A stretch of DNA of 64,000 nt from assembly GCF_030068605.1 (NCBI RefSeq), contig NZ_JASJOU010000011.1, positions 186,001 through 250,000 of the forward strand, in the 5' to 3' direction. This DNA comes from Xanthocytophaga agilis. GTDB lineage: Bacteria; Bacteroidota; Bacteroidia; Cytophagales; 172606-1. Below the pieces are notes generated by a model. The model searched no databases, was not told the origin of the DNA, and worked only from the letters and a program-made list of their open reading frames with translations. Position numbers and translations under genes: made by a program. Below are positions 1 through 64,000 of this stretch, in pieces. Within the stretch, counting starts at the first letter, position 1; each line of letters begins with the position of its first letter.

Positions 1-1105
1 CAATCAAAATTGCCCACCAGTAATATTTTCGATAGAATATCCAGACCAAGAGTACTAATCCAATAATAGCACTTACATAACTAAGCCATAAAGGTTGATC
101 AATAAAATATCCAATTGAAAATGATTGAAAGAAGTTGAGAGTTGCATTTTTAATAAGCATCAAGGGAGACTCTTTTGCTATATGAATAAATTCACTACGG
201 GAAATTTCCTGGTATTGAGTCGCAACAGTGTCATTGTAATAACTTCCTCCAAAACCCATATTCAATGTTTTACCAGTTTTGGTCTGATACAATAAATAGC
301 CATTATTATCTGTTAGTCCGGACATATATGGGTTGGGATAACCTCCGATTCCAATATAGAAAGTATGCCAGGGATTCTTTTTTGTTGGCGTATTAAAAAC
401 GAAAATTGTTACAATAAAAACCAATAGTGCACCAATACTGTATATCCGTTTCTCCTTTAGAAGAAAAAATAAAAGAACAAAGAGGCACACAAAAAGTATA
501 GTAGGTCTGGCAAGGAAAGCAAAAGCCATAAAAACAGCAATAAGGAACGTGCCATATCGGTATTTTTCATTTTTGTTTAGCAAATATCTCACAGCGAAGA
601 TTGTTGGGATAACTTGCAGGACATAGTAAAAAGGAAATGTCACAAAATAAATAATTAGTGGATTCACAACATACAGTACTGTATATATCCAAAATTCACT
701 CCACGAACGTGCAGTCTGTAATAATAACAAGGAAACCAGTATATGTATCAAAATTTGCAATGATTCTGTAGCCTGAATATCACCCTGCCAGAAAAAGATT
801 TTCTTTGCAACAATTATAAAATATACATATCCAATAGGGTTATGATTATAATTGTTTAAAGCATCTGACTTTTTAAAATGATAAGAATCTCTTTCACCAG
901 CTGGCATATATTTAAAATGCCAACAATCACTTTCACTAATCCGGAATCCTTTGCCCATCTCAAAGTTTGTTGCAGCAGAAAAGAAAGGTGCTGTCCATAT
1001 AGGTGACATTTGAGTGGGATTGTTAAAAAGATAACAAGCAAAACAGGTAAAGATCAATACAAGAACCGTGATGAGGCTTTTTTTTCCGAATAGGTTAGAA
1101 TACAT
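1..1105 (-). CDS. Multi-membrane glycosyltransferase-like protein (partial, C-terminus off window)
   Basis: The minus strand is open from an ATG at 1105 to the window edge, giving 368 residues without a stop. The protein starts MYSNLFGKKSLITVLVLIF and has repeated hydrophobic segments (about residues 10-27, 105-135, 140-165, 185-205, 215-230 and 345-362). Between the first and second segments lies a polar loop of about 75 residues, the topology of GT39/GT83-type lipid-linked sugar transferases. It follows the GT2 gene by 11 bp in the same direction, so it is probably the last visible gene of the polysaccharide operon. No catalytic motif was identified with certainty. The glycosyltransferase role is inferred from topology and context, and another polytopic glycan-assembly protein is possible. 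Confidence 0.7.
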   Translation of the reverse strand, partial: MYSNLFGKKSLITVLVLIFTCFACYLFNNPTQMSPIWTAPFFSAATNFEMGKGFRISESDCWHFKYMPAGERDSYHFKKSDALNNYNHNPIGYVYFIIVAKKIFFWQGDIQATESLQILIHILVSLLLLQTARSWSEFWIYTVLYVVNPLIIYFVTFPFYYVLQVIPTIFAVRYLLNKNEKYRYGTFLIAVFMAFAFLARPTILFVCLFVLLFFLLKEKRIYSIGALLVFIVTIFVFNTPTKKNPWHTFYIGIGGYPNPYMSGLTDNNGYLLYQTKTGKTLNMGFGGSYYNDTVATQYQEISRSEFIHIAKESPLMLIKNATLNFFQSFSIGYFIDQPLWLSYVSAIIGLVLLVWIFYRKYYWWAILI

Positions 1106-1116
1106 GTATATAAATT

Positions 1117-1911
1117 TCAAATAGATTCTTCAGATCTTTTACTGTTCAATGATTTCTCCACCTTGTATCTTTTAAAAAGATTATAATGGTTTGATATATG
1201 CAAAAGTTGTAGAGGTGTATAAAACACATCTTTCAAACCAATTTTTGACCCATCTGCATGTATCCATCGTTGTAAAGGATATTCATAGATTAATTGCTGC
1301 ACATTTGCTGCACCATAGTGAATCTTCATTCGCAGAAAGATTTCTACGTCAAACAACCACTTACTTACAAATGGCTTAGAAAAACAGAACTCTGCCAAAT
1401 TACGTGTAAACACTTTTGCACCACATTGTGTGTCATAAAAAGGCATCCTGAGTATGGTACTAATCAGTGTGGCAATAAAACGGCCTATATAATGACGATA
1501 AGTCTCTCTGCTTATGTCTGCACCCATACGTTTGATACGGGATCCGCATACAATCGAAAAAACAGAATTGTTAGACAAATAATCTACAACGTATGTGTAT
1601 TCTTCCAGCGATGTTGAAAGATCAGCATCAAGATATCCTATATACTGAATATTTACCATATTCAATAAATTATTAATTCCAGTACGTACAGCTTCTGCTT
1701 TTCCTGAATTTTGAGATAATGTGACTATCTCTATCCTTTCAGGGTACCTACAAGCCTTTTTTAATGTTTCAAGTTGTTGTAAGGTATTATCTTTGCTCCC
1801 ATCATTTACAAAGCAAAGAACATAATCCATATGTTCTTTATTAAACTGAACAAATTCTGTAACTTTTAGACGACTCGCTTCATTATAACAGGGTATTACT
1901 ATACCTATCAT
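1117..1911 (-). CDS. GT2 glycosyltransferase, dolichyl-phosphate glucose/mannose synthase type
   Basis: The 264-residue protein shows the GT-A fold of family 2. It has an N-terminal VIPCYNEASRL (residues 5-15), NDGSKD (36-41), the nucleotide-sugar segment QNSGKAEAVR (67-76) and the metal-binding DAD (95-97). The pattern is that of the ALG5/DPM1 branch, which moves a sugar from a nucleotide donor to a polyprenyl phosphate at the cytoplasmic membrane. It has no C-terminal membrane domain. It lies 64 bp after the O-antigen-ligase-like gene and 11 bp before the polytopic protein, so it may supply a polyprenyl-phosphate sugar to that protein. The family is clear; the sugar is unknown. Confidence 0.88.
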   Translation of the reverse strand: MIGIVIPCYNEASRLKVTEFVQFNKEHMDYVLCFVNDGSKDNTLQQLETLKKACRYPERIEIVTLSQNSGKAEAVRTGINNLLNMVNIQYIGYLDADLSTSLEEYTYVVDYLSNNSVFSIVCGSRIKRMGADISRETYRHYIGRFIATLISTILRMPFYDTQCGAKVFTRNLAEFCFSKPFVSKWLFDVEIFLRMKIHYGAANVQQLIYEYPLQRWIHADGSKIGLKDVFYTPLQLLHISNHYNLFKRYKVEKSLNSKRSEESI

Positions 1912-1975
1912 GTATTCAGTATCTAGAGATTATTAATTTAAAATTCATAGTATATATTACACAGATCTGTTGTTT

Positions 1976-3244
1976 TTATTTTAGATAAATTGGAATCTGA
2001 GTCTCTGAGTAATGTAAATAATAGAACATGATAACAAACCAAGGAAAGAACATAAACTGTCCTGGATTAAAATTATTCTCAAAGAGTGGAATTAAAATCA
2101 CAGGAGGCAAAAACACATATTTAGAAGAATGTTTAAGTGCAAAGATCCAAATAGTCCGCAAGGGAAAAAAGACCATAAAGAATACAAATATCAAATATCC
2201 GCTTCCAAAAAGAAGCTCATAATAAGAGTTATGCAGATTGATTTTTAACTTTCTCGGATTATAATTGGGATTAAGTCTTAACAAAGCTTCTTTGAATGAA
2301 TAAAATCCGAATCCTGTAAGCATAGTTTCTGGATAATTACTCATAGATTCAAAACAAAGATTAGCTAATTTCTCTCGCGATTCTCCTTCCTTTAATTGTT
2401 TTTCTGTCTTATTTAATCGTTTATTTAATGCTGATTCCGGATCACCATAGAGTTGAAAAATTAGCAAGAAAACTAATAAAACGGAGAATAATTTGATGGC
2501 AAGATGTGTATTAGAGTTTCGCAATATAAAAATTAGAAATCCCAAAGAAAATGTAAGGTATCCACTCCTGGAGCCACTAATTGATAACAATATAATTGCA
2601 AGTGGAGTTAGAATACGAATAAACCAAAGATGTTTATTTGAAAGGGAAGAATCATTCCTGTAGAGGTCCAAACTTGTTAGCAAAAACATAGCACAAGCCC
2701 ATCCATAATGGTTGTTAGCAAAACCACCAACAGAATCCCCATAAATATCTTTTTCGCCTAAACTGCCTGAGAATAAAAATGCAATAACTGGAAATCCATA
2801 AACAAGATTAAATACACGAAGAATCAGTATAAGTAAATCTTCTTTATCTATATTTCTATAGAGGTAAAGAATACTATAATTGATATATATCAGGAAAGGA
2901 ATAAGGTTAAAGAATTTTTCAAAAGACGAGAAAAAATTGAAACTGAAGGGTATTACATATATATTCAGTAGAATAAAGACCCACATCTGCCAGGAGTTTC
3001 CTCCTTTAACACCAAAGATCTGCTTCCTTGTCATTGAAAACAAGTAATAAAGGGAACCTACCAACAACACAATACGCAAAGGCTTTGTAATACTATTGGA
3101 TACCATCCCTGTGAGACCTGCAAGCCAATAAGAGATTACCACTGAACTAATATTTATAACAAAAAGCTTCCAATTCCAGTCATTCTTAGGAGCCTGAAGA
3201 AGTTCTTTCTGAGGCGTTTCTATAGGTATAGTGGCTGATAACAT
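1976..3244 (-). CDS. O-antigen ligase / polymerase family membrane protein
   Basis: The 422-residue polytopic protein has about ten hydrophobic stretches and a large hydrophilic loop (about residues 255-345). That loop ends in LHNSYYELLFGSGYL with a conserved histidine near residue 338, typical of the Wzy_C/WaaL superfamily. Members polymerise or ligate lipid-linked glycans on the periplasmic face. The ATG at 3244 lies 59 bp inside the upstream glycosyltransferase gene. No other ATG precedes the first membrane segment, so the overlap is probably real and implies translational coupling. Sequence alone does not separate ligase from polymerase. Confidence 0.82.
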   Translation of the reverse strand: MLSATIPIETPQKELLQAPKNDWNWKLFVINISSVVISYWLAGLTGMVSNSITKPLRIVLLVGSLYYLFSMTRKQIFGVKGGNSWQMWVFILLNIYVIPFSFNFFSSFEKFFNLIPFLIYINYSILYLYRNIDKEDLLILILRVFNLVYGFPVIAFLFSGSLGEKDIYGDSVGGFANNHYGWACAMFLLTSLDLYRNDSSLSNKHLWFIRILTPLAIILLSISGSRSGYLTFSLGFLIFILRNSNTHLAIKLFSVLLVFLLIFQLYGDPESALNKRLNKTEKQLKEGESREKLANLCFESMSNYPETMLTGFGFYSFKEALLRLNPNYNPRKLKINLHNSYYELLFGSGYLIFVFFMVFFPLRTIWIFALKHSSKYVFLPPVILIPLFENNFNPGQFMFFPWFVIMFYYLHYSETQIPIYLK

Positions 3245-4346
3245 CTTGTAAAATGGCTAATAGTTCCTGATACATCACATATTTGGAAAACTTCTTAACA
3301 AAGCTTTCTCCATTACTCACTTTATCCTTACGCTGCTCAATAGCAGTAATACAATTCTCGATAACCTGTGATAATTCATTAGGGTTGCCCGGTGATACAA
3401 GCCAACCATTTTTTCCATGATCCAGTACTTCCGGAATACCACCAACAGCAGTACTTACAACAGGTAGGCCACATGCCAGAGCTTCTATGTTAGCAACACC
3501 TAGTGCTTCCTGCAGGGCAGGTACACAGAAGATATCACATTCATACATCAGCTGTTTGACATTGTCTGGTGATTGCTCTCCCTTCCAGTCTAGTTGCAGA
3601 TTGCTTTTTCCAATAAAATAAGATTCAATCAATGGTTTAAATCTCTCTTCTGGTCCTACAACAGTAACCAGAAATCTAAATCTGTCCAGCAAAGCTAATG
3701 CATCTGTCAGTGTTTGTAAATTTCCTCGCTTAAAATCTGCCTTAACAAATAATATACGGATTGGCAGCAAAAACGGACGATCGGCCTGAAACTTATTTTT
3801 GGATAAATCAATCGATTTATATAAACGCGTCACTTTTTGAGGATGACCATAAGCAGCAATCACCTTCTCAGTCAAGAAATCAGAGTTGGTTAGGATATGC
3901 TGATGATACTTCACGGATAACTTTTCGCACTTCCGAAATAAAAACCGTTTCAACCACATTGAGTTAGCTTTGAAATTACTCCAACCAATAATGATGTTGT
4001 TATCATCATTGATCATCCCAACGGTAGGCTCTTTGGAAACTATCGCACTCCACAGGCCAATGAACGAATTATTATATAATAACACATCATAGGCAAACTC
4101 CTTTTGTATCTTTTGTGCAGCATTGTGATAAATAAACATCCGAAAGAACTGACTCAGCAACTTCAGAAAACGAGGCAACCGAACCTCAACAGGATAGACA
4201 TTTGTATGTGGTTTTGTGATATCCTCTGTTACTATGCGTATCTCATGTTCCGGATACAATGTATTGATCTCCAGAATCAGGTTAGCAAACTTGGCAGGTC
4301 CATTAGTAACGTTTTCAAAAGAATTGGTACAAAGAAGAATCTTCAT
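3186..4346 (-). CDS. GT4-family glycosyltransferase
   Basis: A 386-residue GT-B glycosyltransferase. The N-terminal domain starts MKILLCTNSFENVTNGPAKFA, with the glycine-containing acceptor loop expected for family 4. The C-terminal nucleotide-sugar domain carries the E-x7-E element (EALGVANIEALACGLPVV) followed by GGIPEVLDHGKNGWLV. These proteins add a sugar to a growing lipid-linked glycan on the cytoplasmic side. The 3' end overlaps the ligase-like gene by 59 bp, and the next upstream glycosyltransferase ends 37 bp before it. Donor and acceptor cannot be read from the sequence. Confidence 0.88.
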   Translation of the reverse strand: MKILLCTNSFENVTNGPAKFANLILEINTLYPEHEIRIVTEDITKPHTNVYPVEVRLPRFLKLLSQFFRMFIYHNAAQKIQKEFAYDVLLYNNSFIGLWSAIVSKEPTVGMINDDNNIIIGWSNFKANSMWLKRFLFRKCEKLSVKYHQHILTNSDFLTEKVIAAYGHPQKVTRLYKSIDLSKNKFQADRPFLLPIRILFVKADFKRGNLQTLTDALALLDRFRFLVTVVGPEERFKPLIESYFIGKSNLQLDWKGEQSPDNVKQLMYECDIFCVPALQEALGVANIEALACGLPVVSTAVGGIPEVLDHGKNGWLVSPGNPNELSQVIENCITAIEQRKDKVSNGESFVKKFSKYVMYQELLAILQDVISHYTYRNASERTSSGS

Positions 4347-4383
4347 AATAGTAGGTAATTATACAAAGAAGGCGCTCTTTCTC

Positions 4384-5433
4384 TCATTTCATCCGGAAGT
4401 GGTGTGCTTTCAATAATTTGTCTTCAACGGCCTCCCATGTAAATTTCTCCAAAAGTTGTGTATCAAACACATAGGATTTTTTTAAGCGTAACCAATCATT
4501 CATTATCTGTTTGTAATCTGAGTCATAAAAGGATGACATAATGTATCCCAGATTATGGTCTTTTACAAAGCTTGATATTTTTACTTCCTGATTAATAATT
4601 ACTGGTGTTCCAGCCTGGATAGCATCATATATTTTATTCGGGCTTGCATTAATATTATTCTCATTGATAGGCTCATACAGAGATAATATATAATCACACT
4701 GAGAAGCTACCTGCATAGTAGTACGTTGAGGTAATACACCCAGAAACTCAACCTGTGGATGTTGGGATAATTCTTTTGTCATTTCATCATATACCCATCC
4801 CGCCATTTTAACCTTTAATGCGGAATCAAGGCGCAGAAGCTGAAGTAGTAACTCTGTGCCACGCACTTTACTCATAGACCCATTATAAAAAACCAGTAAT
4901 TCATCTGAGTTACTGATTTTCTTTACTTCTTCTCTAAACCGATAAGGATAATTCTCGACCACAACAGTCTTTCCATGAAAGGGTGTTGGCAATAACTGCT
5001 TTCTGTTATCATCTGTGACAATAATCACTTTAGGTGTTTTGTAACAGAGAGACGCCAGCCATGTATTTTTATTTTTGGCACGAAGAAAAATAGAATCAAA
5101 CACATCCAGTACAATTTTTTTTCGACTCCACCACAGAAAAGGAAAAAATATTAATAAGAGATTCTCATTGATAACATGAATAGACTGGTATGGCCGAAAG
5201 AGAAATGCTCTCAAAAAGAGAAGATAATATTTCAGAAAAACAAAAGGACTTTTATGATGTCCTTTTACTACCAGAAACTGACGACAATACTCTTTTACAA
5301 ATGACTGTTCTGTACTTTTGCCTATTCCAATGTAGATAATATCAAACTGTGAGGATAATGTCTTTACTTCTTTGTTAATGCGTGTGTCAGACCCATCGTT
5401 GATAGAAATGTATAGTAACCGGGGTTTAGTCAT
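4384..5433 (-). CDS. GT-B glycosyltransferase (GT4-like)
   Basis: The 349-residue protein begins MTKPRLLYISINDGSDTRINKEV, the N-terminal Rossmann start of many GT4-like enzymes. A donor-domain start (VFYNGSMSKVRGTELL) lies near residue 190, and a late ASPNKIYDAIQAGTPVI segment resembles the sugar-nucleotide site. Its ATG overlaps the end of the epimerase gene by 8 bp, so the two are translationally coupled. It probably extends the same glycan, possibly with a HexNAc derived from the adjacent epimerase product, but that link is only inference. Confidence 0.8.
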   Translation of the reverse strand: MTKPRLLYISINDGSDTRINKEVKTLSSQFDIIYIGIGKSTEQSFVKEYCRQFLVVKGHHKSPFVFLKYYLLFLRAFLFRPYQSIHVINENLLLIFFPFLWWSRKKIVLDVFDSIFLRAKNKNTWLASLCYKTPKVIIVTDDNRKQLLPTPFHGKTVVVENYPYRFREEVKKISNSDELLVFYNGSMSKVRGTELLLQLLRLDSALKVKMAGWVYDEMTKELSQHPQVEFLGVLPQRTTMQVASQCDYILSLYEPINENNINASPNKIYDAIQAGTPVIINQEVKISSFVKDHNLGYIMSSFYDSDYKQIMNDWLRLKKSYVFDTQLLEKFTWEAVEDKLLKAHHFRMK

Positions 5434-6568
5434 TCGATCCTTGTTTTTTTGAAGCTAGTGTTTCCAGGAATGTAATAATTCGTTCGGTGGCTTTGCCATC
5501 TCCATATGGATTTGTTGATTGAGCCATTCGTGTATAGGTAGTTTCATCTTCCAGTAATTCTGACACGCCGGCTATAATTCGCGTAGCATTAGCTCCTACC
5601 AGTTTTACCGTTCCGGCCTCCACAGCTTCAGGTCGTTCAGTAGTGTCACGCATTACTAATACAGGTTTACCAAGTCCTGGAGCTTCCTCCTGCACGCCGC
5701 CAGAATCTGTCAGAATTAGAAAAGCATTTTTCATAACAAAGATGAAATCTTCATACGAAAGCGATTCTACGAGATGAATATTCGGAAAGTTTCCGATAAT
5801 CTCGTAAACAGGCTTCTGCACATTGGGATTCAGATGTACGGGATACAAAATTTCCAGATGAGGATACTTCTGCGCCAGTGTAGCCAATGCTTGACAAATT
5901 TCAATAAAGCCTTGTCCGAAATTTTCCCGGCGATGCCCTGTTACTAGGAGAATCTTCTGTTTTTCAAGAATACTTTTTTCTAACGCAGTGCCTTTCCACT
6001 TTTCGGAAAGTTGCGTAACCTGCCCTGCCATCTGTAGTAAAGCATCAATAACTGTATTGCCTGTCTGAAGTATATTATCGAAAGGAACTCCTTCTTTTTT
6101 TAGGACTTCTACATTACGGAGTGTTGGAGCAAAATGATAGGTTGCGAGTCGGGAAACCATTACCCGATTTGCCTCTTCTGGAAAAGGAGCTTGTAAATTT
6201 CCTGTGCGTAAGCCTGCTTCTACATGTCCTACAGGAATACCAGCATAAAAAGCAGCTAAAGTAGTCGCAAAACAGGTAGTTGTATCACCGTGTACCAATA
6301 CCAGATCAGGACGAAATTCGGTAAACACAGAACGAATACTTAACAGAATGCGGCTCGTTATATCTGAAAGATCTTGTCCCGGCTGCATAATAGCCAGATC
6401 ATAATCAGGTTTCAATTTGAAGATATCCAGAACCTGAGCAAGAAGTTCACGATGTTGGCCTGTTACACACAGTTTATGTGTAAAGTTTAGATTTGCATTG
6501 AGTTTTTGTACCAGCACAGCCATTTTAATGGCTTCAGGCCGAGTACCAAAAACGGAGAGTATTTTCAT
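5426..6568 (-). CDS. wecB: UDP-N-acetylglucosamine 2-epimerase (non-hydrolysing)
   Basis: The 380-residue enzyme interconverts UDP-GlcNAc and UDP-ManNAc in the cytoplasm. Signatures are FGTRPEAIKM (7-16), HGDTTT, GHVEAGLRTGN, the HRRENFG block and DSGGVQEEAPGLGKPVLV with RDTTERPEAVEAG, all hallmarks of the non-hydrolysing family. An upstream in-frame ATG at 6586 exists, but the family start is MKILSVFGTRPE, so 6568 is preferred. It is the first gene of the polysaccharide cluster and overlaps the next gene by 8 bp. UDP-ManNAc or a derived uronic acid is therefore a likely component of the glycan. Confidence 0.93.
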   Translation of the reverse strand: MKILSVFGTRPEAIKMAVLVQKLNANLNFTHKLCVTGQHRELLAQVLDIFKLKPDYDLAIMQPGQDLSDITSRILLSIRSVFTEFRPDLVLVHGDTTTCFATTLAAFYAGIPVGHVEAGLRTGNLQAPFPEEANRVMVSRLATYHFAPTLRNVEVLKKEGVPFDNILQTGNTVIDALLQMAGQVTQLSEKWKGTALEKSILEKQKILLVTGHRRENFGQGFIEICQALATLAQKYPHLEILYPVHLNPNVQKPVYEIIGNFPNIHLVESLSYEDFIFVMKNAFLILTDSGGVQEEAPGLGKPVLVMRDTTERPEAVEAGTVKLVGANATRIIAGVSELLEDETTYTRMAQSTNPYGDGKATERIITFLETLASKKQGSND

Positions 6569-6686
6569 AAATGATTTATTACACAAAATGAGCTATATAT
6601 CAGATACCACTCCGATACACTACCCTTTGATGGCTGATTGTGTTGCAAAATAGGACAAAACTCCTGATTTTCCTTTTTGTTTTCGT

Positions 6687-7388
6687 TTATACCTCAAAAT
6701 TAAAGCCTTTGGCCTTTAGTTCTTCGTAACGTTTCTTATCAAATTTAAAAAGTTGAGCAGCTCTGTGAGCAACGCCTTCCTGCTTTTCATCAAGTCCGAT
6801 AAGTAAATCCATTTTCAGGATTTTCTTCCGAAAGTTTCTCTTATCCAGTTCTACCCCCAGTACAGCCTCATACAGGTGCTGTAGTTCTGACAATGTAAAT
6901 TTCTCCGGAAGTAATTCAAAGCCAATGGGCTGGTAACGAACTTTTCCTTTCAGGCGTTCTATAGCCATTGCCACAATTTTTTCATGATCAAAAGCCAGAT
7001 CTTTAGGCACTTCAGATAATCCAAACCAACGTACATTGTCTGCATCTGTCCCTGCCTGCACTTTCTGATAATCCGATAATTTTAGCAATGCATAATAAGC
7101 AGCCGAAACAGTACGACCCCGAGGGTCACGCCCTGAATCTCCAAAGGTATATAACTGTTCCATAAATACATTTGTCAATCCTGTTTCTTCTTCCAGTTCA
7201 CGCTTAGCCGCATATTCAAGAGAAGGATCTGAATCTATATCCAGAAAACCTCCTGGTAATGCCCACATTCCTTTAAAAGGTTCACCACCTCGCTGGATCA
7301 GCAAAATTTTCAACTCTCCTTCATCAAATCCAAACAGAATACAATCTACTGTTACAGATGGGCGAGGATATTCGTAGGTATATGGCAT
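6687..7388 (-). CDS. NUDIX-domain protein with C-terminal winged helix (NrtR-like regulator)
   Basis: The start at 7388 ([19 protein letters not shown]) is chosen over an upstream ATG at 7481, which would add a hydrophobic tail foreign to the family; this gives 233 residues. The N-terminal NUDIX domain holds [12 protein letters not shown] and RELEEETGL. The C-terminal third ([15 protein letters not shown], then KRNFRKKIL) is the winged-helix part found in NrtR/AraR-type repressors, which bind ADP-ribose or sugar ligands and often do not hydrolyse them. The usual GE of the NUDIX box is replaced by D/S, which favours ligand sensing over catalysis. The target is unknown; the gene stands alone. 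Confidence 0.82.
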
Positions 7389-7524
7389 GGGTGTTTTGTC
7401 AGTTTTTATATTCCGCTTCAAAAATAGAGCATTTCTCAATATAAAAATGGTTATTGGAATGAAAACTATACTATTGCACACTCAGTAATGGCTGATAGTT
7501 CGTCCATTTATCATTAAAAAGAAA

Positions 7525-7546
7525 TGCCTGTTCAAAGGAACAGGCA
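7525..7546 (-). terminator. Rho-independent terminator after the YcaQ-family gene
   Basis: Perfect 9-bp inverted repeat (tgcctgttc / gaacaggca) with a 4-nt loop. On the minus strand it is followed by a T-rich run (tttcttttt). It lies 67 bp after the stop of the 7613-8809 gene. Confidence 0.75.
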
Positions 7547-7612
7547 AAATGTGAAATAACGTATCATTGTATCTTACAGTTACATTACTCGGAAAAGTGA
7601 TCTGCAAGATAC

Positions 7613-8809
7613 CTATATAACTAATTTGGCCTCAATAGCCTTTCTATATAGTTCATCGTTTGCTTTGGCGATCACGATCTGTTTACATTGATTGAATGCA
7701 GCAAAAGCCTTGAGTGCCTCACTCATTCCTGAGATCATGGGATCAGTTAAGGTGACAGGCTCAAAATGGAGATTGTGAATCATCAAAATACGTTTTTTAC
7801 GATCTGCTTTTGAATCCATTCTGGCTACAAATGTATCACCAATCAGCACAGGAAGAGAAAAGTATCCATACTTACGCTTTGCCTGGGGAACAAAACATTC
7901 TACCTGGTAGTCAAAGTTAAAAAAGCTTCGTAACCGATGTCTGTATACGTTCAATGTGTCAAATGGTGACAAAATAAAGGTATCTTCTGCTAGGTCGATA
8001 CTCCTTTTCTTATATTCTGACAACATATAAAGAGTAGCACCTGTCACGCCCGAAACCTCTACTTCACATACTTCTCCTGATTCAATCAGCTTTTTTAATT
8101 CTGTTTTCATTGCGTTTTTCACATATCGTCCCCGATATGCAATATCTTTCAGATACGCAACACCTAACGCTTTCAATGAACGGAGAATAAGATGTATTGC
8201 GAATTCTTCTGCAGTAGGTGGTGTTGTATCAATGTCTGCCGGAAGTAAATTCTCTGGCAGGTCAAATACTTTCTGAAACTCTTTTCTCTTCATCACCATT
8301 AACTTTCCTTCCAGATGCAATCTTTCCAATGCCAGCTTTGACGGACGCCAGTCCCACCATCCCGAACTCTCCGTGACCCGGTCATTCTCAAAATCACGCG
8401 CCATCAAAGGGCCTTCTCTCCCAACTCTATCCAGCACTTTCTCCATCTGATATACGTCTGCTCTTGTCATATTGTCTCTTCTGGATGCAAAGCTTTCTTT
8501 TATGGGCAATGAAAATCTGAAATCATGCATAGGAATGTAACCAGCAGCGTATGTCCAGAACTCAAAGATCCGTCCTTCGGCCTGAAGTTCATCAAGCCAT
8601 TCAAGCCTGTAGTCTGGCACACGTGCAGCAATGGCGTGGTGGTGAGCTCGTTCTACTACATAATTGGAATCCAGTTGAAGAAAGCCTAGGTGATCAATAA
8701 AATCATAAACCGCTTCTTTGCCTTTTCCAAATTGAGCCTGTTTGGATAGTCCCGCTGCATGAAGAATTATTTTTCGTGCTTCTGCTTGAGTAAGAGTGTG
8801 CTTGTTCAT
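7613..8809 (-). CDS. YcaQ/AlkZ-family DNA glycosylase (winged-helix, DUF1006/HTH_42)
   Basis: The 398-residue protein matches the HTH_42 family, whose studied members excise alkylated bases and unhook interstrand cross-links. The N-terminal part contains LGFLQLDSNYVVERAHHH. The QLD triad (residues 45-47) fits the catalytic Q-phi-D motif of the YcaQ (AlkX-like) branch, not the Q-phi-Q of AlkZ. Then comes the conserved FEFWTYAAGYIPMHDF segment, and the C-terminal part has the family's PFDTLNVYRHRLRSFFNFDYQVECF and later FVARMDSKADRK. The gene is monocistronic with its own terminator. Repair activity is inferred from the family. Confidence 0.87.
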   Translation of the reverse strand: MNKHTLTQAEARKIILHAAGLSKQAQFGKGKEAVYDFIDHLGFLQLDSNYVVERAHHHAIAARVPDYRLEWLDELQAEGRIFEFWTYAAGYIPMHDFRFSLPIKESFASRRDNMTRADVYQMEKVLDRVGREGPLMARDFENDRVTESSGWWDWRPSKLALERLHLEGKLMVMKRKEFQKVFDLPENLLPADIDTTPPTAEEFAIHLILRSLKALGVAYLKDIAYRGRYVKNAMKTELKKLIESGEVCEVEVSGVTGATLYMLSEYKKRSIDLAEDTFILSPFDTLNVYRHRLRSFFNFDYQVECFVPQAKRKYGYFSLPVLIGDTFVARMDSKADRKKRILMIHNLHFEPVTLTDPMISGMSEALKAFAAFNQCKQIVIAKANDELYRKAIEAKLVI

Positions 8810-8932
8810 ACGATGAAGTACCCACTTTTTGCCTTATTATCAAAATATCTGGCACATCTGGTTGTGAAAGCACCTTTAGCTAAAAAAGTACTCTCTCAAA
8901 GAAGACACTAATCTTTCTGTTATAATTTTTTC

Positions 8933-8970
8933 AATACCACTGGCTAAAGGCTTACAAGCCAGAGGGTATT
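8933..8970. repeat. Interrupted inverted repeat in the 647-bp gap 8810-9456
   Basis: The arms aatacc-ac-tggct and agccag-ag-ggtatt pair over about 12 bp with a small bulge and an 11-nt loop. No T-run follows on either strand, so it is a weak terminator candidate and could be a structured leader or operator. The rest of 8810-9456 is AT-rich without a convincing reading frame. Short ORFs here have no family-like composition. Confidence 0.4.
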
Positions 8971-9456
8971 TAAAAAAGGCCTGTCTTATTTCTTTTGTAC
9001 AATTCTATTCTGCAGCTATTTTACAAGAAAATCACCTTGATTATCTCTGGCCTTTCCCATGATGTGGTTACCTCAGAAACTACCAGCTCTCCAACACTTT
9101 ATAAATCTGATCAATACATATGTCCTATTATTTCCTCACTTCTGTTAAACTATTCCCACATCTCACAAAACAGTAGAGAGTAGTTTATAAACTTTATAAA
9201 CCTATATATTACATCTATTATATTTTCTTTGTAGTTGGCAATACAAGGCTTTTAAATCCCTTCTACTGTACAGATGTTGTTATTTCGATAAAGAAAGTCA
9301 GTACAATTCTTGTAAACAGAAGAGTTAGAAGCAATCATTACAAACAAGCTGCTGTTCCCATTCCTCTCGGTGGTATAGATTTTGTTTAAATACGCTTTAC
9401 CGACTCCTGTAACCAGCTGGAAACTATCACACAACAAACAAAAGAAAGAATATCGA

Positions 9457-9846
9457 ATGAAAACCAATGATTACTTTTTTTGGGGAAGTGACCCTGCTAT
9501 TGAAAAAGCATACACACATGGAAAGGTGTATGAAGAATTTATTCGATGGGCTTTTAAAAAGGAGAGTGAAAACAGACAAAACGGGGCTGACGCTTGTTAT
9601 ATGTGTGATTTGATCCGGGCTGAACATGAAGTTTCAGAAGGGCAAGCACATCGGTTACAGATTGTAAAGACACATGTTAACAGGGCACTGGATCAATTAT
9701 TATTTAGAGTAGAAGGCAATTTTGTGCAAGACACGTTGATTCAGCTTAAAATACAGACCCATAAAGCGATTCACTCTGAACAACTTATCGAAATTATCCA
9801 TGAAGCCTTAGGTTTACTGGGGCCTAAAAAGATGACATACAATTGA
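9457..9846 (+). CDS. Hypothetical protein, helical, 129 aa
   Basis: The ATG at 9457 is preferred over the in-frame ATG at 9382 because the protein proper begins MKTNDYFFWGSDPAIEKAY. It appears mostly alpha-helical and soluble. One CYMCDL pair of cysteines lies near residue 50 and a YEEFIRWAFKKE helix near residues 25-36. I do not recognise the family. The gene stands alone and ends in a perfect bidirectional terminator shared with the convergent GAF gene. Confidence 0.6.
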   Translation: MKTNDYFFWGSDPAIEKAYTHGKVYEEFIRWAFKKESENRQNGADACYMCDLIRAEHEVSEGQAHRLQIVKTHVNRALDQLLFRVEGNFVQDTLIQLKIQTHKAIHSEQLIEIIHEALGLLGPKKMTYN

Positions 9847-9886
9847 CCAATCAAGCCATATAACTCGAATTATATGGCTTGATTGG
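9847..9886. terminator. Perfect 17-bp stem bidirectional terminator
   Basis: ccaatcaagccatataa pairs exactly with ttatatggcttgattgg around a 6-nt loop (ctcgaa). It sits 1 bp after the stop of the plus-strand 9457 gene and 25 bp from the stop of the convergent GAF gene. A T-rich stretch follows on the plus strand. Confidence 0.8.
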
Positions 9887-9910
9887 CTTTATATACAACC
9901 GGGATAGATT

Positions 9911-12220
9911 TTACAATGATTCATTTGCATGAAGAATCGTAGCCCTCAGCATTTTTAATCCGGAAACTCCCTGCAAATCCTCTACCTCAAATTGTTCAAT
10001 CTCCGCAGCCAGCATATTTCTAGCCTGCAGTGTTTTGATGTAATGTAAATATTCCTGCTCTTCTACATAATTTGAGTAGACAATTGTGATCTTACCAACC
10101 TGGGTAATGCGGTTAGTCGTACCTTTGATACAGGCTTTGTCAATTCGTTTCTTAATAATCTCAAATCGTGCATTATAACTTCCATCTACGTCAAACCGTT
10201 TTTCGTCCATTCGAAAACGAATGGAAATAGCTGAGTTATATACCAGTATCAGAGTAGTAACAGCCAACGGATAGGGTAACTCCCGCATTTGAGCATGATG
10301 AATAGACTCCATCTCACAAAGTACCTGAAGTTGCCATAACCGTAAAGCATATAACTTCTTTGTATCAAACTCCTGCCTGGGTGCGATTGAATGTCCGATG
10401 TACAGATTATGCTCAATACCATCTGTCTTAAAGCGTTCATAATAATGAGGAAACACATCCTGAGCCTCTACTTGTCTCATATCAATATGTTCGGCTAATG
10501 CCTGATTAATACGATGGATTGTATTCTCATACTTTCTGCGATAGATATGAAAACTACCTGTCTCTCTATCTGTCTTGCGAAAATACTCTGTAATCAAAGG
10601 CTTAGCTTCTGTCTCACTCATTAATCGTAAACGAGTATGTATACGGCTAATATATCCACTGATGTATTGTTCTGTGCTAGCCCGCAATGGCATAGACAAG
10701 TCAGTAAGATAGTCCTGTAGCTGTTGCTCTTCTTTAACAAAGGAATGGATAAACAAGGGATCATCCAGCTTTTTAAAAAGATTCAATAGTGTCTTAATCT
10801 GTTTGATCAAATCTTTTTGAACACTTGCATTACGTGCTTCTGATGAACCTTTGATATCGATCTGTCCATAGAGAGGATACACCTCCGGAAAAACAATCTC
10901 ATTCAGAGCATGACTTATCCCTAACTGGCGTTTATAAATCAATGACTCGGCTTCAGCCCTGAATTTCCAGTATACACTTTTATGAATAGTGGTATAATTG
11001 GTCTGAATTACTGCTTGTATCTGATTCTGCCATTCCGCTGCCAGTCTCTCAATGGTATCTGTCAGAAAGGGCATGACCACATCCAGTTTATTGGCATTGA
11101 TACTATTGAGTTGGCGGGGCTTAAATGCCACTACTTCCAGAATTCCCAGGAACAGACCATTTTTAATAACGGGGGTAAGAATAATGCTTTGAACTCCCTG
11201 AGTAATCAGATGATTAATCCAGCAAGCATGCGGATTAGCTATTCGAAAATCAGTGGTATTGGATATGGCAAAATACGATCTGTTTTCTAAAAAGTTTTGT
11301 ACTATATCCTGGCCTAAGAGATCAGTTATCTCTCTGGGTTGGTTGTCTTCCAGTAAAAAGCTACCTATCTGCTGGCCAAAAGGATCTGTGTTCAGTGTAT
11401 GTTCATCAGGGTTCAAAAAGGAAAATCCTATTTTGATATCCCAAAGACGGAAGATTGACCGAAAAACAGATTCCACGCTTTGCTGGAAACCAACAGAGTT
11501 GATACCCAGCAGTTTTTCCTTAAATATGGAAACTGCATTCTCAACTGTTGCATCAAACAGGGTCATGATACCGAAGCCTCTGATTTGCCAGGATTCCTGC
11601 GGAAATTTTTCTTTCCACAGAGATATATTATCATAGCTGTTTATCAACAGCTCAATGTCTTCCTGAGATAACAATACGGCATTTTCAGTGGGTGATACCT
11701 CCAGAAAATCTCCATTGTATAAGATTCGATAATGCTTGAGGATACCTTCTGCTGTAGGGATATCGTAAAACAAAGGTTTGCTAAAATCCAGTTGAGTACC
11801 ATAAAACTCATTCAGAATCAAGCAGCAGCTCAGAATATAAAACTGATGTTCGTCAAAATCCCGGATGTTGATCTCAAAGTCAGGCCCTGCGGCTTTCAGA
11901 ATATTCTTAAATCGCTCACTATGGTTAAAGACAATGTTTGTATAAGGAAGGCTAACAGCCTTAATCTCATTCAGCGTCAATTCGGGAGGAAAATAATCTG
12001 CCAGCAACCGCTGAATGAGTATCGTATTCTCAGTTATCTGAGTGATGTCTGTAAGTCCTGTTCGCAACTCCGGATAAGGGGCCAGATCTGCCAATAACCT
12101 TTTTGCCCGAACCGAATGATCATTTGTCGAATCCGCAGCTACTCTTTCCAGATGTTCAAAAGCCGGTTCAAAAGAAAGTTGTATCCGCAAAGGGGAATCA
12201 ACAAAGGGTAGAAAATTCAT
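9911..12220 (-). CDS. Large GAF-domain protein with unknown conserved C-terminal domain (paralogue 1)
   Basis: The 769-residue cytoplasmic protein has no signal peptide or membrane segment. An N-terminal helical region (about 1-230) precedes a GAF-like domain (about 245-395; IILTPVIKNGLFLGILEVV is the typical GAF strand). A helical linker follows, with EVYPLYGQIDIKGSSEARN near 450. The C-terminal region (about 540-769) contains FKTDGIEHNLYIGHSI, IRFRMDEKRFDVDGSYN, RFEIIKKRIDKACIKGTTNR and LEDLQGVSGLKMLRATI-like motifs. All of these recur in the 47743-50154 protein, so the two are paralogues. No kinase, cyclase or DNA-binding output domain is visible. It may be a sensor scaffold; function is unknown. 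Confidence 0.78.
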   Translation of the reverse strand: MNFLPFVDSPLRIQLSFEPAFEHLERVAADSTNDHSVRAKRLLADLAPYPELRTGLTDITQITENTILIQRLLADYFPPELTLNEIKAVSLPYTNIVFNHSERFKNILKAAGPDFEINIRDFDEHQFYILSCCLILNEFYGTQLDFSKPLFYDIPTAEGILKHYRILYNGDFLEVSPTENAVLLSQEDIELLINSYDNISLWKEKFPQESWQIRGFGIMTLFDATVENAVSIFKEKLLGINSVGFQQSVESVFRSIFRLWDIKIGFSFLNPDEHTLNTDPFGQQIGSFLLEDNQPREITDLLGQDIVQNFLENRSYFAISNTTDFRIANPHACWINHLITQGVQSIILTPVIKNGLFLGILEVVAFKPRQLNSINANKLDVVMPFLTDTIERLAAEWQNQIQAVIQTNYTTIHKSVYWKFRAEAESLIYKRQLGISHALNEIVFPEVYPLYGQIDIKGSSEARNASVQKDLIKQIKTLLNLFKKLDDPLFIHSFVKEEQQLQDYLTDLSMPLRASTEQYISGYISRIHTRLRLMSETEAKPLITEYFRKTDRETGSFHIYRRKYENTIHRINQALAEHIDMRQVEAQDVFPHYYERFKTDGIEHNLYIGHSIAPRQEFDTKKLYALRLWQLQVLCEMESIHHAQMRELPYPLAVTTLILVYNSAISIRFRMDEKRFDVDGSYNARFEIIKKRIDKACIKGTTNRITQVGKITIVYSNYVEEQEYLHYIKTLQARNMLAAEIEQFEVEDLQGVSGLKMLRATILHANESL

Positions 12221-12278
12221 GGCAGTGGTTTTCCAATGGTTATATTCACAGACATCACATTTTTATAGTTAGTTCCAG

Positions 12279-13211
12279 TTAGGTACTAGTGTGTTGCTTC
12301 CGATAAGCAACTGGGGATACCTGTGTGTATTTTTTAAAGTAATTACTAAAGTGTGTTGACTCCGAAAATCCTAACAAAAATGCAATTTCTTTAACAGACA
12401 CAGATGAATTTTGTAGCAATGACTTAGCTTCGGTGATAGTCTTTTCCGTAATCCAGGTGCTGATAGATTTCCCCGTTTTCGTCTTTATTACATTACTGAG
12501 ATAGTTGGGATGCAGATTTTGTGCATCTGCATAATCCTGCACTCTCAGCGGTTTATCGACCAGACCTTTGCTTAAGTCCCGAAAATGTTTTTCCAATGTC
12601 TGTTTAAAGGTCTTCACAATATAAGAGCTTCGATTGCCCTCATAAATAGGGTTGTAATCGTTCCAAAAGTAATCTTTGATTTTTAACAACAATACAACAA
12701 ACAGATTACCGATCATCTTATTTCTATATGGTGAACCACCTGTATATTCTTTTAGAATTAACTGGTATAAGGTTTCAAATTCAGCAAACTGATCAAGAGG
12801 CAATACCCTTGGAGCAACGGTTTCTGCAAGCAGGAAAGGGAACTCTTCAAATATATCTGCATGCACATTTTCTTTCAGAAAAGCCTCGCTCAATGTAATC
12901 AGGTATACTTCTTCCAGTATTCGCCATTCAAATGACTTAAAATGTCCGGGATTGGTAAAATAAATGGTACCCGGTACTGTTACAAAAACCTGTTCATCTG
13001 TAGTATACTGACCTGCGCCTTCTTTCACAAAAACAAATGAGAAAAAATTAGTCCGGTATACAGGTGACTTATAGGGTAATTGATTGTGAATATCTTTTAG
13101 GTTATGTATGGTAAATTCAGATTGAGCATCTATAGAGTCTGTAGGCAGATCTAAAGAAATATATTGCTCTCTTAGTGTATTATATATCAGCTTTTGTTCT
13201 ACTTCTTTCAT
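12279..13211 (-). CDS. AraC-family transcriptional regulator
   Basis: The 310-residue protein has an N-terminal cupin-like ligand domain (about 30-190) with no recognised ligand. The C-terminal AraC double helix-turn-helix spans about 205-305: RVQDYADAQNLHPNYLSNVIKTK, then VSVKEIAFLLGFSESTHFSNYFKK and the closing SPVAYRKQ. It lies 226 bp downstream of, and in the same direction as, the NmrA-like gene. Such regulators often control adjacent oxidoreductase genes, so the 13438-16768 cluster is the likely target, but no operator was proven. Confidence 0.88.
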   Translation of the reverse strand: MKEVEQKLIYNTLREQYISLDLPTDSIDAQSEFTIHNLKDIHNQLPYKSPVYRTNFFSFVFVKEGAGQYTTDEQVFVTVPGTIYFTNPGHFKSFEWRILEEVYLITLSEAFLKENVHADIFEEFPFLLAETVAPRVLPLDQFAEFETLYQLILKEYTGGSPYRNKMIGNLFVVLLLKIKDYFWNDYNPIYEGNRSSYIVKTFKQTLEKHFRDLSKGLVDKPLRVQDYADAQNLHPNYLSNVIKTKTGKSISTWITEKTITEAKSLLQNSSVSVKEIAFLLGFSESTHFSNYFKKYTQVSPVAYRKQHTST

Positions 13212-13437
13212 TCCTAAAGTAAAGAATGTTTGTTTTACAATGACAGTCCAGCATACAAACTATTACCCAATGCCATTCCCAAACATATTGAGAAATGCTA
13301 TATCGTTTGTAAGAGAAAGCCTTTTTGCAAAAAAAACATTTTTTCAAAAGTCTAATACAAAATATAAAAGATAAATCATCTTCTGCCCGGAGGTATCTCT
13401 GCCAACAGAAGATAATCACGAATGCATCACATTCTTT

Positions 13438-14316
13438 TCAGGAGAATAAGCTTGCATACTCCTTCACAAAGTTGTCAAAGCTCCGCGCAGACTTGCCTGT
13501 TATAACTTCTATATCTGAAGAAATAGCAGAAGCCTCTCCCCGGGCATAGTGTGCATAGTCTTCAATCAAACCATCGGCCTGCCATTCCGGAAAACCAACA
13601 GACAGCAGGGCATTTCGCATGTCTTCAGGGGAAACGTTAATAAACAGAATAGATCGTTTTAATTCATGAGAAAGATACTCCGCAATTTCTTGATGGGACA
13701 ATGCCTGAGGACCTGTCAGGTTGTATATCTTACTTTCGTGTCTTGGGTTTGTTAACGCTTTAGCAGCAACAGCAGCAATGTCCCGTATATCTACCAGACT
13801 TATTTTAGACTCTCCGACTGATGCAAAAAATTTATTCTGTTTTGCAATAGATTCTCTGAAACCAAACAATCCCTGCATGAATAGGTTAGGCCGTAGAAAA
13901 GTATAGTCTATTCCAGACTCTTTGATTCTCTGCTCCACTGCAGCATGATACCGCAGAAAACGTACAGGAGAATTTACATCTGCAGCAAATTGAGACAGTT
14001 TGACAATGTGTCTTACACCTGCCCGCATGGCACTATCTACAAAATTGAGTTGTAGCTGTTCAGCCTGTTCGCTTGAGTTGGTAAGCAGAAATGCTTTTTC
14101 TATACCTGTTAGAGCCTTTTCAATACTTTTGTCGTTGCTCATATCACCAACTATTAGTTCGGCTCCAGCCAAGGAGGCAAGTTCCCGTGTATTTTCCAGA
14201 GATCGTACCAGTGCCCGAAAAGGTATACCTTGAGCAGATAATTGTCTGGCTAGTTCGCTACCAATGGTACCTGTAGCGCCTGTAATCAAAATCGAAGGGA
14301 TGTTGGATGTCGTCAT
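13438..14316 (-). CDS. NmrA-like NAD(P)-binding oxidoreductase/regulator
   Basis: The 292-residue protein has an N-terminal Rossmann motif ITGATGTIGSELARQL (residues 11-26) and the NmrA-type segments VGDMSNDKSIEKAL, VKLSQFAAD, HAAVEQRIKESGIDYTFLRPNLFMQ and YNLTGPQALSHQEIAEYLS. It lacks the classical SDR YxxxK, as expected for the atypical NmrA/QOR2 group. These proteins reduce quinones or sense NADP(H). A perfect -7 box lies 23 bp upstream, so it can be expressed independently of the SDR genes behind it. Confidence 0.85.
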   Translation of the reverse strand: MTTSNIPSILITGATGTIGSELARQLSAQGIPFRALVRSLENTRELASLAGAELIVGDMSNDKSIEKALTGIEKAFLLTNSSEQAEQLQLNFVDSAMRAGVRHIVKLSQFAADVNSPVRFLRYHAAVEQRIKESGIDYTFLRPNLFMQGLFGFRESIAKQNKFFASVGESKISLVDIRDIAAVAAKALTNPRHESKIYNLTGPQALSHQEIAEYLSHELKRSILFINVSPEDMRNALLSVGFPEWQADGLIEDYAHYARGEASAISSDIEVITGKSARSFDNFVKEYASLFS

Positions 14317-14338
14317 AATTTTTATTGTTTTAGTGATT

Positions 14339-14346
14339 CAAAATTA
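14339..14346 (-). promoter_or_regulatory. Candidate Bacteroidota -7 box for the NmrA-like gene
   Basis: On the minus strand the octamer reads TAATTTTG, an exact TAnnTTTG. It would give a leader of about 15 nt for the gene starting at 14316. No convincing TTTG -33 element is present at 19-20 bp, so this is a tentative call. Confidence 0.4.
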
Positions 14347-14394
14347 GACACACCCGATAACTAAAAATTGTAAGAAAACGAAATCACCTTCTGG

Positions 14395-14814
14395 TCAATA
14401 CTGTGCCTGCCCAATGTCCAGACGATTGATCTTCCCATCTGCATTGATCCGGAACTTAAAATATGTCTTAAAATCACCCCATTGATCACTATGGAACTTT
14501 CCATAGATATCCAATCCATTATTTTCTACTTTGTCAATACTGGTAAAACGTTCATGCCCCAGCGCTTGCTCAAAAAAGTTTTTGAAATTCATGGAATGAA
14601 CATCATCAAAAAGTTCAGCTTGTTCGGTAAACAAAGGAAACCATGCCATTTTATCTCCTGTCTGCAAAGCTTCTATGGCTTTTCGTACAATTGTATTTGT
14701 GAGTTTATCAGTATTCATAGCTATTTGTGTATGTTGAGACCTTTTCTCTACTTTTTGAGAATATCCTGTAACTGATATCAGGATACCAACCAGTGAACAA
14801 ATCAATGCTTTCAC
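14395..14814 (-). CDS. Secreted SnoaL/NTF2-like protein
   Basis: The 139-residue protein has an N-terminal signal peptide (MKALICSLVGILISVTGYSQ, cleavage near residue 19). An NTF2-like fold follows: NTIVRKAIEALQTGDKMAWFPLFTEQ, then ELFDD and KTYFKFRINADGKINRLDIGQ, the classic cone-shaped alpha+beta pattern of SnoaL-like proteins. Its start is 1 bp from the stop of the upstream DoxX-like gene, which implies co-expression. Ligand or reaction unknown. Confidence 0.78.
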   Translation of the reverse strand: MKALICSLVGILISVTGYSQKVEKRSQHTQIAMNTDKLTNTIVRKAIEALQTGDKMAWFPLFTEQAELFDDVHSMNFKNFFEQALGHERFTSIDKVENNGLDIYGKFHSDQWGDFKTYFKFRINADGKINRLDIGQAQY

Positions 14815-14815
14815 A

Positions 14816-15169
14816 TCAATGAATTTTGGCTAATGGATGTTGCAGATAGATAATTACCAGATTCAGCAGAAAAAAAGGTATTTCAATTCCTACCCCTTTC
14901 AGATTCCGATCCTGCAGATGCAGACTAATAAGCAACAGAATTGCTGCTGCCATCAGAAAATTTCCCCACAAAAACGTTTTGGGATAGAGGATAAGTAAGG
15001 CACTAAGTAATGTTATTCCCCCATATACCAATAATCCTGTTTCGTTAACGTTCCATTTTCTGAACATATCCAGCATTTCAGGCTTTCCTGTGAGCATAGC
15101 CCATCCCTGTTTTATTCCCATATATACAGCAAACAGGATCAGTATTGCATTAACTACTTTAAGTATCAT
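14816..15169 (-). CDS. DoxX-like small membrane protein
   Basis: The start at 15169 (MILKVVNAILILFAVYMGIKQG) replaces a longer ORF start at 15253, whose extra 28 residues look non-coding; this gives 117 residues. There are four hydrophobic segments (about 4-22, 46-63, 67-84 and 95-110) with a GWAMLTGKPEMLDMF loop. This size and layout is typical of DoxX/DoxD-like inner-membrane proteins found beside SDR and SnoaL genes. No catalytic residues are visible. Confidence 0.7.
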   Translation of the reverse strand: MILKVVNAILILFAVYMGIKQGWAMLTGKPEMLDMFRKWNVNETGLLVYGGITLLSALLILYPKTFLWGNFLMAAAILLLISLHLQDRNLKGVGIEIPFFLLNLVIIYLQHPLAKIH

Positions 15170-15233
15170 GACTTTTGGGTTTATTACCCAGAGCAAAACA
15201 AGATTTGCTCTGGGTAAGGGTAAGATATAAAGG

Positions 15234-15986
15234 CTAATTGGTTGCCCCTCCATTCACCAGCAGGTGTTGTCCATTGACAAACGAAGAAAGATCGCTTGCA
15301 AAGAACTCTGCGACATTGGCTACATCTTCTACCTCCGCCAGTCGTCCCATCGGGCAGCTGTCCAGTAATTGTTTACGCAGAGCCGGGTAACTGTCTGCCT
15401 CCGCAAAAATTCCGGCATGATCTACAGCAAAGGGTATAATGGAGTTGACAGTAACTCCCCGATGTCCAATCTCTTTTGATAATATGTCAACCAGATAACG
15501 GGGTGTTGTTTTGCTGCCGCCATATACGGCCATACCTGGAACAGGAAAAGAGGTGGTACTGGAAGCGATGTAAATAATTCTTCCATGATCTTCTACATGG
15601 CGGGCAGCCTGTTGCAGCGTAAAATAAGAGCCTTTGGTATTGATTGAAAATACCCGGTCAAATTGCTCTTCTGTAAATTCAGTGACAGGAGTCTCAACCA
15701 GCTCAATACCTGCATTGGCTACTACGATGTCTATTTTCCCGAAAGCTTTTTTAGCTTCTTCAAACAGCCGTTCCAGTTCTGTTACTTTGCTTACATCGGC
15801 CTGCACAGCTATTACCTTTACTCCCATAGCAGCAATAGTACTTACGACTTCTTCAGCTGCTACTTTATCTTTTGAATAGTTGATTACAATATTAGCTCCC
15901 AGGGCTGCGTATCGCTCTGCAATAGCTTTTCCCAATCCCCGTGCGGATCCGGTTATCAGAGCCACTTTATTTTGTAAGGTATGCAT
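15234..15986 (-). CDS. SDR-family oxidoreductase
   Basis: The 250-residue classical short-chain dehydrogenase/reductase has the cofactor motif TGSARGLGKA (12-21), NAG in VVANAGIEL, a catalytic serine in IYIASSTTS and the YGGSK catalytic Tyr/Lys. The C-terminal GQHLLVNGG is the usual 'vdGG' ending. An arginine/lysine after the second strand (NYSKDK) suggests NADP preference. It lies 41 bp after the paralogous SDR at 16028, probably in one transcript. Substrate unknown. Confidence 0.9.
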   Translation of the reverse strand: MHTLQNKVALITGSARGLGKAIAERYAALGANIVINYSKDKVAAEEVVSTIAAMGVKVIAVQADVSKVTELERLFEEAKKAFGKIDIVVANAGIELVETPVTEFTEEQFDRVFSINTKGSYFTLQQAARHVEDHGRIIYIASSTTSFPVPGMAVYGGSKTTPRYLVDILSKEIGHRGVTVNSIIPFAVDHAGIFAEADSYPALRKQLLDSCPMGRLAEVEDVANVAEFFASDLSSFVNGQHLLVNGGATN

Positions 15987-16027
15987 AGTTTGTATGAATT
16001 GAATGTAAACGAGAATCAGCAGAGAAA

Positions 16028-16768
16028 TTATGCCATAGCGCCGTTAGCCCCTATATTCTGAGCACTGATCCATTTGGCTTCATCACTTGCCAGAAACAAT
16101 ACAATAGGGACAATATCTTCTGGCTTGCCAATGCGATTAAATGCAGATAAGGATGCCAGGCGATTAATTAACTCTTCTGATTTGCCGTTGGTGAAGAGTT
16201 CTGTATCAGTAGGTCCGGGCGAAACAGAATTGACATTGATCCCTCTTGCTCCTACTTCTTTGGCAAAAATCCGGGTCAGTTGTTCTACAGCTGATTTGGT
16301 AGCTACATAGGTTCCATATCCCGGCAACATCAACCGGTTTACAGAGGTAGAAAAGTTGATGACACTTCCATTATCAGACAGCCGGGTAGCGGCTTCTCTC
16401 AGTGTATTAAAAACTCCTTTTACATTGATATCAAAGTGGCGGCCAAACTCTTCATCTGTTGTATCCTTGATCGTCTTTGTAATCATGATTCCTGCATTAT
16501 TCACCAGGACATCAATTCTGCCATACTGTGCAATCGCTGTATCAAATAGGTTTTTAACATCCGCAGGCTTACTAACATCAGCCTGCACAGCCATAGCATC
16601 TCCACCTTTTTGTTTAATATTGGCTACTACTTTTTCTGCAGCGTCTTTACTTCCTGCATAGTTTACAATAACTTTTGCGCCGTTTTCAGCAAACGACTGG
16701 GCCAGGGAAGCGCCTATACCTCTGGAGGCTCCTGTAACCAAAACTACTTTTTCATTTAATGTGATCAT
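16028..16768 (-). CDS. SDR-family oxidoreductase
   Basis: The start at 16768 (MITLNEKVVLVTGASRGIG) is preferred over an ATG nine codons upstream, giving 246 residues. Motifs are TGASRGIGAS, VLVNNAGIM (NNAG), catalytic serine in INFSTSVN, YVATK for Tyr/Lys, and the GP(T/G)D C-cap VSPGPTDTELF. The family includes 3-oxoacyl-ACP reductase-like and glucose-dehydrogenase-like enzymes. The isolated position outside any fatty-acid operon argues against FabG. It is the first gene of the cluster, and a 27-bp palindrome sits directly upstream. Confidence 0.9.
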   Translation of the reverse strand: MITLNEKVVLVTGASRGIGASLAQSFAENGAKVIVNYAGSKDAAEKVVANIKQKGGDAMAVQADVSKPADVKNLFDTAIAQYGRIDVLVNNAGIMITKTIKDTTDEEFGRHFDINVKGVFNTLREAATRLSDNGSVINFSTSVNRLMLPGYGTYVATKSAVEQLTRIFAKEVGARGINVNSVSPGPTDTELFTNGKSEELINRLASLSAFNRIGKPEDIVPIVLFLASDEAKWISAQNIGANGAMA

Positions 16769-16772
16769 GTTT

Positions 16773-16825
16773 CTTTGTGTTAAAATTGATAACACAAAGG
16801 TGCTATATAAAATCTGCTCAGAAAG
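16773..16825 (-). promoter_or_regulatory. Promoter with overlapping palindromic operator before the SDR cluster
   Basis: A perfect 10-bp inverted repeat (ctttgtgtta / taacacaaag, 16773-16799, 7-nt spacer) lies 5 bp before the SDR start. Its distal arm overlaps a candidate minus-strand -7 box, CACCTTTG (16795-16802). A TTTC is found 19 bp further upstream as a weak -33 (near 16822-16825). This arrangement fits repressor binding by a dimeric regulator. It could also be a leader hairpin. Confidence 0.4.
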
Positions 16826-17100
16826 TACAAGGATTACATGATAAGATATAAATATCTAAGATTGGGCAAAAAAATGTAAAATTCTATGATCTGAGCGACC
16901 TATTGTGAGGATTATTATTTTCAATTGCTCTGTATATCAATATTCTACTCAATATACTTACTACAGATTGTACTACAAACAAATACAGAGGCTTAAGGAG
17001 ACAGGAAAAAATAATTGCATTTTATTGTTTTATATTTTAACTTTTCACACTTTTAAGAAAGAAATACGAAGATTTCCTTACCTGTTAAAATCAACATTCT
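16826..17100. other. Non-coding gap upstream of the DUF2158-like gene
   Basis: This stretch, together with the SDR promoter, separates divergent genes. It is AT-rich and contains no convincing reading frame. No clear TAnnTTTG box for the plus-strand gene was found. Confidence 0.5.
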
Positions 17101-17397
17101 ATGTTCGCAACCTTACTAAATATTCTCAATAGCAGAAAAAATGCACTGGGTAATGCTTCTTCCAGCCGGGAGATCCAGAAAGAGATATTTCCTATCACCT
17201 CTGTATCAGCGACAGCCCTTAAACATATACTACACATTGGAGATAAGGTAAAGCTTATCTATGACTGCCCCGATTTTCCATGTCCGGAGATGCAGGTAAA
17301 AAGTATTGCATCCGATGAGATTACCTGTGTATGGTATGTGGATGATACACAACTGAAAGTGGCAGAATTCCGTCCTCAGGTACTGAAAATAGTCTAA
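17101..17397 (+). CDS. DUF2158/YodC-like small protein
   Basis: The 98-residue protein has a C-terminal half (about 47-98) matching the small SH3-like DUF2158 pattern: GDKVKLIYD, a short variable loop with P and M (CPEMQV), IASDEITCVWY and then LKVAEFRPQVLKIV. In the family the core is GD-V-L-S-GG-MTV followed by V-CVWF and F. The usual glycine pair is replaced here by a longer cysteine-containing loop (DCPDFPCPEM). Function of the family is unknown. It is a single gene with a perfect terminator behind it. Confidence 0.65.
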   Translation: MFATLLNILNSRKNALGNASSSREIQKEIFPITSVSATALKHILHIGDKVKLIYDCPDFPCPEMQVKSIASDEITCVWYVDDTQLKVAEFRPQVLKIV

Positions 17398-17421
17398 TCC
17401 CCTATCAATAGATTCTCTCAT

Positions 17422-17460
17422 AAAAATAGGTGTGTTATAACTCATAACACACCTATTTTT
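17422..17460. terminator. Perfect 17-bp stem bidirectional terminator
   Basis: aaaaataggtgtgttat pairs exactly with ataacacacctattttt around a 5-nt loop. The A-run before and T-run after let it serve both the plus-strand gene ending at 17397 and the convergent gene ending at 17497. Confidence 0.85.
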
Positions 17461-17496
17461 ATTTACTTGAGCTAAATGAAAAATCTAACTAGTCTA

Positions 17497-19002
17497 TCAA
17501 TGCTGACAGTAGCATGTATCTTTAAAAACAGGACGAAAGCGTATAAACTTATAGTTCAGTAAAGAAAGAGGCGTTGTCAATTCCGGATCAGAGCTTACCC
17601 CATTCTTTACAATCAGTTTTTTGGATTGATTGCCTTGTTTGTACTCAACAAAAAAATCCTGCTGATTTACACTGGCTAACCGATGTAATTCAAAATAGGT
17701 AAGCATCCTTCTGCCATCTGCAAAATCACACAGATTAGGGGCATCTGTCCGGGTAATCTGTACCAGATCATCCTGCCATTGATGGGTTACTATTGCATTA
17801 GGCATCAGTAGGTGATTGGTTTTTCCTCCTTCTGTACGGAGATTGCTGAACATTGAAAAGCTTGTCTGAGTCTTAAAACCCAGATAAGGTGATAAGCCAT
17901 TCAAAAGTAAAAGTAGAAAGACCATAATAGCCCAACGACTCGGTAGCTTAAAGAAAGAAGGTGTGAACTCCCATTTGGCAGGTATAAAAACCAATATATA
18001 AACAAGTAATGTTACTATTGCCCAGGCACACCACAACACAAAACCTATCTGCATCACATTTTCATATCCATTGGTTACATGCATTCGCATATAACCCAGA
18101 TAGGCTACAAACCCAGTTGGAATTCCCAAACCTATCAACCAACGTTGCCAGCCAGGCAAAAGCATATATCTGGCTTTGAAAGAAAGATAGCTTTCCTTCA
18201 GTAAAAGAGGGGCATTTTGAGGAAGAAACAAACTAAAATAACCGAGCATCAATGACGAAAAACTGTATATTCCCCTATGTGGATGAAAAGAAAGCATAAA
18301 GTGAAAGACGAGCCCAAGCAAAATCCCCCACTTTCGTGTTTTCGTGCCAATAAGAAGTACAGGAATAAGTGATTCAATAATCAGTGTTCCCCACATGGCA
18401 ATAAGTTTGGGAACATCACCCACCGCCATCGGATACATTCTATCGGCAATCTCCTGTAAAAGCACAGCGCCACAAGAAATCGGAATCTTCAGGTAGTCAG
18501 TATTCAACTTATGAAATACGCCAAAGAAGTATAGAATACATATACTTATTCGTGCAATCGGTGCAAACGAATCGAATAGATCATTACGAAATGCTAATTC
18601 ATTTTTCCTGTTCCTATTTTGTACAATTGCAAACAGGATACATATCAGAATTGCAGCATCCACAACCCATTCAAAGAGAATATGATTGGGATTAAAAGGC
18701 ATCCAGATAAATGTTCGGACTAGACTGGTTGTTAATAATGCTATAAGTAGGGTGAGTGATTGCGGACGTACCAGACATAAAACCAATACCAACATCACTA
18801 ACACTCCTTCCCACTCACGCTCGTAATACCATTCCGGAAAGGAGATCTGATGAAAAAAACGAACGACAGCCCACAAAAACGTAAAGATTGTCAGTCTGTC
18901 CAGATCAGATTTAGGTGTACTAAATGAAGGTTGCTGTTGCATACCAATAGGTGTCCGGAAAATGTTGAGGAGAATTTCTACTATTAATTCCCCAGCAGAC
19001 AA
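17497..19002 (-). CDS. HTTM-like integral membrane protein
   Basis: The 501-residue protein has about nine to ten hydrophobic segments between residues 40 and 370, followed by a soluble C-terminal domain of about 125 residues. The sequence ICILYFFGVFHKLNTDYL in the middle resembles the conserved 'YfxaGlxKL' segment of HTTM (vitamin-K-carboxylase-like) proteins, and GLVFHFMLSFHPHRGIYSF follows the expected histidine-rich layout. The C-terminal LTYFELHRLASVNQQDFFVEY part is also common in such proteins. An internal ATG (residue 21, position 18942) may be the true start. The biochemical role of bacterial HTTM proteins is unclear. Confidence 0.62.
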   Translation of the reverse strand: MSAGELIVEILLNIFRTPIGMQQQPSFSTPKSDLDRLTIFTFLWAVVRFFHQISFPEWYYEREWEGVLVMLVLVLCLVRPQSLTLLIALLTTSLVRTFIWMPFNPNHILFEWVVDAAILICILFAIVQNRNRKNELAFRNDLFDSFAPIARISICILYFFGVFHKLNTDYLKIPISCGAVLLQEIADRMYPMAVGDVPKLIAMWGTLIIESLIPVLLIGTKTRKWGILLGLVFHFMLSFHPHRGIYSFSSLMLGYFSLFLPQNAPLLLKESYLSFKARYMLLPGWQRWLIGLGIPTGFVAYLGYMRMHVTNGYENVMQIGFVLWCAWAIVTLLVYILVFIPAKWEFTPSFFKLPSRWAIMVFLLLLLNGLSPYLGFKTQTSFSMFSNLRTEGGKTNHLLMPNAIVTHQWQDDLVQITRTDAPNLCDFADGRRMLTYFELHRLASVNQQDFFVEYKQGNQSKKLIVKNGVSSDPELTTPLSLLNYKFIRFRPVFKDTCYCQH

Positions 19003-19140
19003 AAAGTAACTCTGTAATCATCTGTCCTTCCTGAATTTACCTATTCTATTGGGTATTTAATTGCTAAATCTACGAAATCCTGTCAGTTCATATTCGCCTT
19101 TGCGTTTGCAAACATGATCGGACTACGGTAACGATTATAG

Positions 19141-20631
19141 TTATATCGTTTGCAGATATTGTTTTTTGATTCGTTCATAGAAAGATTCTTTGTCTATCAG
19201 CAAGGCGACCAAAGAAGCTACCATTCCTGCCAGCATAAGATGAAAAATAGCCGAATGCCGATCGGTCATTTCGAGCACAAGAATAGCAGATGTAAAAGGA
19301 GAGCGAGTTACACCTGTCAGAAAGCCTACCATACTTACCAGAATAATCAGATTATAGCTTTCCAGAGGCAAACCTAGTAATTCAGATAATACATATCCTA
19401 TGGTAGCACCAGCAGAAAGTGAAGGAGCAAATATTCCTCCGGCTGCACCACTGGCATAGGTTAGAAGTGGCCCAATAAAGCGCACTAATGGCAACGTCCA
19501 CTCTTTTTCTTTATGCCCTTCAAATAATAAGGTAGTCATTACCTCTTTGCCTGAACCCATACTTTGTATATTGCTCAGATAGACCATTCCTGCAAACGCC
19601 ACTCCAGAAGCTAGTACCACCATAATCTGGGCAGATTTGGTCTTTAAGCTTCTTTTTGCTTTGGAAATAAGAAACGCAATTCGCCCGAACAATGCTCCTA
19701 ATAATCCAGAAGCTATACTAGCTAGTAACACTATCCACACAAATGAAAAACCTGCAATGGGTACTTTGGGATATCCCAGATACAAATATGGCCCCAACAA
19801 CCATTGTGCAGCCATACCAGCAATAATTACAGATGTAAATATTGCAGTCCGAAAATGGACCAGATGTGTACGAGTTAATTCTTCTACTACAAAGACAATC
19901 CCTCCCAATGGAGTATTGAATGCAGCTGCCAATCCGGCTGCCCCACCTGTAATCAGCATGAGTTTTTGAGAAAGATTAGGCCAGCGTTTGGGCAAATATG
20001 TATGGACCAGATTAAAGACAGAACCTGCGATCTGTAGGGTTGGCCCTTCCCGCCCGATTGCACCTCCACCCAATAATACACAAATACTACTCAATACCTT
20101 AACTACAATTACCCGAAAACTTACAAAACGTCCAGCCTCTTTATAACGTCGTGGGGTGGAAAGCTCAATAGCGGCCATCAGTTGCGGTATTCCACTTCCA
20201 CTGGCAAAGGGAGCCCATCGTTGTACAATCCACCAACCAAGTAGAAATGCAACGGGAGCAAAAATAAATATCAGGTAAGGATATTGCTCTACCCAGCCAC
20301 TACTCCAATGCTCTATCCAGGTAAACAATTTGGCATATCCAACAGCAATACATCCGATAAGCAAGGAAGCAATCCAAAGAGGAACGGCCTGCAATACTGG
20401 CTCACGCCACTTTTCAGAAGCTACATGTTTGGTTCTTGCTTCCAGGAAACTTATCAATCGGGTAAAAACAGATTTTTCTCTGAATGGTGTAGATTCTTCA
20501 TCTGCAGCTGAGGCAGATTCGTCTGATGATAGACTCTCCGGGTGTTGATTTTCTTCGCTCACTAGGATTGTGTTAGGTAATCCCAAGCAAATAAAAAGAT
20601 TGTTCCTCAAAAAAGTATAAGGATGAAACAA
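19141..20631 (-). CDS. ClC-family chloride/proton antiporter or channel
   Basis: The 496-residue polytopic protein has all ClC filter motifs: GSGIPQ (145-150), GREGP with gating glutamate E195 (193-197), and a GIFAPSL segment in the second half. The internal EE pair (FVVEELTR) matches the proton-path glutamate of E. coli ClcA, which favours H+/Cl- exchange. No C-terminal CBS domains are present. The ATG at 20631 gives an odd hydrophobic leader, and the hairpin of the upstream gene ends 2 bp before it. A GTG at 20562 (starting before SEENQHPES) is a credible alternative start. Likely role: anion homeostasis or acid tolerance. Confidence 0.9.
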   Translation of the reverse strand: MFHPYTFLRNNLFICLGLPNTILVSEENQHPESLSSDESASAADEESTPFREKSVFTRLISFLEARTKHVASEKWREPVLQAVPLWIASLLIGCIAVGYAKLFTWIEHWSSGWVEQYPYLIFIFAPVAFLLGWWIVQRWAPFASGSGIPQLMAAIELSTPRRYKEAGRFVSFRVIVVKVLSSICVLLGGGAIGREGPTLQIAGSVFNLVHTYLPKRWPNLSQKLMLITGGAAGLAAAFNTPLGGIVFVVEELTRTHLVHFRTAIFTSVIIAGMAAQWLLGPYLYLGYPKVPIAGFSFVWIVLLASIASGLLGALFGRIAFLISKAKRSLKTKSAQIMVVLASGVAFAGMVYLSNIQSMGSGKEVMTTLLFEGHKEKEWTLPLVRFIGPLLTYASGAAGGIFAPSLSAGATIGYVLSELLGLPLESYNLIILVSMVGFLTGVTRSPFTSAILVLEMTDRHSAIFHLMLAGMVASLVALLIDKESFYERIKKQYLQTI

Positions 20632-20632
20632 A

Positions 20633-20664
20633 AAATGCGGATCTATACCTGAGTATCCGCATTT
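20633..20664 (-). terminator. Terminator after the OmpA lipoprotein gene
   Basis: aaatgcggat pairs with atccgcattt around a 12-nt loop, 20 bp past the OmpA stop. On the minus strand a T-run follows (tttttgtttcatcc). Its position immediately before the annotated ClC ATG argues for a separate transcript or a later ClC start. Confidence 0.75.
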
Positions 20665-20684
20665 CTCTACAATATCTGAATGAT

Positions 20685-21578
20685 TTATTTTCCTTCCAAT
20701 ATCCGATAAAGTTCATCCAGCTTAGGAGAAAGAATGATTTCAGTACGGCGATTCTGACTTTTCCCTTCAGGTGTTGTATTGGCTGCTTTCGGGAAGTATT
20801 CACTACGTCCGGAAGGTGTCAATCTACGGGGATCTACATCGTACTCTTTGGTAAGTAATCGCACAATGGAAGTTGCCCGCATTACACTCAAATCCCAGTT
20901 GTCATTAAAAACAGCTGTTTTGATTGGTACATTGTCAGTGTGTCCTTCTATGGTAATCTGTATGTCCGGATTTTTATTAAGTTCTGTAGCCAATTGGCCA
21001 AGTGCCTGCTTTCCTTTAGCATCTACATCTGTTTTACCTGATTTAAACAATAATTTATCCGAAAGAGATACATAGACCAAACCATCTTTCAGCGTAATGG
21101 ACAACTCGTCTGAGTTAAATCCACTGAGAGCACCCTTAATACGATCCAGCAATGCTTTTGAAGCTTCTTCCTTCTTACGGATGGCGTCCTGTAATTCCTG
21201 TACCAACTTTTCTCGTTCAGCTAAGGTTGCCTCCTTATCCTGTAGCTCCTTTTCCCTACGATTCAACTCAGTACGCAACTGGTCATTTGTCTTTTGTCGG
21301 TTAGCCAGTTGTTCGTTGGCTTGTTTGTATTTGGTTTCCAACTGCTGATAATTGTCCAGCAATCCTTTCAATTCCTGTCGTGCATACTGGAGCTGGTTAT
21401 TTAACTGACTTGTATCAGACTGTAAGGCAGCAATTTTCTTTAAGGCATCATCCAGTTGCTGTTGTGCTGTTTTTTTCAGTGCAACCTCAGCATCATACTT
21501 TTTTTTACCTACCACACATGAACTTACAGATAGGAGCAATGCAATCAGAAAAGAAATTTTTCTAAAATGTACAAACAT
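20685..21578 (-). CDS. OmpA-family peptidoglycan-binding lipoprotein
   Basis: The start at 21578 yields a proper lipoprotein signal (MFVHFRKISFLIALLLSVSS, lipidated Cys in LSVSSC), so an upstream ATG at 21656 is rejected; the protein has 297 residues. A long alpha-helical coiled coil follows (about 30-160, many Q/E/K/L heptads). Then comes the OmpA C-terminal domain (about 185-290) with FKSGKTDVDAKGKQAL, IEGHTDNVP and NRRTEIILSP. The conserved Asp and Arg that bind diaminopimelate are present. It probably tethers the outer membrane to peptidoglycan. Confidence 0.88.
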   Translation of the reverse strand: MFVHFRKISFLIALLLSVSSCVVGKKKYDAEVALKKTAQQQLDDALKKIAALQSDTSQLNNQLQYARQELKGLLDNYQQLETKYKQANEQLANRQKTNDQLRTELNRREKELQDKEATLAEREKLVQELQDAIRKKEEASKALLDRIKGALSGFNSDELSITLKDGLVYVSLSDKLLFKSGKTDVDAKGKQALGQLATELNKNPDIQITIEGHTDNVPIKTAVFNDNWDLSVMRATSIVRLLTKEYDVDPRRLTPSGRSEYFPKAANTTPEGKSQNRRTEIILSPKLDELYRILEGK

Positions 21579-22414
21579 AGTAAAAGAACAAGGGTTAATG
21601 CTTATGCTCACAGATTGTCTGTGCTCTATTCGTTTGAACAGGCTACTGTGATACATACTAAGGTTAATAATGGTTGGAAATTTCGTTTATCTGTTCATGA
21701 ATACATAAAAGGATCTGAACAACTAGTGCAGAGGTATATCCATACAGGAAAACGAAATTGCATAGATACACATTTTTGAATAGAAATTCTGTTGAAGCAG
21801 GTTTGCAGGAAAGAAGAGGCAAAAGTATAGCTGGAGGCAGTGCCCCCAACCATAACCATATCTTAAAACACCGTATTATAGAATAATCCTATTCTATACA
21901 AATCTAGATGCCACAAACATAAACCCACAACCTTAAAAAAAGCTTAAAAACAACCTTAAAATTTCCTTAAAATTCTATTTTGACAATACAGATATTTTAC
22001 AAAAAAAAGAAATACCTCACCCAAACCTGATGATTGGGTTACTTCCCATATGCAGAACATCCAGCACATATGGTTTATAATTTTTACAAGATGTAGATTG
22101 TGCAATGCAGACATTTCTCTATTTTTGCATCTCCTTATGATGCCAACGCACAGTAAGATGCGTTTTTTACATTACTGTATAAAGTTAGAAGAAGAATGAG
22201 AGGAAATTGCAGATTTCCTGTGTACACTTTTTTCTGATTATTTATTCGTTAACGCTTAGCCTACCATTATTCAGTCACAGAATACTAAAGCAATAGTCAA
22301 TAAACAAACCATACATGGTTTATCAGCTTGTGAAATATAGAAGAAATAGAGTATAAATCTGTTTTTCGGAATTTCAGCAACTATCAACCACCATTTTTAA
22401 TCTAAATAACCCTA
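21579..22414. other. 836-bp intergenic region with leader hairpins
   Basis: No gene is supported. The right half looks like a transcribed leader of the 22415 gene. Hairpins there are 22145-22164 (aacgca/tgcgtt, then TTTT), 22201-22219 (aggaaat/atttcct, with a T-run at 22228-22233) and 22306-22321 (aaacca/tggttt). The first two resemble weak terminators. The left half (21579-22096) shows nothing beyond AT-rich sequence. Confidence 0.45.
22097..22127 (+). promoter_or_regulatory. Candidate Bacteroidota promoter for the nucleotidase operon
   Basis: An exact TAnnTTTG -7 box (tatttttg, 22120-22127) is preceded at 19 bp by attg (22097-22100), close to the TTTG -33 consensus. Transcription would start near 22134, giving a leader of about 280 nt to the gene at 22415. 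Confidence 0.42.
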
Positions 22415-23173
22415 ATGAAGATTGTAATTAAGTTAGAAACCATTCTAGTCCTGTACCTGCTTGCGATCCTCTGGTCTTGCAAGTCACACTATGCGTTGGT
22501 AAGCAGTGATCGAGGGAAGTATTCCATTGACTCACAAGTTCCTGTCGATTCATCTATTGTCAAAACCTACTGGCCCTATAAGGAGCAAATGGATGCAAAG
22601 ATGAATCAGGTAATCGGACATTGTGCCAAGGAACTGACCAAAAGCTATGACTTACCAGAAACGTTACTGGGCAACTTTTTTTCGGATGCTGTTCTTGCAG
22701 AAGGAAAGAAAATAGATCCTTCCATTGATTTTGCGATTCCCAGCACCAAAGGTGGTATGCGTAACAGCCTTCCCAAAGGAGACATTCACTTGTCGAATGT
22801 ATTTGAGTTAATGCCTTTTGAGAATGAAATGGTTGTACTGAAACTAAAAGGCTCAGATGTGGAAGAACTGTTAAACTTTATTGCCCGTTCGGGAGGGCAA
22901 CCTGTAGCAGGTCTTCGAATGACAATCGAATCTCAAAAACCTGTTAATCCACTAATTAATGGACAGTCATTTGACAAGAACAGAACCTATTTGATACTAA
23001 CATCTGACTATGTTGCCAATGGTGGTGATCATGTGGGTGGATTTAAAGATCCGCTTGAAAGAAGATCCTTAGGGCTAAAAATACGTGATGCCCTGATTAA
23101 TTATATTAAAACAACCACTGACGCAGGTAAAGATATTAATGCAGAACTCGATGGAAGAATCACAAAAATTTGA
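22415..23173 (+). CDS. 5'-nucleotidase C-terminal-domain lipoprotein
   Basis: The 252-residue protein has a lipoprotein signal ending in LLAILWSC (Cys near residue 23). It matches only the substrate-binding C-terminal domain of UshA-type 5'-nucleotidases: LLGNFFSDAVLAEG, DFAIPSTKGGMRNSLPKGDI, then VFELMPFENEMVVLKLKGSDV and LILTSDYVANGGD. The metallophosphatase domain is absent here and is encoded by the next gene, which overlaps it by 35 bp. The two halves probably assemble into one periplasm-facing nucleotidase. Known split versions occur in Bacteroidota. Confidence 0.9.
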   Translation: MKIVIKLETILVLYLLAILWSCKSHYALVSSDRGKYSIDSQVPVDSSIVKTYWPYKEQMDAKMNQVIGHCAKELTKSYDLPETLLGNFFSDAVLAEGKKIDPSIDFAIPSTKGGMRNSLPKGDIHLSNVFELMPFENEMVVLKLKGSDVEELLNFIARSGGQPVAGLRMTIESQKPVNPLINGQSFDKNRTYLILTSDYVANGGDHVGGFKDPLERRSLGLKIRDALINYIKTTTDAGKDINAELDGRITKI

Positions 23174-24101
23174 CAGAAGAAAATTCCTGAAAGCAGCAGG
23201 GGTTGCAGCAGCCTCTCTTGCCTTTAGTACACAGTCATTAGAAGCTCTTGCGAAAGAAGGAGATCTACACAAACTTACCATTTTGCATACCAATGATGTT
23301 CATAGCCGCATTGAACCTTTCCCTATGGATGGATCACGTAACCAGGGTTTGGGTGGGGTTGCCAGAAGAGCCGCGCTGATAAAAAAAATCCGGGAAGAAC
23401 AGAAAAATGTATTGCTTCTGGATGCAGGTGATATTTTCCAGGGTACACCCTACTTTAATATGTTCAATGGTGAACTGGAAATGCGTATGATGACGGATAT
23501 GGGGTATGATGCAGCCACTATGGGCAATCATGATTTTGATAATGGAATGGAAGGTTTTTATAAACAATTGCCTCATGCCAAATTCCCGATTCTGGTCAGC
23601 AACTACGATTTCTCTAATACCATTCTTAAAAGCTCAACCCAACCTTATAAGATCTTTAAGAAGGATGGATTGAAGATAGGAGTTTTTGGTCTGGGTATTG
23701 AACTGGCAGGATTGGTGGAAAAGAAAAATTATGGAGAAACCATCTATATTGACCCAATCAAAAAGGGCAATGAGATGGCTGCTATTCTTAAAAATGACCA
23801 TGCCTGCGATCTGGTGATTTGTTTATCTCACTTAGGGTATAACTACAAAGAGTCAAAAGTATCGGATCAGATCTTAGCCAAAAACACCCGTAACATTGAC
23901 TTGATCATAGGAGGGCATACGCATACGTTCCTGGACCAGCCTGAAGATGTAAAGAATTTGGATGGACATATTACTACCATCAATCAGGTAGGATGGGCAG
24001 GCATTAACTTGGGCCGGATTGATTATTACTTTGAAAAAGGCTCAGCCAAAAAGATTAAAGCCGCCACACAATATCAGATTAATAATCAGTTGCCGGGATA
24101 A
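23139..24101 (+). CDS. Tat-exported metallophosphatase (N-terminal half of split 5'-nucleotidase)
   Basis: The 320-residue protein begins with a twin-arginine signal (FDRRKFLKAAG, then a hydrophobic A-rich core ending near residue 40). The metallophosphatase motifs are LHTNDVHSRI (metal ligands D, H), LLDAGDIFQGTPYF (GD), TMGNHDFDNG (GNHD), CLSHLGYN and GGHTHTF (GHxH). The C-terminal nucleotide-binding domain is missing and lies in the gene just upstream. The start could be the ATG at 23139 or 23151; both keep the overlap. Role: hydrolysis of extracellular nucleotides to nucleoside and phosphate. Confidence 0.92.
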   Translation: MQNSMEESQKFDRRKFLKAAGVAAASLAFSTQSLEALAKEGDLHKLTILHTNDVHSRIEPFPMDGSRNQGLGGVARRAALIKKIREEQKNVLLLDAGDIFQGTPYFNMFNGELEMRMMTDMGYDAATMGNHDFDNGMEGFYKQLPHAKFPILVSNYDFSNTILKSSTQPYKIFKKDGLKIGVFGLGIELAGLVEKKNYGETIYIDPIKKGNEMAAILKNDHACDLVICLSHLGYNYKESKVSDQILAKNTRNIDLIIGGHTHTFLDQPEDVKNLDGHITTINQVGWAGINLGRIDYYFEKGSAKKIKAATQYQINNQLPG

Positions 24102-24125
24102 GTAAAGTTTATTCGATAGTTACTA

Positions 24126-24165
24126 AAAACCAGAGTTTACGTTTAGTAGGCTCTGGTTTTGTTTT
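24126..24165 (+). terminator. Terminator after the nucleotidase operon
   Basis: aaaaccagag pairs with ctctggtttt around a 15-nt loop, followed by gtttt, 24 bp past the metallophosphatase stop. The rest of the 307-bp gap to 24409 contains no feature I can support. Confidence 0.78.
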
Positions 24166-24408
24166 ACTAGAGTTTTACCTTCGTTGTTTCTCCTTATTTT
24201 AGAGGTATCAATGGATGCAGATAATGAGAGGCATCTTTATGTTTAGCTGTACAGTAACCCTCCAATTTTCAGACCTTATGCAATTACAATTTCCTGCTCT
24301 AGAGTTATTAATGATTAGTATATAGAGTTCTGATAAAGTCAAACTTCAGTTATGAAGGAGCCTTTACATTTAAACTCAATTTGATGATTTAGGTATTACG
24401 TTTCTCTC

Positions 24409-24828
24409 TTGGCGCTTTGTGTAAGTTTTTCTTGTATGGCACAAACATATAAGCAAGTGGTTCATTCTGATAGTTTGGTTTTTTCTACCAAGCTGTGGAA
24501 AGAAGATACGTTGGGAAAATATGGTTATAGAATTAAAGCTATACAAAAAGGAAAAATTTTAAATAAAATCAAAGACGGAACTATTGAAGAAGTTGAGATA
24601 TTATTGGGTGATCCTGACTTTTGCTGTGTAGATAATCAAGAACCTGCATATATAGCTTATGTCTATTGCTATGATTTTTTCAGATTTGTAAACAAGAGTA
24701 ACTATAAATACCAACCGAGGCGTGATTGTGATGCCCCCTTAGATGTAGAGCTTGGATCTAGAGTAGTTATTCTTTTTGATAAAAGGACAAAAAAAGTTTT
24801 TGAAATTAGTAAAGCAATAGCCGATTAA
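24409..24828 (+). CDS. Small secreted hypothetical protein with a disrupted start
   Basis: The reading frame opens after a TGA at 24385 and has no ATG before residue 10 of the TTG-initiated version (139 residues). Codons from 24388 read RYYVSLLALCVSFSCMAQ, a textbook signal peptide with cleavage after MAQ. An ATG at 24384 is out of frame with it by one base and runs into TAG. Either TTG 24409 is used, giving a short signal, or the start was lost by a small indel. The mature part is rich in Tyr/Cys/charged residues (VEILLGDPDFCCVDNQEP, DAPLDVELGSRVVILF). Family unknown. Confidence 0.55.
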   Translation: MALCVSFSCMAQTYKQVVHSDSLVFSTKLWKEDTLGKYGYRIKAIQKGKILNKIKDGTIEEVEILLGDPDFCCVDNQEPAYIAYVYCYDFFRFVNKSNYKYQPRRDCDAPLDVELGSRVVILFDKRTKKVFEISKAIAD

Positions 24829-24832
24829 ACAC

Positions 24833-24849
24833 AAAGCTCTCAGCTTTTT
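24833..24849 (+). terminator. Weak hairpin terminator
   Basis: aaagct/agcttt stem with a 3-nt loop, running into a short T stretch, 4 bp after the 24828 stop. The short stem makes this uncertain. Confidence 0.4.
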
Positions 24850-24949
24850 GGATAGGTCGCTCTTTTTTAGATAGCAGCTATAAATTAAACTGTGAAGCTG
24901 TTTAGTAAATAGCTCTACTCAAATAACAAAAATATATTTCAGGATACTT

Positions 24950-25402
24950 ATGAACGATGTTCTATTCATTCTGCAATTCTGTATTAAAAAGCTCTTTACT
25001 TATTTCGTGTTTATGAGTTATCTTGTGTGTTCAACAGATCATTCCAAAGATTTGCCAGAAGATTGTCCAAACTATGTTGACAATATAACCAAAAGAAAGA
25101 TTTATACTTTTGTTGACACTATGCCAGAATATCCTGGAGGACAAAGCGAACTCAGTCATTTTTTTACTATGAATTTCACCTATCCCAACGTAAAACAATT
25201 TCAGGGTTCTATTTTCATGGAGTTTGTAATAGATACAGATGGATGCGTTTTTAACGAAAGAATAGTCAATAAGGATATAAGGAACTTAACGCTTGTGGAT
25301 CAGGAAGGTTTGCGAGTACTCAGAAAGATGCCAAACTGGAAGCCAGGCAAATGCAATGGAAAAGCAGTACCTGTCAGAATGATTTTTCCGGTACGGTTTT
25401 AA
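24950..25402 (+). CDS. Secreted TonB C-terminal-domain protein
   Basis: The 150-residue protein has an N-terminal hydrophobic segment (about 5-27). A pre-domain containing MPEYPGGQSELSHFF follows, which is the standard lead-in of Bacteroidota energy-transducer repeats. The TonB_C fold comes next (about 85-150): GSIFMEFVIDTDGCVFNERIV, then LRVLRKMPNWKPGKCNGKAVPVRM. It lacks the proline-rich spacer of a full TonB, so it is probably a free-standing periplasmic TonB_C protein rather than an energy transducer. It stands alone. Confidence 0.8.
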   Translation: MNDVLFILQFCIKKLFTYFVFMSYLVCSTDHSKDLPEDCPNYVDNITKRKIYTFVDTMPEYPGGQSELSHFFTMNFTYPNVKQFQGSIFMEFVIDTDGCVFNERIVNKDIRNLTLVDQEGLRVLRKMPNWKPGKCNGKAVPVRMIFPVRF

Positions 25403-25466
25403 AATATCTCCTAAATACATAGAACAGTTAGAAACTATTCAGTGAGAACGAAGATGAAACAGAAAG

Positions 25467-25688
25467 TTAATTTAGCAGTGAATCTACCCATTTATATCGT
25501 TCTTTATCACAAATCTCCGCAGTCTGAAAACCATATCCCATCTCTGCATCATAATACGCATAACAAATTTCCACTTTGCTTCTAACCAGTTGAATATAAA
25601 TCAACTTATCCCAACAACGGCTGAATACCCATTCAATATAGTTGTTGTTTAAAATTTTAATGAGTTTTGTAAGATCTGTGTCATTCAA
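25467..25688 (-). CDS. Hypothetical 73-aa protein
   Basis: The start appears to be TTG at 25688, since no in-frame ATG is available after the preceding stop. The product is small and aromatic/charged (NNNYIEWVFSRCWDKLIYIQLV, then ICDKERYKWVDSLLN). It follows the next hypothetical gene by 17 bp in the same direction. I do not recognise it. Size and pairing would fit an orphan immunity-type or accessory gene, but nothing in the sequence proves it. Confidence 0.4.
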   Translation of the reverse strand: MNDTDLTKLIKILNNNYIEWVFSRCWDKLIYIQLVRSKVEICYAYYDAEMGYGFQTAEICDKERYKWVDSLLN

Positions 25689-25705
25689 AATGACATTTTC
25701 TTTCC

Positions 25706-25948
25706 CTATTTAAATAGGAGTTTCTGATCTTGTTTTGTTTCTTTTATAATGATATAAACAATAACCCCATTTTCGTCATTGCCAACATCAAAACAGATGG
25801 CATCTATGTGGGCTTGAAATCCTACTGACTGCCCATTTGCAAATGAAATGTTGATTCTGTTTACCGAAGCTGTGTCATCTGTAAATACAGTCCCTACCTT
25901 TAAGTTCTTATAGGTTCCTTCCAGCAAAAAATCAGTTATGTCAATCAC
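25706..25948 (-). CDS. Hypothetical 80-aa protein
   Basis: The likely start is GTG at 25948, two codons after an in-frame TAA. The composition suggests a small beta-rich domain (KVGTVFTDDTASVNRINISFANGQSVGF, then GVIVYIIIKET). It is paired with the 73-aa gene behind it. No family is recognised. Confidence 0.45.
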   Translation of the reverse strand: MIDITDFLLEGTYKNLKVGTVFTDDTASVNRINISFANGQSVGFQAHIDAICFDVGNDENGVIVYIIIKETKQDQKLLFK

Positions 25949-26081
25949 GCTTTATCCAAAATATGTTTCTTTTATCAATATGATAGCTTTCTGAAATTAA
26001 AACAATAGTACTACAACATTTGCAATCTACTAAAACATCACCTACCCAAAAGCAAAACAAAATTTTCACATCTTTGCATTT

Positions 26082-26978
26082 GTGAAAGTATTCGATGACA
26101 TAATAGGCTATAACAAGTATCTGAATCTGGCAAATCCTCCACATCCACTGATGGATAGCAGAGTCTGTAAGGAGTCTATCCCCAATTTTCCGCAATCGAG
26201 CAAAGAGATACAGGTTAATCTGTATAGAATTTCGTTGAAGAAAAACTTTACAGGTGATATTAAATATGGCAGTAAAAAATACAATACAAAAAACGGTCTG
26301 CTGTTATTTAGGGAACCTGCGCAGATTGTTTCCTGGGAAAGTCTCACATTCTGGGATGGGTATTCTTTTGTCTTTCATCCAGATCTGATTAGAAAACATC
26401 CGGTTGCTCATAAGGTTAAACAATACAAATATTTCAGTTATGAAGTGAAGGATGCATTGTTTCTTACACCAGAGGAAGAAGAAACCATAACCTGGCTATT
26501 TACCAAAATACATCAGGAATTGCTTACTCATAAAAGTAATGCCAATCAGGATGTAATCTTATCCTTGCTCAATGTTGTACTTACCTATGCCGAGCTATTC
26601 TACGAAAGACAGTTCCGGGAAGTAAGTACTCAATTTATTTCCATCGCGTCCAAAGTGAAGGTGTTATTGCAATCTCATTACAATAACCTGTCACAACCTG
26701 TACAAAACATACCTACCGTATCTTCTATTGCTCAGAAACTGCATCTGTCGCCAAACTATCTTACTGATCTGATAAGGTCAGAAACAGGAAAAAGTACTAT
26801 AGCTCTGATACACGAGTTTGTCACTGAGCAAGCAGAGATCTTATTGCTGCAAACGGATATGAATATCAGCGATATTGCCTATCAGCTTGGTTTTGACAAT
26901 GTACCCTATTTTTCAAGGTTGTTTAAGAAAGTAAAAGGCGTCTCACCCAACGAAATCCGAAATCAGGGAAAAGGATAA
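26082..26978 (+). CDS. AraC-family transcriptional regulator
   Basis: Translation from GTG 26082 gives MKVFDDIIGYNKYLNLANPPHPL, the usual start of this Bacteroidota AraC subfamily, so the GTG is accepted; the protein has 298 residues. The N-terminal sensor domain (about 20-180) has no recognisable ligand motif. The C-terminal HTH pair (about 205-295) reads SSIAQKLHLSPNYLTDLIRSETGKS and MNISDIAYQLGFDNVPYFSRLFKKVKGVSPNEIR. It lies 79 bp upstream of, and in the same direction as, the crotonase gene, its most likely partner. A one-mismatch -7 box (catctttg) lies just before the start. Confidence 0.87.
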   Translation: MKVFDDIIGYNKYLNLANPPHPLMDSRVCKESIPNFPQSSKEIQVNLYRISLKKNFTGDIKYGSKKYNTKNGLLLFREPAQIVSWESLTFWDGYSFVFHPDLIRKHPVAHKVKQYKYFSYEVKDALFLTPEEEETITWLFTKIHQELLTHKSNANQDVILSLLNVVLTYAELFYERQFREVSTQFISIASKVKVLLQSHYNNLSQPVQNIPTVSSIAQKLHLSPNYLTDLIRSETGKSTIALIHEFVTEQAEILLLQTDMNISDIAYQLGFDNVPYFSRLFKKVKGVSPNEIRNQGKG

Positions 26979-27057
26979 GCAATTCCGTACTTTGTGTTAA
27001 CTGCCAGCAGGAAGTTGAATTTACTTTTGTCTTATCAAACTAATTCAATCTTCTACT

Positions 27058-27861
27058 ATGATCTTCACAACACAAAAAATAAACCAGGGGTACTGGAAAG
27101 TACTGATAGACAACCCTCCTGTCAACATATTTGATGCAGAGTTCTCCAATCAATTACGGGTATTACTAGATCAAATGGAAGCAGATGAAAACCTAAAAGT
27201 TGTAGTTTTTGAAAGTGCCAATCCCGATTTCTTTGTTGCTCATGTTGAACTTATTGATATTGCAGCGTTTCCTAAAGGTCCAGGTAAGACAGGACTCTCT
27301 ATTGCCTGGCCAGATCTCGCCAAACGCCTGGAACAGGCTCTCTTTGTAAGTATTGCCTCTATACGAGGCAGAGCAAGAGGGATAGGCAGCGAGTTTATAC
27401 AGGCATTCGATATTCGGTTTGCCAGTAGGGAGAAAGCTATTTTTGCACAACCTGAAATTGGTATCGGTGCTTTTCCGGGTGGGGGTGGACTGGAACGCCT
27501 GCCGTTACTCATAGGAAGAGCGAAAGCATTAGAAGTAATCATGAGTGGAGATGATTACAATGCAGAAACAGCGGCTTCGTATGGTTGGATTAACCGGGCT
27601 ATTCCTGATAATGAACTGGATGCGTTTGTAGACAATTTCGCCAAACGTGTTTCTTCCTTTGACAAGCAGGCTATTACTTCAATCAAAGCGACAATAAACC
27701 AAAGAGTCACACTTCCGCAAAACGAGCATTTGCAGGAAACACAACAACGTTTCTTTGCTTCACTGGAATGGCCAGAAAGCAGACAACGGGTGAAATCTTT
27801 GTTAGAGAAAGGACTGCAGCAATATAGTGATGTGGAGTTAAACCTTGCCAAATATCTGTAA
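27058..27861 (+). CDS. Enoyl-CoA hydratase/isomerase (crotonase) family protein
   Basis: The 267-residue protein shows the crotonase fold. The first oxyanion-hole strand is in SANPDFFVAHVELID and the second in SIRGRARGIGSEFIQAFDIRFA. Both positions that hold catalytic glutamates in hydratases are glutamate here (E133 in QPEIGIGAFPGGGG and E159 in AKALEVIMSGD). The usual 'Gg(d/n)' of the first oxyanion site is replaced by SANPDFF, so the substrate need not be a simple enoyl-CoA. The gene follows the AraC regulator. The metabolic role is unknown. Confidence 0.85.
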   Translation: MIFTTQKINQGYWKVLIDNPPVNIFDAEFSNQLRVLLDQMEADENLKVVVFESANPDFFVAHVELIDIAAFPKGPGKTGLSIAWPDLAKRLEQALFVSIASIRGRARGIGSEFIQAFDIRFASREKAIFAQPEIGIGAFPGGGGLERLPLLIGRAKALEVIMSGDDYNAETAASYGWINRAIPDNELDAFVDNFAKRVSSFDKQAITSIKATINQRVTLPQNEHLQETQQRFFASLEWPESRQRVKSLLEKGLQQYSDVELNLAKYL

Positions 27862-27916
27862 ATAAGCGAGCGATCAATATGAATGAGGATATCTGTCGAA
27901 ATGCTGGTTATAATAA

Positions 27917-28205
27917 AAAATGACTGGAGTTACAGTCACTGTCAAAAGTGAACAGAACTCCAGTCATTCTGTAAAGTGAACAGAGATCGAATATTTCTGA
28001 AAAGCGACTGGTATTCGAATATTTTTTCAAAGTGACCATAGTTCCAGTCAAACGAGAAAGCGACCGGAACTATGGTCAAAACGAAAAGTGATTCGATTTC
28101 TGGTCACTTCTTTGTTTGATCAGTCAACAACATACGAAATACTTTTTGAGAGGATTTGACTGGAATTCGAATCATTCACTGGAAATGAACAGAATTCCAG
28201 CCATC
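27917..28205. repeat. 28-bp-periodic array of mosaic 18-bp palindromes
   Basis: Palindromic cores start at 27921, 27949, 27977, 28005, 28033, 28061 and 28089, exactly 28 bp apart. Two more lie at 28157 and 28186, and a degenerate one may lie near 28117. Each core approximates TGACTGGAATTCCAGTCA and is preceded by AAAG or a close variant. The half-sites come from a small set: TGACTGGA, TGAACAGA, TGACCATAG and (TG)ATTCGA. Cores combine them in either orientation: 28033-28050 and 28061-28078 are complementary at all but two of 18 positions, and 28089 is largely complementary to 28157. The 28-bp period excludes a coding repeat. The array fills the gap between the convergent crotonase and pirin-like genes. 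Confidence 0.85.
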
Positions 28206-28209
28206 TCTC

Positions 28210-28920
28210 TTATGCTGGGAATTCACCTGAAACTTCAAATAAGAGAAGAATAGCTCCTTCTGACAATGCTTCAAAATCTATACTTTCGGTTTCCCATAAT
28301 GCCAGAGCATCTTTGGCATGCAACAATCTGTCCTGTACTTCAAAAGCTCCGGTAATAACAAAAACATAAATGCCATTACGGTTATCTGTCAATGTATATT
28401 CTCCCTTAACACGACCATCGTATTTGCCAATATAGCACAGATAGGGTTTGGTGGTGGCAGTAATCAATGGCAACAACTGATTTATTTCATCTAGGTTAAA
28501 GGTGATTTGCTCTGTTGGATCTGCTATATCTGTTGTCCTCCTAGTCAACCACATGTGCAGACAGATCACAGTTTCATCTTTCTCAAATGGATTGATAATC
28601 CGATAACTTGTTCCTTCTGATAACGAAGTTACATAGATTTGTCCCGCAGAAATGAAGTTTTCCGTACCCTTACTGTCTTTGTATTCGATCAACCCTGCCA
28701 ATGGCACAAGTACTACCTCTACTGATTGAGGCACTGTTAGCTCAATACTCTTTTCTGCAGAAAGAATTTCTTCATTCCATAACTGAAGCACACCAAAAGG
28801 TTTCCGGTGTTCATTTTGATATTCACCAAAATTGAAGGTAACATAACTTTTCTGGCCTTCTGAACTCAGGAAGCCCCGTTGTTCGGCCAGATGGATCACG
28901 GCCTTATTTTGTACAATCAT
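28210..28920 (-). CDS. Pirin-like bicupin lacking the metal-binding histidines
   Basis: The start at 28920 (MIVQNKAVIHLAEQRGFLSS) is the family-like start; an ORF extension to 29019 is rejected. The 236-residue protein has the pirin/YhhW layout: GFLSS, FGVLQLWNEEIL, then the first cupin with VEVVLVPLAGLIEYKDSKG and GQIYVTSLSEGTSYRIINPF. In metal-binding pirins the matching segment reads HPHxxxE...H...E. Here the histidines are replaced (VPQSVEVV), so quercetinase-type metal chemistry is unlikely. A second cupin follows (about 135-230). Possible non-catalytic regulator. Confidence 0.72.
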   Translation of the reverse strand: MIVQNKAVIHLAEQRGFLSSEGQKSYVTFNFGEYQNEHRKPFGVLQLWNEEILSAEKSIELTVPQSVEVVLVPLAGLIEYKDSKGTENFISAGQIYVTSLSEGTSYRIINPFEKDETVICLHMWLTRRTTDIADPTEQITFNLDEINQLLPLITATTKPYLCYIGKYDGRVKGEYTLTDNRNGIYVFVITGAFEVQDRLLHAKDALALWETESIDFEALSEGAILLLFEVSGEFPA

Positions 28921-29086
28921 GTTGTATGTAGTTGGAGTGCAAACAATAGAAGAATCTATCTGTGTGGTGCTTTTATAAGCAAACGAATCTTTTACAAAAC
29001 GCATTGCCCTACTAAACAATAACTCTTGTTACAGTTGATGCTTTCAGCAAAAATACATGAATAATTGGGGAAAGATAGAAAAAACA

Positions 29087-29110
29087 AAGCCCGGCACTCC
29101 CGCCGGGCTT
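29087..29110 (-). terminator. GC-rich terminator after the V4R-like gene
   Basis: aagcccggc pairs with gccgggctt around a 6-nt loop. On the minus strand it runs into ttgttttttc. It lies about 130 nt past the stop at 29239. A second weaker hairpin (29131-29153, aaagc...gcttt) precedes it in the same transcript. Confidence 0.7.
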
Positions 29111-29238
29111 CGGAGCTTAATGCTCTGAGAAAAGCCGCCCTAAATGCTGCTTTTATATTTTTGTATTGCAAAGAAATAATAGAATCGTTTTTTGCACAAG
29201 TCAAAAAATACAGATTTTCCTACTTGTGTAATAAGGTA

Positions 29239-29826
29239 TTACCAGGTAATAATATAGGTACAGGTTTCTTTTCCTTCCTGGCGGGTTTCTTTCGTTTGAT
29301 CAAGGTTAACTTCAGCTATGTAGGAATCTTTTGGTTTAAATTTGCGGAGCATTGTTGTGATAATACCTCTGTCAAACTCGCTGGGGTATGGGTTATGACA
29401 CACCATAATTGCTTCTCTTTTAGCAGCATCAAAGCTTGTAAGTTTGTAGCTCCCAATTTCTCCCCCACGGTGATTCATATGATACGCAATATCAATACTG
29501 TTTAATGCCTTTTCCAAAGAGTCTATTTCAGGAGGAAACAGTGCATTTTCTGGAATGGCCTTTCCAATAACAAAAAGTGTAGGATCTCCCAGATGCTTAC
29601 TAATATCGCGAAATGCATTCAACCACTTCTCCTGACTATACCATTGATCAGGTTGTATATTGCCTAGTCCATGTTTTTCCAGGATGCCCCATCGGGTATC
29701 TCTTCCTGCATGAAGGGCATATACTACTGCAAGAATGGTTTGTCCGTTTACTTCTACACCTTTTTCAAAAGGAACAAATTGAGTCATAGCCTTATGGATA
29801 ATTAAAGGAGTCATTGACCTCTCCAT
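29239..29826 (-). CDS. V4R/heme-NO-binding-associated-like protein (tentative)
   Basis: The 195-residue protein reads as an alpha+beta sensor domain. HLGDPTLFVIGKAIPENALFPPEID lies in the middle, then a late VCHNPYPSEFDRGIITTML and the terminal cluster EGKETCTYIITW. The 'NPYP-DFDRGI ... GxxxCxYxxxW' combination is what I recall from V4R/H-NOX-associated small-molecule-binding domains; this is a recollection of pattern, not a proven match. An alternative start is the ATG at residue 14 (29787). It stands alone with a GC-rich terminator behind it. Confidence 0.55.
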   Translation of the reverse strand: MERSMTPLIIHKAMTQFVPFEKGVEVNGQTILAVVYALHAGRDTRWGILEKHGLGNIQPDQWYSQEKWLNAFRDISKHLGDPTLFVIGKAIPENALFPPEIDSLEKALNSIDIAYHMNHRGGEIGSYKLTSFDAAKREAIMVCHNPYPSEFDRGIITTMLRKFKPKDSYIAEVNLDQTKETRQEGKETCTYIITW

Positions 29827-30043
29827 ATAGAGATCACACTCATAAATACTAAAGTTCTTAAAAGATATACAACTCTGCTGACGACTATAACCTGTGAAGT
29901 AACTTACACTTGTTAGTTCGGGTAGAAAAAATACTACTAACTTTTATTATGATTCATAAAATAAGGAATAAAATTACAAACAAAGAACTTCCAGACAACA
30001 GTTTATAGAAGTATACCTTCAATCTGCTTCTTTTAGATAAACA

Positions 30044-30089
30044 AAACGGAGGCTAAAAGTAACCCGACAGTTACCTATGGCCTCCGTTT
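30044..30089 (-). terminator. Terminator of the starch-utilisation operon
   Basis: aaacggaggc pairs with gcctccgttt; an inner gtaac/gttac pair stabilises the 26-nt loop. On the minus strand a T-rich tract (ttgtttatc) follows. It lies 43 bp after the GH97 stop. The remainder of the 305-bp gap 29827-30131 holds nothing I can name. Confidence 0.8.
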
Positions 30090-30131
30090 ATACAGTTCTT
30101 CTTTTCGAATATACTTAAGCCTTCAAAGTTA

Positions 30132-32321
30132 TTATAACTTCTTTAGACCTTTTATCTCTCCTGATGTCCCTTCTTTTATACTCACTGCCACCCCACCACT
30201 GGAAGCAAGTACCTGCTTTAATACACTGGAAGAGGAAACCAATACCTTACGAATGGTGTAACTCTGGGGCTTCTTATCATAGCTAGCATCTGTACCATCG
30301 GCATAGATAGTCGCTATATAGGATTTTCCTTTCGGCAGGAAGCTAAATGAAATAGTAGCTGTACGGCGGTTCTCATCTGTAATGCCACCCACATACCATT
30401 CCTGTTTTCCTTTGGCTTTACGGGCTATGGTTATATAATCCCCCGGTTCCGCTTCCAATACATAGGTATCATCCCAGTCTACAGCTACATCTTTAATAAA
30501 CTGAAAGGCATCTGGAAAACGGGCATAGTTTTCAGGCATATCAGCTGCCATCTGTAACGGACTGTACATAGTTACATAATAAGCTAGTTGCTTGACCAAT
30601 GTTGTATTGACACGTTGTTTGCTTCCTGTGCCATAATAAGACAAATCTGTCTGGAAAATACCTGGCGTATAATCCATAGGTCCACCCATTAGTCGTGTAA
30701 ACGGCAGGATGGTGCCATGTTCAGGAGCAAGTCCAGCCATTGCCTCAAACTCTGTTCCCCGCGCCGATTCCTGTGCAATCCAATTGGGATAGGTACGGTT
30801 TAATCCTGTAGGTCGTACCGCTTCGTGACTATTCACCATAATCTTATAGTCAGCAGCCCGATCCGCAACATGAATGTAGTGATTTACCATCCATTGTCCA
30901 TCATGATGTTCTCCACGAGGGATGATATCTCCTACATAGCCTGTTTTTACAGCATTATATCCATTATCAACCATAAACTGAAAAGCTCTATCCAAACGCC
31001 GTTCGTAATTGGTAGCTGCTGCAGATGTCTCATGGTGCATGATTATTTTAATGCCTTTTGAGGCAGCATACTCTCTAAGCATCTTTACATCAAAATCCGG
31101 ATAAGGGGTAACAAAGTCGAATACCTCTTCCTTCCAGTTTCCAATCCAGTCTTCCCAACCTACATTCCATCCTTCTACCAGTACTGCATCAAACCCATTG
31201 GCTGAGGCAAAGTCGATGTATTTCTTTACATTTTCGTTGGTAGCACCATGATGTCCGCTAGGTGGAAAGGCGGCAAAATTATCCGTCAGCTTCACATTGT
31301 TTACTGTGCTGTAGGCCCAATTGCTTTTGCCTGCTACAAAATATTCCCACCAAACTCCCATATACTTGACAGGTTTTATCCAGGAAACGTCTTTGTATTT
31401 GGTTGGTTCGTTCAGATTAAGAATAAGCCGTGATGCCAGAATGTCTGTTGCCTTATCACTTACCACAATAGTACGCCAGGGAGTCTGAGCATTGGTTTGC
31501 ATGTAGGCAAGGTTTCCAACAGCGTCAGGAACCAGATGCGTTTTCATTTTTAATGTTGCAGCATCTACTTCTAGGTCCATAGCCGGATAGTTTATTAGTA
31601 CTGCTTCATGGATATTAATGTACAACCCATCTGCTGATTTCATCATACAGGGTGTTTGTACAGAAGGAGCTTTGATAGGTTGCTGAGCTGTAATCGGAAC
31701 TGTAGCCTTTTTTTGCAAAGAAGGTATTTCTGCAATCGTAGAAGTAGTATATGGATACTCATTGGTATCATAATCACCTGGAATCCAGAATATTTTATGA
31801 TTACCAGCGAGATTAAACTCTGTTACCTCATCTTTTACAATAAAATAACTCAATCCTTTCTGCATCGGGAACTCATAACGGAATCCAAGGCCATCGTCAA
31901 ACAAACGAAAACGGATACGCATAAATCGTCCCTGTTGTGCCTGCTGGGTAAGTGTTACCAGCAACTCATGGTAGTGATTGCGGATTGTTTTTTGCTCACC
32001 CAATACAGGGTCCCATGATTCATCAATGGAAGTTGTTTTCACATCAGTTACAGTAAATCCATCCAGAAACGAACCTCCCTGACGAGTAGCCAGTCCAAGT
32101 TTGCTGGATTTGATGACAGGTTTGTTTTTAAAGGTCAATTCATAAAACGGTACTCCATTTTCTTTTAGACTAAAGGTTAGACTGAAGTTCTTATTGGGAG
32201 AAGTAATCTGTTGTGCTTCTGCCAGACTTATGCTTCCGCACACAAGCATCACAACCAAAAGTCTCTTTATAGAAAGAAAAGAACGACACTGTATTTTGTT
32301 AAGTACTTTATCAACAATCAT
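30132..32321 (-). CDS. susB: GH97 alpha-glucosidase (SusB-type)
   Basis: The 729-residue secreted protein has a signal peptide (cleavage near AEAQ, residues 34-37). An N-terminal beta-supersandwich (about 38-315), a central (beta/alpha)8 barrel (about 316-600) and a C-terminal beta domain follow. The glutamates of inverting GH97a enzymes are present: E431 (MHHETS), E500 (NSHEAVRP), and E518/E524 (ESARGTE). They keep the 8-residue offset expected from Bacteroides SusB (E439, E508, E526, E532). The retaining-subgroup aspartate is not needed. It cleaves maltooligosaccharides to glucose in the periplasm. It is the last gene of the Sus operon, 72 bp after the amylase gene. Confidence 0.95.
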   Translation of the reverse strand: MIVDKVLNKIQCRSFLSIKRLLVVMLVCGSISLAEAQQITSPNKNFSLTFSLKENGVPFYELTFKNKPVIKSSKLGLATRQGGSFLDGFTVTDVKTTSIDESWDPVLGEQKTIRNHYHELLVTLTQQAQQGRFMRIRFRLFDDGLGFRYEFPMQKGLSYFIVKDEVTEFNLAGNHKIFWIPGDYDTNEYPYTTSTIAEIPSLQKKATVPITAQQPIKAPSVQTPCMMKSADGLYINIHEAVLINYPAMDLEVDAATLKMKTHLVPDAVGNLAYMQTNAQTPWRTIVVSDKATDILASRLILNLNEPTKYKDVSWIKPVKYMGVWWEYFVAGKSNWAYSTVNNVKLTDNFAAFPPSGHHGATNENVKKYIDFASANGFDAVLVEGWNVGWEDWIGNWKEEVFDFVTPYPDFDVKMLREYAASKGIKIIMHHETSAAATNYERRLDRAFQFMVDNGYNAVKTGYVGDIIPRGEHHDGQWMVNHYIHVADRAADYKIMVNSHEAVRPTGLNRTYPNWIAQESARGTEFEAMAGLAPEHGTILPFTRLMGGPMDYTPGIFQTDLSYYGTGSKQRVNTTLVKQLAYYVTMYSPLQMAADMPENYARFPDAFQFIKDVAVDWDDTYVLEAEPGDYITIARKAKGKQEWYVGGITDENRRTATISFSFLPKGKSYIATIYADGTDASYDKKPQSYTIRKVLVSSSSVLKQVLASSGGVAVSIKEGTSGEIKGLKKL

Positions 32322-32393
32322 GGATACATAAATGAGAAATGAAACAAAACAGAAATGGTTATCACTTCAAGATAACTATTTCTGAATATATGT

Positions 32394-33785
32394 TTATTGA
32401 TTTATTTTCAACACTTTATAACTATATGCAGGCAAGGATATTTGGTTGCTTACAGCTGTACTGGTATTGGTAAATACATCTGTCCAGGCAGTATTCACCA
32501 AAGCACCAGGCACAGAATAGGTAACTGCTTTATTACGCAGATTGGCTATTACCAGTATAGTTTCCCCTTCCACATGTTTGGTAAATACACATACATCATC
32601 ACTACTAAAAGACCGTAATTCGCCCATACGTACTGTGTTACTTGCATTATAAAAAGCAAGCAGCTTTTTGTATTCAGCTACCATGCCATAATCTGCCGTG
32701 TTCCAGCTAATCGGTGTTCGGGTAAAGTATTGCAAGCGGGTTGCCTGTCCGATTTCCTGACCATTGTAGATCATAGGCACACCTTTCATATAGGCAGCTA
32801 CAACAAAAGCCGACATAGATCCTTGTTTTCCGCCAAACAGTTCTAAAGGAGTACCATCACTCAGATTTACGTCATGATTAGTAGTGTAACGCACTACTCT
32901 TTGAGTACTTTCCGGAGTAATGGCATATTCAGCTGTATTGACATTTTGCAGCAATGTCACCGAACCCTTCTCTTCAAATACTTTATCAGACATGGTATAG
33001 AAGAAGTTAAAACCATACAGCAGATCAAAGCCAGCCTTAAAATGATCATTTCGTCCACCTTCTGCCAATATCAGTAATTTGTGGCTTTGGATGGTTCGTA
33101 GTGATTCAATCGCTTCTTTCCAGAAACTATAGGGTACATAATCAGCAGCATCACAACGAAATCCATCCACATTGGCTGTATACACCCAATAGGCCATTGC
33201 ATCAATCATAGCTTTTCTAAGCTCTGTATTGGTATAGTTTAGCTGAGCGACATCCAACCATCCTGTGCCTGGAGGACTGATCACATTGCCTGCATTATCC
33301 TGTTGGTACCAGTCTTTGTGAGCAGTAATCCATTCATTATCCCAGGATGTATGATTGGCAACCCAGTCAAGAATCACTGCCATTCCTTTGCTATGGGCAG
33401 CATCTACTAAGGCACGAAGGTCTTCCAGTGTACCAAATTCCGGATTCACAGCCTTGTAATCCTTTATAGAATAGGGAGAGCCTAAACCACCCGCCGAGTT
33501 TACCACTCCTACCGGATAGATAGGCATCAGATAAAGAACATTTATCCCTAATGCCTTAACTGAGTCCAAACGGGCTTCCACCCCTTTGAAGGTTCCGGCT
33601 TCGCTAAAAGCCCTAAGATTTACCTGATAGATGGCAGCATTCTGACGTTCTGGCACTCCCTGAAAAGGACTTCCATATTGTTTATAGGAGAATGAAGGAC
33701 CAGGACTATCTTTCTTGCACGCACCAGAAACGGTTATCAGTAGAAAGGCCCAGATAAGTCCTTTAAGCTTGTTATAATTTATCAT
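32394..33785 (-). CDS. GH13 alpha-amylase lipoprotein (SusG-like)
   Basis: The 463-residue lipoprotein (lipobox VSGAC, Cys23) shows the GH13 regions: VILDWVANHTS (region I, 138-148), VDGFRCDAA with nucleophile D212, LLILAEGG with acid/base E242, and TTNHD with D305. A C-terminal beta domain (about 385-463) closes it. The protein is shorter than SusG (about 690 aa) and has no visible CBM58-type insertion. It probably cuts starch into maltooligosaccharides at the outer-membrane surface for import by the SusC/D pair. Confidence 0.93.
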   Translation of the reverse strand: MINYNKLKGLIWAFLLITVSGACKKDSPGPSFSYKQYGSPFQGVPERQNAAIYQVNLRAFSEAGTFKGVEARLDSVKALGINVLYLMPIYPVGVVNSAGGLGSPYSIKDYKAVNPEFGTLEDLRALVDAAHSKGMAVILDWVANHTSWDNEWITAHKDWYQQDNAGNVISPPGTGWLDVAQLNYTNTELRKAMIDAMAYWVYTANVDGFRCDAADYVPYSFWKEAIESLRTIQSHKLLILAEGGRNDHFKAGFDLLYGFNFFYTMSDKVFEEKGSVTLLQNVNTAEYAITPESTQRVVRYTTNHDVNLSDGTPLELFGGKQGSMSAFVVAAYMKGVPMIYNGQEIGQATRLQYFTRTPISWNTADYGMVAEYKKLLAFYNASNTVRMGELRSFSSDDVCVFTKHVEGETILVIANLRNKAVTYSVPGALVNTAWTDVFTNTSTAVSNQISLPAYSYKVLKINQ

Positions 33786-33801
33786 GAGTAGTATTGGTAA
33801 A

Positions 33802-33829
33802 GTAAGCTACCTCTTTAGAAGTAGCTTAC
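33802..33829 (-). promoter_or_regulatory. Intercistronic hairpin between susE-like and amylase genes
   Basis: gtaagctac pairs with gtagcttac around a 10-nt loop in the 58-bp gap between the two genes. Only a weak T-tract follows on the minus strand. It probably acts as a partial terminator or an mRNA processing/stability element that lowers amylase expression relative to SusC/D/E. Confidence 0.5.
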
Positions 33830-33843
33830 ATTTTCAGGATTTG

Positions 33844-34932
33844 TTAGTTTTTCTGGAGTGTGTACTTGTAGTTACCCGCCTTGTGCAGATCCAGTGTAAT
33901 CGTATAGTTACCATCATCGGGAACGGTGAACTGTGGTTGATCTACATAAGTTCTCCAGGGATGATTGGCATAGGCAGGCTTTCCATTGGCATCTATACCA
34001 AAGTCAAGCTGCCATGCATTGTTTGCCCGAAACTTAAATGATCCGTTGGCTTTCATAGCAGCCGTCACCTTCCAGGTTTGTGTGGCTGCATCATACGTCA
34101 TGGGTGTATCAGCATCCCAACCACCCGGAGTAGCCGCGCCGATAATTCCCCAGGAAGTTTTCAACAACAGATAACTCATGGTATTCAGGTTTACTGCCAG
34201 CAGGTAATAGCCATCCGAAGGAGCTTTGAAGTTACCACCTGCATAGTTGGCTTCCATAATCTTGCTGCCTCCTGCATCTCCATAGGACATCGGTTCCCAG
34301 GCAGCCTGTGCATAAAGCTTAAACTCGTTGGTTCCGCCTTGAGGAATGTAAATGTAGCCTTCATAGATACCATCATTGTTTTCAGAAACCAATGTGGGAG
34401 CAGCAGTGACATTCCAGCCCTGAAAATCACCTGCTACCCACAAAGCAGAAGGAAACTGTGTTACTTCTGAATAAGGTGTTACGGCCACAACAAGAGCGGA
34501 GGAATAAACAGATCTGTCTAATGTAGACTGTACCCGCATCACCAACGTTCCTATCTGATCATCTACTAATCCTAATCCTTTCGCCAAATTGTTGAGGTCA
34601 CTTCCCAGAAAAGATTTGCTCAGCACATCCTCTCCGGCAGTAACAGTTTTGGCATTAGTCCAGGCAGTGGTTCCGAGAGTATCGCCAGGTACATCAATCT
34701 GGACTGTATAGGTTACAGGAGCCTTTACTGGAAAAGATACCTCTGGCCAAGAAATAGTTAGTACAGATTCATTTTTATTTTGCTTATTCAGTACAATATC
34801 AGCAGCAGAAATCTGTGGAGTACCAGTGAAAGATACGGGTTTCAAAACGGTTAGTTCAGCATCCTTCTCGCAGGCAGTCCCCCCTATCAATATGGTACAG
34901 AATACAAGGAGTATATTTATATATTTTCTCAT
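33844..34932 (-). CDS. susE: SusE/SusF-like starch-binding lipoprotein
   Basis: The 362-residue lipoprotein (lipobox IGGTAC, Cys21) has the SusE domain first (about 25-155; VLNKQNKNESVLTISWPEVSF and VTYTVQIDVPG). Two SusF-type carbohydrate-binding modules follow (about 165-265 and 270-360). They contain the paired aromatics ALWVAGDFQGWN and NAWQLDFGIDANG typical of starch-binding surface proteins. It binds starch outside the cell and is not essential for catalysis. It is co-transcribed with SusD, 12 bp behind it. Confidence 0.9.
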   Translation of the reverse strand: MRKYINILLVFCTILIGGTACEKDAELTVLKPVSFTGTPQISAADIVLNKQNKNESVLTISWPEVSFPVKAPVTYTVQIDVPGDTLGTTAWTNAKTVTAGEDVLSKSFLGSDLNNLAKGLGLVDDQIGTLVMRVQSTLDRSVYSSALVVAVTPYSEVTQFPSALWVAGDFQGWNVTAAPTLVSENNDGIYEGYIYIPQGGTNEFKLYAQAAWEPMSYGDAGGSKIMEANYAGGNFKAPSDGYYLLAVNLNTMSYLLLKTSWGIIGAATPGGWDADTPMTYDAATQTWKVTAAMKANGSFKFRANNAWQLDFGIDANGKPAYANHPWRTYVDQPQFTVPDDGNYTITLDLHKAGNYKYTLQKN

Positions 34933-34944
34933 ACGAATAGCTTA

Positions 34945-36441
34945 TTAATAACCAGGGTTCTGTTTTAAAGCAGGATTAGTATTCAATGCATCAGTAGGAA
35001 TAGGAAACAACTTTCTATGTTCCTCAGAAGCGCCTCTGAAATCATTGGGTTGCAGAAAGGTTCCAAACCGGATCATATCCTGCCTGTGATGTCCTTCCCA
35101 GTTGAGTTCCAGTGCCCGTTCGTTGTATATATCTGTCAGCGTTGGGTTAGCTGTAAGTGCATTTAATCCAGCCCGAATCCGCACAGCATCTACTAAAGAC
35201 TTAGCTTGCAAAGCATTACCCAATCGTACATGGCACTCTGCCTGCATCAATAGAATATCAGCATAGCGGTAAATTGGGAAGTCGTTAGAGGCACCGCCAC
35301 CATCCATAGGTGTAACAGGATAAAACTTGATATTTCGTACGCCTGCATTGCGATCAGCTCCTGGATTATCCAGAGAAGTTACTTCTGGCGTGTAGGTAAC
35401 ACCTCCAGGCTGAGCCCCTACAAGGAATTGTTTTTTGCGTATATCAGCATCAGAAAATTTCTCATAATAGGACTTGGGAACAATAGTCCCATTCCATCCA
35501 TTAAAGCCAAACAATGCCAGAGCATGGGGCCCATTAAGAGAACGTATAGTGAAGATATTACGGGAAACTACGTTTGCCTGGACATAGATAGCCAGGATCG
35601 TTTCGTCATCAGGCAGTTTGTCGCCAAACAACTCATAATACTGATAGCCCAGCGGACTGGAAGCATTGGCGGTTCCAGGATGAAGAGAAAAACCTCCTTC
35701 TGCCAATTTTTCACAAGCCGCCAGACATTCATTCCATTTAGCAGTGCCAGTATACACTTCGGCATTCAGATAAACTTTAGCCAGTAAAGCATAGCCAGCC
35801 CATCGGTTAAATCGTCCATAATATTCTCCGCCTTTATTAGTAGACAGTTTGTCTACATTATTGGTTAATTCATCTACTACAAACTGATAGATCTCTGCAC
35901 GACTAACCTGAGGTAATTTATCGACTGTAATGGTATTCTCTGTATAAAAGGGTACGTTGCCATAATCATCCATCAACAGATAATAGAAAAAGGCACGCAA
36001 CACTCTTGCTTCTGCAATCTTTGCAGGATCAGCATTGGCATTTTCTAACTGTGCTACAGCCAGATTGGCAGAGAATATAGAACTGTATAGCCAGTTCCAG
36101 GTATTGGTAATAATATAGTCAGTAGGTAGCCACTGATGAAGATGGAGACGGGCGAAATCCAGTTGCCAGTCTCCTGTATTTCGATGAGGAATCACCTGCT
36201 CGTCAGTAGACATAGTATTCAGATCATACCATCCGTTATCCGCACCAGCATATCCTACACCGCCCCAGTTTCCCCCAATTTTGGCGTATACACCAGCCAG
36301 AGCTACATTGGCACCTTCTGCAGATCCATAGAAATCCTTTTCAGAATATTTATCATATACATGTTCATCTACATTGGTACAAGCAGAGAAGAACAGAAAG
36401 CTAAAACAGGTAAATAAAAATATCTTTCGCATATTCGTCAT
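34945..36441 (-). CDS. susD: RagB/SusD-family nutrient-binding lipoprotein
   Basis: The 498-residue lipoprotein (lipobox FFSAC, Cys21) has the SusD TPR-like fold: the N-terminal EHVYDKYSEKDFYGSAEGANVALAG region, the central RAFFYYLLMDDYGNVP core and a C-terminal substrate-binding lid. The protein ends with RALELNWEGHHRQDMIRFG and a KLFPIPTDALNTNPALKQNPGY tail, both conserved in the family. It caps SusC and captures maltooligosaccharides. Its ATG overlaps the SusC stop (TAATG), so the pair is translationally coupled. Confidence 0.95.
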   Translation of the reverse strand: MTNMRKIFLFTCFSFLFFSACTNVDEHVYDKYSEKDFYGSAEGANVALAGVYAKIGGNWGGVGYAGADNGWYDLNTMSTDEQVIPHRNTGDWQLDFARLHLHQWLPTDYIITNTWNWLYSSIFSANLAVAQLENANADPAKIAEARVLRAFFYYLLMDDYGNVPFYTENTITVDKLPQVSRAEIYQFVVDELTNNVDKLSTNKGGEYYGRFNRWAGYALLAKVYLNAEVYTGTAKWNECLAACEKLAEGGFSLHPGTANASSPLGYQYYELFGDKLPDDETILAIYVQANVVSRNIFTIRSLNGPHALALFGFNGWNGTIVPKSYYEKFSDADIRKKQFLVGAQPGGVTYTPEVTSLDNPGADRNAGVRNIKFYPVTPMDGGGASNDFPIYRYADILLMQAECHVRLGNALQAKSLVDAVRIRAGLNALTANPTLTDIYNERALELNWEGHHRQDMIRFGTFLQPNDFRGASEEHRKLFPIPTDALNTNPALKQNPGY

Positions 36442-39400
36442 TATTTAAAAACTACGTTTAATCCCAAAGCAATGCTTCTTGTACGAGGATAAATTCCATT
36501 GTCTCCTCCAAATCCATTTCCACCACTCACATTCAATTCGGGATCAACCCCTGAATAGCGTGTAATTAAGGCAAGGTTGTTTGCAGTCAATGCAATTCGG
36601 AGATGATCAATGTATTTGAGGCTGGCAGAACGGATAGTGTACCCTACTGTTATGTTATCCAGTCGGAGATAAGAACCATTTTCCAGCCATAGATCCGAAC
36701 CATATTGAGTTGTATAGATGCCGTCTGCAACCGCACTCTTCAGTACATTGGCCTTTCCGATGTTCTCCATCAAACTCAGATTTTGACGTAGCCCATTGTA
36801 AATCTTGTTTCCACCAGATCCACGCAATACCATAGTAACATCCAGCTTTTTGTGTCTTAGTGTTGGGGTAAATGCATAGGTATGTGTAGGCAATGCATTT
36901 CCGGCATATGCTCTGTCAGGACTTCTTACTCCCTGGTCTATAATACCATTGCCATCACGATCCGCTACTGTCTCAGCGTTGTTTTCAGTTTTTCCTGTAT
37001 GCTGGAGGATAAAGAAGGTTCCAATGGGTTTTCCTTTAATCAGAAACGAATTGGGTCCCCAGGAAACATAGTCAGTATTTAAAGGCACTCCATTGATACT
37101 TCCACTCAGTTCCAGTACTTCATTTTTCAGCAATGACACATTGCCTGCCAGGGTTAAAGTAGTATTGTCCGTTTTGATCAGCTGATAGCTTAAACTAACT
37201 TCCAGACCTTTGTTTAGGATGCTACCCACATTGGCGATAATTGTTCCATATGGGAAGGGAGGCTGAGGAACAGAATAATTAAAAAGTAAATTATCTGTAG
37301 TGGCAGTAAAGGCATCAATAGATCCACTCAAACGACTATCCAATAAGGCAAAGTCAACACCTATGTTGGCTTGTTTACGGGTTTCCCAACGCAGATCTTC
37401 ATTCACATTTTGTGTGATAGTAAAGTTGGTAATCTGTGATCCACCAAAATAAGTAACTCCGGCAGCACCTACCAATGAAAGCGAGTTTTGCGGATACAAT
37501 CCCTGCTGATTACCGGTTACTCCATACCCTGCCCTTAGCTTTAACTGATCAAACAGCTTTTGTCCGGCCATGAATGACTCCTGAAGTAACTGCCAGGCAA
37601 CGGATGCAGATGGAAAATTCCCCCATTTATTATTTTTACCAAATACAGAAGAACCATCTCTACGAAAACTAACTGTAAACAGATACCGATCAGCAAATGA
37701 ATAATTAACACGTCCCAAAAAAGAAACCAATGTACGATCATTTTTATAGGATGACATATCGCCAGGTTGTACACGAGAGAGATCTCCCAACTGTAAGGCA
37801 TTGTAAGTGGCAATATCATTTACAAATCCACGTGCCTGCGCATAGTTACCCTGATACGTCTGGTTTTGCCACTCATATACAGCAAGGCCATTTACTATAT
37901 GCTGCCCAGCCTTTTTCTGGTAATTCAGACTGATATCCATTAATTTTTCATCCTGCCGGTTGTTAGTAATGTTGGCAATGCCTTTGTTATTGATAGCGCT
38001 TGCTACAGTAGAAGCAGCAGGTAGAAAATATCCCCAGGTATTATCTGTCTTGCGCCAGCTACCAAACCATCCGGCTGTGAGTCCATCTACAATCTCCAGA
38101 TCAGCCCGAAGGCTACCAAACAGATTACTATTTTTCCCTTCATTTACTACAGTCTGAGAAATAGCATAGGGATTAAAGTATTCAAACACATTAGGATCTG
38201 TGTAATACGAACCATCTGTATTGTAAACCGGATCAGTAGGACGCATCAGGTAAGCATTAGTAATCAGGTTTGTAGAAAATGCAGCTCTGTTTACACTGGA
38301 TGGACTTCCTGTTGTATTATTGATCGAGTTATTCAGATTGATAGTCAAAGTTAATTTATCATCCAGTGCACGTTGTGTAGCCTGTACCCGAGCAATATAC
38401 TTTCGGTTGCTGGAATTAAGTACCACCCCATTTTGCAGAATTGCAGTCACGGAAGCTCTGTAGCTAAAAGTAGGCAGACCTCCACCAAACGAAAGTGTAT
38501 GGTTCTGTGTATTTCCTGTGCGTGTCAGGATATTATACCAATCTGTAGAAGAACCATGATTGGCAGAGGCAGGCACGCCATTTAGTTGAGCTTGTTCCCA
38601 CCACTCATCCGCACCTAAAACATCTAATTTTCTCGGAATAAAATCAGCAGATGCAGTTGCTGCATATTCTACAGTCGTCTTTCCTTCTTTTCCTTTTTTT
38701 GTAGTTACGATAATTACACCAGGAGCACCACGAGATCCATAAATAGCCGTAGCAGAAGCATCCTTAAGTATATCAATGGATTCGATTTCATTGGGTGGAA
38801 CCTGATTCAACAGATCCATATTTCCCTGAATTCCGTCTACAACAACCAAAGGGTCATTTCCTCCTATCAGTGAAGTGATTCCACGTATCCGAACACTGGG
38901 TGCAGAGCCTGGTTCACTACCAGTCTGAGAAACGTTAACTCCGGCAGCACGACCAGCAATCTGTTGCAAAGGATTGGTTACAGCTCCCTGATTCAGGTTT
39001 TCAGACGAGATTGTAGCCACTGCTCCTGTAATATCTTTCTTCTGTTGGGTTCCATATCCTACTACAACAATTTCTCCCAATGTTTCGATATTGGGCAACA
39101 ACTTAACATTGATTGTTGTCTGATTGGCAATATCCAGTTCTTCTGTATTATATCCGACATACGAAATAACCAGTTTGCCTCCCAGATATTCTTTAGGTAC
39201 GGAAAGTTCATATTTACCATTTACATCTGTAACAGTTCCTATGCGTGCATTCTCTTTTATGCGAATGCTGGCCCCAGGTATTGTTTCTCCATTTTCATTG
39301 GTGATAGTACCACTGATTCTGATATCGTTTTGAGCTAGTACCGGGATAGCCGAAAATGTAATCAGAAGTAGAATAGATAAGATTCCAGGGATGTCTCGTC

Positions 39401-39482
39401 TTCTTCGCCGGGTCTTTCCATCAGGTTCTTCAGATGTTGTACAGCTGGCAAACTGTAACACTAGTAAGAATAAATCCTTCAT
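36441..39482 (-). CDS. susC: SusC/RagA-family TonB-linked outer-membrane transporter
   Basis: The 1013-residue protein has an unusually long, arginine-rich leader (TRRRRRDIPGILSILLLITF) before the predicted cleavage at PVLAQ. A carboxypeptidase-D regulatory-like domain follows (about 55-140; SGTITNENGETIPGASIRIK). The plug has VVVGYGTQQKKDITGAVATI and the STNLITN region. The beta-barrel ends in the terminal aromatic motif LNVVFK, as usual. With SusD it imports maltooligosaccharides using TonB energy. It is the first gene of the operon. Confidence 0.95.
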   Translation of the reverse strand: MKDLFLLVLQFASCTTSEEPDGKTRRRRRDIPGILSILLLITFSAIPVLAQNDIRISGTITNENGETIPGASIRIKENARIGTVTDVNGKYELSVPKEYLGGKLVISYVGYNTEELDIANQTTINVKLLPNIETLGEIVVVGYGTQQKKDITGAVATISSENLNQGAVTNPLQQIAGRAAGVNVSQTGSEPGSAPSVRIRGITSLIGGNDPLVVVDGIQGNMDLLNQVPPNEIESIDILKDASATAIYGSRGAPGVIIVTTKKGKEGKTTVEYAATASADFIPRKLDVLGADEWWEQAQLNGVPASANHGSSTDWYNILTRTGNTQNHTLSFGGGLPTFSYRASVTAILQNGVVLNSSNRKYIARVQATQRALDDKLTLTINLNNSINNTTGSPSSVNRAAFSTNLITNAYLMRPTDPVYNTDGSYYTDPNVFEYFNPYAISQTVVNEGKNSNLFGSLRADLEIVDGLTAGWFGSWRKTDNTWGYFLPAASTVASAINNKGIANITNNRQDEKLMDISLNYQKKAGQHIVNGLAVYEWQNQTYQGNYAQARGFVNDIATYNALQLGDLSRVQPGDMSSYKNDRTLVSFLGRVNYSFADRYLFTVSFRRDGSSVFGKNNKWGNFPSASVAWQLLQESFMAGQKLFDQLKLRAGYGVTGNQQGLYPQNSLSLVGAAGVTYFGGSQITNFTITQNVNEDLRWETRKQANIGVDFALLDSRLSGSIDAFTATTDNLLFNYSVPQPPFPYGTIIANVGSILNKGLEVSLSYQLIKTDNTTLTLAGNVSLLKNEVLELSGSINGVPLNTDYVSWGPNSFLIKGKPIGTFFILQHTGKTENNAETVADRDGNGIIDQGVRSPDRAYAGNALPTHTYAFTPTLRHKKLDVTMVLRGSGGNKIYNGLRQNLSLMENIGKANVLKSAVADGIYTTQYGSDLWLENGSYLRLDNITVGYTIRSASLKYIDHLRIALTANNLALITRYSGVDPELNVSGGNGFGGDNGIYPRTRSIALGLNVVFK

Positions 39483-39721
39483 TATGTAGTAAAGAAAATT
39501 TGAATAGTTATATTTTTTAAAGTGTAAGGAAATAGGTATGTCAACACATTTCCAGAATCAGAGTTTAGTTGGCTTAAACTCCATATTCCAGCCCAGTGCT
39601 GACATCGTGCATTCTGTCGTAATACATTTGTAAAAGGTAGACGGGTTGGTTATAAAAGTATCTGATGTGACTGATTACATTATTCTCTGGGTGAGATTAA
39701 AATCAACGAACATCCGTATCT

Positions 39722-39753
39722 CAAAGGTCTACAGATAGAGAGGCTAATTCAAT
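39722..39753 (-). promoter_or_regulatory. Candidate susC promoter
   Basis: On the minus strand a -7-like GACCTTTG (39722-39729, one mismatch to TAnnTTTG) is preceded at 20 bp by ATTG (39750-39753). Transcription would start near 39715, leaving a leader of about 230 nt before susC. This is the best match in the 659-bp gap 39483-40141. Confidence 0.3.
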
Positions 39754-39784
39754 TTTAAGATATAGAAAGTAAAAAAATCAGTTA

Positions 39785-39816
39785 GATAGATTATAACAAA
39801 ACATTGATAATCTATC
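39785..39816 (-). repeat. Palindrome between susR-like and susC genes
   Basis: gatagattat pairs perfectly with ataatctatc around a 12-nt spacer. It lies upstream of the candidate susC promoter and about 325 nt past the regulator stop. It could be the regulator's operator or a late terminator (a T-run lies 8 nt further on the minus strand). The gap also holds an 11-bp tandem direct repeat of aaaaagtaaag near 39840-39861. Confidence 0.4.
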
Positions 39817-40141
39817 ACTTACTCAAGTGACAGAAGTAAAAAAAAGTAAAGAAAAAGTAAAGATCTGGGAAGAAAAAACAGGGACTCTGTAAGCTTTTGT
39901 CAGTAAAATCAACGAGTGAAAGATACCAGAAAGTAATGTATAAAGTTGTACAAATACAGCTATACAAATTTAACTCTATAGGCAAAGCCTTCTTCCACAA
40001 TAGGCCTGCGAAGTATAATTTCAGATATCAGAAAGAGTTAACCACTATATAAAACAATGAAAACAAAAGCCAGTAAACTATCTGATTTATATAATCAACA
40101 TCCTGTTATAGTTATAAAAGCTATACTAGCTATGTATACTA

Positions 40142-41800
40142 TCAGAAGGCTCTGATTTCCATAATCTTTTGTTCAAACTCTTCATTTGATAAAAACGACT
40201 TATTTTTCACCTTGGTTTTATAGTTATAAATAGTGCGGATCGAATAGCCTAATATTTTGGCTATTTGTTCAGGATCATGGATTCCCATACGAATTAGGGC
40301 AAAAATTCGAAATTCAATACTAAAGGAGCCTTTTTCTTTCGCTGTAAACTCATTCTCTTCTTCAAAATACGAATTAAAAACAGTAATAAAGTTGGGAAAT
40401 AATGTAACAAATATCTGATCAAAGCTTTGAAACAGGTTTTCTCGTTCCTTTTTCAGATTAACAGAATCTATTACATGATTAATGTCTTCATATTTTTTAG
40501 AGAGCAGCTTTCGTTCAACCGACTGTTTGAGTTTTTCCAGTTTATTCAGATAGTCTGAATACATGTTAAACGAATAACCAATATATTCTTCCTTAATTTT
40601 ATTTGCTTCTATCAGGTGGTCATTGGTTTGTTTTAATATCAAATTTACCTCAGTGAGCTTTTCATTTGCTTCCTGCAAACTTTGATTCGCCTCTGTTACT
40701 GTCTTTTTGGCTATCCGTAACTGTTTCAGCTGTTTAAAAATAATAATCGCAAATATGACTACCAATAACGATAGCAATGAAACAATACTGGCATATACAA
40801 ACAGTTTACTTTTCTGACTTTCTGCTGTAACCAAACGTTCTCCTTCTATAATAGGAAGTATGGTACCTACCTGTGTTTGTCGCTGCCGGGCGCCATAGGC
40901 AATAGCATCAGCCAGCGCCCGTTTTATAAATAGATATGCATTTGTTTGATCGCCAGTTTGATAAAGTAGTTCTGCCAGATTCAACAATGCCAGATTCTCC
41001 TGTATTGCTGATTGTATATCTGCAATGGCCGCTTTACATAATAGTTCAATAGCCTTAGACGTATTTCCAGTATCTCTGTATACACCAGCTAATGAGGACG
41101 CTGTTTTTGCATAATCATGTGAGGAAGGTGGATATTTTCCTAAAACCAGTATAAATTCTCGGATAGCTTCATCGTATTTCTTTTCCTTAAAATATTTCAG
41201 TCCACTTAAATAAGCATATTCAGGTTTGCTTGTATCCAAATGTGTTATAGCCGAATCTAAATGCTTATTTCCTTTAATCAAATATGAGCTGGCATAATAC
41301 TTATCCGCATTGTAAGTAGCCAGATCATGAAAGGCGCGAGCCTGGAGAACATGATATTCTACACTTATACTATCTGGCATATGTTGTATATGCACAGCAT
41401 TTAATGAATCAAATGCTTCTTTATACATACCAGATGACAAGAGAGTAAAACTGATTTTAAGCTTAGCATATTCTATCTTCACAGGATCATTCAACTGACG
41501 AGCTTTTTGTTCAAGCCGTAAAGAATAGGCAAATGCCGAATCGTATTGAAATGACTGGTAATGTGTGTATAACTTGCTGTATAATTTAAATTGTTGTTGT
41601 GGAGATATATCCTCCTGTCTGAGTATATCCCGAAGCTGGTTAATCTGATGTTCTTTCTCTCTGATGTAAATTTCTCTTTCCTCTATCTGACGGGTTAATA
41701 CATAAAGCAAGCTATCAGTAGCAGTAACCGAAAATGCAGAAGTAAACGTGAGACAAAAGAAAAGGGTAAGGCAGACAGACACTATATGGATATCCTTCAT
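40142..41800 (-). CDS. SusR-like membrane-spanning transcriptional regulator (TPR, DUF6377)
   Basis: The start at 41800 (MKDIHIVSVCLTLFFCLTFTS) gives a proper signal peptide; the longer ORF to 41977 is rejected. The protein has 552 residues. A periplasmic TPR region (about 30-320) precedes one transmembrane helix (about 334-356), a coiled coil (about 360-410) and a cytoplasmic helix-turn-helix (about 495-540; IAKILGYSIRTIYNYKTKVKNK). This is the SusR/DUF6377 architecture that senses maltooligosaccharides in the periplasm and activates sus genes directly. Its place upstream of susC in the same direction fits that role. Confidence 0.88.
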   Translation of the reverse strand: MKDIHIVSVCLTLFFCLTFTSAFSVTATDSLLYVLTRQIEEREIYIREKEHQINQLRDILRQEDISPQQQFKLYSKLYTHYQSFQYDSAFAYSLRLEQKARQLNDPVKIEYAKLKISFTLLSSGMYKEAFDSLNAVHIQHMPDSISVEYHVLQARAFHDLATYNADKYYASSYLIKGNKHLDSAITHLDTSKPEYAYLSGLKYFKEKKYDEAIREFILVLGKYPPSSHDYAKTASSLAGVYRDTGNTSKAIELLCKAAIADIQSAIQENLALLNLAELLYQTGDQTNAYLFIKRALADAIAYGARQRQTQVGTILPIIEGERLVTAESQKSKLFVYASIVSLLSLLVVIFAIIIFKQLKQLRIAKKTVTEANQSLQEANEKLTEVNLILKQTNDHLIEANKIKEEYIGYSFNMYSDYLNKLEKLKQSVERKLLSKKYEDINHVIDSVNLKKERENLFQSFDQIFVTLFPNFITVFNSYFEEENEFTAKEKGSFSIEFRIFALIRMGIHDPEQIAKILGYSIRTIYNYKTKVKNKSFLSNEEFEQKIMEIRAF

Positions 41801-42024
41801 AAATAATTCAATTGGTGGCTGTATTAGCAAAGCCAAAAGCCTGACCGAATTGTTCAGATCAGATGGTAAATATACCATTTTGGTTTGTATTTTATTGAGT
41901 ACTGTAATAACCCCGTAGGAAAAGAGAATGCCTATTCCGTAACTCTTAAGAATAGTTGCGTTACTGAATGTAAGCAATTTGAGAAAAAATCAAACCAATA
42001 GTTCAATATAATAAGGTTATGAAA

Positions 42025-42071
42025 CAAAAGAAACAGGAATGAAATTCAGAATTTCATCCCTGTTTCTTTTG
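42025..42071. terminator. Long 22-bp stem hairpin terminator
   Basis: caaaagaaacaggaatgaaatt pairs with aatttcatccctgtttcttttg (one G-U-type mismatch, 3-nt loop). It lies 66 bp past the stop of the small gene at 42137 and is A-rich before and T-rich after on both strands. Confidence 0.8.
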
Positions 42072-42136
42072 ATATATTGCAATAGAAAATATGCTAATCT
42101 GATTTATTTTCGCTCAAGTCAGGCAAATTGCCTATA

Positions 42137-42358
42137 TTAAAGATATTCAACAATACCCCCAATCAAAGCTGCCATAGGAAAACTGACTACCAGCAATAAA
42201 ACAAACCAAATCAGTAATCTTTTACCTTCCAAAAATTCTTTCTTAACAAATCGAAATACAGAAAGACTTAATATAATAAAAGACAAAAACCATAACATAG
42301 TTAGCGTCACTAAACCAGCTACCATGCCAAATGTAAATCCTCCATGTAATAATAGCAT
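42137..42358 (-). CDS. Small two-helix membrane protein, 73 aa
   Basis: Two hydrophobic segments (about 7-33 and 48-70) flank a basic loop (FRFVKKEFLEGKRLL), so a hairpin topology with the loop inside is likely. No family is recognised. The strong terminator behind it supports expression. Confidence 0.55.
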   Translation of the reverse strand: MLLLHGGFTFGMVAGLVTLTMLWFLSFIILSLSVFRFVKKEFLEGKRLLIWFVLLLVVSFPMAALIGGIVEYL

Positions 42359-43079
42359 ATAGTATTAGTTTACAAATTTGTGAATAGTTGCTCTATAATT
42401 TTAATAGTATTCTCACCAATGGGACCAATTTATTCTATGATATATGTATGTATTACTTCTACGCTACATAAATGATACAGATTCTCTATGTTCAACCTGA
42501 AAATGTATTATTTATGTACTCTTGATCTGTTTTTATTACAGATATTCCCTTCTTAAAATTTTGTATTACATTTCCCTCAGTATCAGACCTATCATTTACT
42601 TTATGTGATTAGGTGGCTGATACTTCTCAAAATCACACGAAAATATCTGAGATAATTTTTGCTCCTCATAGGACATATATCTACACTTTGAATGATTTTT
42701 CTCAACATTGAAGCACAAACACAACGATCTCATTATCAACGAATACCTAATCAATTGTCAGACTTACTACCAATGTATATTCAGATAGTATAATACCTTG
42801 TAATTCATTGACAGGACATTAATCTCTTCATATATCTGATCCAGAAATAAATATAACTTTCACAGTAGTGGTATATCTTCTGATACAATAAAATACCTTA
42901 CACAGGTATCAATAGTAGTAGTATTTAAATAATAGAAGGATTGCAAACACTGCGGGCAGGTGTCTTAGCACTTATATAGTATAGTATGGGAAAGTGAGAA
43001 GGATAGTATGAACATACTATTGGAGGTTTTTCCAGTTATGTGATGTCCTATTTTATAAGTCACTCAAGCAATGAAATAA
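42359..43079. other. Long gap without a recognisable gene
   Basis: About 720 bp with stops in all frames, AT-rich and rich in tandem short motifs such as atagtatag. No tRNA, ncRNA hallmark, insertion sequence end or TAnnTTTG promoter was convincing. It may be a decayed gene region. Confidence 0.5.
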
Positions 43080-43123
43080 CAATAGGATGTTAGTACCTAG
43101 CATTAGGTATTAACATCCTATTG
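43080..43123 (-). terminator. 20-bp stem terminator after the SLOG gene
   Basis: caataggatgttagtaccta pairs with taggtattaacatcctattg (one G-U-type mismatch) around a 4-nt loop, 76 bp past the stop of the minus-strand SLOG gene. Confidence 0.72.
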
Positions 43124-43198
43124 TTGCTATATTCAGAACCTTGCTTTCTACAAAAGTATCCCTTGTACAAAGCTGATTTCTCTGTTATGATATAACCT

Positions 43199-43570
43199 TT
43201 ACTCCCATAAATTCAACTGAGCCTCCGAAGGTCCATCAGGCATAACAACCTGCAGCAGTTTACCAGCTTTTTGTGCCTTCTCAATAGTAGAAGCAGTTCC
43301 TTTGCTTTCACCATCCCAGAACGCAATCACACCATCGGCCATCTGTACCATTTCGGTGTTTCGTACATGTGTAGCAGTAGCTTTATGAGTATCATAATCA
43401 GGCTTTCGCTCAGTTACTTTGATGCTCCTTCCTCTGGCCCAGTTGGCAGCCATCAGATCTGCACCTATAGCTCCACCATGGATAAGTTCTGTGATGGTAT
43501 ACCGCTCCAGGGTTTGGATCAGTAGTTGTTCATCTGTCCAGTTACGGCTTCCTGTAATGGTTATTCTCAT
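43199..43570 (-). CDS. SLOG-family (YspA/DUF2493) nucleotide-binding protein
   Basis: The 123-residue single domain starts MRITITGSRNWTDEQLL, the DUF2493 opening. The glycine-rich HGGAIGADLMAANWA (residues 35-49) and the late RNTEMVQMADGVIAFWDG block follow, with ESKGTAST. These are the YspA/cpYpsA-related SLOG signatures. Such proteins bind a nucleotide or ADP-ribose derivative and are often linked to stress or defence signalling. No partner gene is adjacent. A perfect -7 box lies 58 bp upstream. Confidence 0.85.
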   Translation of the reverse strand: MRITITGSRNWTDEQLLIQTLERYTITELIHGGAIGADLMAANWARGRSIKVTERKPDYDTHKATATHVRNTEMVQMADGVIAFWDGESKGTASTIEKAQKAGKLLQVVMPDGPSEAQLNLWE

Positions 43571-43627
43571 GATTCAGCAGTCTTTCAGCTATGAAAAATT
43601 GTTGTACAAACCATATAAAATGGCGTG

Positions 43628-43635
43628 CAAATATA
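43628..43635 (-). promoter_or_regulatory. Candidate -7 box for the SLOG gene
   Basis: The minus-strand octamer is TATATTTG, an exact TAnnTTTG, giving a leader of about 50 nt. No good TTTG -33 is visible at the usual spacing. Confidence 0.42.
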
Positions 43636-43815
43636 GTGTAAAATCCGTGATTATTTAGTATATTTATATGGTGGGACATATACAACAAAACCCTTTTTTC
43701 ACACTAAAACTACAGCTTTCCATCTAATTTTTAGCCGATTACGTTCTCAGTAGGATAAAACAAATAACCGATTTATTCTTTTGAAAAGACCCATATAGGG
43801 TCACAAACTAACACT

Positions 43816-44052
43816 ATGAAAATTCTGGATATTACAGACACATTGTATTCTGAAAAGTATGAAGGATTAAGAGTAAAATTCTGGTTTGCTTATTGCCCAG
43901 GTGATCAGAATACCTCTCCCTGTGAAGATGTACAAATAGAGGGAATTTATTGTGAAGAGTCTCAGCATGATCTTTCTCCATTTATTGATTGCCATGTTAT
44001 TCGGGGGTTGGAAGACGAAATCAGTGAGCATTGTCATAGGAATGCAGCCTAA
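43816..44052 (+). CDS. Hypothetical 78-aa cysteine-containing protein
   Basis: The product begins MKILDITDTLYSEKYEGLRV and carries CPGDQNTSPCEDV, YCEESQHD and EISEHCHRNAA, with five cysteines and four histidines. Zinc or metal binding is possible but unproven. Single gene with a strong terminator; no family recognised. Confidence 0.55.
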   Translation: MKILDITDTLYSEKYEGLRVKFWFAYCPGDQNTSPCEDVQIEGIYCEESQHDLSPFIDCHVIRGLEDEISEHCHRNAA

Positions 44053-44099
44053 TGCATTTTATCATCATTACCAATATCATTTTTTTTCGCGGATATATG

Positions 44100-44128
44100 A
44101 AAATACCTCTGAATGTCAGAGGTATTTT
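44100..44128. terminator. Perfect 13-bp stem bidirectional terminator
   Basis: aaaatacctctga pairs with tcagaggtatttt around a 3-nt loop, followed by a T on the plus strand and preceded by A/T on the other. It separates the convergent 43816 and 44148 genes. Confidence 0.82.
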
Positions 44129-44147
44129 TGCTTATAGCCTGTTTATT

Positions 44148-45128
44148 TTACAGAGTAACAGCCTCTTTATTATACTTGTTACGGTATTCTACAGGTGATA
44201 GTCCGGTAATCTTTTTAAATACTGTACGAAAGGCTTTCATATCAGAGTAGCCTACATCAAACATCAGCTCGTTGACACTTTTCCGGCTAGTTTCAAGATC
44301 TTTTTTAACTGCTTCTATTTTTACTCGTTGAATATATTCTACTACTGTGTTGGAAGTAGCCTTCTTGAATCTACGTTCAAAATTACGTCTTCCCAGAGCA
44401 AAGGTAGATGTGAGTTGTTCAATAGTGATTTTTTCCTGATAGTTTTGTTCAATAAATTCCTGCGCTTTCCGGATTGGTTCATCAGCATGCTCCTTTTGTC
44501 CCTGAAATATAGTAAACGACAATTGATTTTCTCTTTCTATTTCAATGGCAAATACCTTGGCAGAAAGTATAGCAATTTCTTTTCCTGCATATTTTTCAAT
44601 CAGATGCAGAATAAGGTTCATATAGGAAAAAGCACCACCACTGGAATAAATGCCATATTCGTCTGTAATAATTTTCTCAGTAACAAGTTCTACATCCGGA
44701 AACAACTGACGAAACTGATTGGCAGCCAACCAGTGAGTAGCACACTTTCTGCCTTTTAACAAACCTGTAGAAGCTAGCAGAAAAGCTCCCAGACACAAAC
44801 TTGCAACTTCTGCGCCTTGTGTATATTGCTCTTTAATCCAGGGAATAAAATCCTTGTTCTTTTCCAATGCTTCCTGAATATCGCCATCCAGAGCTGGAAT
44901 AATAATCAGATCAGTCTTTTTCACATCGCTAAAAGTCATATCTGCATTGGCTGTAAATAATCCGCCACTTAAGGGTGTTTCCTTTGATAACCCCACTAAC
45001 TGAACATGAAACAAAGGCTTTGCGCCTCTGGCTTTCATAAATGTATTTACTTGTGTAAGTAGCTGGCGAGAACCTTCCAGACTACCCAGAATGGCTCCCT
45101 GTGGTACTAATATCGATATGTGTTTCAT
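44148..45128 (-). CDS. GlxA-type AraC regulator with DJ-1/PfpI domain
   Basis: The start at 45128 (MKHISILVPQGAILGSLEGS) is preferred over 45143, giving 326 residues. The N-terminal DJ-1/PfpI domain (about 1-190) has the nucleophile elbow EVASLCLGAFLLASTGLLKG with a cysteine, and later ATHWL and GGAFSYMN. The C-terminal AraC HTH (about 220-320) reads TIEQLTSTFALGRRNFERRFKK and VNELMFDVGYSDMKAFRTVFKK. GlxA-like regulators sense metabolites through the DJ-1 part. No target is adjacent. Confidence 0.9.
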   Translation of the reverse strand: MKHISILVPQGAILGSLEGSRQLLTQVNTFMKARGAKPLFHVQLVGLSKETPLSGGLFTANADMTFSDVKKTDLIIIPALDGDIQEALEKNKDFIPWIKEQYTQGAEVASLCLGAFLLASTGLLKGRKCATHWLAANQFRQLFPDVELVTEKIITDEYGIYSSGGAFSYMNLILHLIEKYAGKEIAILSAKVFAIEIERENQLSFTIFQGQKEHADEPIRKAQEFIEQNYQEKITIEQLTSTFALGRRNFERRFKKATSNTVVEYIQRVKIEAVKKDLETSRKSVNELMFDVGYSDMKAFRTVFKKITGLSPVEYRNKYNKEAVTL

Positions 45129-45306
45129 ACAATAAAAATACAAAAAAGCACTATTGAGACCAACTCTTTCTTTCCCAAAGGAAACTTGTTTTATGAGGTT
45201 TTACTCTTCTTTTCTTTTTCAATTTATTTTCTCTTTTGTATATAGCCTTCTACGTTTACATTAACTCTTTTTTTGGAATAAATAGCACAAAACATATTGT
45301 TACTTT

Positions 45307-46275
45307 ATGCCAAAAACTCTACTACTACTTTTGACTCTACTATCTTATATTACAACAAGTGCATGCGCCAACGAATACCATGTGCTCTTAAATGGTCAAA
45401 AAATCGAGACAAGCGGTATAGAAATAGCAAATGGATATGACCTTACGAATCCAGAGCAAATCAAGCAGTTTGAAACAGATTTAATAAAGCTTGACAGTAT
45501 TTGGAAATATATACATGAGATAAAAGCCTATTCCGATTATGGTGTTACACTTATGTATTTAGGAAGATACAATGAAGCTAAAGATGTATTTACTGCTATA
45601 GAAAAGACACATCTTGATTTATACACAACAGCTTCCAATTTAGGAACAGTCTATGAATTGCTTGGAAAGAACGACTCAGCTTACTACTGGATACAGAAAG
45701 ATATTACACTTAACCCGAAATCACATAATGGCTCAGAATAGTTACATTTGAAAATTCTGGAAGTAAAGTTAAAAGGATTATCCTATCTAACGAGCCAATT
45801 TATGCTGGGAACAGACTTAGGTAATGATACAACACCAAAATCTTCCTTAACTACTGAAGAGCTTACAAAACTTCGTAACCATATATCATATCAGCTAAAT
45901 GAACGTATGATGTTTGTCAAAGCACCAGAGCCCATTGTTGCCTTCCTGTTATTTCAACTCGGTAACATCAAAGCCCTCACAGAGGATGTAACCAAAGCAT
46001 TACTAACCTATACAGATGCTTATACTTATGGATACAGAAGTGTATTACTTGCTAAAAGATATCTCAAATTTAAGCAGCTACACAAAGATAGTAATACAAA
46101 ATTAGATAAAGACGCTCTTACAGATCAACAACTGCAAGTAATGCTTCATGTCGAAGAAGATTCCGCCCTAACCTTAGCTATTAACAAATTATCTTCTTTC
46201 AAAACGTATCTGTCAGCAGCTATCCTACTGCTAGGTCTTAGCTGTGTCTATATTGTATTTAGGAACAAGGTCTAG
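45307..46275 (+). pseudogene. TPR-containing exported protein interrupted by an in-frame amber codon
   Basis: Two open segments (45307-45738 and from 45742) are in the same frame and separated only by TAG at 45739-45741. Read through, the 322-residue product has a signal peptide (MPKTLLLLLTLLSYITTSAC), two TPR motifs (about 78-140), a middle helical part and a C-terminal membrane segment (about 295-316) with a short basic tail. The sequence flanking the stop reads NPKSHNGSE(stop)LHLKILEVK. A tryptophan is expected there, so TGG to TAG is the simplest explanation. Downstream translation could restart only at TTG 45748. It sits before the HEAT-like secreted gene. Confidence 0.8.
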
Positions 46276-46306
46276 TATTATAAAACATCTATTTATTTTC
46301 AGAGTT

Positions 46307-47263
46307 ATGAAGAGATTTAATATTTATTTTCTCATGGGTTTTCTATTTACTGGTCTCTCAGCCATGGCTACCACCTGGGATGAACCCTGGCAGGATAAGA
46401 TCATACGAGAAGCGGATAGTTTTGTATTAGCCAAAGTTCTTTCGTTTGACGAAGAAAAAGGAGTAAAAATCAAAATTCTAAAAAATCTGGCAGGAAAAGA
46501 ACTGCCTGTGGAAACAAAGATTACAGGTTTTTATCTTCTTCATCTCTGTAGTCGCTCAGGAAATGAAGGGCCTGAATTTTATTTTAAAGGAGTGGATAGT
46601 TGTTATTTTTTTCTAAAAAAGAATGAAAAAGGCAATCTGGGTATTGCAACTCCCACTTCAGGATATGCAGTTCTAAAAGATGGAAATGTATATGCTACCT
46701 ATCGTCATAGCTATCATCAGGCACTTGTTCTCTCAGATACATATGAACAGACAATGACCGCTATATTCAATAATTATCACGGGTTGACATATGATAAAAA
46801 CTTTATTAAATCCTATGTCGAAAAATATCTATCATTGAAACCTGCAGGCTTTAGCAAAGACGAGATTCCAACTTTTTGTGCACAACATGTAGCCTTGGAA
46901 TCTATTTATCATCTCCAGCTAACCGAGTATTACAATCTTATCTTGCCATTCCTTTATCATGCAGAGAATATGCATAATCAAATTTCTGCTGCCAGAGCCT
47001 TAACATGGTATTATTCCAAAGAAGCTCAGGAAGCACTACTCAAAATGATCGAAGATAAAAATACAAGTATATTTGTGCAAGTTATGTGTATATGGGCGCT
47101 TGAAGACTCCAAACCAGTGGCCCAAAAAGAAAAACTTACCAAGATAGCAAAGGATGCGTCTACTGAAGAAAACGGATTTGGAGGAAATATCATGGATCCA
47201 CGTGTATGTACATCCTTTCCTACTGTAAAAGGAGCGCTCAATGCTATGATACAAAAACTTTAA
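46307..47263 (+). CDS. Secreted protein with HEAT-like C-terminal repeats
   Basis: The start at 46307 gives a clean signal peptide (MKRFNIYFLMGFLFTGLSAM, cleavage after AMA); the longer ORF to 46244 overlaps the broken gene. The protein has 318 residues. The N-terminal half (about 25-150) is a beta-rich domain resembling the 62130 protein in layout (ADSFVLAKVLSF, then DSCYFFLKK). The C-terminal half has helical HEAT-like repeats (AARALTWYYSKEAQEALLKMIED, VMCIWALEDSKP). Function unknown; probably periplasmic. Confidence 0.68.
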   Translation: MKRFNIYFLMGFLFTGLSAMATTWDEPWQDKIIREADSFVLAKVLSFDEEKGVKIKILKNLAGKELPVETKITGFYLLHLCSRSGNEGPEFYFKGVDSCYFFLKKNEKGNLGIATPTSGYAVLKDGNVYATYRHSYHQALVLSDTYEQTMTAIFNNYHGLTYDKNFIKSYVEKYLSLKPAGFSKDEIPTFCAQHVALESIYHLQLTEYYNLILPFLYHAENMHNQISAARALTWYYSKEAQEALLKMIEDKNTSIFVQVMCIWALEDSKPVAQKEKLTKIAKDASTEENGFGGNIMDPRVCTSFPTVKGALNAMIQKL

Positions 47264-47302
47264 TCTATAAAAGGGAATAAAAAATAATATTCTTAATCAT
47301 TT

Positions 47303-47716
47303 ATGCAAACCCAGGAAATAATTGTTGAATATCCCTCACTTTTAAGGAGAATCCAGTCTTCTGTCATTGACATACTAGTGGTGATGTTGTTTATGGTAAT
47401 CTGTACCCAGATTGCAGATAGCTTTGAAAATTTTCCAGTTTGGCTACGGGTAGTATTTATGTTTGCGATTGTTTTGTATGAACCTGTCTGTATTACCTAT
47501 TTCAATACATTGGGGCAATATCTGTTAGGGATACGTGTCAGAGACAACGATTATCCATCAGAACGTATCCCTCTTTTTAAATCCATCATTCGGTTTGCAC
47601 TCAAAACATTTCTTGGATGGTTTGCATTTATCTCAGTTTATAACAACAAACGCAGAAGAGCTTTGCACGATATGGCAGCAGGTAGTATTGTAGTTTCACG
47701 TAAATCCACCCAATAA
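47303..47716 (+). CDS. RDD-family membrane protein
   Basis: The 137-residue protein has the RDD domain: PSLLRRIQSSVIDILVVML (the R-D of helix 1 in the RRIQSSVID segment), then ITYFNTLGQYLLGIRVRDND (the GQYLLGIRV stretch is the classic 'tlGkrllGirV') and RRALHDMAAGSIVV, the terminal D of the RDD signature. Three to four hydrophobic segments. Related proteins have been linked to Na+(Li+,K+)/H+ exchange, but the family is diverse. It follows the HEAT-like gene by 39 bp. Confidence 0.86.
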   Translation: MQTQEIIVEYPSLLRRIQSSVIDILVVMLFMVICTQIADSFENFPVWLRVVFMFAIVLYEPVCITYFNTLGQYLLGIRVRDNDYPSERIPLFKSIIRFALKTFLGWFAFISVYNNKRRRALHDMAAGSIVVSRKSTQ

Positions 47717-47742
47717 TATTGGAATAAACGAATTTTCTTCCA

Positions 47743-50154
47743 TTACCCAATAGGATAAGTTTCTGAAGAAATAACTTGCCCTATCATATTTATAGAAGCT
47801 TCTTCTAATACAACAGTCACCCGAAGCGCTTTTAATCCGGATACTCCCTGAAGTTCTTCCAGCTCCAGAAACTCTACCTTATTTTCCAGCAAGCCCAGGT
47901 TTTGCAAATAGGTAATGTATTCCAGATATTCCGTTTCCTCTTTTTTAGTCAGATATACAAGAGCTATTGTATCTGGTTGAGTAAGACGTTCGGAAGTGTT
48001 TTTGATGTGGACTTTATCAATTCGTTTTTTAATGATCTGGTATCGGATATTATAGGCTCCTTCTACATCAAACTTTCGTTCGTCGTTTCTAAAACTAATA
48101 TCGATAGCAGCAGAACGAATAAAAATAAGTTGAGTGGTCCGTAATGGTTTTTCCAGTTGTGGCAATAAACGATGTGTCATACGGGCAATGGAAACCATTG
48201 CATTCAACTGACCTAATCGTATATTTTTAAGATATAGTGTATTGAAAGGTTTATCAGGAGTAATAGCCTGTCCGATATAGATATCATATTCTATACCATC
48301 TGTACGAAACTTCTCAAAATAACAAGGATAAGCGCCCTGCAACTCCGTCTGAAACTGATCCAGTTGTTGACTAATTGCAGCATTGATAGTTTGCATGGAG
48401 GTTTCCAGCATCCGCCTGTTTTTGTAGGCAATCCCTGTTTCTTCATCTGTTGCCTTCCAATAGGAATCTATTACCGAACGTAGCGTTGGGTTATTTTCGC
48501 GGAAGTAGGTAAGAAACGGCACGATCTCCTCTTCCAGAAATTCGCTGATACGAATATTATCTTCTCTGACTGTTTTGGTTTCTATTGCCTGTATCCAGGT
48601 GGAGCACTTGAAAGTCAGACTATCTACAATAGGTATTGAGACTTGCTTTTTTATCTCTTTTAGAATCTCAATTACTAACTGACACTGCACAATCAGGTCA
48701 GCAACCATAGCTTCATTCCTCTCTATAGTGGAATTACGGATATCGATTCCACCATACAGAGGATATACTTCTTTGAATATAATCTTGTCTGTATATTCTT
48801 TCAGATTATGCTCCTGACTATACATAAAATAACGCCATGCCTCTTCTTTAAATCTCCATTCAACGGCTGATTGCAGTGAGGTAAATCTGTTTTTTATAAT
48901 CTCTTCAATCTTTCTGTTAAAACCATCAATCGTATGTTGTAGAAACTGAGCTAAAACAGGCATAGCCGCATCCAACCTCGCTAAAGCGGAAATAGTAATA
49001 CTATCCTTTTGTTTTGAATACAATTCGAGTATACCTACCATATCTTGTCCATTATAGACAGGTAGCAAAGCATAAGATTCGATATTATTTTCCAGCAAAT
49101 GTTTCATATAGACATTGTCTGGATTTTCTTCCATCATGCGACTATAAAAAACAATCTTAGGCTTTTTTACATATTCTTCCAGCATCCCTGGTAAAATTTC
49201 AATTTCTCCCTTTCGGGCAAAAGCCTTTACCATTACATTATATTGAATATTCTCTTCTGTGAGTACAAGTTTATTATTAATCCGAAAGAAGGGAAGTATG
49301 CCAAACTCTACTGTATTATTTCGGATGAGAACTTTCAATGCACTTACGACTTCTTTTCTATAATACTCATCCGAGTCACCCGGATGCATATGAATAATAG
49401 CATTCTTGATATTTTCAATAGATTGTTGTCCGGTAATATCGGTAAGCGTAAGTACCGAAAAACCCGAAAAAAAGAACTCGGAAAGAGGAAGAAAATTCTT
49501 CAATTTCTGCTTATCAAAGTCTTTTCCATCTGTCTCATTCAGCAATGCCATGATATCCTGTTGTGATACAGGACTTTTTGATTTTACTTCCAGAAAACGG
49601 GTGTCAATATTGATTCGAAAGTAACTAATCAAGCTTGTTTCTTCATCTGGAACTCCAAATACTATTTCAGCTTTAAATAGTGAAGGTATTCCATATATTT
49701 TTTCCAGTATTAGGGAATACACCATCTTCATTCTAATTTTCTCTGTCTCCTTTGTTGTGATAGTTTCTATTACTTCATTTCTGGGCTTTCCGGTAAAACT
49801 ACTTCTTACCAAAGAATAAAAGGTATCTGTCCCAAAGAAAATCTGTGGCCGTAATGGAGTAGCCAAAGCCAAATGTTGCTCATTTTCTTCTGATAAGACA
49901 GGCAACAATAGTGTAACAATGAGTTCAAGCTCTTCCTGGATTTTCGGAATATCAGAAAGACTCACAGGCTCTGCCAACAATGGATTTGCTTCTAGTTTAG
50001 CAAGTGCATGAATCAGAAATATATTTCGAATTTCTTTTTCTGCTTCTACTTTCTTGCGTAAATATTCAATAAAACAACGAAACGACAAGACGGTATCTGC
50101 TTTTTCCAGATCCGTAAAATTGTCACTTGTGAGCTCAATCAAAGTTGCCTGCAT
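47743..50154 (-). CDS. Large GAF-domain protein with unknown conserved C-terminal domain (paralogue 2)
   Basis: The 803-residue cytoplasmic protein shares its whole layout with the 9911-12220 protein: N-terminal helices, a GAF-like middle (about 290-410; MVGILELYSKQKDSI), EVYPLYGGIDIRNSTIERNE near 475, and the C-terminal domain (about 560-795). In that domain FRTDGIEYDIYIGQAI, ISFRNDERKFDVEGAYN, QIIKKRIDKVHIKNT and LEELQGVSGLKALRVTV match the paralogue closely. No output domain is seen. It is monocistronic. A near-consensus -7 box (one base off) lies just upstream of the start. Confidence 0.78.
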   Translation of the reverse strand: MQATLIELTSDNFTDLEKADTVLSFRCFIEYLRKKVEAEKEIRNIFLIHALAKLEANPLLAEPVSLSDIPKIQEELELIVTLLLPVLSEENEQHLALATPLRPQIFFGTDTFYSLVRSSFTGKPRNEVIETITTKETEKIRMKMVYSLILEKIYGIPSLFKAEIVFGVPDEETSLISYFRINIDTRFLEVKSKSPVSQQDIMALLNETDGKDFDKQKLKNFLPLSEFFFSGFSVLTLTDITGQQSIENIKNAIIHMHPGDSDEYYRKEVVSALKVLIRNNTVEFGILPFFRINNKLVLTEENIQYNVMVKAFARKGEIEILPGMLEEYVKKPKIVFYSRMMEENPDNVYMKHLLENNIESYALLPVYNGQDMVGILELYSKQKDSITISALARLDAAMPVLAQFLQHTIDGFNRKIEEIIKNRFTSLQSAVEWRFKEEAWRYFMYSQEHNLKEYTDKIIFKEVYPLYGGIDIRNSTIERNEAMVADLIVQCQLVIEILKEIKKQVSIPIVDSLTFKCSTWIQAIETKTVREDNIRISEFLEEEIVPFLTYFRENNPTLRSVIDSYWKATDEETGIAYKNRRMLETSMQTINAAISQQLDQFQTELQGAYPCYFEKFRTDGIEYDIYIGQAITPDKPFNTLYLKNIRLGQLNAMVSIARMTHRLLPQLEKPLRTTQLIFIRSAAIDISFRNDERKFDVEGAYNIRYQIIKKRIDKVHIKNTSERLTQPDTIALVYLTKKEETEYLEYITYLQNLGLLENKVEFLELEELQGVSGLKALRVTVVLEEASINMIGQVISSETYPIG

Positions 50155-50238
50155 ATCATACCAAAATATAAACTCAAAGCTACATAAAGATTGAATTTTT
50201 ACAACATGTATATAAAACGGTTCAGGAACTGCTGTATA

Positions 50239-51339
50239 CTATTCTAAAAAATAACTGGCAATAGCTTCGCCTTCTTTCAGATTTATAGATACACCACTCA
50301 TATTGGCTGCAATAGCTAGAAATATTCCCTGATCAGGATATACTAACACAAATGTTCTTCCACCTTCCACAACTCCACCATGATGAATCACACGACGGCC
50401 CTTGGGATCAGTTCCCATGCGCCAACCCATACCATATTGAGTATCTTTGCCATCAAATAATTTTTGCGAAGTAAACAACATATCTACAGTTTCCTTATCC
50501 AGAAACTGCCCATTCAACACTTTAGTCGCCATTGTAACCAAATCACTTGGAGTAGATAATAATCCTCCTCCAGCCCACTTATAGCTATTGTCAACCATGG
50601 GTGCATTAACCAGCTTTTTATCGGCATGTTCATAAAAACGTACTCTGTTAACAACAATACTATCACTATAATCAGCTATTGTATTTTTCATCCCTAAAGG
50701 AACGAATACTTCCTGCTTCATATAAGTGATAAAGTCTGTTTTGCTTGCACCCTCTATTACTGCACTTAGAAGATTATAACCATATGAGGAATAATTAAAA
50801 GCAGTTCCTGGCTTAAACAAGAGGCTATCATCCTTAAAAATCATAAGTCCATCTGCAACTTTCGCATACCGTTTAGGATAGTTGATAGGATCTGTACCTC
50901 TATAATGCCGAATACCAGCTGTATGAGTAGCTAGTTGGCGGGCAGTAACAGGATATTTTTTTTCCGGAAAGGCAGAGGTATATCGTTGAATTGAAACATC
51001 CAGATCCAGTTTACCTTGTTGGTACAACTTAGCCATTGCCAGGGAGGTTAACGCTTTGGATACAGATCCTATACGAAAACGGGACTGAGTAGTCACACCT
51101 ACTCCATTTTCCAGATCTGCATAACCAAATCCCTGTGCCCAAAGAATCTTTTCCCGGTTTCCAACACAGATAGAAATACCCGGAATGTCCTGTTTGGCTT
51201 GCAGTGAATCAATGTATTTCTCAGCTTTCCGGAAGGCATTTCTGGCCTGTTTATCAACAATAGCATCTTTGCTATGTAAAATCTGAGCCCACAAGTTGCC
51301 GGAAAGGAGAAATATCCAGAGAAAAGCTAATGGTTTCAT
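50239..51339 (-). CDS. Secreted serine hydrolase (class C beta-lactamase/LACTB-like)
   Basis: The 366-residue protein has a signal peptide (MKPLAFLWIFLLSGNLWAQ). It carries the serine beta-lactamase fold: SxxK in RIGSVSKAL (S about 94), the Tyr motif FNYSSYGYNLL, and HHGGVVEGG in place of KTG. This combination is closest to LACTB-type peptidases/esterases, not to true beta-lactamases. It probably acts on periplasmic peptides or esters. It follows the larger serine hydrolase in the same direction but has a terminator between them. Confidence 0.86.
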   Translation of the reverse strand: MKPLAFLWIFLLSGNLWAQILHSKDAIVDKQARNAFRKAEKYIDSLQAKQDIPGISICVGNREKILWAQGFGYADLENGVGVTTQSRFRIGSVSKALTSLAMAKLYQQGKLDLDVSIQRYTSAFPEKKYPVTARQLATHTAGIRHYRGTDPINYPKRYAKVADGLMIFKDDSLLFKPGTAFNYSSYGYNLLSAVIEGASKTDFITYMKQEVFVPLGMKNTIADYSDSIVVNRVRFYEHADKKLVNAPMVDNSYKWAGGGLLSTPSDLVTMATKVLNGQFLDKETVDMLFTSQKLFDGKDTQYGMGWRMGTDPKGRRVIHHGGVVEGGRTFVLVYPDQGIFLAIAANMSGVSINLKEGEAIASYFLE

Positions 51340-51608
51340 AGATGTAGGGCTTGAGTAGAAAGAGAAATAAGAAATAATTTAGATATGATAATTAACTTTC
51401 ATCTAAGGAAAGTACTAAGAATAACATATTAGGTCTAATAAAAGATAATTCTTTAAAGCATTAAATTACTTTCCCAAATTATTCTAAAATATCTCAGTTT
51501 ATTCTTTATAGTCCTACTGTATTTTCTTATAAACATATGATAAAATAGGGCACAAATCTGAGTAAGACTACACCTTAAAGATTGCAGCAGAGTATACAGA
51601 TCTACAAT

Positions 51609-51654
51609 AAAAAACAGACCTGTTTTTGCCTAGAACAAAAGAGGTCTGTTTTTT
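51609..51654 (-). terminator. Terminator after the larger serine hydrolase gene
   Basis: aaaaaacagacct pairs with aggtctgtttttt around a 20-nt loop that can itself pair. The stop of the 51675 gene is 20 bp before it. The rest of the gap 51340-51608 has no recognised feature. Confidence 0.8.
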
Positions 51655-51674
51655 ATAGCTTATGCTTTATTTTG

Positions 51675-53360
51675 TTATATACCTGTTAATACTGCTGGCA
51701 AAATATAACGTTGCATAATCTTATCTACCTGTGGATGTGCATATGGAGTATTATAAGCAGTTGCAGTAACCACTACTACCAATCCCACTTCTTTGAAAAT
51801 GAATATTTTGTTTCCACCATTTCCACTACAGTAATATGTTTCATAAGAGGCATTACCAACCTGATAGGTTTTATTCCAGAACAGATAGCCATAAGACCCA
51901 CTTCCATCAGGTAAAGCTACTTGCTTTGTCAAAGAAGAATTCACCCATTTTTGCGGAAGAATCTGTTTGTTATTCCATTTGCCTCCATTTAGATAAAGTT
52001 GTCCAAAGCGAGCGAAATCTAGGGAAGCAAGTTGTATTCCACCAGCAGTATTGGCTACATGCTGTGGAGTATATTGCCATCTATAGCTTTTTATTCCCAA
52101 TGGTTTAAACAATTTTTCATCTGCGTATTTTTCAAGTCCACCAGGTACACTCTTGTGTACTACATCTCCCAATACCACCACACCTGCTGTAAAATAATCC
52201 CAATTCTTCTCCATCACTTTGGATTTGTCCATTGGCAGATCCAATGCAAACTTTACCCAATTGTCTGTAGGATACATATTCTCTTCATTACCGGGAGACT
52301 CCGAATTACTATCTGAACCATCAAATCCGGAGCTCATCATCAGTAAACTGCGTAAAGTCACACTGTCTTTTCTGGCTGAATAATTACTAAACTCCTTCAG
52401 GTTATAGAATTGACTTAGTGTTTGATTCTCATTTTTAATGTATCCATCTTTAATGGCAATCCCCATCGCTGCAGAAGCAAAAGTTTTTCCTACGGATCGG
52501 GGATCATGTAATGTGGTTCTGGTTGCTCCATTGAAATACTCTTCCAACACGAGTTGTCCATCTTTAAGAACTACGATGCTGGTAATCTGCTTGAAGGTTT
52601 TCTCTTCAATTTTCTGATTGAGTTCTTTTATTTTCTCTTTGTCGTATTTTAAACTCGAGAGCGAAAACCCACTACCTGGCTGAATAGCTTGTGGCTGTAG
52701 TTTAGCCGGATCTACTTGTGGTTTAATAATAGTTAGATTGATTTCCCCTTGAGCAATGATATTACCTACTACCAGTTCCGGATTCTTTACATAGGGACGA
52801 ATTTCTATTTTTAGCAAATGCGGTTTTCCTACAGTTAGGGCATCTTCACCTCCATAGGCCATAAATCTTCCCCAAAGATATCGACCCCAGGAATCTTCGT
52901 TTTTAGAACTTATAAGAGGTATCTGAAAAACTGTTTTTGTCTTTTTGTTTTCGGGAAGACCTGCTCCAGGGTGTAAATTTTCTTTATAGATCAACGAATT
53001 GTCTACATAGAAACTAAACTGATAGTTGCCCAACCCATTTACTTCATCTGCGGTTAATTTAGGAGCCAGCGGATGAAGATAATTGGTGAGTGAATTATCC
53101 AGATAAGTCCGCATATTTAAATCAACACCTTCCTTTAACTGAAAAGCCTGCAGGAAGTCTGTTTCTTTATATTCCTCAATGGGAATAACTTTTGACATAA
53201 AAGTAATATGACCTACATTGGACTGATGCAAAGGACTGGTAATCCCTTCAGACTTTACTAAATCTGTAGATTGTCCATAAGCTAAAGATTGAACAAACAT
53301 GCATGAAAAGCAGATCAATTTAATGATCAGGAGGTTGAAAGTTTTTTTCATAGGATTCAT
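51675..53360 (-). CDS. Secreted serine hydrolase with N-terminal extension
   Basis: The 561-residue protein has a signal peptide (start at 53360, or at residue 4, 53351). An N-terminal beta-rich domain of about 200 residues has no recognised family. The beta-lactamase domain (about 255-555) follows: SxxK in RSVGKTFASA, a Tyr motif near WDYFTAGVVVLGDVV, and YYCSGNGGNKIF near the end. The fold is the class C/esterase type. Substrate unknown; the extension may bind it. Confidence 0.84.
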   Translation of the reverse strand: MNPMKKTFNLLIIKLICFSCMFVQSLAYGQSTDLVKSEGITSPLHQSNVGHITFMSKVIPIEEYKETDFLQAFQLKEGVDLNMRTYLDNSLTNYLHPLAPKLTADEVNGLGNYQFSFYVDNSLIYKENLHPGAGLPENKKTKTVFQIPLISSKNEDSWGRYLWGRFMAYGGEDALTVGKPHLLKIEIRPYVKNPELVVGNIIAQGEINLTIIKPQVDPAKLQPQAIQPGSGFSLSSLKYDKEKIKELNQKIEEKTFKQITSIVVLKDGQLVLEEYFNGATRTTLHDPRSVGKTFASAAMGIAIKDGYIKNENQTLSQFYNLKEFSNYSARKDSVTLRSLLMMSSGFDGSDSNSESPGNEENMYPTDNWVKFALDLPMDKSKVMEKNWDYFTAGVVVLGDVVHKSVPGGLEKYADEKLFKPLGIKSYRWQYTPQHVANTAGGIQLASLDFARFGQLYLNGGKWNNKQILPQKWVNSSLTKQVALPDGSGSYGYLFWNKTYQVGNASYETYYCSGNGGNKIFIFKEVGLVVVVTATAYNTPYAHPQVDKIMQRYILPAVLTGI

Positions 53361-53423
53361 AGTTAGAAAGACACAAAACTATGTGTACATTCACTAAAAA
53401 AATAGAATAAAATTAACATGGCG

Positions 53424-54230
53424 TCACCTTAGCAATGTTCGGTATTGAGAAGGTGTCATACCATTGAACTCTTTGAAACACCGCAAAAAATGGCTCTGAT
53501 CTGCAAATCCGCAATCCAGAGCTATATCAGTCAGAGACAAGGTCTTATCTGAAAATAATTGCAACGCTTTCTCTATTTTTATTTTCCGCAAATAATTTCC
53601 TAATGTACACCCAAAGTATTTTGGAAACTGACGGGATAGATGAACAGGATGTATCTGTAAGGTATGTGCAAGGTCCTGAAGGCTTTGATTTTCGACTCCA
53701 TTGTAATACAATAGCTCTTTTATCTGATTCACCCATACAGGTTTCTGACCTGTTATAGTGTCCTGATTTCGTTGCATCTCAGCAAAGACCTGTATTAATA
53801 AGGTCTGAATAACCAAAGGAGTATTGCTATCAATAATCTTGGCCTCTTTGAATAGCTGGTAGAACAAAAGTTTTATTTCTGGATTATCAATATGCAGGCT
53901 ACCTTCGGGAATAGTGAGTCCCGAGAAAATACTGTCTGAAAAATGTTTGTTTAGTTCAATATGAAATCCTCTTGTAAACACATCTGGTTTACAATTGTAG
54001 TGAGGTTCTTGCCAATGGTGAAATAGCAGGCTGCCGCTGGTACAGGTATACACTTCCTTCTTGTTGCCTTCAATTAAACCCCCTTGTAGAATAAATGTAA
54101 AGTAAGCATTCTCATGATAATGCCAGTCTACTTTGGGCAGAGTATATACAGTATCTGTGAGTGTAATACCTTCCACTGAAAGCTTCTGGTTTGTATCACC
54201 ATAAAACTGTCCTGTTTCTCGATAGTTCAT
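53424..54230 (-). CDS. AraC-family transcriptional regulator with cupin sensor
   Basis: The 268-residue protein has an N-terminal cupin (about 20-125; KVDWHYHENAYFTFILQGG, with HYHEN, and later HHWQEPHYN). Several histidines occupy metal-ligand-like positions. The C-terminal AraC HTH pair (about 175-265) reads LQDLAHTLQIHPVHLSRQFPKYF and LSLTDIALDCGFADQSHFLRCFKEFNGMTPSQYR. It precedes the serine hydrolase in transcription order and could control it. Confidence 0.88.
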   Translation of the reverse strand: MNYRETGQFYGDTNQKLSVEGITLTDTVYTLPKVDWHYHENAYFTFILQGGLIEGNKKEVYTCTSGSLLFHHWQEPHYNCKPDVFTRGFHIELNKHFSDSIFSGLTIPEGSLHIDNPEIKLLFYQLFKEAKIIDSNTPLVIQTLLIQVFAEMQRNQDTITGQKPVWVNQIKELLYYNGVENQSLQDLAHTLQIHPVHLSRQFPKYFGCTLGNYLRKIKIEKALQLFSDKTLSLTDIALDCGFADQSHFLRCFKEFNGMTPSQYRTLLR

Positions 54231-54421
54231 TTGAATGGGAAGGCTTTCAATAATAATTTGTAGTCGTTATCAGTAAATATATCATTCTCTGATATGCTCC
54301 CTATCCTTTTGGTACAAGCGGTTAAAGAATCGTATGACTTCCCATTAGTAAACAACATCTTCTGGCATTGTTTTTTATCTGATAGTATTGATAATTTATG
54401 TTCTATATAAATAGTACGATT

Positions 54422-54610
54422 ATGAAAAAGTACGGAGAAAAAGCTCAGGAGAAAGTACATGAAGCAATGCATGAGATGAAAGAGGGTACTCTCAAATCGG
54501 GCAGAAGCAACAAAAAAGTGACTGATAGAAAACAAGCCATTGCTATAGGTCTTTCTGAAGCAAGAAAAGAAGGTGGAAAAGTACCAAAGAAAAAAGAAAA
54601 GAAATCTTAA
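54422..54610 (+). CDS. DUF6496-family small basic protein
   Basis: The start at 54422 (MKKYGEKAQEKVHEAMHEM) is the family start; an ATG at 54398 would add eight residues. The 62-residue protein has the DUF6496 pattern: amphipathic EKVHEAMHEMKEGTLKSG, then KKVTDRKQAIAIGLSEARKEGGKVPKKK. It is very lysine-rich and may bind nucleic acid; function unknown. The motif KQAIAIGLSEARK is also seen in small acid- or stress-linked proteins of other phyla. Confidence 0.82.
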   Translation: MKKYGEKAQEKVHEAMHEMKEGTLKSGRSNKKVTDRKQAIAIGLSEARKEGGKVPKKKEKKS

Positions 54611-54630
54611 TTTAAGTAACGCATAGGTAG

Positions 54631-54666
54631 AACTGCTTTCATGATAGGAATTCCATGAAAGCAGTT
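54631..54666. terminator. Bidirectional terminator between DUF6496 and PhyH genes
   Basis: aactgctttcatg pairs with catgaaagcagtt around a 10-nt loop, followed by tttt on the plus strand; it sits within a few bases of the PhyH stop. Confidence 0.8.
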
Positions 54667-54668
54667 TT

Positions 54669-55454
54669 TTATTTTTCGTTTATGCTTAATCGTATTGCTT
54701 GTTCTACAGGTGAATAAAACCCATCCTCACGATCTAACTGAAAAGGTTTCGATGGGAGTAAAGGTGGTTGAGCCATAAACTTTGGATTTGTTCCATGATG
54801 TGCCTGAGCTCCATGTACCAGAAATGGATGACATAAGTACACAGTTCCGGCTGTTCCGGTTGCCAGATGGAGCGGTCTGTCCAGTGCAGGTTCTATCTGT
54901 TGCGCCAGTTCCATAAACGACAATCCCTCTTCCCCTTTTGTTTTTAATAATGCAGCAATATCCAGATGAGAACCTGCCAGAATACGAGTTGGGGCATCGG
55001 CTTCTGTTACATCTGAGAAGAGAAATAACATCAACAAAGCTCTTCCTTTGGAAAAAACATTTATTCTCCAAGCAAAAAAATCATTTACATCCGCTCCTGG
55101 AAAACTAGCGTCTACATGCCAACCTGTATCACCAGGGTCTTGTATATGAGGAAACCGAACCGGAAAAGAGCCTAAACTCTGCCGGGGTAGCCATCTTTGC
55201 TCTCCGACTAATTGATTATAGGCCGCCTGTAATACTGGAGTATTGGCAGCTTGCCTAAATGGCTCCTGACTGTATTCTCCCAATCGAACCACAGGTTGTG
55301 TCCATGTAGAAGTGTCTTGTGGATCACATCCTGTATCTTTCCATAGGATAGTTCTACATTGTGCAGCTAGTTCTGAGGAGAAAGCATTCTCAATGCGAAC
55401 ATAACCACGCTGAATAAAATCATAAATCTGATTTTCTGTTAGCATAATTTCCAT
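54669..55454 (-). CDS. Phytanoyl-CoA-dioxygenase-family Fe(II)/2-oxoglutarate enzyme
   Basis: Start at 55454 (MEIMLTENQIYDFIQRGYV) or the ATG at 55445; the ORF to 55475 is longer than needed. The 261-residue protein has the PhyH fold with the HxD metal pair in TGWHVDASF and the distal His in LVHGAQAHHG (the facial triad). The segment RILAGSHLDIAALL lies between them. Substrates in the family range from phytanoyl-CoA to small natural products. Nothing nearby identifies it. Confidence 0.82.
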   Translation of the reverse strand: MEIMLTENQIYDFIQRGYVRIENAFSSELAAQCRTILWKDTGCDPQDTSTWTQPVVRLGEYSQEPFRQAANTPVLQAAYNQLVGEQRWLPRQSLGSFPVRFPHIQDPGDTGWHVDASFPGADVNDFFAWRINVFSKGRALLMLFLFSDVTEADAPTRILAGSHLDIAALLKTKGEEGLSFMELAQQIEPALDRPLHLATGTAGTVYLCHPFLVHGAQAHHGTNPKFMAQPPLLPSKPFQLDREDGFYSPVEQAIRLSINEK

Positions 55455-55629
55455 TTTATAGTATTCAAAAATCACCTAGGAGCAATGTCCGTCAGTGAAC
55501 ACATGATGACCGATAATGAACATTGTCAGTACTTATTTATAGAGAAAATCATCATTTCAGCCTAATTATACGGTTTGGCACCTAAATGGATTTGCTTATT
55601 TATTCACTACATCTTAAATCCTGTAATTC

Positions 55630-58014
55630 ATGCTTCATAACTATCTCATAATTGTTCTCCGAAATATAAAGAGAAACCAAATTTTCTCTTTCATCAATAT
55701 TATTGGGTTAGCAGTTGGAATGTCTGTAGCCATACTCATCGGACTTTGGATGTATGATGAATTTACCTTTGATCAGTATCATTCCAATTATGAACGCATT
55801 GCCCAAGTAATGCAGCATCAAACTGTCAATGGAAATAAGGGAACACAAAATGCTATACCCAGACCCTTAGAGATAGCTCTGAGAAGCTCTTACAACAATT
55901 ACTTTACACATCTATCTATGGCAACCTGGACAGGAGAGCATATTCTTGCCTATAGAGAGCAGAAACTATCCAGGAGTGGAAATTATATGCAGCCATCTAT
56001 CACCGAGATGTTATCTCTGCAAATGATACAAGGCAAACGCAATGGCCTCCAAGACCCTTCCTCAATATTACTCTCAGAATCAACAGCTAAAGCACTTTTC
56101 GGAGACACTGAGGCAATGGGCCAAACAATTAAAATAGATAATAAAGATTTTGTAAAAGTAGCAGGTGTTTACAAGGACTTACCTTATAATACAACCTTTA
56201 GAGACCTTGAATTCATTGCACCATGGGACCTTTTTGTTCGTTCTCAGGAATGGGTACAAAGAGCAGCAGATCGATGGGGAAATAACTCATTTCAACTTTT
56301 TGTACAGCTGTCACCTTCAGCAGATATTGAATCAGTATCTGAAAAAATAAAGAAAGTAAAAGCCCAGGCAGATCCAGATGAAGTTCCATTTAAGCCTGAA
56401 ATTTTTCTGTACCCAATGAAAGACTGGCACTTGCGTTCAGACTGGAAAGATGGTCGAAATGCAGGTGGCCGCATACAAATTGTGTGGATGTTTGGTGTCA
56501 TTGGCGTATTTGTATTGCTGCTGGCCTGTATCAATTTCATGAATCTCTCTACAGCTCGCAGTGAAAAACGGGCGAAGGAAGTAGGTATCCGTAAATCTAT
56601 TGGATCTGAACGCAGACAACTCATAGGGCAGTTTTTAGGTGAATCACTACTCATAACAGGGTTCTCATTTTTCCTGGCATTGGTACTTGTTCAACTTTCT
56701 CTGCCTCTGTTTAATGATATTAGTGACAAAAAGATTTCCATTTTATGGACAAATCCGTTGTTTTGGCTATTTGGTGTTGGTTTTAGTGTATTAACAGGGT
56801 TGATTGCAGGAAGCTATCCAGCCTTATATCTTTCCTCTTTTGATCCTGTAAGTGTATTAAAAGGAACCTTTCGGGCTGGCGGACAAGCATCCTTGCCTCG
56901 TAAGATATTGGTAGTTGTCCAATTCACAGTATCTGTTAGCCTCATTATTGGAACTATCATAGTGTATCGCCAGATACAGTACTCAAAAGACCGTCCTATT
57001 GGATACAACCGGGATGGGTTAGCGATGGTGATGATGAGTACACCTGACTTTCAGGGAAAATTTAGTGTACTTCAACGTGACCTCAAAAAATCAGGTTCCA
57101 TTCTTGAAATGGCAGAGTCTTCCAGTCCGCTTACCAGTGTGTGGTCTAATAATGGAGGTTTTAGCTGGAAAGGTAAGCATCCTGATCTCCAGACAGACTT
57201 TGCAACCATTTGGGTATCACCGGAATTTGGTAAAACAGTTGGCTGGAATTTTACACAAGGCAGAGACTTTTCAAAAGAGTACTTAACCGATTCTACAGGA
57301 ATTGTTCTTAATGAGGCTGCGGTAAAATTTATGGGTGTCAAAGATCCCGTAGGAATGGAAATTGATTGGGGTGGCGATGTAAAACTACATGTTCTTGGTG
57401 TTATTAAAGATATGCTAATGCAGTCTCCTTACCGTCCTGTAAAACCGACAATTTACCTGATGAACAAACTTGATGCGAACTGGCTTATTCTAAAGCTCAA
57501 CCCTGCACATTCAGCCAGTCAATCAATGAAGCAGATTCAAGCAGTATTTACAAAGCATATTCCTCAAGTACCTTTTGAATACAAATTTGCAGATGCAGAA
57601 TATGCCACAAAGTTTAATAGTGAGGAGAGACTTGGCAAACTGGCGACATTTTTTGCCACACTGGCTATCTTTATTTCATGTCTGGGTATTTTTGGACTGG
57701 CTTCTTTTACAGCCGAGCAACGGCGTAAAGAAATTGGTATTCGCAAAGTATTGGGTGCTTCTATATTTAATTTGTGGCAGTTGTTATCCAAAGAATTTGT
57801 GGTATTGGTTCTGACATCTTTTGTTATTGCAACTCCTATTGCCTGGTACTTTCTACAAAGCTGGTTACAGAACTATACCTACCGAATCGAAATATCATGG
57901 TGGATTTTTGCCATTGCAGGAATGGGAGCTCTTATGATTACGTTAGCTACTGTGAGCTATCAGGCAATCAAAGCTGCTATTGCTAATCCTACCAAATCTT
58001 TACGTACAGAGTAG
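55630..58014 (+). CDS. ABC transporter permease (MacB/FtsX-like, double-domain)
   Basis: The 794-residue protein has two MacB-type units. A membrane segment near the N-terminus (about 16-40) is followed by a periplasmic MacB_PCD domain, then FtsX-like segments (about 283-310, 336-360, 380-402). A second segment-PCD-FtsX set covers the rest, with a conserved EIGIRKVLGASIFNLWQLLSKEF near the last helices. In Bacteroidota such genes work with separate ATPases, often in multi-permease clusters; here it is alone. Cargo unknown; may act in drug or lipoprotein-linked stress. Confidence 0.88.
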   Translation: MLHNYLIIVLRNIKRNQIFSFINIIGLAVGMSVAILIGLWMYDEFTFDQYHSNYERIAQVMQHQTVNGNKGTQNAIPRPLEIALRSSYNNYFTHLSMATWTGEHILAYREQKLSRSGNYMQPSITEMLSLQMIQGKRNGLQDPSSILLSESTAKALFGDTEAMGQTIKIDNKDFVKVAGVYKDLPYNTTFRDLEFIAPWDLFVRSQEWVQRAADRWGNNSFQLFVQLSPSADIESVSEKIKKVKAQADPDEVPFKPEIFLYPMKDWHLRSDWKDGRNAGGRIQIVWMFGVIGVFVLLLACINFMNLSTARSEKRAKEVGIRKSIGSERRQLIGQFLGESLLITGFSFFLALVLVQLSLPLFNDISDKKISILWTNPLFWLFGVGFSVLTGLIAGSYPALYLSSFDPVSVLKGTFRAGGQASLPRKILVVVQFTVSVSLIIGTIIVYRQIQYSKDRPIGYNRDGLAMVMMSTPDFQGKFSVLQRDLKKSGSILEMAESSSPLTSVWSNNGGFSWKGKHPDLQTDFATIWVSPEFGKTVGWNFTQGRDFSKEYLTDSTGIVLNEAAVKFMGVKDPVGMEIDWGGDVKLHVLGVIKDMLMQSPYRPVKPTIYLMNKLDANWLILKLNPAHSASQSMKQIQAVFTKHIPQVPFEYKFADAEYATKFNSEERLGKLATFFATLAIFISCLGIFGLASFTAEQRRKEIGIRKVLGASIFNLWQLLSKEFVVLVLTSFVIATPIAWYFLQSWLQNYTYRIEISWWIFAIAGMGALMITLATVSYQAIKAAIANPTKSLRTE

Positions 58015-58026
58015 GTTGCATTCTAT

Positions 58027-58059
58027 GCATGGTAAACTCTTTGTTTGAGTTTACCATGC
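58027..58059 (+). terminator. Terminator after the ABC permease gene
   Basis: gcatggtaaactc pairs exactly with gagtttaccatgc around a 7-nt loop, then tctttt; 12 bp past the permease stop. Confidence 0.82.
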
Positions 58060-58475
58060 TCTTTTCCTATACACTACCTTTCTCCAATGAAGTAATACAA
58101 ACAAAAGTGCAAGAAGTATCATCAGGTTATTAAATCCTTTAAAATTCACATACACAAAAGCATATAATATCTAAATTGGAAGCATCACACTACCTATTGA
58201 TTTCCGTCTTACCTGATGCACAGAAGACAATTCCCCAAAATGCATGTTGCCAAAAAGATTATAAAGGTAAGAGTACATAATAACAAGACCCATAGATGGC
58301 TTTTGAAAAATAGTGGAAACAACAATGTCAGAAAACTACCTGAGACATGTAAAAACTTGCGGGAAATTTCAGAATTAACATGCAGTTTTTTATGCAACCA
58401 TTCGGTAATCAGGATCAATAAAAGAAATGCAGTAACGAACAGGATGGATAAATGCAATTCTGATATTTGCATCAT
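58051..58475 (-). pseudogene. Decayed dolichol-kinase/phytol-kinase-like membrane protein gene
   Basis: The intact N-terminal 88 codons (58475-58209) encode MMQISELHLSILFVTAFLL, then EISRKFLHVSGSFLTLLFPLFF, the SRK-H motif of the SEC59/phytol-kinase family. Shifting by one base at about 58225 continues with LSSVHQVRRKSIGSVMLPI, then a stop (TAG), and about 40 more membrane-like codons to TAA near 58051. The RRKSIGSV block is expected in full-length homologues of about 220 aa. The frameshift, stop and shortened total indicate decay. A functional CDP-alcohol transferase and CdsA lie just to the right. Confidence 0.78.
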
Positions 58476-58633
58476 ATACTAGAAAGAACCATCTTTGAAA
58501 TTGGAGAGGCGAGTTGCCTTTCAAACACAACAAAGATATTATTAATACTAGTTTTAGGGTATTTTAGACATTTATTTCCTACAATACGCACTGTTTTAAT
58601 GAGAAACCATCTACCTATAATATTCTTCCAAAT

Positions 58634-59215
58634 ATGAAATCCCATTCATTCTGGACTATTCCTAATATCTTATCATTATACAGGATTATCATATTTCCGT
58701 TTATACTCTATCTCATTTTAACCCAACAAGAATTCTTATTCTCCATCTTTATCACCATCAGCTTAGTTACTGATATTTTAGATGGGTGGATAGCCCGAAC
58801 TTTTAAATTACAGACAGAGATTGGTGCAAAACTTGACTCATGGGCAGATCTTGGAACCTATATTCTTGCATTCTTAGCTATCTATATATTTAAATGGACT
58901 GATATTAAACCACATAGCCTGATTCTTATTCTGTTTTTCGTCTTCTGGCTAGTATCCTATCTATATGTATTCTACAAATTCAAAGGACTTATAGGACTTC
59001 ACACCTATATGTTCAAGCTTACAGGATACTTTCAGGGCGGATTTATTGTCTATCTATTTCTGTTTGGCTTCCAGCCTGTTATTTTTTACTTTGCGTTAAT
59101 CTGGGGAACAATAGCCTGCATCGAAGAAATCATCATCATTGCACTATTGCGGAAACCTCAGACAAATGTCAAAGGGCTGTATTGGGTACTTAAACATCTT
59201 TCCAAAAACACATAG
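58634..59215 (+). CDS. CDP-alcohol phosphatidyltransferase
   Basis: The 193-residue polytopic protein has the complete CDP-OH_P_transf signature: DILDGWIAR, then GAKLDSWAD (D-x2-DG-x2-AR-x8-G-x3-D-x3-D). Five to six membrane segments. It transfers a phosphatidyl group from CDP-diacylglycerol to an alcohol (glycerol-phosphate, serine or inositol-type); the alcohol cannot be told from the motif. It is coupled to the CdsA-like gene by a TAGTG overlap, so donor synthesis and use are co-expressed. Confidence 0.92.
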   Translation: MKSHSFWTIPNILSLYRIIIFPFILYLILTQQEFLFSIFITISLVTDILDGWIARTFKLQTEIGAKLDSWADLGTYILAFLAIYIFKWTDIKPHSLILILFFVFWLVSYLYVFYKFKGLIGLHTYMFKLTGYFQGGFIVYLFLFGFQPVIFYFALIWGTIACIEEIIIIALLRKPQTNVKGLYWVLKHLSKNT

Positions 59216-59931
59216 TGCATCCGATCATTATTTATCTCTTATCCTTCCTGATCCTGGGAGGAATAGGGATGTATATATCCAGTAGAAAAGCAGATATACC
59301 TACTCAAAAACAAAGGTGGCTCAAATATATCACCTACATCATTATTGTAACGAGTATCATAGTCTCCACTATCTATTATTTCTTTTATTTACTTGCGATT
59401 CTTATTGTGTGTGTTGGTCTTTTTGAAATACTAAGAAATCGTAAAGCCAGTCTGTATATAAAAGTAATTTCCTTGCTTTCTTATACTGCGATTAGTTTAC
59501 TTTTTATATTATACTCGTATACTATTCCAGTAGCATTTTTGTTGTACATATATTTTCAGATTGCCATATTTGACGGATTTAGTCAGATAGCAGGACAATT
59601 GCTGGGCAAACACAAATTAGTTTCCCACATTAGTCCCAATAAGACAATTGAAGGACTAGCAGGTGGTATTTTGTTTACCACCCTTGTAGCCTTTTTAACA
59701 AGAGATTGGGTACAGGTATCTGCACAGAAAGCTATCCTATATGGGCTTTTGACTAGTCTGTTCGCTCTCTCAGGTGACTTGCTAGCCTCTTATTTCAAAC
59801 GGCTCAATCATATCAAAGATTACAGCAACATTCTTCCTGGCCATGGTGGATTCTTGGATCGGTTTGACAGTTTGATGATGACAGGAGCAGCCTATTATCT
59901 CCTACTCTATCAAACGGATAGAATAGTATAG
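59215..59931 (+). CDS. cdsA: Phosphatidate cytidylyltransferase (CdsA-like)
   Basis: The start GTG at 59215 overlaps the previous stop (TAGTG), giving 238 residues. Seven or eight membrane segments end in the CdsA signature KRLNHIKDYSNILPGHGGF followed by LDRFDSLM, with the conserved D-x-x-D. It makes CDP-diacylglycerol from phosphatidate and CTP. The short protein (most CdsA are about 270 aa) and its pairing with the CDP-alcohol transferase suggest a dedicated lipid-synthesis unit. Confidence 0.92.
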   Translation: MHPIIIYLLSFLILGGIGMYISSRKADIPTQKQRWLKYITYIIIVTSIIVSTIYYFFYLLAILIVCVGLFEILRNRKASLYIKVISLLSYTAISLLFILYSYTIPVAFLLYIYFQIAIFDGFSQIAGQLLGKHKLVSHISPNKTIEGLAGGILFTTLVAFLTRDWVQVSAQKAILYGLLTSLFALSGDLLASYFKRLNHIKDYSNILPGHGGFLDRFDSLMMTGAAYYLLLYQTDRIV

Positions 59932-59942
59932 CCTGTACATTA

Positions 59943-61142
59943 CTACTCACAAAGGATAGGTTCAATACTGAACAAGTCTACATAAACAGGCATAGCTTGT
60001 GTTTCTTTCACGAAACCTTTTAATGCACAAATACCAACATATCGGGGATTGATCATCAGATCACGACTCACAACTTCCTTGAACGCAAAAATATCAGAAG
60101 CTCCTGTCGCATATAAAAATCGGAAATGGCGCCCATTCTTTTCGATGCGAAGTGCAGACCGCTGTAGATTATTTTTAATTATTGTGGACTGAGTAGGCTC
60201 AACACTGAAAAGAGATACATGAGCAATCTCCTCTGGCTTACTAAATCCTCCATGTATAGAACTGATCGCTTGAATTAATACCTCACCTGGTCTGGAATAT
60301 CCACCAAAGAAACCATTGTACCCAATTGTTAGCCGAGCACTTCTACTTAGTAAGGTAGTATCTTCCATAAGAATGATTCCAGCCTGTTGCCAGTTTTGTC
60401 CTGGAACAAAGTTGTCCAGATGTATTTCGGTTGAGAAACAATCTACATCTAATTTCTTTACTAAAAGATTTTTCACTCCTAGTCGCCTTGCAGAATCTGG
60501 GTAGGTATCACCTTCCAGTGTAAATAGAGTCAGATATCCGTTTTTTGGATTCCGCTTGTTCCAAAAAATTGTGTCAATATTTTTTAGTATCCACCCTTTA
60601 TGTAAGAGAGAATCTATACTTGTACTGTTAAAGTTCTCTGTAAACTTCTCAGACTTTGACACCTGAGAAAATATATAGAAACAGGCAAGGGCAATCATGA
60701 TTACTAGTATACCTATTCCCCAAAGAATTTTTCCAGAATTCCGGTTAGCAGCAGTGATAGATGAGGTGCTATCTTTTATCTCCTCTTTAACAGATATTCT
60801 TTTTAAAATTTCATCTCTATAAGCATACCAATAGGGAAAGTGAGATTCGTTGCGCTTTCTATTTACTTCATCTGTTTTGGGAGCGGCTGTTATATAGCGG
60901 GCTAATGTATCCAATGTAGCGACCGAAGGGTTCTCTTGTTTCGCAGTAGAATCCTTCAAAATAAAGAAGGAATAATTTTTCAGCGTTTTCCAACCAATTA
61001 TCAATCCTGTCTGCTCCTCAATCTCGGAAGAGAAATATCTGCTATCTGCTTCAGAAAGTGGAACTGTCAATTCTTTGTCAAAACATTTATTGTATGCATC
61101 TCCGAATAATTTACAGAAAGCTTTTTCCTCTGAAGGACTCAT
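59943..61142 (-). CDS. Membrane-anchored protein with N-terminal regulator-like domain and C-terminal LamG/DUF1349-like domain
   Basis: The 399-residue protein has a cytoplasmic N-terminal domain (about 1-85; SRYFSSEIEEQTGLIIGWKTLKNYS and PSVATLDTLARYI) of a type common as a regulator-like domain in Bacteroidota. One transmembrane helix (about 137-158) follows, then an extracytoplasmic beta-sandwich (about 170-395; GWILKNIDTIFWNKRNPKNGYL, AGIILMED, FRFLYATGAS) like DUF1349/concanavalin-type domains. It resembles a one-component trans-membrane sensor, but output and ligand are unproven. It is convergent with CdsA, 11 bp apart. Confidence 0.7.
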   Translation of the reverse strand: MSPSEEKAFCKLFGDAYNKCFDKELTVPLSEADSRYFSSEIEEQTGLIIGWKTLKNYSFFILKDSTAKQENPSVATLDTLARYITAAPKTDEVNRKRNESHFPYWYAYRDEILKRISVKEEIKDSTSSITAANRNSGKILWGIGILVIMIALACFYIFSQVSKSEKFTENFNSTSIDSLLHKGWILKNIDTIFWNKRNPKNGYLTLFTLEGDTYPDSARRLGVKNLLVKKLDVDCFSTEIHLDNFVPGQNWQQAGIILMEDTTLLSRSARLTIGYNGFFGGYSRPGEVLIQAISSIHGGFSKPEEIAHVSLFSVEPTQSTIIKNNLQRSALRIEKNGRHFRFLYATGASDIFAFKEVVSRDLMINPRYVGICALKGFVKETQAMPVYVDLFSIEPILCE

Positions 61143-61284
61143 AAGGGTGATAAGACTGGGATTAACTATTCGTAATTCACATTTACGCCACGTTTACGCC
61201 TGATTTCTGATTATTGTTCTCGTTTTGAGAGACTTTTGAATGATCAAAAATCAACCTTCATCCTCAATTTATTTTACTAAAGGT

Positions 61285-62007
61285 ATGAAAAAGACATTCA
61301 TTCTTCTTCTATTGTTTAAAGTCGGTTTATTGTTTAGTCAGGATCTACAACTGCATTATGATTTCAGACATTCGGTAGATCCCAAACATAACACTGCCAA
61401 TTTTCCAATGATTAGCTTTCAGTATTTTAAAGATGTAGATACCAATGCTACAGGTTCATTCCTGTTGAAAGTCCAGTCATTTTTGAGTGGAGATAAAAAT
61501 AATACAGGCCAAACATTTATTCAAATTTCTCAAACTTTGAAATTCTGGAAACCAAAAGTCTATTTCTCGCTGAATTATACCGGAGGGCTTGGTATTGCAC
61601 CACCTTCTTTTGGTTACTATCTGACGAATTCATTTGGAGCAGGAATTTCATATCCATTTCAATGGAAAGGAGCCTGGCTAAGTGCAAATCTACTGTATCG
61701 ATACAATGCCTTTCACAAGCCCAGTCATGACCCACAATTTACCTTCTATTTGGGAAAGTTTTTTGCGAATTATAGAATCTTTATTGAAGGAAGTATAGTT
61801 GCCTGGACAGAAAACAAAGATCAGGGAATAGATTATACCAAAGGCCAAAAAGGAAAGAAACTTGCTTTTTATGGAGATCCACAGATATGGTTTCGAATAA
61901 AAAAAGGATTCTTTATTGGATCAAGAATTAGTCTGTATTATCATCTCATTAGTCAAGACAATAAAGTGCAGGCATATCCGACAATAGGTACCAAGTATCA
62001 ATTTTGA
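61285..62007 (+). CDS. DUF5020-family outer-membrane protein (Tsx-like barrel)
   Basis: The start at 61285 (MKKTFILLLLFKVGLLFSQ) gives the signal peptide; the longer ORF to 61240 is rejected. The 240-residue protein is a chain of alternating beta strands (LQLHYDFRHSVD, FFANYRIFIEGSIVAW, FFIGSRISLYYHL) ending in GTKYQF with the terminal aromatic of outer-membrane barrels. The pattern fits DUF5020, related to nucleoside-specific channel Tsx. It may import nucleosides made by the surface 5'-nucleotidase, but the two loci are far apart. Confidence 0.78.
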   Translation: MKKTFILLLLFKVGLLFSQDLQLHYDFRHSVDPKHNTANFPMISFQYFKDVDTNATGSFLLKVQSFLSGDKNNTGQTFIQISQTLKFWKPKVYFSLNYTGGLGIAPPSFGYYLTNSFGAGISYPFQWKGAWLSANLLYRYNAFHKPSHDPQFTFYLGKFFANYRIFIEGSIVAWTENKDQGIDYTKGQKGKKLAFYGDPQIWFRIKKGFFIGSRISLYYHLISQDNKVQAYPTIGTKYQF

Positions 62008-62129
62008 TATGGTTGAATTAGAGAATCATCTATTTCAGTATCAGAGTTTGTTAAAAAATATTAAAAATAATAATCCCCGATATCTGTTTTTTAACTTAGA
62101 GTACTCACTGTATCTGATCAGTTCTAAAT

Positions 62130-63134
62130 ATGAAAACACTTTTTATATCCATTGTTTTTGGACTCTCTATCTGCACACTGTATGGTTATCCCATTACACC
62201 TCGTCCATTACGAAAACTAATTTCAGAAAGTGAGTATTGTATTGCAGGAAAAGTAGTAGATATTAAACACATAACAAAAACGAGATATTATTCTCGTTCA
62301 TTTTGGAGAAAGCCCCAAAGTTATCAGCAAGATGATTATTATGCTCAAATAGTTGTCACAGAAACTCTTCAAGGTACTATTATCTCAAAAGATACAATCT
62401 ATGTATCCTTTGAGCCAAATGTTATTTGTCCTTCTCCTGCCATGTATTTTAAAGACACAGATGTTCTTGTATTTCTAGACGCGATTCTCCAGGATACATG
62501 TTATACTCCCCATGCTCTTTCCTATGGATCTAAGATTATATCTTCTAATGAAGAATTACAAGTATATAAAGATAGAATACGGGAGATGCAGCAAATTTTA
62601 ACTATCAGGGATACAACCTTACAACACTTAGAAACACTTGAGTGGCTTATTCGATGTGCAGAAAATCGATATACCCGCTGGGAAGGTGTATATGAACTAT
62701 CTCCAGAAAGTGACTTTATATCTCAATACGATGATGACTTGTCTGGTAAATATATTTTAGAATCTGCACATACATCCTATAAAGAACGATTATATAAATC
62801 TCTTATTAAGATTGATACACTATGCTATGCAGACTTTGGACTAATGAATCTGGTGTTGGATTATAATCCAGAGAAGATAAAAAACTTTCTAAAAATCCAT
62901 ATAGACAAAATAAACAATCATTCTCAATTGTGGTATGCACCTGATTTAATGTACAGATATGCTGTTCTCACCAAAGATGATCAGATAGCGTTCTGTGCCG
63001 AAGAGTTGAAAGACTTACTTTTTGGAATACATCCTGACCCAAAAATTGCCCGACAAATATGGAATACGTTCTATTATCAGGTAAAAACAACCCTTAATCC
63101 TGATAATAGCTATATTTTCCCATTAAAAAATTAG
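62130..63134 (+). CDS. Secreted protein, family partly shared with the 46307 protein
   Basis: The 334-residue protein has a signal peptide (MKTLFISIVFGLSICTLYGY). The N-terminal domain (about 20-135) starts PLRKLISESEYCIAGKVVDIK, similar in layout to ADSFVLAKVLSF of the 46307 protein, and later has DTDVLVFLDAI. The C-terminal half is helical (about 160-330), with several Leu-rich turns and no clear repeat. No family is recognised. Probably periplasmic or surface-exposed. Confidence 0.62.
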   Translation: MKTLFISIVFGLSICTLYGYPITPRPLRKLISESEYCIAGKVVDIKHITKTRYYSRSFWRKPQSYQQDDYYAQIVVTETLQGTIISKDTIYVSFEPNVICPSPAMYFKDTDVLVFLDAILQDTCYTPHALSYGSKIISSNEELQVYKDRIREMQQILTIRDTTLQHLETLEWLIRCAENRYTRWEGVYELSPESDFISQYDDDLSGKYILESAHTSYKERLYKSLIKIDTLCYADFGLMNLVLDYNPEKIKNFLKIHIDKINNHSQLWYAPDLMYRYAVLTKDDQIAFCAEELKDLLFGIHPDPKIARQIWNTFYYQVKTTLNPDNSYIFPLKN

Positions 63135-63136
63135 TT

Positions 63137-63610
63137 TCAAGAACTCAAAGTATTCAAATAGATTTTTGCAGATTGTATCAGGCTTTCCAGATCTGAAACC
63201 TGGGTAATGGAATATCGTTCACATACGATGTCGATATTCCCTTTTCTCCAAAAGCCATCCGGACAAGAAACCAGTAATTTTCCGGAACGGGCATACAATC
63301 CAAACTCCAGCATAGAAACAGGTGCTTTAGTAGTTGGCTCAAAGTAAATAAGTATTAGATCTGCCCGTTCTAATCCTTCCAATTCCCAACTTACCTGGCC
63401 TTTAAAATCCGGGTTAGAGATAGTTTGCTCCCAATCTGCATTCCAGGCAGCTCTTCGTGGATTCAGAACAGTTACATTTGTGTTATCTATGGCCGTAATG
63501 ACCTTCTGTTGCCAATCCTCTGCTTTTCCCATCTCAATGCTTCCTGCCAGAAATATAGAGGTATGATTAGCTGGAATATGTATAGAATCAGGAGGATATA
63601 TAACAGGCAT
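63137..63610 (-). CDS. Nucleoside 2-deoxyribosyltransferase-like protein
   Basis: The 157-residue protein has the family layout: SIFLAGSIEMGKAEDWQQKV (the AGSI-type loop near residue 22), LNPRRAAWNADWEQ, the WELEGLERADLILIYFEPTT segment and a VSMLEFGLYARSGK helix with the catalytic-type glutamate. Nuc_deoxyrib_tr2 members transfer or hydrolyse 2-deoxyribose from nucleosides. The preceding plus-strand gene stops 2 bp away, so the two genes converge without a terminator. Confidence 0.82.
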   Translation of the reverse strand: MPVIYPPDSIHIPANHTSIFLAGSIEMGKAEDWQQKVITAIDNTNVTVLNPRRAAWNADWEQTISNPDFKGQVSWELEGLERADLILIYFEPTTKAPVSMLEFGLYARSGKLLVSCPDGFWRKGNIDIVCERYSITQVSDLESLIQSAKIYLNTLSS

Positions 63611-63620
63611 ATGATAGAAT

Positions 63621-64000
63621 TTATAGATCTAATTGTTTTATAAGCGCACTATCACTCAGAGTATAAATATCTTCTTTGGGTACTATCAACTCACCGATTC
63701 CACTTGTGTCCATATTTTTCTTCTGTTCTATGACAAAGTCTGTAATATCTTCAATATCCAGAATCCACTTTTTGGCAAACTGTTCTGCCATTTGTCCTTT
63801 TAGTCCCAATTGAATAGCTTTTCGATTCAACGTCTTCCCATTTGGATAATGGTCAGGGTCCCATTGTATTCTTACATCAGATTGTTTCATTGCGGTGTTC
63901 CAATCTTCACTAGAGGGATAGATAACTGGCTTAAAACTGGTGTGCACAGCTTGTTTCAGAATAGTTTCAAAATGAGATCTTCCTATAGATATTGCCAGGA
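63621..64000 (-). CDS. DUF4291-family protein (partial, N-terminus off window)
   Basis: The frame is open to the window edge. The product reads LAISIGRSHFETILKQAV, then SFKPVIYPSSEDWN, VRIQWDPDHYP and LNRKAIQLGLKGQMAEQF, with WILDIEDITDFV close to the end. These are the DUF4291 signatures (RVQWDPER ... RxIQIGL ... ItDvT). A GTG at 63947 is not the real start because the conserved part begins earlier. It precedes the deoxyribosyltransferase-like gene by 10 bp and may be co-transcribed. Function of the family is unknown. Confidence 0.85.
   Translation of the reverse strand, partial: LAISIGRSHFETILKQAVHTSFKPVIYPSSEDWNTAMKQSDVRIQWDPDHYPNGKTLNRKAIQLGLKGQMAEQFAKKWILDIEDITDFVIEQKKNMDTSGIGELIVPKEDIYTLSDSALIKQLDL

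What the first reader, a model, noticed from the sequence alone, without database searches (positions are those of the whole stretch)
27917..28205. Mosaic palindrome array with an exact 28-bp period
Seven consecutive cores start exactly 28 bp apart (27921 to 28089), and two more follow at 28157 and 28186. Each is a degenerate version of the perfect 18-bp palindrome TGACTGGAATTCCAGTCA behind an AAAG-like linker. The halves come from a small set (TGACTGGA, TGAACAGA, TGACCATAG, TGATTCGA) and are combined freely, so adjacent cores such as 28033 and 28061 are complementary. That is unlike a decayed microsatellite, REP/BIME elements or CRISPR. It could be a protein-binding array on one DNA face pattern, a mobile palindrome family that recombines half-sites, or a structured RNA in the convergent 3' ends.
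Basis: partly seen in the sequence, partly recalled or inferred. Interest (0 to 1): 0.78.

Follow-up and report, generated by a model that had tools for sequence, protein, structure and literature searches.

The report
Genome-wide 28-bp mosaic half-site arrays
Two related gliding bacteria each carry scores of short DNA arrays between genes, built from paired 9-letter half-sites in a rigid 28-base rhythm, which look like docking strips for an unidentified DNA-binding protein and fit none of the repeat families we could test.

Summary
The window array (27921-28203) is one of 52 clustered places in its genome that match it or a model of it; on reading, 51 hold arrays. Its ortholog in Xanthocytophaga flavus is 97% identical. 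A second family with other half-sites (TGCGGTGAA, TGCGCATAA, TGATCGGAA) keeps the 28-bp period and the 67-bp gap. Together with isolated cores they mark 107 places, not all read. Pattern scans of 291 order and 395 phylum genomes hit only these two genomes. Between orthologs the core ends are nearly frozen (A3/T16: 1 change in 228), larger length changes are whole 28-bp units, half-sites swap as blocks, and one place carries family 1 in one species and family 2 in the other. Halves within a core are less alike than chance. RNA-fold tests show no strand or order preference; no Y1 transposase was found. I read them as double-stranded DNA platforms for an unidentified dimeric protein, BIME-like in placement but not BIMEs. 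Main rival: a static repeat without host function.

The parts
27921..27938 (.). core 1, TGACTGGAG|TTACAGTCA
27949..27966 (.). core 2, TGAACAGAA|CTCCAGTCA
27977..27994 (.). core 3, TGAACAGAG|ATCGAATAT
28005..28022 (.). core 4, CGACTGGTA|TTCGAATAT
28033..28050 (.). core 5, TGACCATAG|TTCCAGTCA; complementary to core 6 at 16 of 18 positions; its central G is C in the X. flavus ortholog
28061..28078 (.). core 6, CGACCGGAA|CTATGGTCA; its central C is G in the X. flavus ortholog (matching change to core 5)
28089..28106 (.). core 7, TGATTCGAT|TTCTGGTCA
28117..28134 (.). degenerate core, TGATCAGTC|AACAACATA, exactly 28 bp after core 7; same place in the layout as TGAACAGTT|GCCCAATCA of array L052; below the matrix cut-off
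   Evidence: read; homologous position in L052, L053 and L064; inference
28135..28156 (.). long linker (22 bp; 21 bp in most paralogs that have it): the extra ~11 bp of the layout
28157..28174 (.). core 8, TGACTGGAA|TTCGAATCA
28186..28203 (.). core 9, TGAACAGAA|TTCCAGCCA (11-bp linker before it, as at the same place of paralogs)
27058..27861 (+). flanking gene, enoyl-CoA hydratase/isomerase (PF00378); ends 59 bp before the array
28210..29019 (-). flanking convergent gene, pirin/quercetinase-type cupin (PF17954); its stop lies 6 bp after the array

Best explanation
Each array is a double-stranded DNA platform for a dimeric DNA-binding protein, or a small set of related proteins, that reads 9-bp half-sites of the form TG(A/C)-N5-A in inverted pairs. 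Cores sit every 28 bp, with one recurring extra step of about 11 bp (about one helical turn), so bound dimers would stack in a fixed helical order. The arrays sit beyond gene ends and rarely between divergent genes, where they would act like BIMEs or insulators: organising or separating neighbouring transcription units or chromosome segments. They descend from a shared layout, grow and shrink by whole units, and swap half-sites in blocks; two families use different half-site sets on the same track. SHOWN: genome-wide family, shared layout, constraint on core ends, spacing constraint, block exchange, gene-end placement, no RNA-fold signal. INFERRED: that a protein binds, that it is dimeric, and the insulating or organising role.
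For: 52 clustered places of the window's family, 51 with arrays on reading; 107 places in all. In 114 closely matched ortholog units, core positions 3 and 16 changed in 1 of 228, the outer TGA/TCA in 15 of 684, the inner positions in 66 of 1368, the 10 bases on either side in 132 of 2280 (a linker between two kept units is counted twice there). Gaps: 17 openings in 4804 array bases, 10 of which are 28-bp gaps or pieces that I take to add up to 28, against 168 in 25454 intergenic bases. Spacing in family 2, where the final scan did not demand 28 bp: of 235 spacings 131 are 0 mod 28, 63 are +1, 36 are +9 to +11, 5 are others. The 67-bp gap occurs in both families. Fold energy shows no strand preference (27 of 62 arrays, p=0.40) and no dependence on unit order (43 arrays, mean z 0.12 and -0.09). 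Context: convergent/tandem/divergent 42/58/8 of 108 arrays against 57/223/85 of 365 background pairs. At one orthologous place G000 has a family-1 array (L073) and X. flavus a family-2 array (L129).
Against: No binding protein was found. Whole cores change about as fast as other intergenic DNA (0.0855 vs 0.0760 per site; linkers 0.1175; four-fold sites 0.143), so selection is clear only at the core ends, and conversion between copies could mimic it. One search kept only units at least 70/84 identical, and also counts linkers twice. One-base indels do occur in arrays (8 openings in 4804 bases). No gene family recurs beside the 40 family-1 loci tested. At L196 the array is absent in X. flavus. 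Cores 5 and 6 of the window array show a matching change that would also fit base pairing, and shuffling right halves cost some fold stability (mean z -0.69, p=0.006). Gene context rests on simple ORF calls with differing length cut-offs, and orthologs are counted in both species.
Confidence: 0.45

Rival explanations
1. A dispersed repeat without host function: copies were spread long ago by an element now lost, and their look-alike cores are kept similar by unit duplication and short conversion between copies (for example template switching at inverted repeats).
For: Copies share a layout; unit gain and loss and half-site block exchange are visible; overall substitution rate like other intergenic DNA; placement avoids genes and divergent gaps, as tolerated insertions would; some arrays coincide with rearrangement breakpoints; found in two genomes only.
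Against: Core ends A3/T16 nearly frozen while linkers change; spacing kept in register; 32 of 51 family-1 places keep a family-1 array at the same flanks in both species; half-site pairing not random.
Confidence: 0.33
2. A structured RNA or hairpin element acting in the 3' ends of transcripts (terminator, mRNA stabiliser).
For: Eight arrays folded strongly on both strands; gene-end placement; matching G/C change in cores 5 and 6 between orthologs; X. flavus has a terminator-like hairpin where L196 has an array; small effect of shuffling right halves.
Against: No strand preference of energy (27 of 62) or of gene orientation (11 same strand, 16 opposite); unit order can be shuffled without loss of stability; cores avoid self-complementarity (z -4.7 and -4.9); no Rfam match in the window at gathering score.
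Confidence: 0.1
3. A REP/BIME family moved by a tyrosine (Y1) transposase.
For: Palindrome-like units in mosaic clusters, more than 100 places, between convergent and tandem genes, as described for REPs and BIMEs (PMC3733652, PMC2817692: passages seen).
Against: No Y1_Tnp (PF01797) match in the genome while 5 of 14 control genomes rang; no GTAG or CGTC end tag seen on reading the cores; perfect palindromes avoided rather than preserved.
Confidence: 0.04
4. A site-specific recombination system: the arrays are recombinase sites and the observed rearrangements are its work.
For: A ~150-kb inversion between the two species has both breakpoints at arrays (L192 and L068), and the flanks of L077 and L191 are exchanged likewise.
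Against: The X. flavus junctions of the inversion carry no arrays; homologous recombination or breakage at repeats would do as well; no gene family recurs beside arrays (those genes were not annotated one by one).
Confidence: 0.05

Closest known systems
REP / BIME (bacterial interspersed mosaic elements)
   Same: Intergenic, more than 100 places, mosaic clusters of inverted-repeat units at gene ends, few in divergent gaps.
   Different: No Y1 transposase found in the genome, no GTAG/CGTC tag, two-half-site cores that avoid perfect palindromy, rigid 28-bp register with one recurring extra turn, shared whole-array layout.
Dispersed chromosomal binding sites of nucleoid proteins (SlmA, Noc, MatP, ParB; recalled, no call)
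   Same: Short inverted-repeat sites repeated at many loci of one chromosome.
   Different: Those are usually single sites with one consensus; here most arrays have 4-14 cores with many half-site types, and no known binder.
Plasmid iterons and partition-site arrays (recalled, no call)
   Same: Phased repeats of protein sites in one array.
   Different: Iterons are direct repeats at one origin or centromere; these are mosaic inverted half-sites at many chromosomal places.
BOX elements of Streptococcus pneumoniae (recalled; PMC3049150 seen only in a search listing)
   Same: Modular dispersed intergenic repeats.
   Different: No comparison of sequence was run; architecture differs as recalled.

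Membership tests
REP/BIME | high-copy intergenic palindromic units in mosaic clusters | tested here: met
   107 places in G000; placement
REP/BIME | associated Y1 (RAYT) transposase | tested here: not met
   PF01797: 0 matches in the own genome at E<=0.001, 13 of 13 candidates scored
REP/BIME | GTAG or CGTC tag at one end of the unit | tested here: not met
   by reading: cores mostly begin TGA or TGC (some ATA, CGA, TAA) and end in the mirror image; tag definition from passages of PMC3733652
REP/BIME | palindromic features preserved by complementary changes | tested here: not met
   left and right halves less alike than shuffled; statement on REPs from a passage of PMC2817692
REP/BIME | binding of IHF or gyrase | not testable with these tools
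   needs biochemistry
CRISPR array | near-identical repeats with unique spacers | tested here: not met
   by reading: cores vary, linkers are mostly 10 bp and A/T-rich
Structured RNA family in Rfam | covariance-model match | tested here: not met
   0 matches in the window at gathering score; no lower threshold was tried
Structured RNA (new) | strand-specific fold selected beyond unit content | tested here: not met
   (unit order); right-half shuffling gave a small effect
Mobile element (MITE-like) | clean insertion with target-site duplication or filled/empty pairs | tested here: inconclusive
   one presence/absence case, L196 vs L221, but the whole interval differs and no duplication is visible
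Phased protein-binding array | spacing held in helical register | tested here: met
   230 of 235 family-2 spacings are 28n, 28n+1 or 28n+9 to +11
Phased protein-binding array | a specific bound protein | not testable with these tools
   no candidate shown

The most novel reading that the evidence does not exclude
A genus-specific, chromosome-wide code of paired half-sites: a set of related DNA-binding subunits forms defined hetero-pairs on cores (some pairings are common, while self-pairs of several types and other pairings are absent), so that each array spells an ordered string of protein pairs along a fixed helical track and marks or insulates its chromosomal place. The place and the track matter more than the letters: the half-site set differs between two families on one layout, and at one orthologous place the two species carry different families (L073 and L129).
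Probability: 0.15. Interest if true: 0.92.

Novelty: new variant of a known kind. Interest (0 to 1): 0.72.

Why it matters
If a protein reads these arrays, two cultured Cytophagales hold a dense, combinatorial, helically phased system of chromosomal sites, a model for how large bacterial genomes are punctuated where no Y1-driven BIMEs were found. Even if neutral, the family shows half-site block exchange and anti-palindromic mosaicism in a repeat that stays in place, and some of its arrays coincide with rearrangement breakpoints between species. Two sequenced species with dozens of orthologous arrays make selection and exchange directly measurable.

Tried and rejected
Structured RNA: strong folds on both strands of eight arrays and a matching change in cores 5 and 6 between orthologs looked promising, but strand and unit-order tests were negative. 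RAYT/REP: no Y1 transposase match. Phage or plasmid origin: no blastn match of the window array in 50,697 phage or 72,556 plasmid records; no viral-contig match to one 22-base pattern. Constant neighbour gene: none in the 40 family-1 loci of G000; the clusters found lie at varied distances (18 to 3516 bp in the rows shown) and their likely functions were judged by eye only. An XRE/CI-like gene abuts arrays at L052, L055 and L058, but inside paralogous multi-kb blocks, so I count it as one event. Recent mobility: no clean insertion found. Purifying selection over whole cores: not seen.

Tests of single places in X. flavus. One search used flanks of 6 of the 10 loci printed (the pasted query came out 40 bases longer than meant): L072 intact; L062 both flanks present but the array reduced to 2 cores; L068 and L077 flanks apart; L065 one flank only; L054 none. 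One search used the 8 loci: L184, L204 and L206 continuous (L204 with a shorter array); L196 without array; L191 and L192 flanks apart; L186 on two contig ends; L205 only weak matches.

Rows dropped or biased. L049/L121 failed to align; L060/L091 and L081/L127 failed, whose output was also cut. L073/L129 was left out because L129 holds no family-1 array; one search shows a family-2 array there. One search kept 114 units that passed a 70/84 filter; one search used 64/84 (137 units, 274 halves). Arrays with fewer than 3 cores were left out, fewer than 4, fewer than 5; 7 arrays of ambiguous orientation were left out. The family-1 spacing table is biased, because cores were kept only if a neighbour lay about 28 bp away; the family-2 matrix was first trained on 28-bp pairs, but its final scan did not demand them. 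Halves with 3 or more changes: 7 of 274 against 3.5 expected by Poisson, but linkers show a similar excess (14 against 5.5), so the argument for block exchange rests on both states being common half-types in most of the 7, not on the count. The counts come from capped listings (lower bounds) and include places with a single matching core; at 2 mismatches the family-2 unit also gives 1 to 3 hits in array-free relatives, so a few may be chance.

Full report
WHAT WAS CHECKED. The window array is as described: seven 18-bp cores at steps of exactly 28 bp from 27921 to 28089, then cores at 28157 and 28186. By reading, a degenerate core sits in register at 28117-28134, so the 68-bp gap is 28 + 40; its counterpart is visible in arrays L052, L053 and L064. 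The array begins 59 bp after an enoyl-CoA hydratase gene and ends 6 bp before the stop of a convergent pirin/cupin gene. A family weight matrix gives 466 chained cores over 52 stretches and none in one shuffled set.

GENOME-WIDE FAMILY. The window is G000:C11:186001-250000 of a 9.77-Mb, 66-contig genome. The window array as query matched 40 places (40 of 72 candidates scored). A 74-column sequence model added 12 more among its listed rows (150 of 4433 candidates scored). Of these 52, 51 hold at least two chained family-1 cores on reading; L170 does not. The same-genus genome G001 has matches in like number (166 against 168 for the model); its contig lengths equal those of Xanthocytophaga flavus YF14B1 records. 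The genus has two listed species, so G000 is probably a Xanthocytophaga too, which I could not name. The X. flavus ortholog of the window array is 97% identical.

A SECOND FAMILY ON THE SAME TRACK. A search for near-perfect consensus cores (at most 1 mismatch) gave 90 sites in G000, 90 in G001, and 2, 2, 0, 0 in four same-family genomes, with 0 for the reversed control. I read 20 of these places; 18 of the 20 match arrays with other half-sites: TGCGGTGAA/TGCCGTGAG, TGCGCATAA and TGATCGGAA. They keep the 28-bp period and the 67-bp gap. One such array as query matched in 19 of 19 scored regions in each of G000 and G001 (112 and 122 candidates) and in 0 of 37 other relatives. A typical family-2 unit (up to 2 mismatches) occurs 119 times in G000 and 117 in G001, against 1, 1, 1 and 3 in four relatives, where the reversed control also gave 0, 0, 1 and 1. 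Clustering the printed coordinates gives 52 family-1 places, 56 places with that unit, and 107 in all for G000, single cores included. X. flavus stretches L150 and L151 contain a third half-site set (AACCTG/CAGGTT) beside units of the other two.

TAXONOMIC RANGE. A degenerate two-unit pattern hit only G000 (34 sites) and G001 (39 sites) of 291 genomes of the order. A looser three-unit pattern hit only G000 of 395 phylum genomes, a draw without G001. The first query gave one weak match in G046 among 59 genomes, and the model one weak match in G009 among 11; neither was followed. A third same-genus genome, G002 (72% complete), had none. A 22-base pattern in the genome collection gave 10 stretches, 9 in X. 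flavus and one in Thermoactinomyces daqus, not followed. Viral contigs, phages and plasmids gave none.

HOW THE ARRAYS EVOLVE. For 34 of 51 family-1 places both flanks lie together in an X. flavus stretch that I had fetched; 32 of these have family-1 cores there, often with the same interval length. L052, L055 and L058 all map to one X. flavus place because they lie in paralogous blocks. The other 17 have no such match among fetched stretches, which do not cover all X. flavus arrays. Nine family-2 places pair clearly by flank, and L203 on a short right flank. So arrays mostly stay in place. Larger length differences between orthologs are 28 bp or multiples (for example L051/L097, L079/L115, L080/L111); 1-bp indels also occur. 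Half-sites change as blocks: TGACCATAC against TGAACAGAA in L050/L114 and in L056/L093, TGACTGGAA against TGAACAGAA in L059/L088; 7 of 274 halves differ at 3 or more positions, and in most of these both states are common half-types. At one place the families differ: L073 (G000) holds six family-1 cores, and the matching X. flavus interval in L129 holds family-2 units (TGCGCATA, TCACGGCA, TGATCGGAA) and no family-1 cores by the matrix, although two near-consensus cores are readable in it.

CONSTRAINT. In 114 closely matched ortholog units, positions 3 and 16 changed once in 228, outer trinucleotides 15 in 684, inner positions 66 in 1368, and the ten bases on either side 132 in 2280, a count in which shared linkers enter twice. 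Over all aligned pairs, cores (0.0855) do not change less than other intergenic DNA (0.0760), but less than linkers (0.1175) and four-fold sites (0.143). So constraint is clear at core ends and in spacing, not over whole cores.

PAIRING RULES AND PALINDROMES. The left and right halves of cores are less alike than after shuffling: z -4.7 for 319 cores of G000, -4.9 for 277 of G001, -3.1 for 273 family-2 cores. Perfect self-pairs are rare (2 of 319 and 4 of 277). In the G000 table, type D (TTCGA/TCCGA) pairs with B or C in 56 cores, with G or F in 13, with untyped halves in 12, with A in 2, with E or D in none. In family 2, H and I pair with each other in 56 of 273 cores and never with themselves; many halves stay untyped. 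Shared ancestry of cores inflates the z values. The absences could reflect heteromeric binding, descent, or instability of perfect palindromes.

RNA OR DNA. Eight arrays fold strongly on either strand, but over 62 arrays energy shows no strand preference (27 lower, p=0.40), gene orientation shows none (11 same, 16 opposite), and shuffling unit order within 43 arrays leaves stability unchanged. Shuffling right halves costs a little (mean z -0.69, p=0.006). Together with avoidance of self-complementary cores this favours a double-stranded DNA feature. In family 2, 230 of 235 spacings are 28n, 28n+1 or 28n+9 to +11; three 28-bp units make 84 bp, eight turns at 10.5 bp per turn, and 11 bp is about one turn (arithmetic, with recalled helix pitch). 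Many of the +11 steps may descend from one event.

PLACEMENT AND REARRANGEMENT. By simple ORF calls, 108 arrays lie in 42 convergent, 58 tandem and 8 divergent gaps, against 57, 223 and 85 background pairs. Some arrays sit at breakpoints between the species. A ~150-kb inversion (G000 C5:276k and 426k against G001 C55:315k and 464k) has both breakpoints at arrays L192 and L068, but the X. flavus junctions hold no arrays. The flanks of L077 and L191 are exchanged in G001 C61. The flanks of L064 lie beside two different X. flavus arrays, one in L089 and one in L095, with about 0.9 kb unmatched on the left. At L196 the array is missing in X. flavus, where a terminator-like hairpin stands instead, without a clean insertion boundary.

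COMPARISON WITH KNOWN KINDS. Placement, copy number and mosaicism resemble REP/BIME elements (passages of PMC3733652 and PMC2817692). Membership fails: no Y1 transposase match, no GTAG/CGTC tag on reading, and palindromy avoided. Works-like and member-of therefore part ways: BIME-like in placement, not a BIME. Five searches of the paper library listed no title or abstract describing such arrays; 'Xanthocytophaga' occurs in two papers, seen only in the listing.

VERDICT. A real, genus-restricted (as far as searched) family of mosaic half-site arrays on a fixed 28-bp track, not described in what those paper searches listed. Best reading: a phased protein-binding platform at gene ends (0.45). Main rival: a static, formerly dispersed repeat kept alike by conversion (0.33).

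Noticed in passing
L051 2819-2978; L052 5963-6119; L057 3727-3844; L066 3762-3891; L067 3690-3839: Another dispersed repeat of about 115-160 bp (75-86% identical in the pairs listed) lies near several arrays; by eye it contains CTTTCAGGAGGACAA or close variants.
   Followed up: no
L052, L055, L058 (G000) and L096, L098 (G001), array ends: A small XRE/CI-like regulator gene starts just beyond the array end, inside paralogous multi-kb blocks; three neighbouring proteins searched had no Pfam match. In L096 and L098 the reading frame looks shifted in the ORF list.
   Followed up: partly
L150 about 2880-3030; L151 about 3340-3570 (X. flavus): A third half-site set, AACCTG/CAGGTT, beside units of the first two families.
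   Followed up: no
L225 and L226 (X. flavus contigs C24 and C25): Two contigs end close to the two sides of the L186 array place, so arrays may break short-read assemblies.
   Followed up: no
L106 135-156 (Thermoactinomyces daqus): Single distant match of the 22-base array pattern; likely chance.
   Followed up: no
window 21927-21974 and 39834-39863: Short tandem repeats with an 11-bp period.
   Followed up: no
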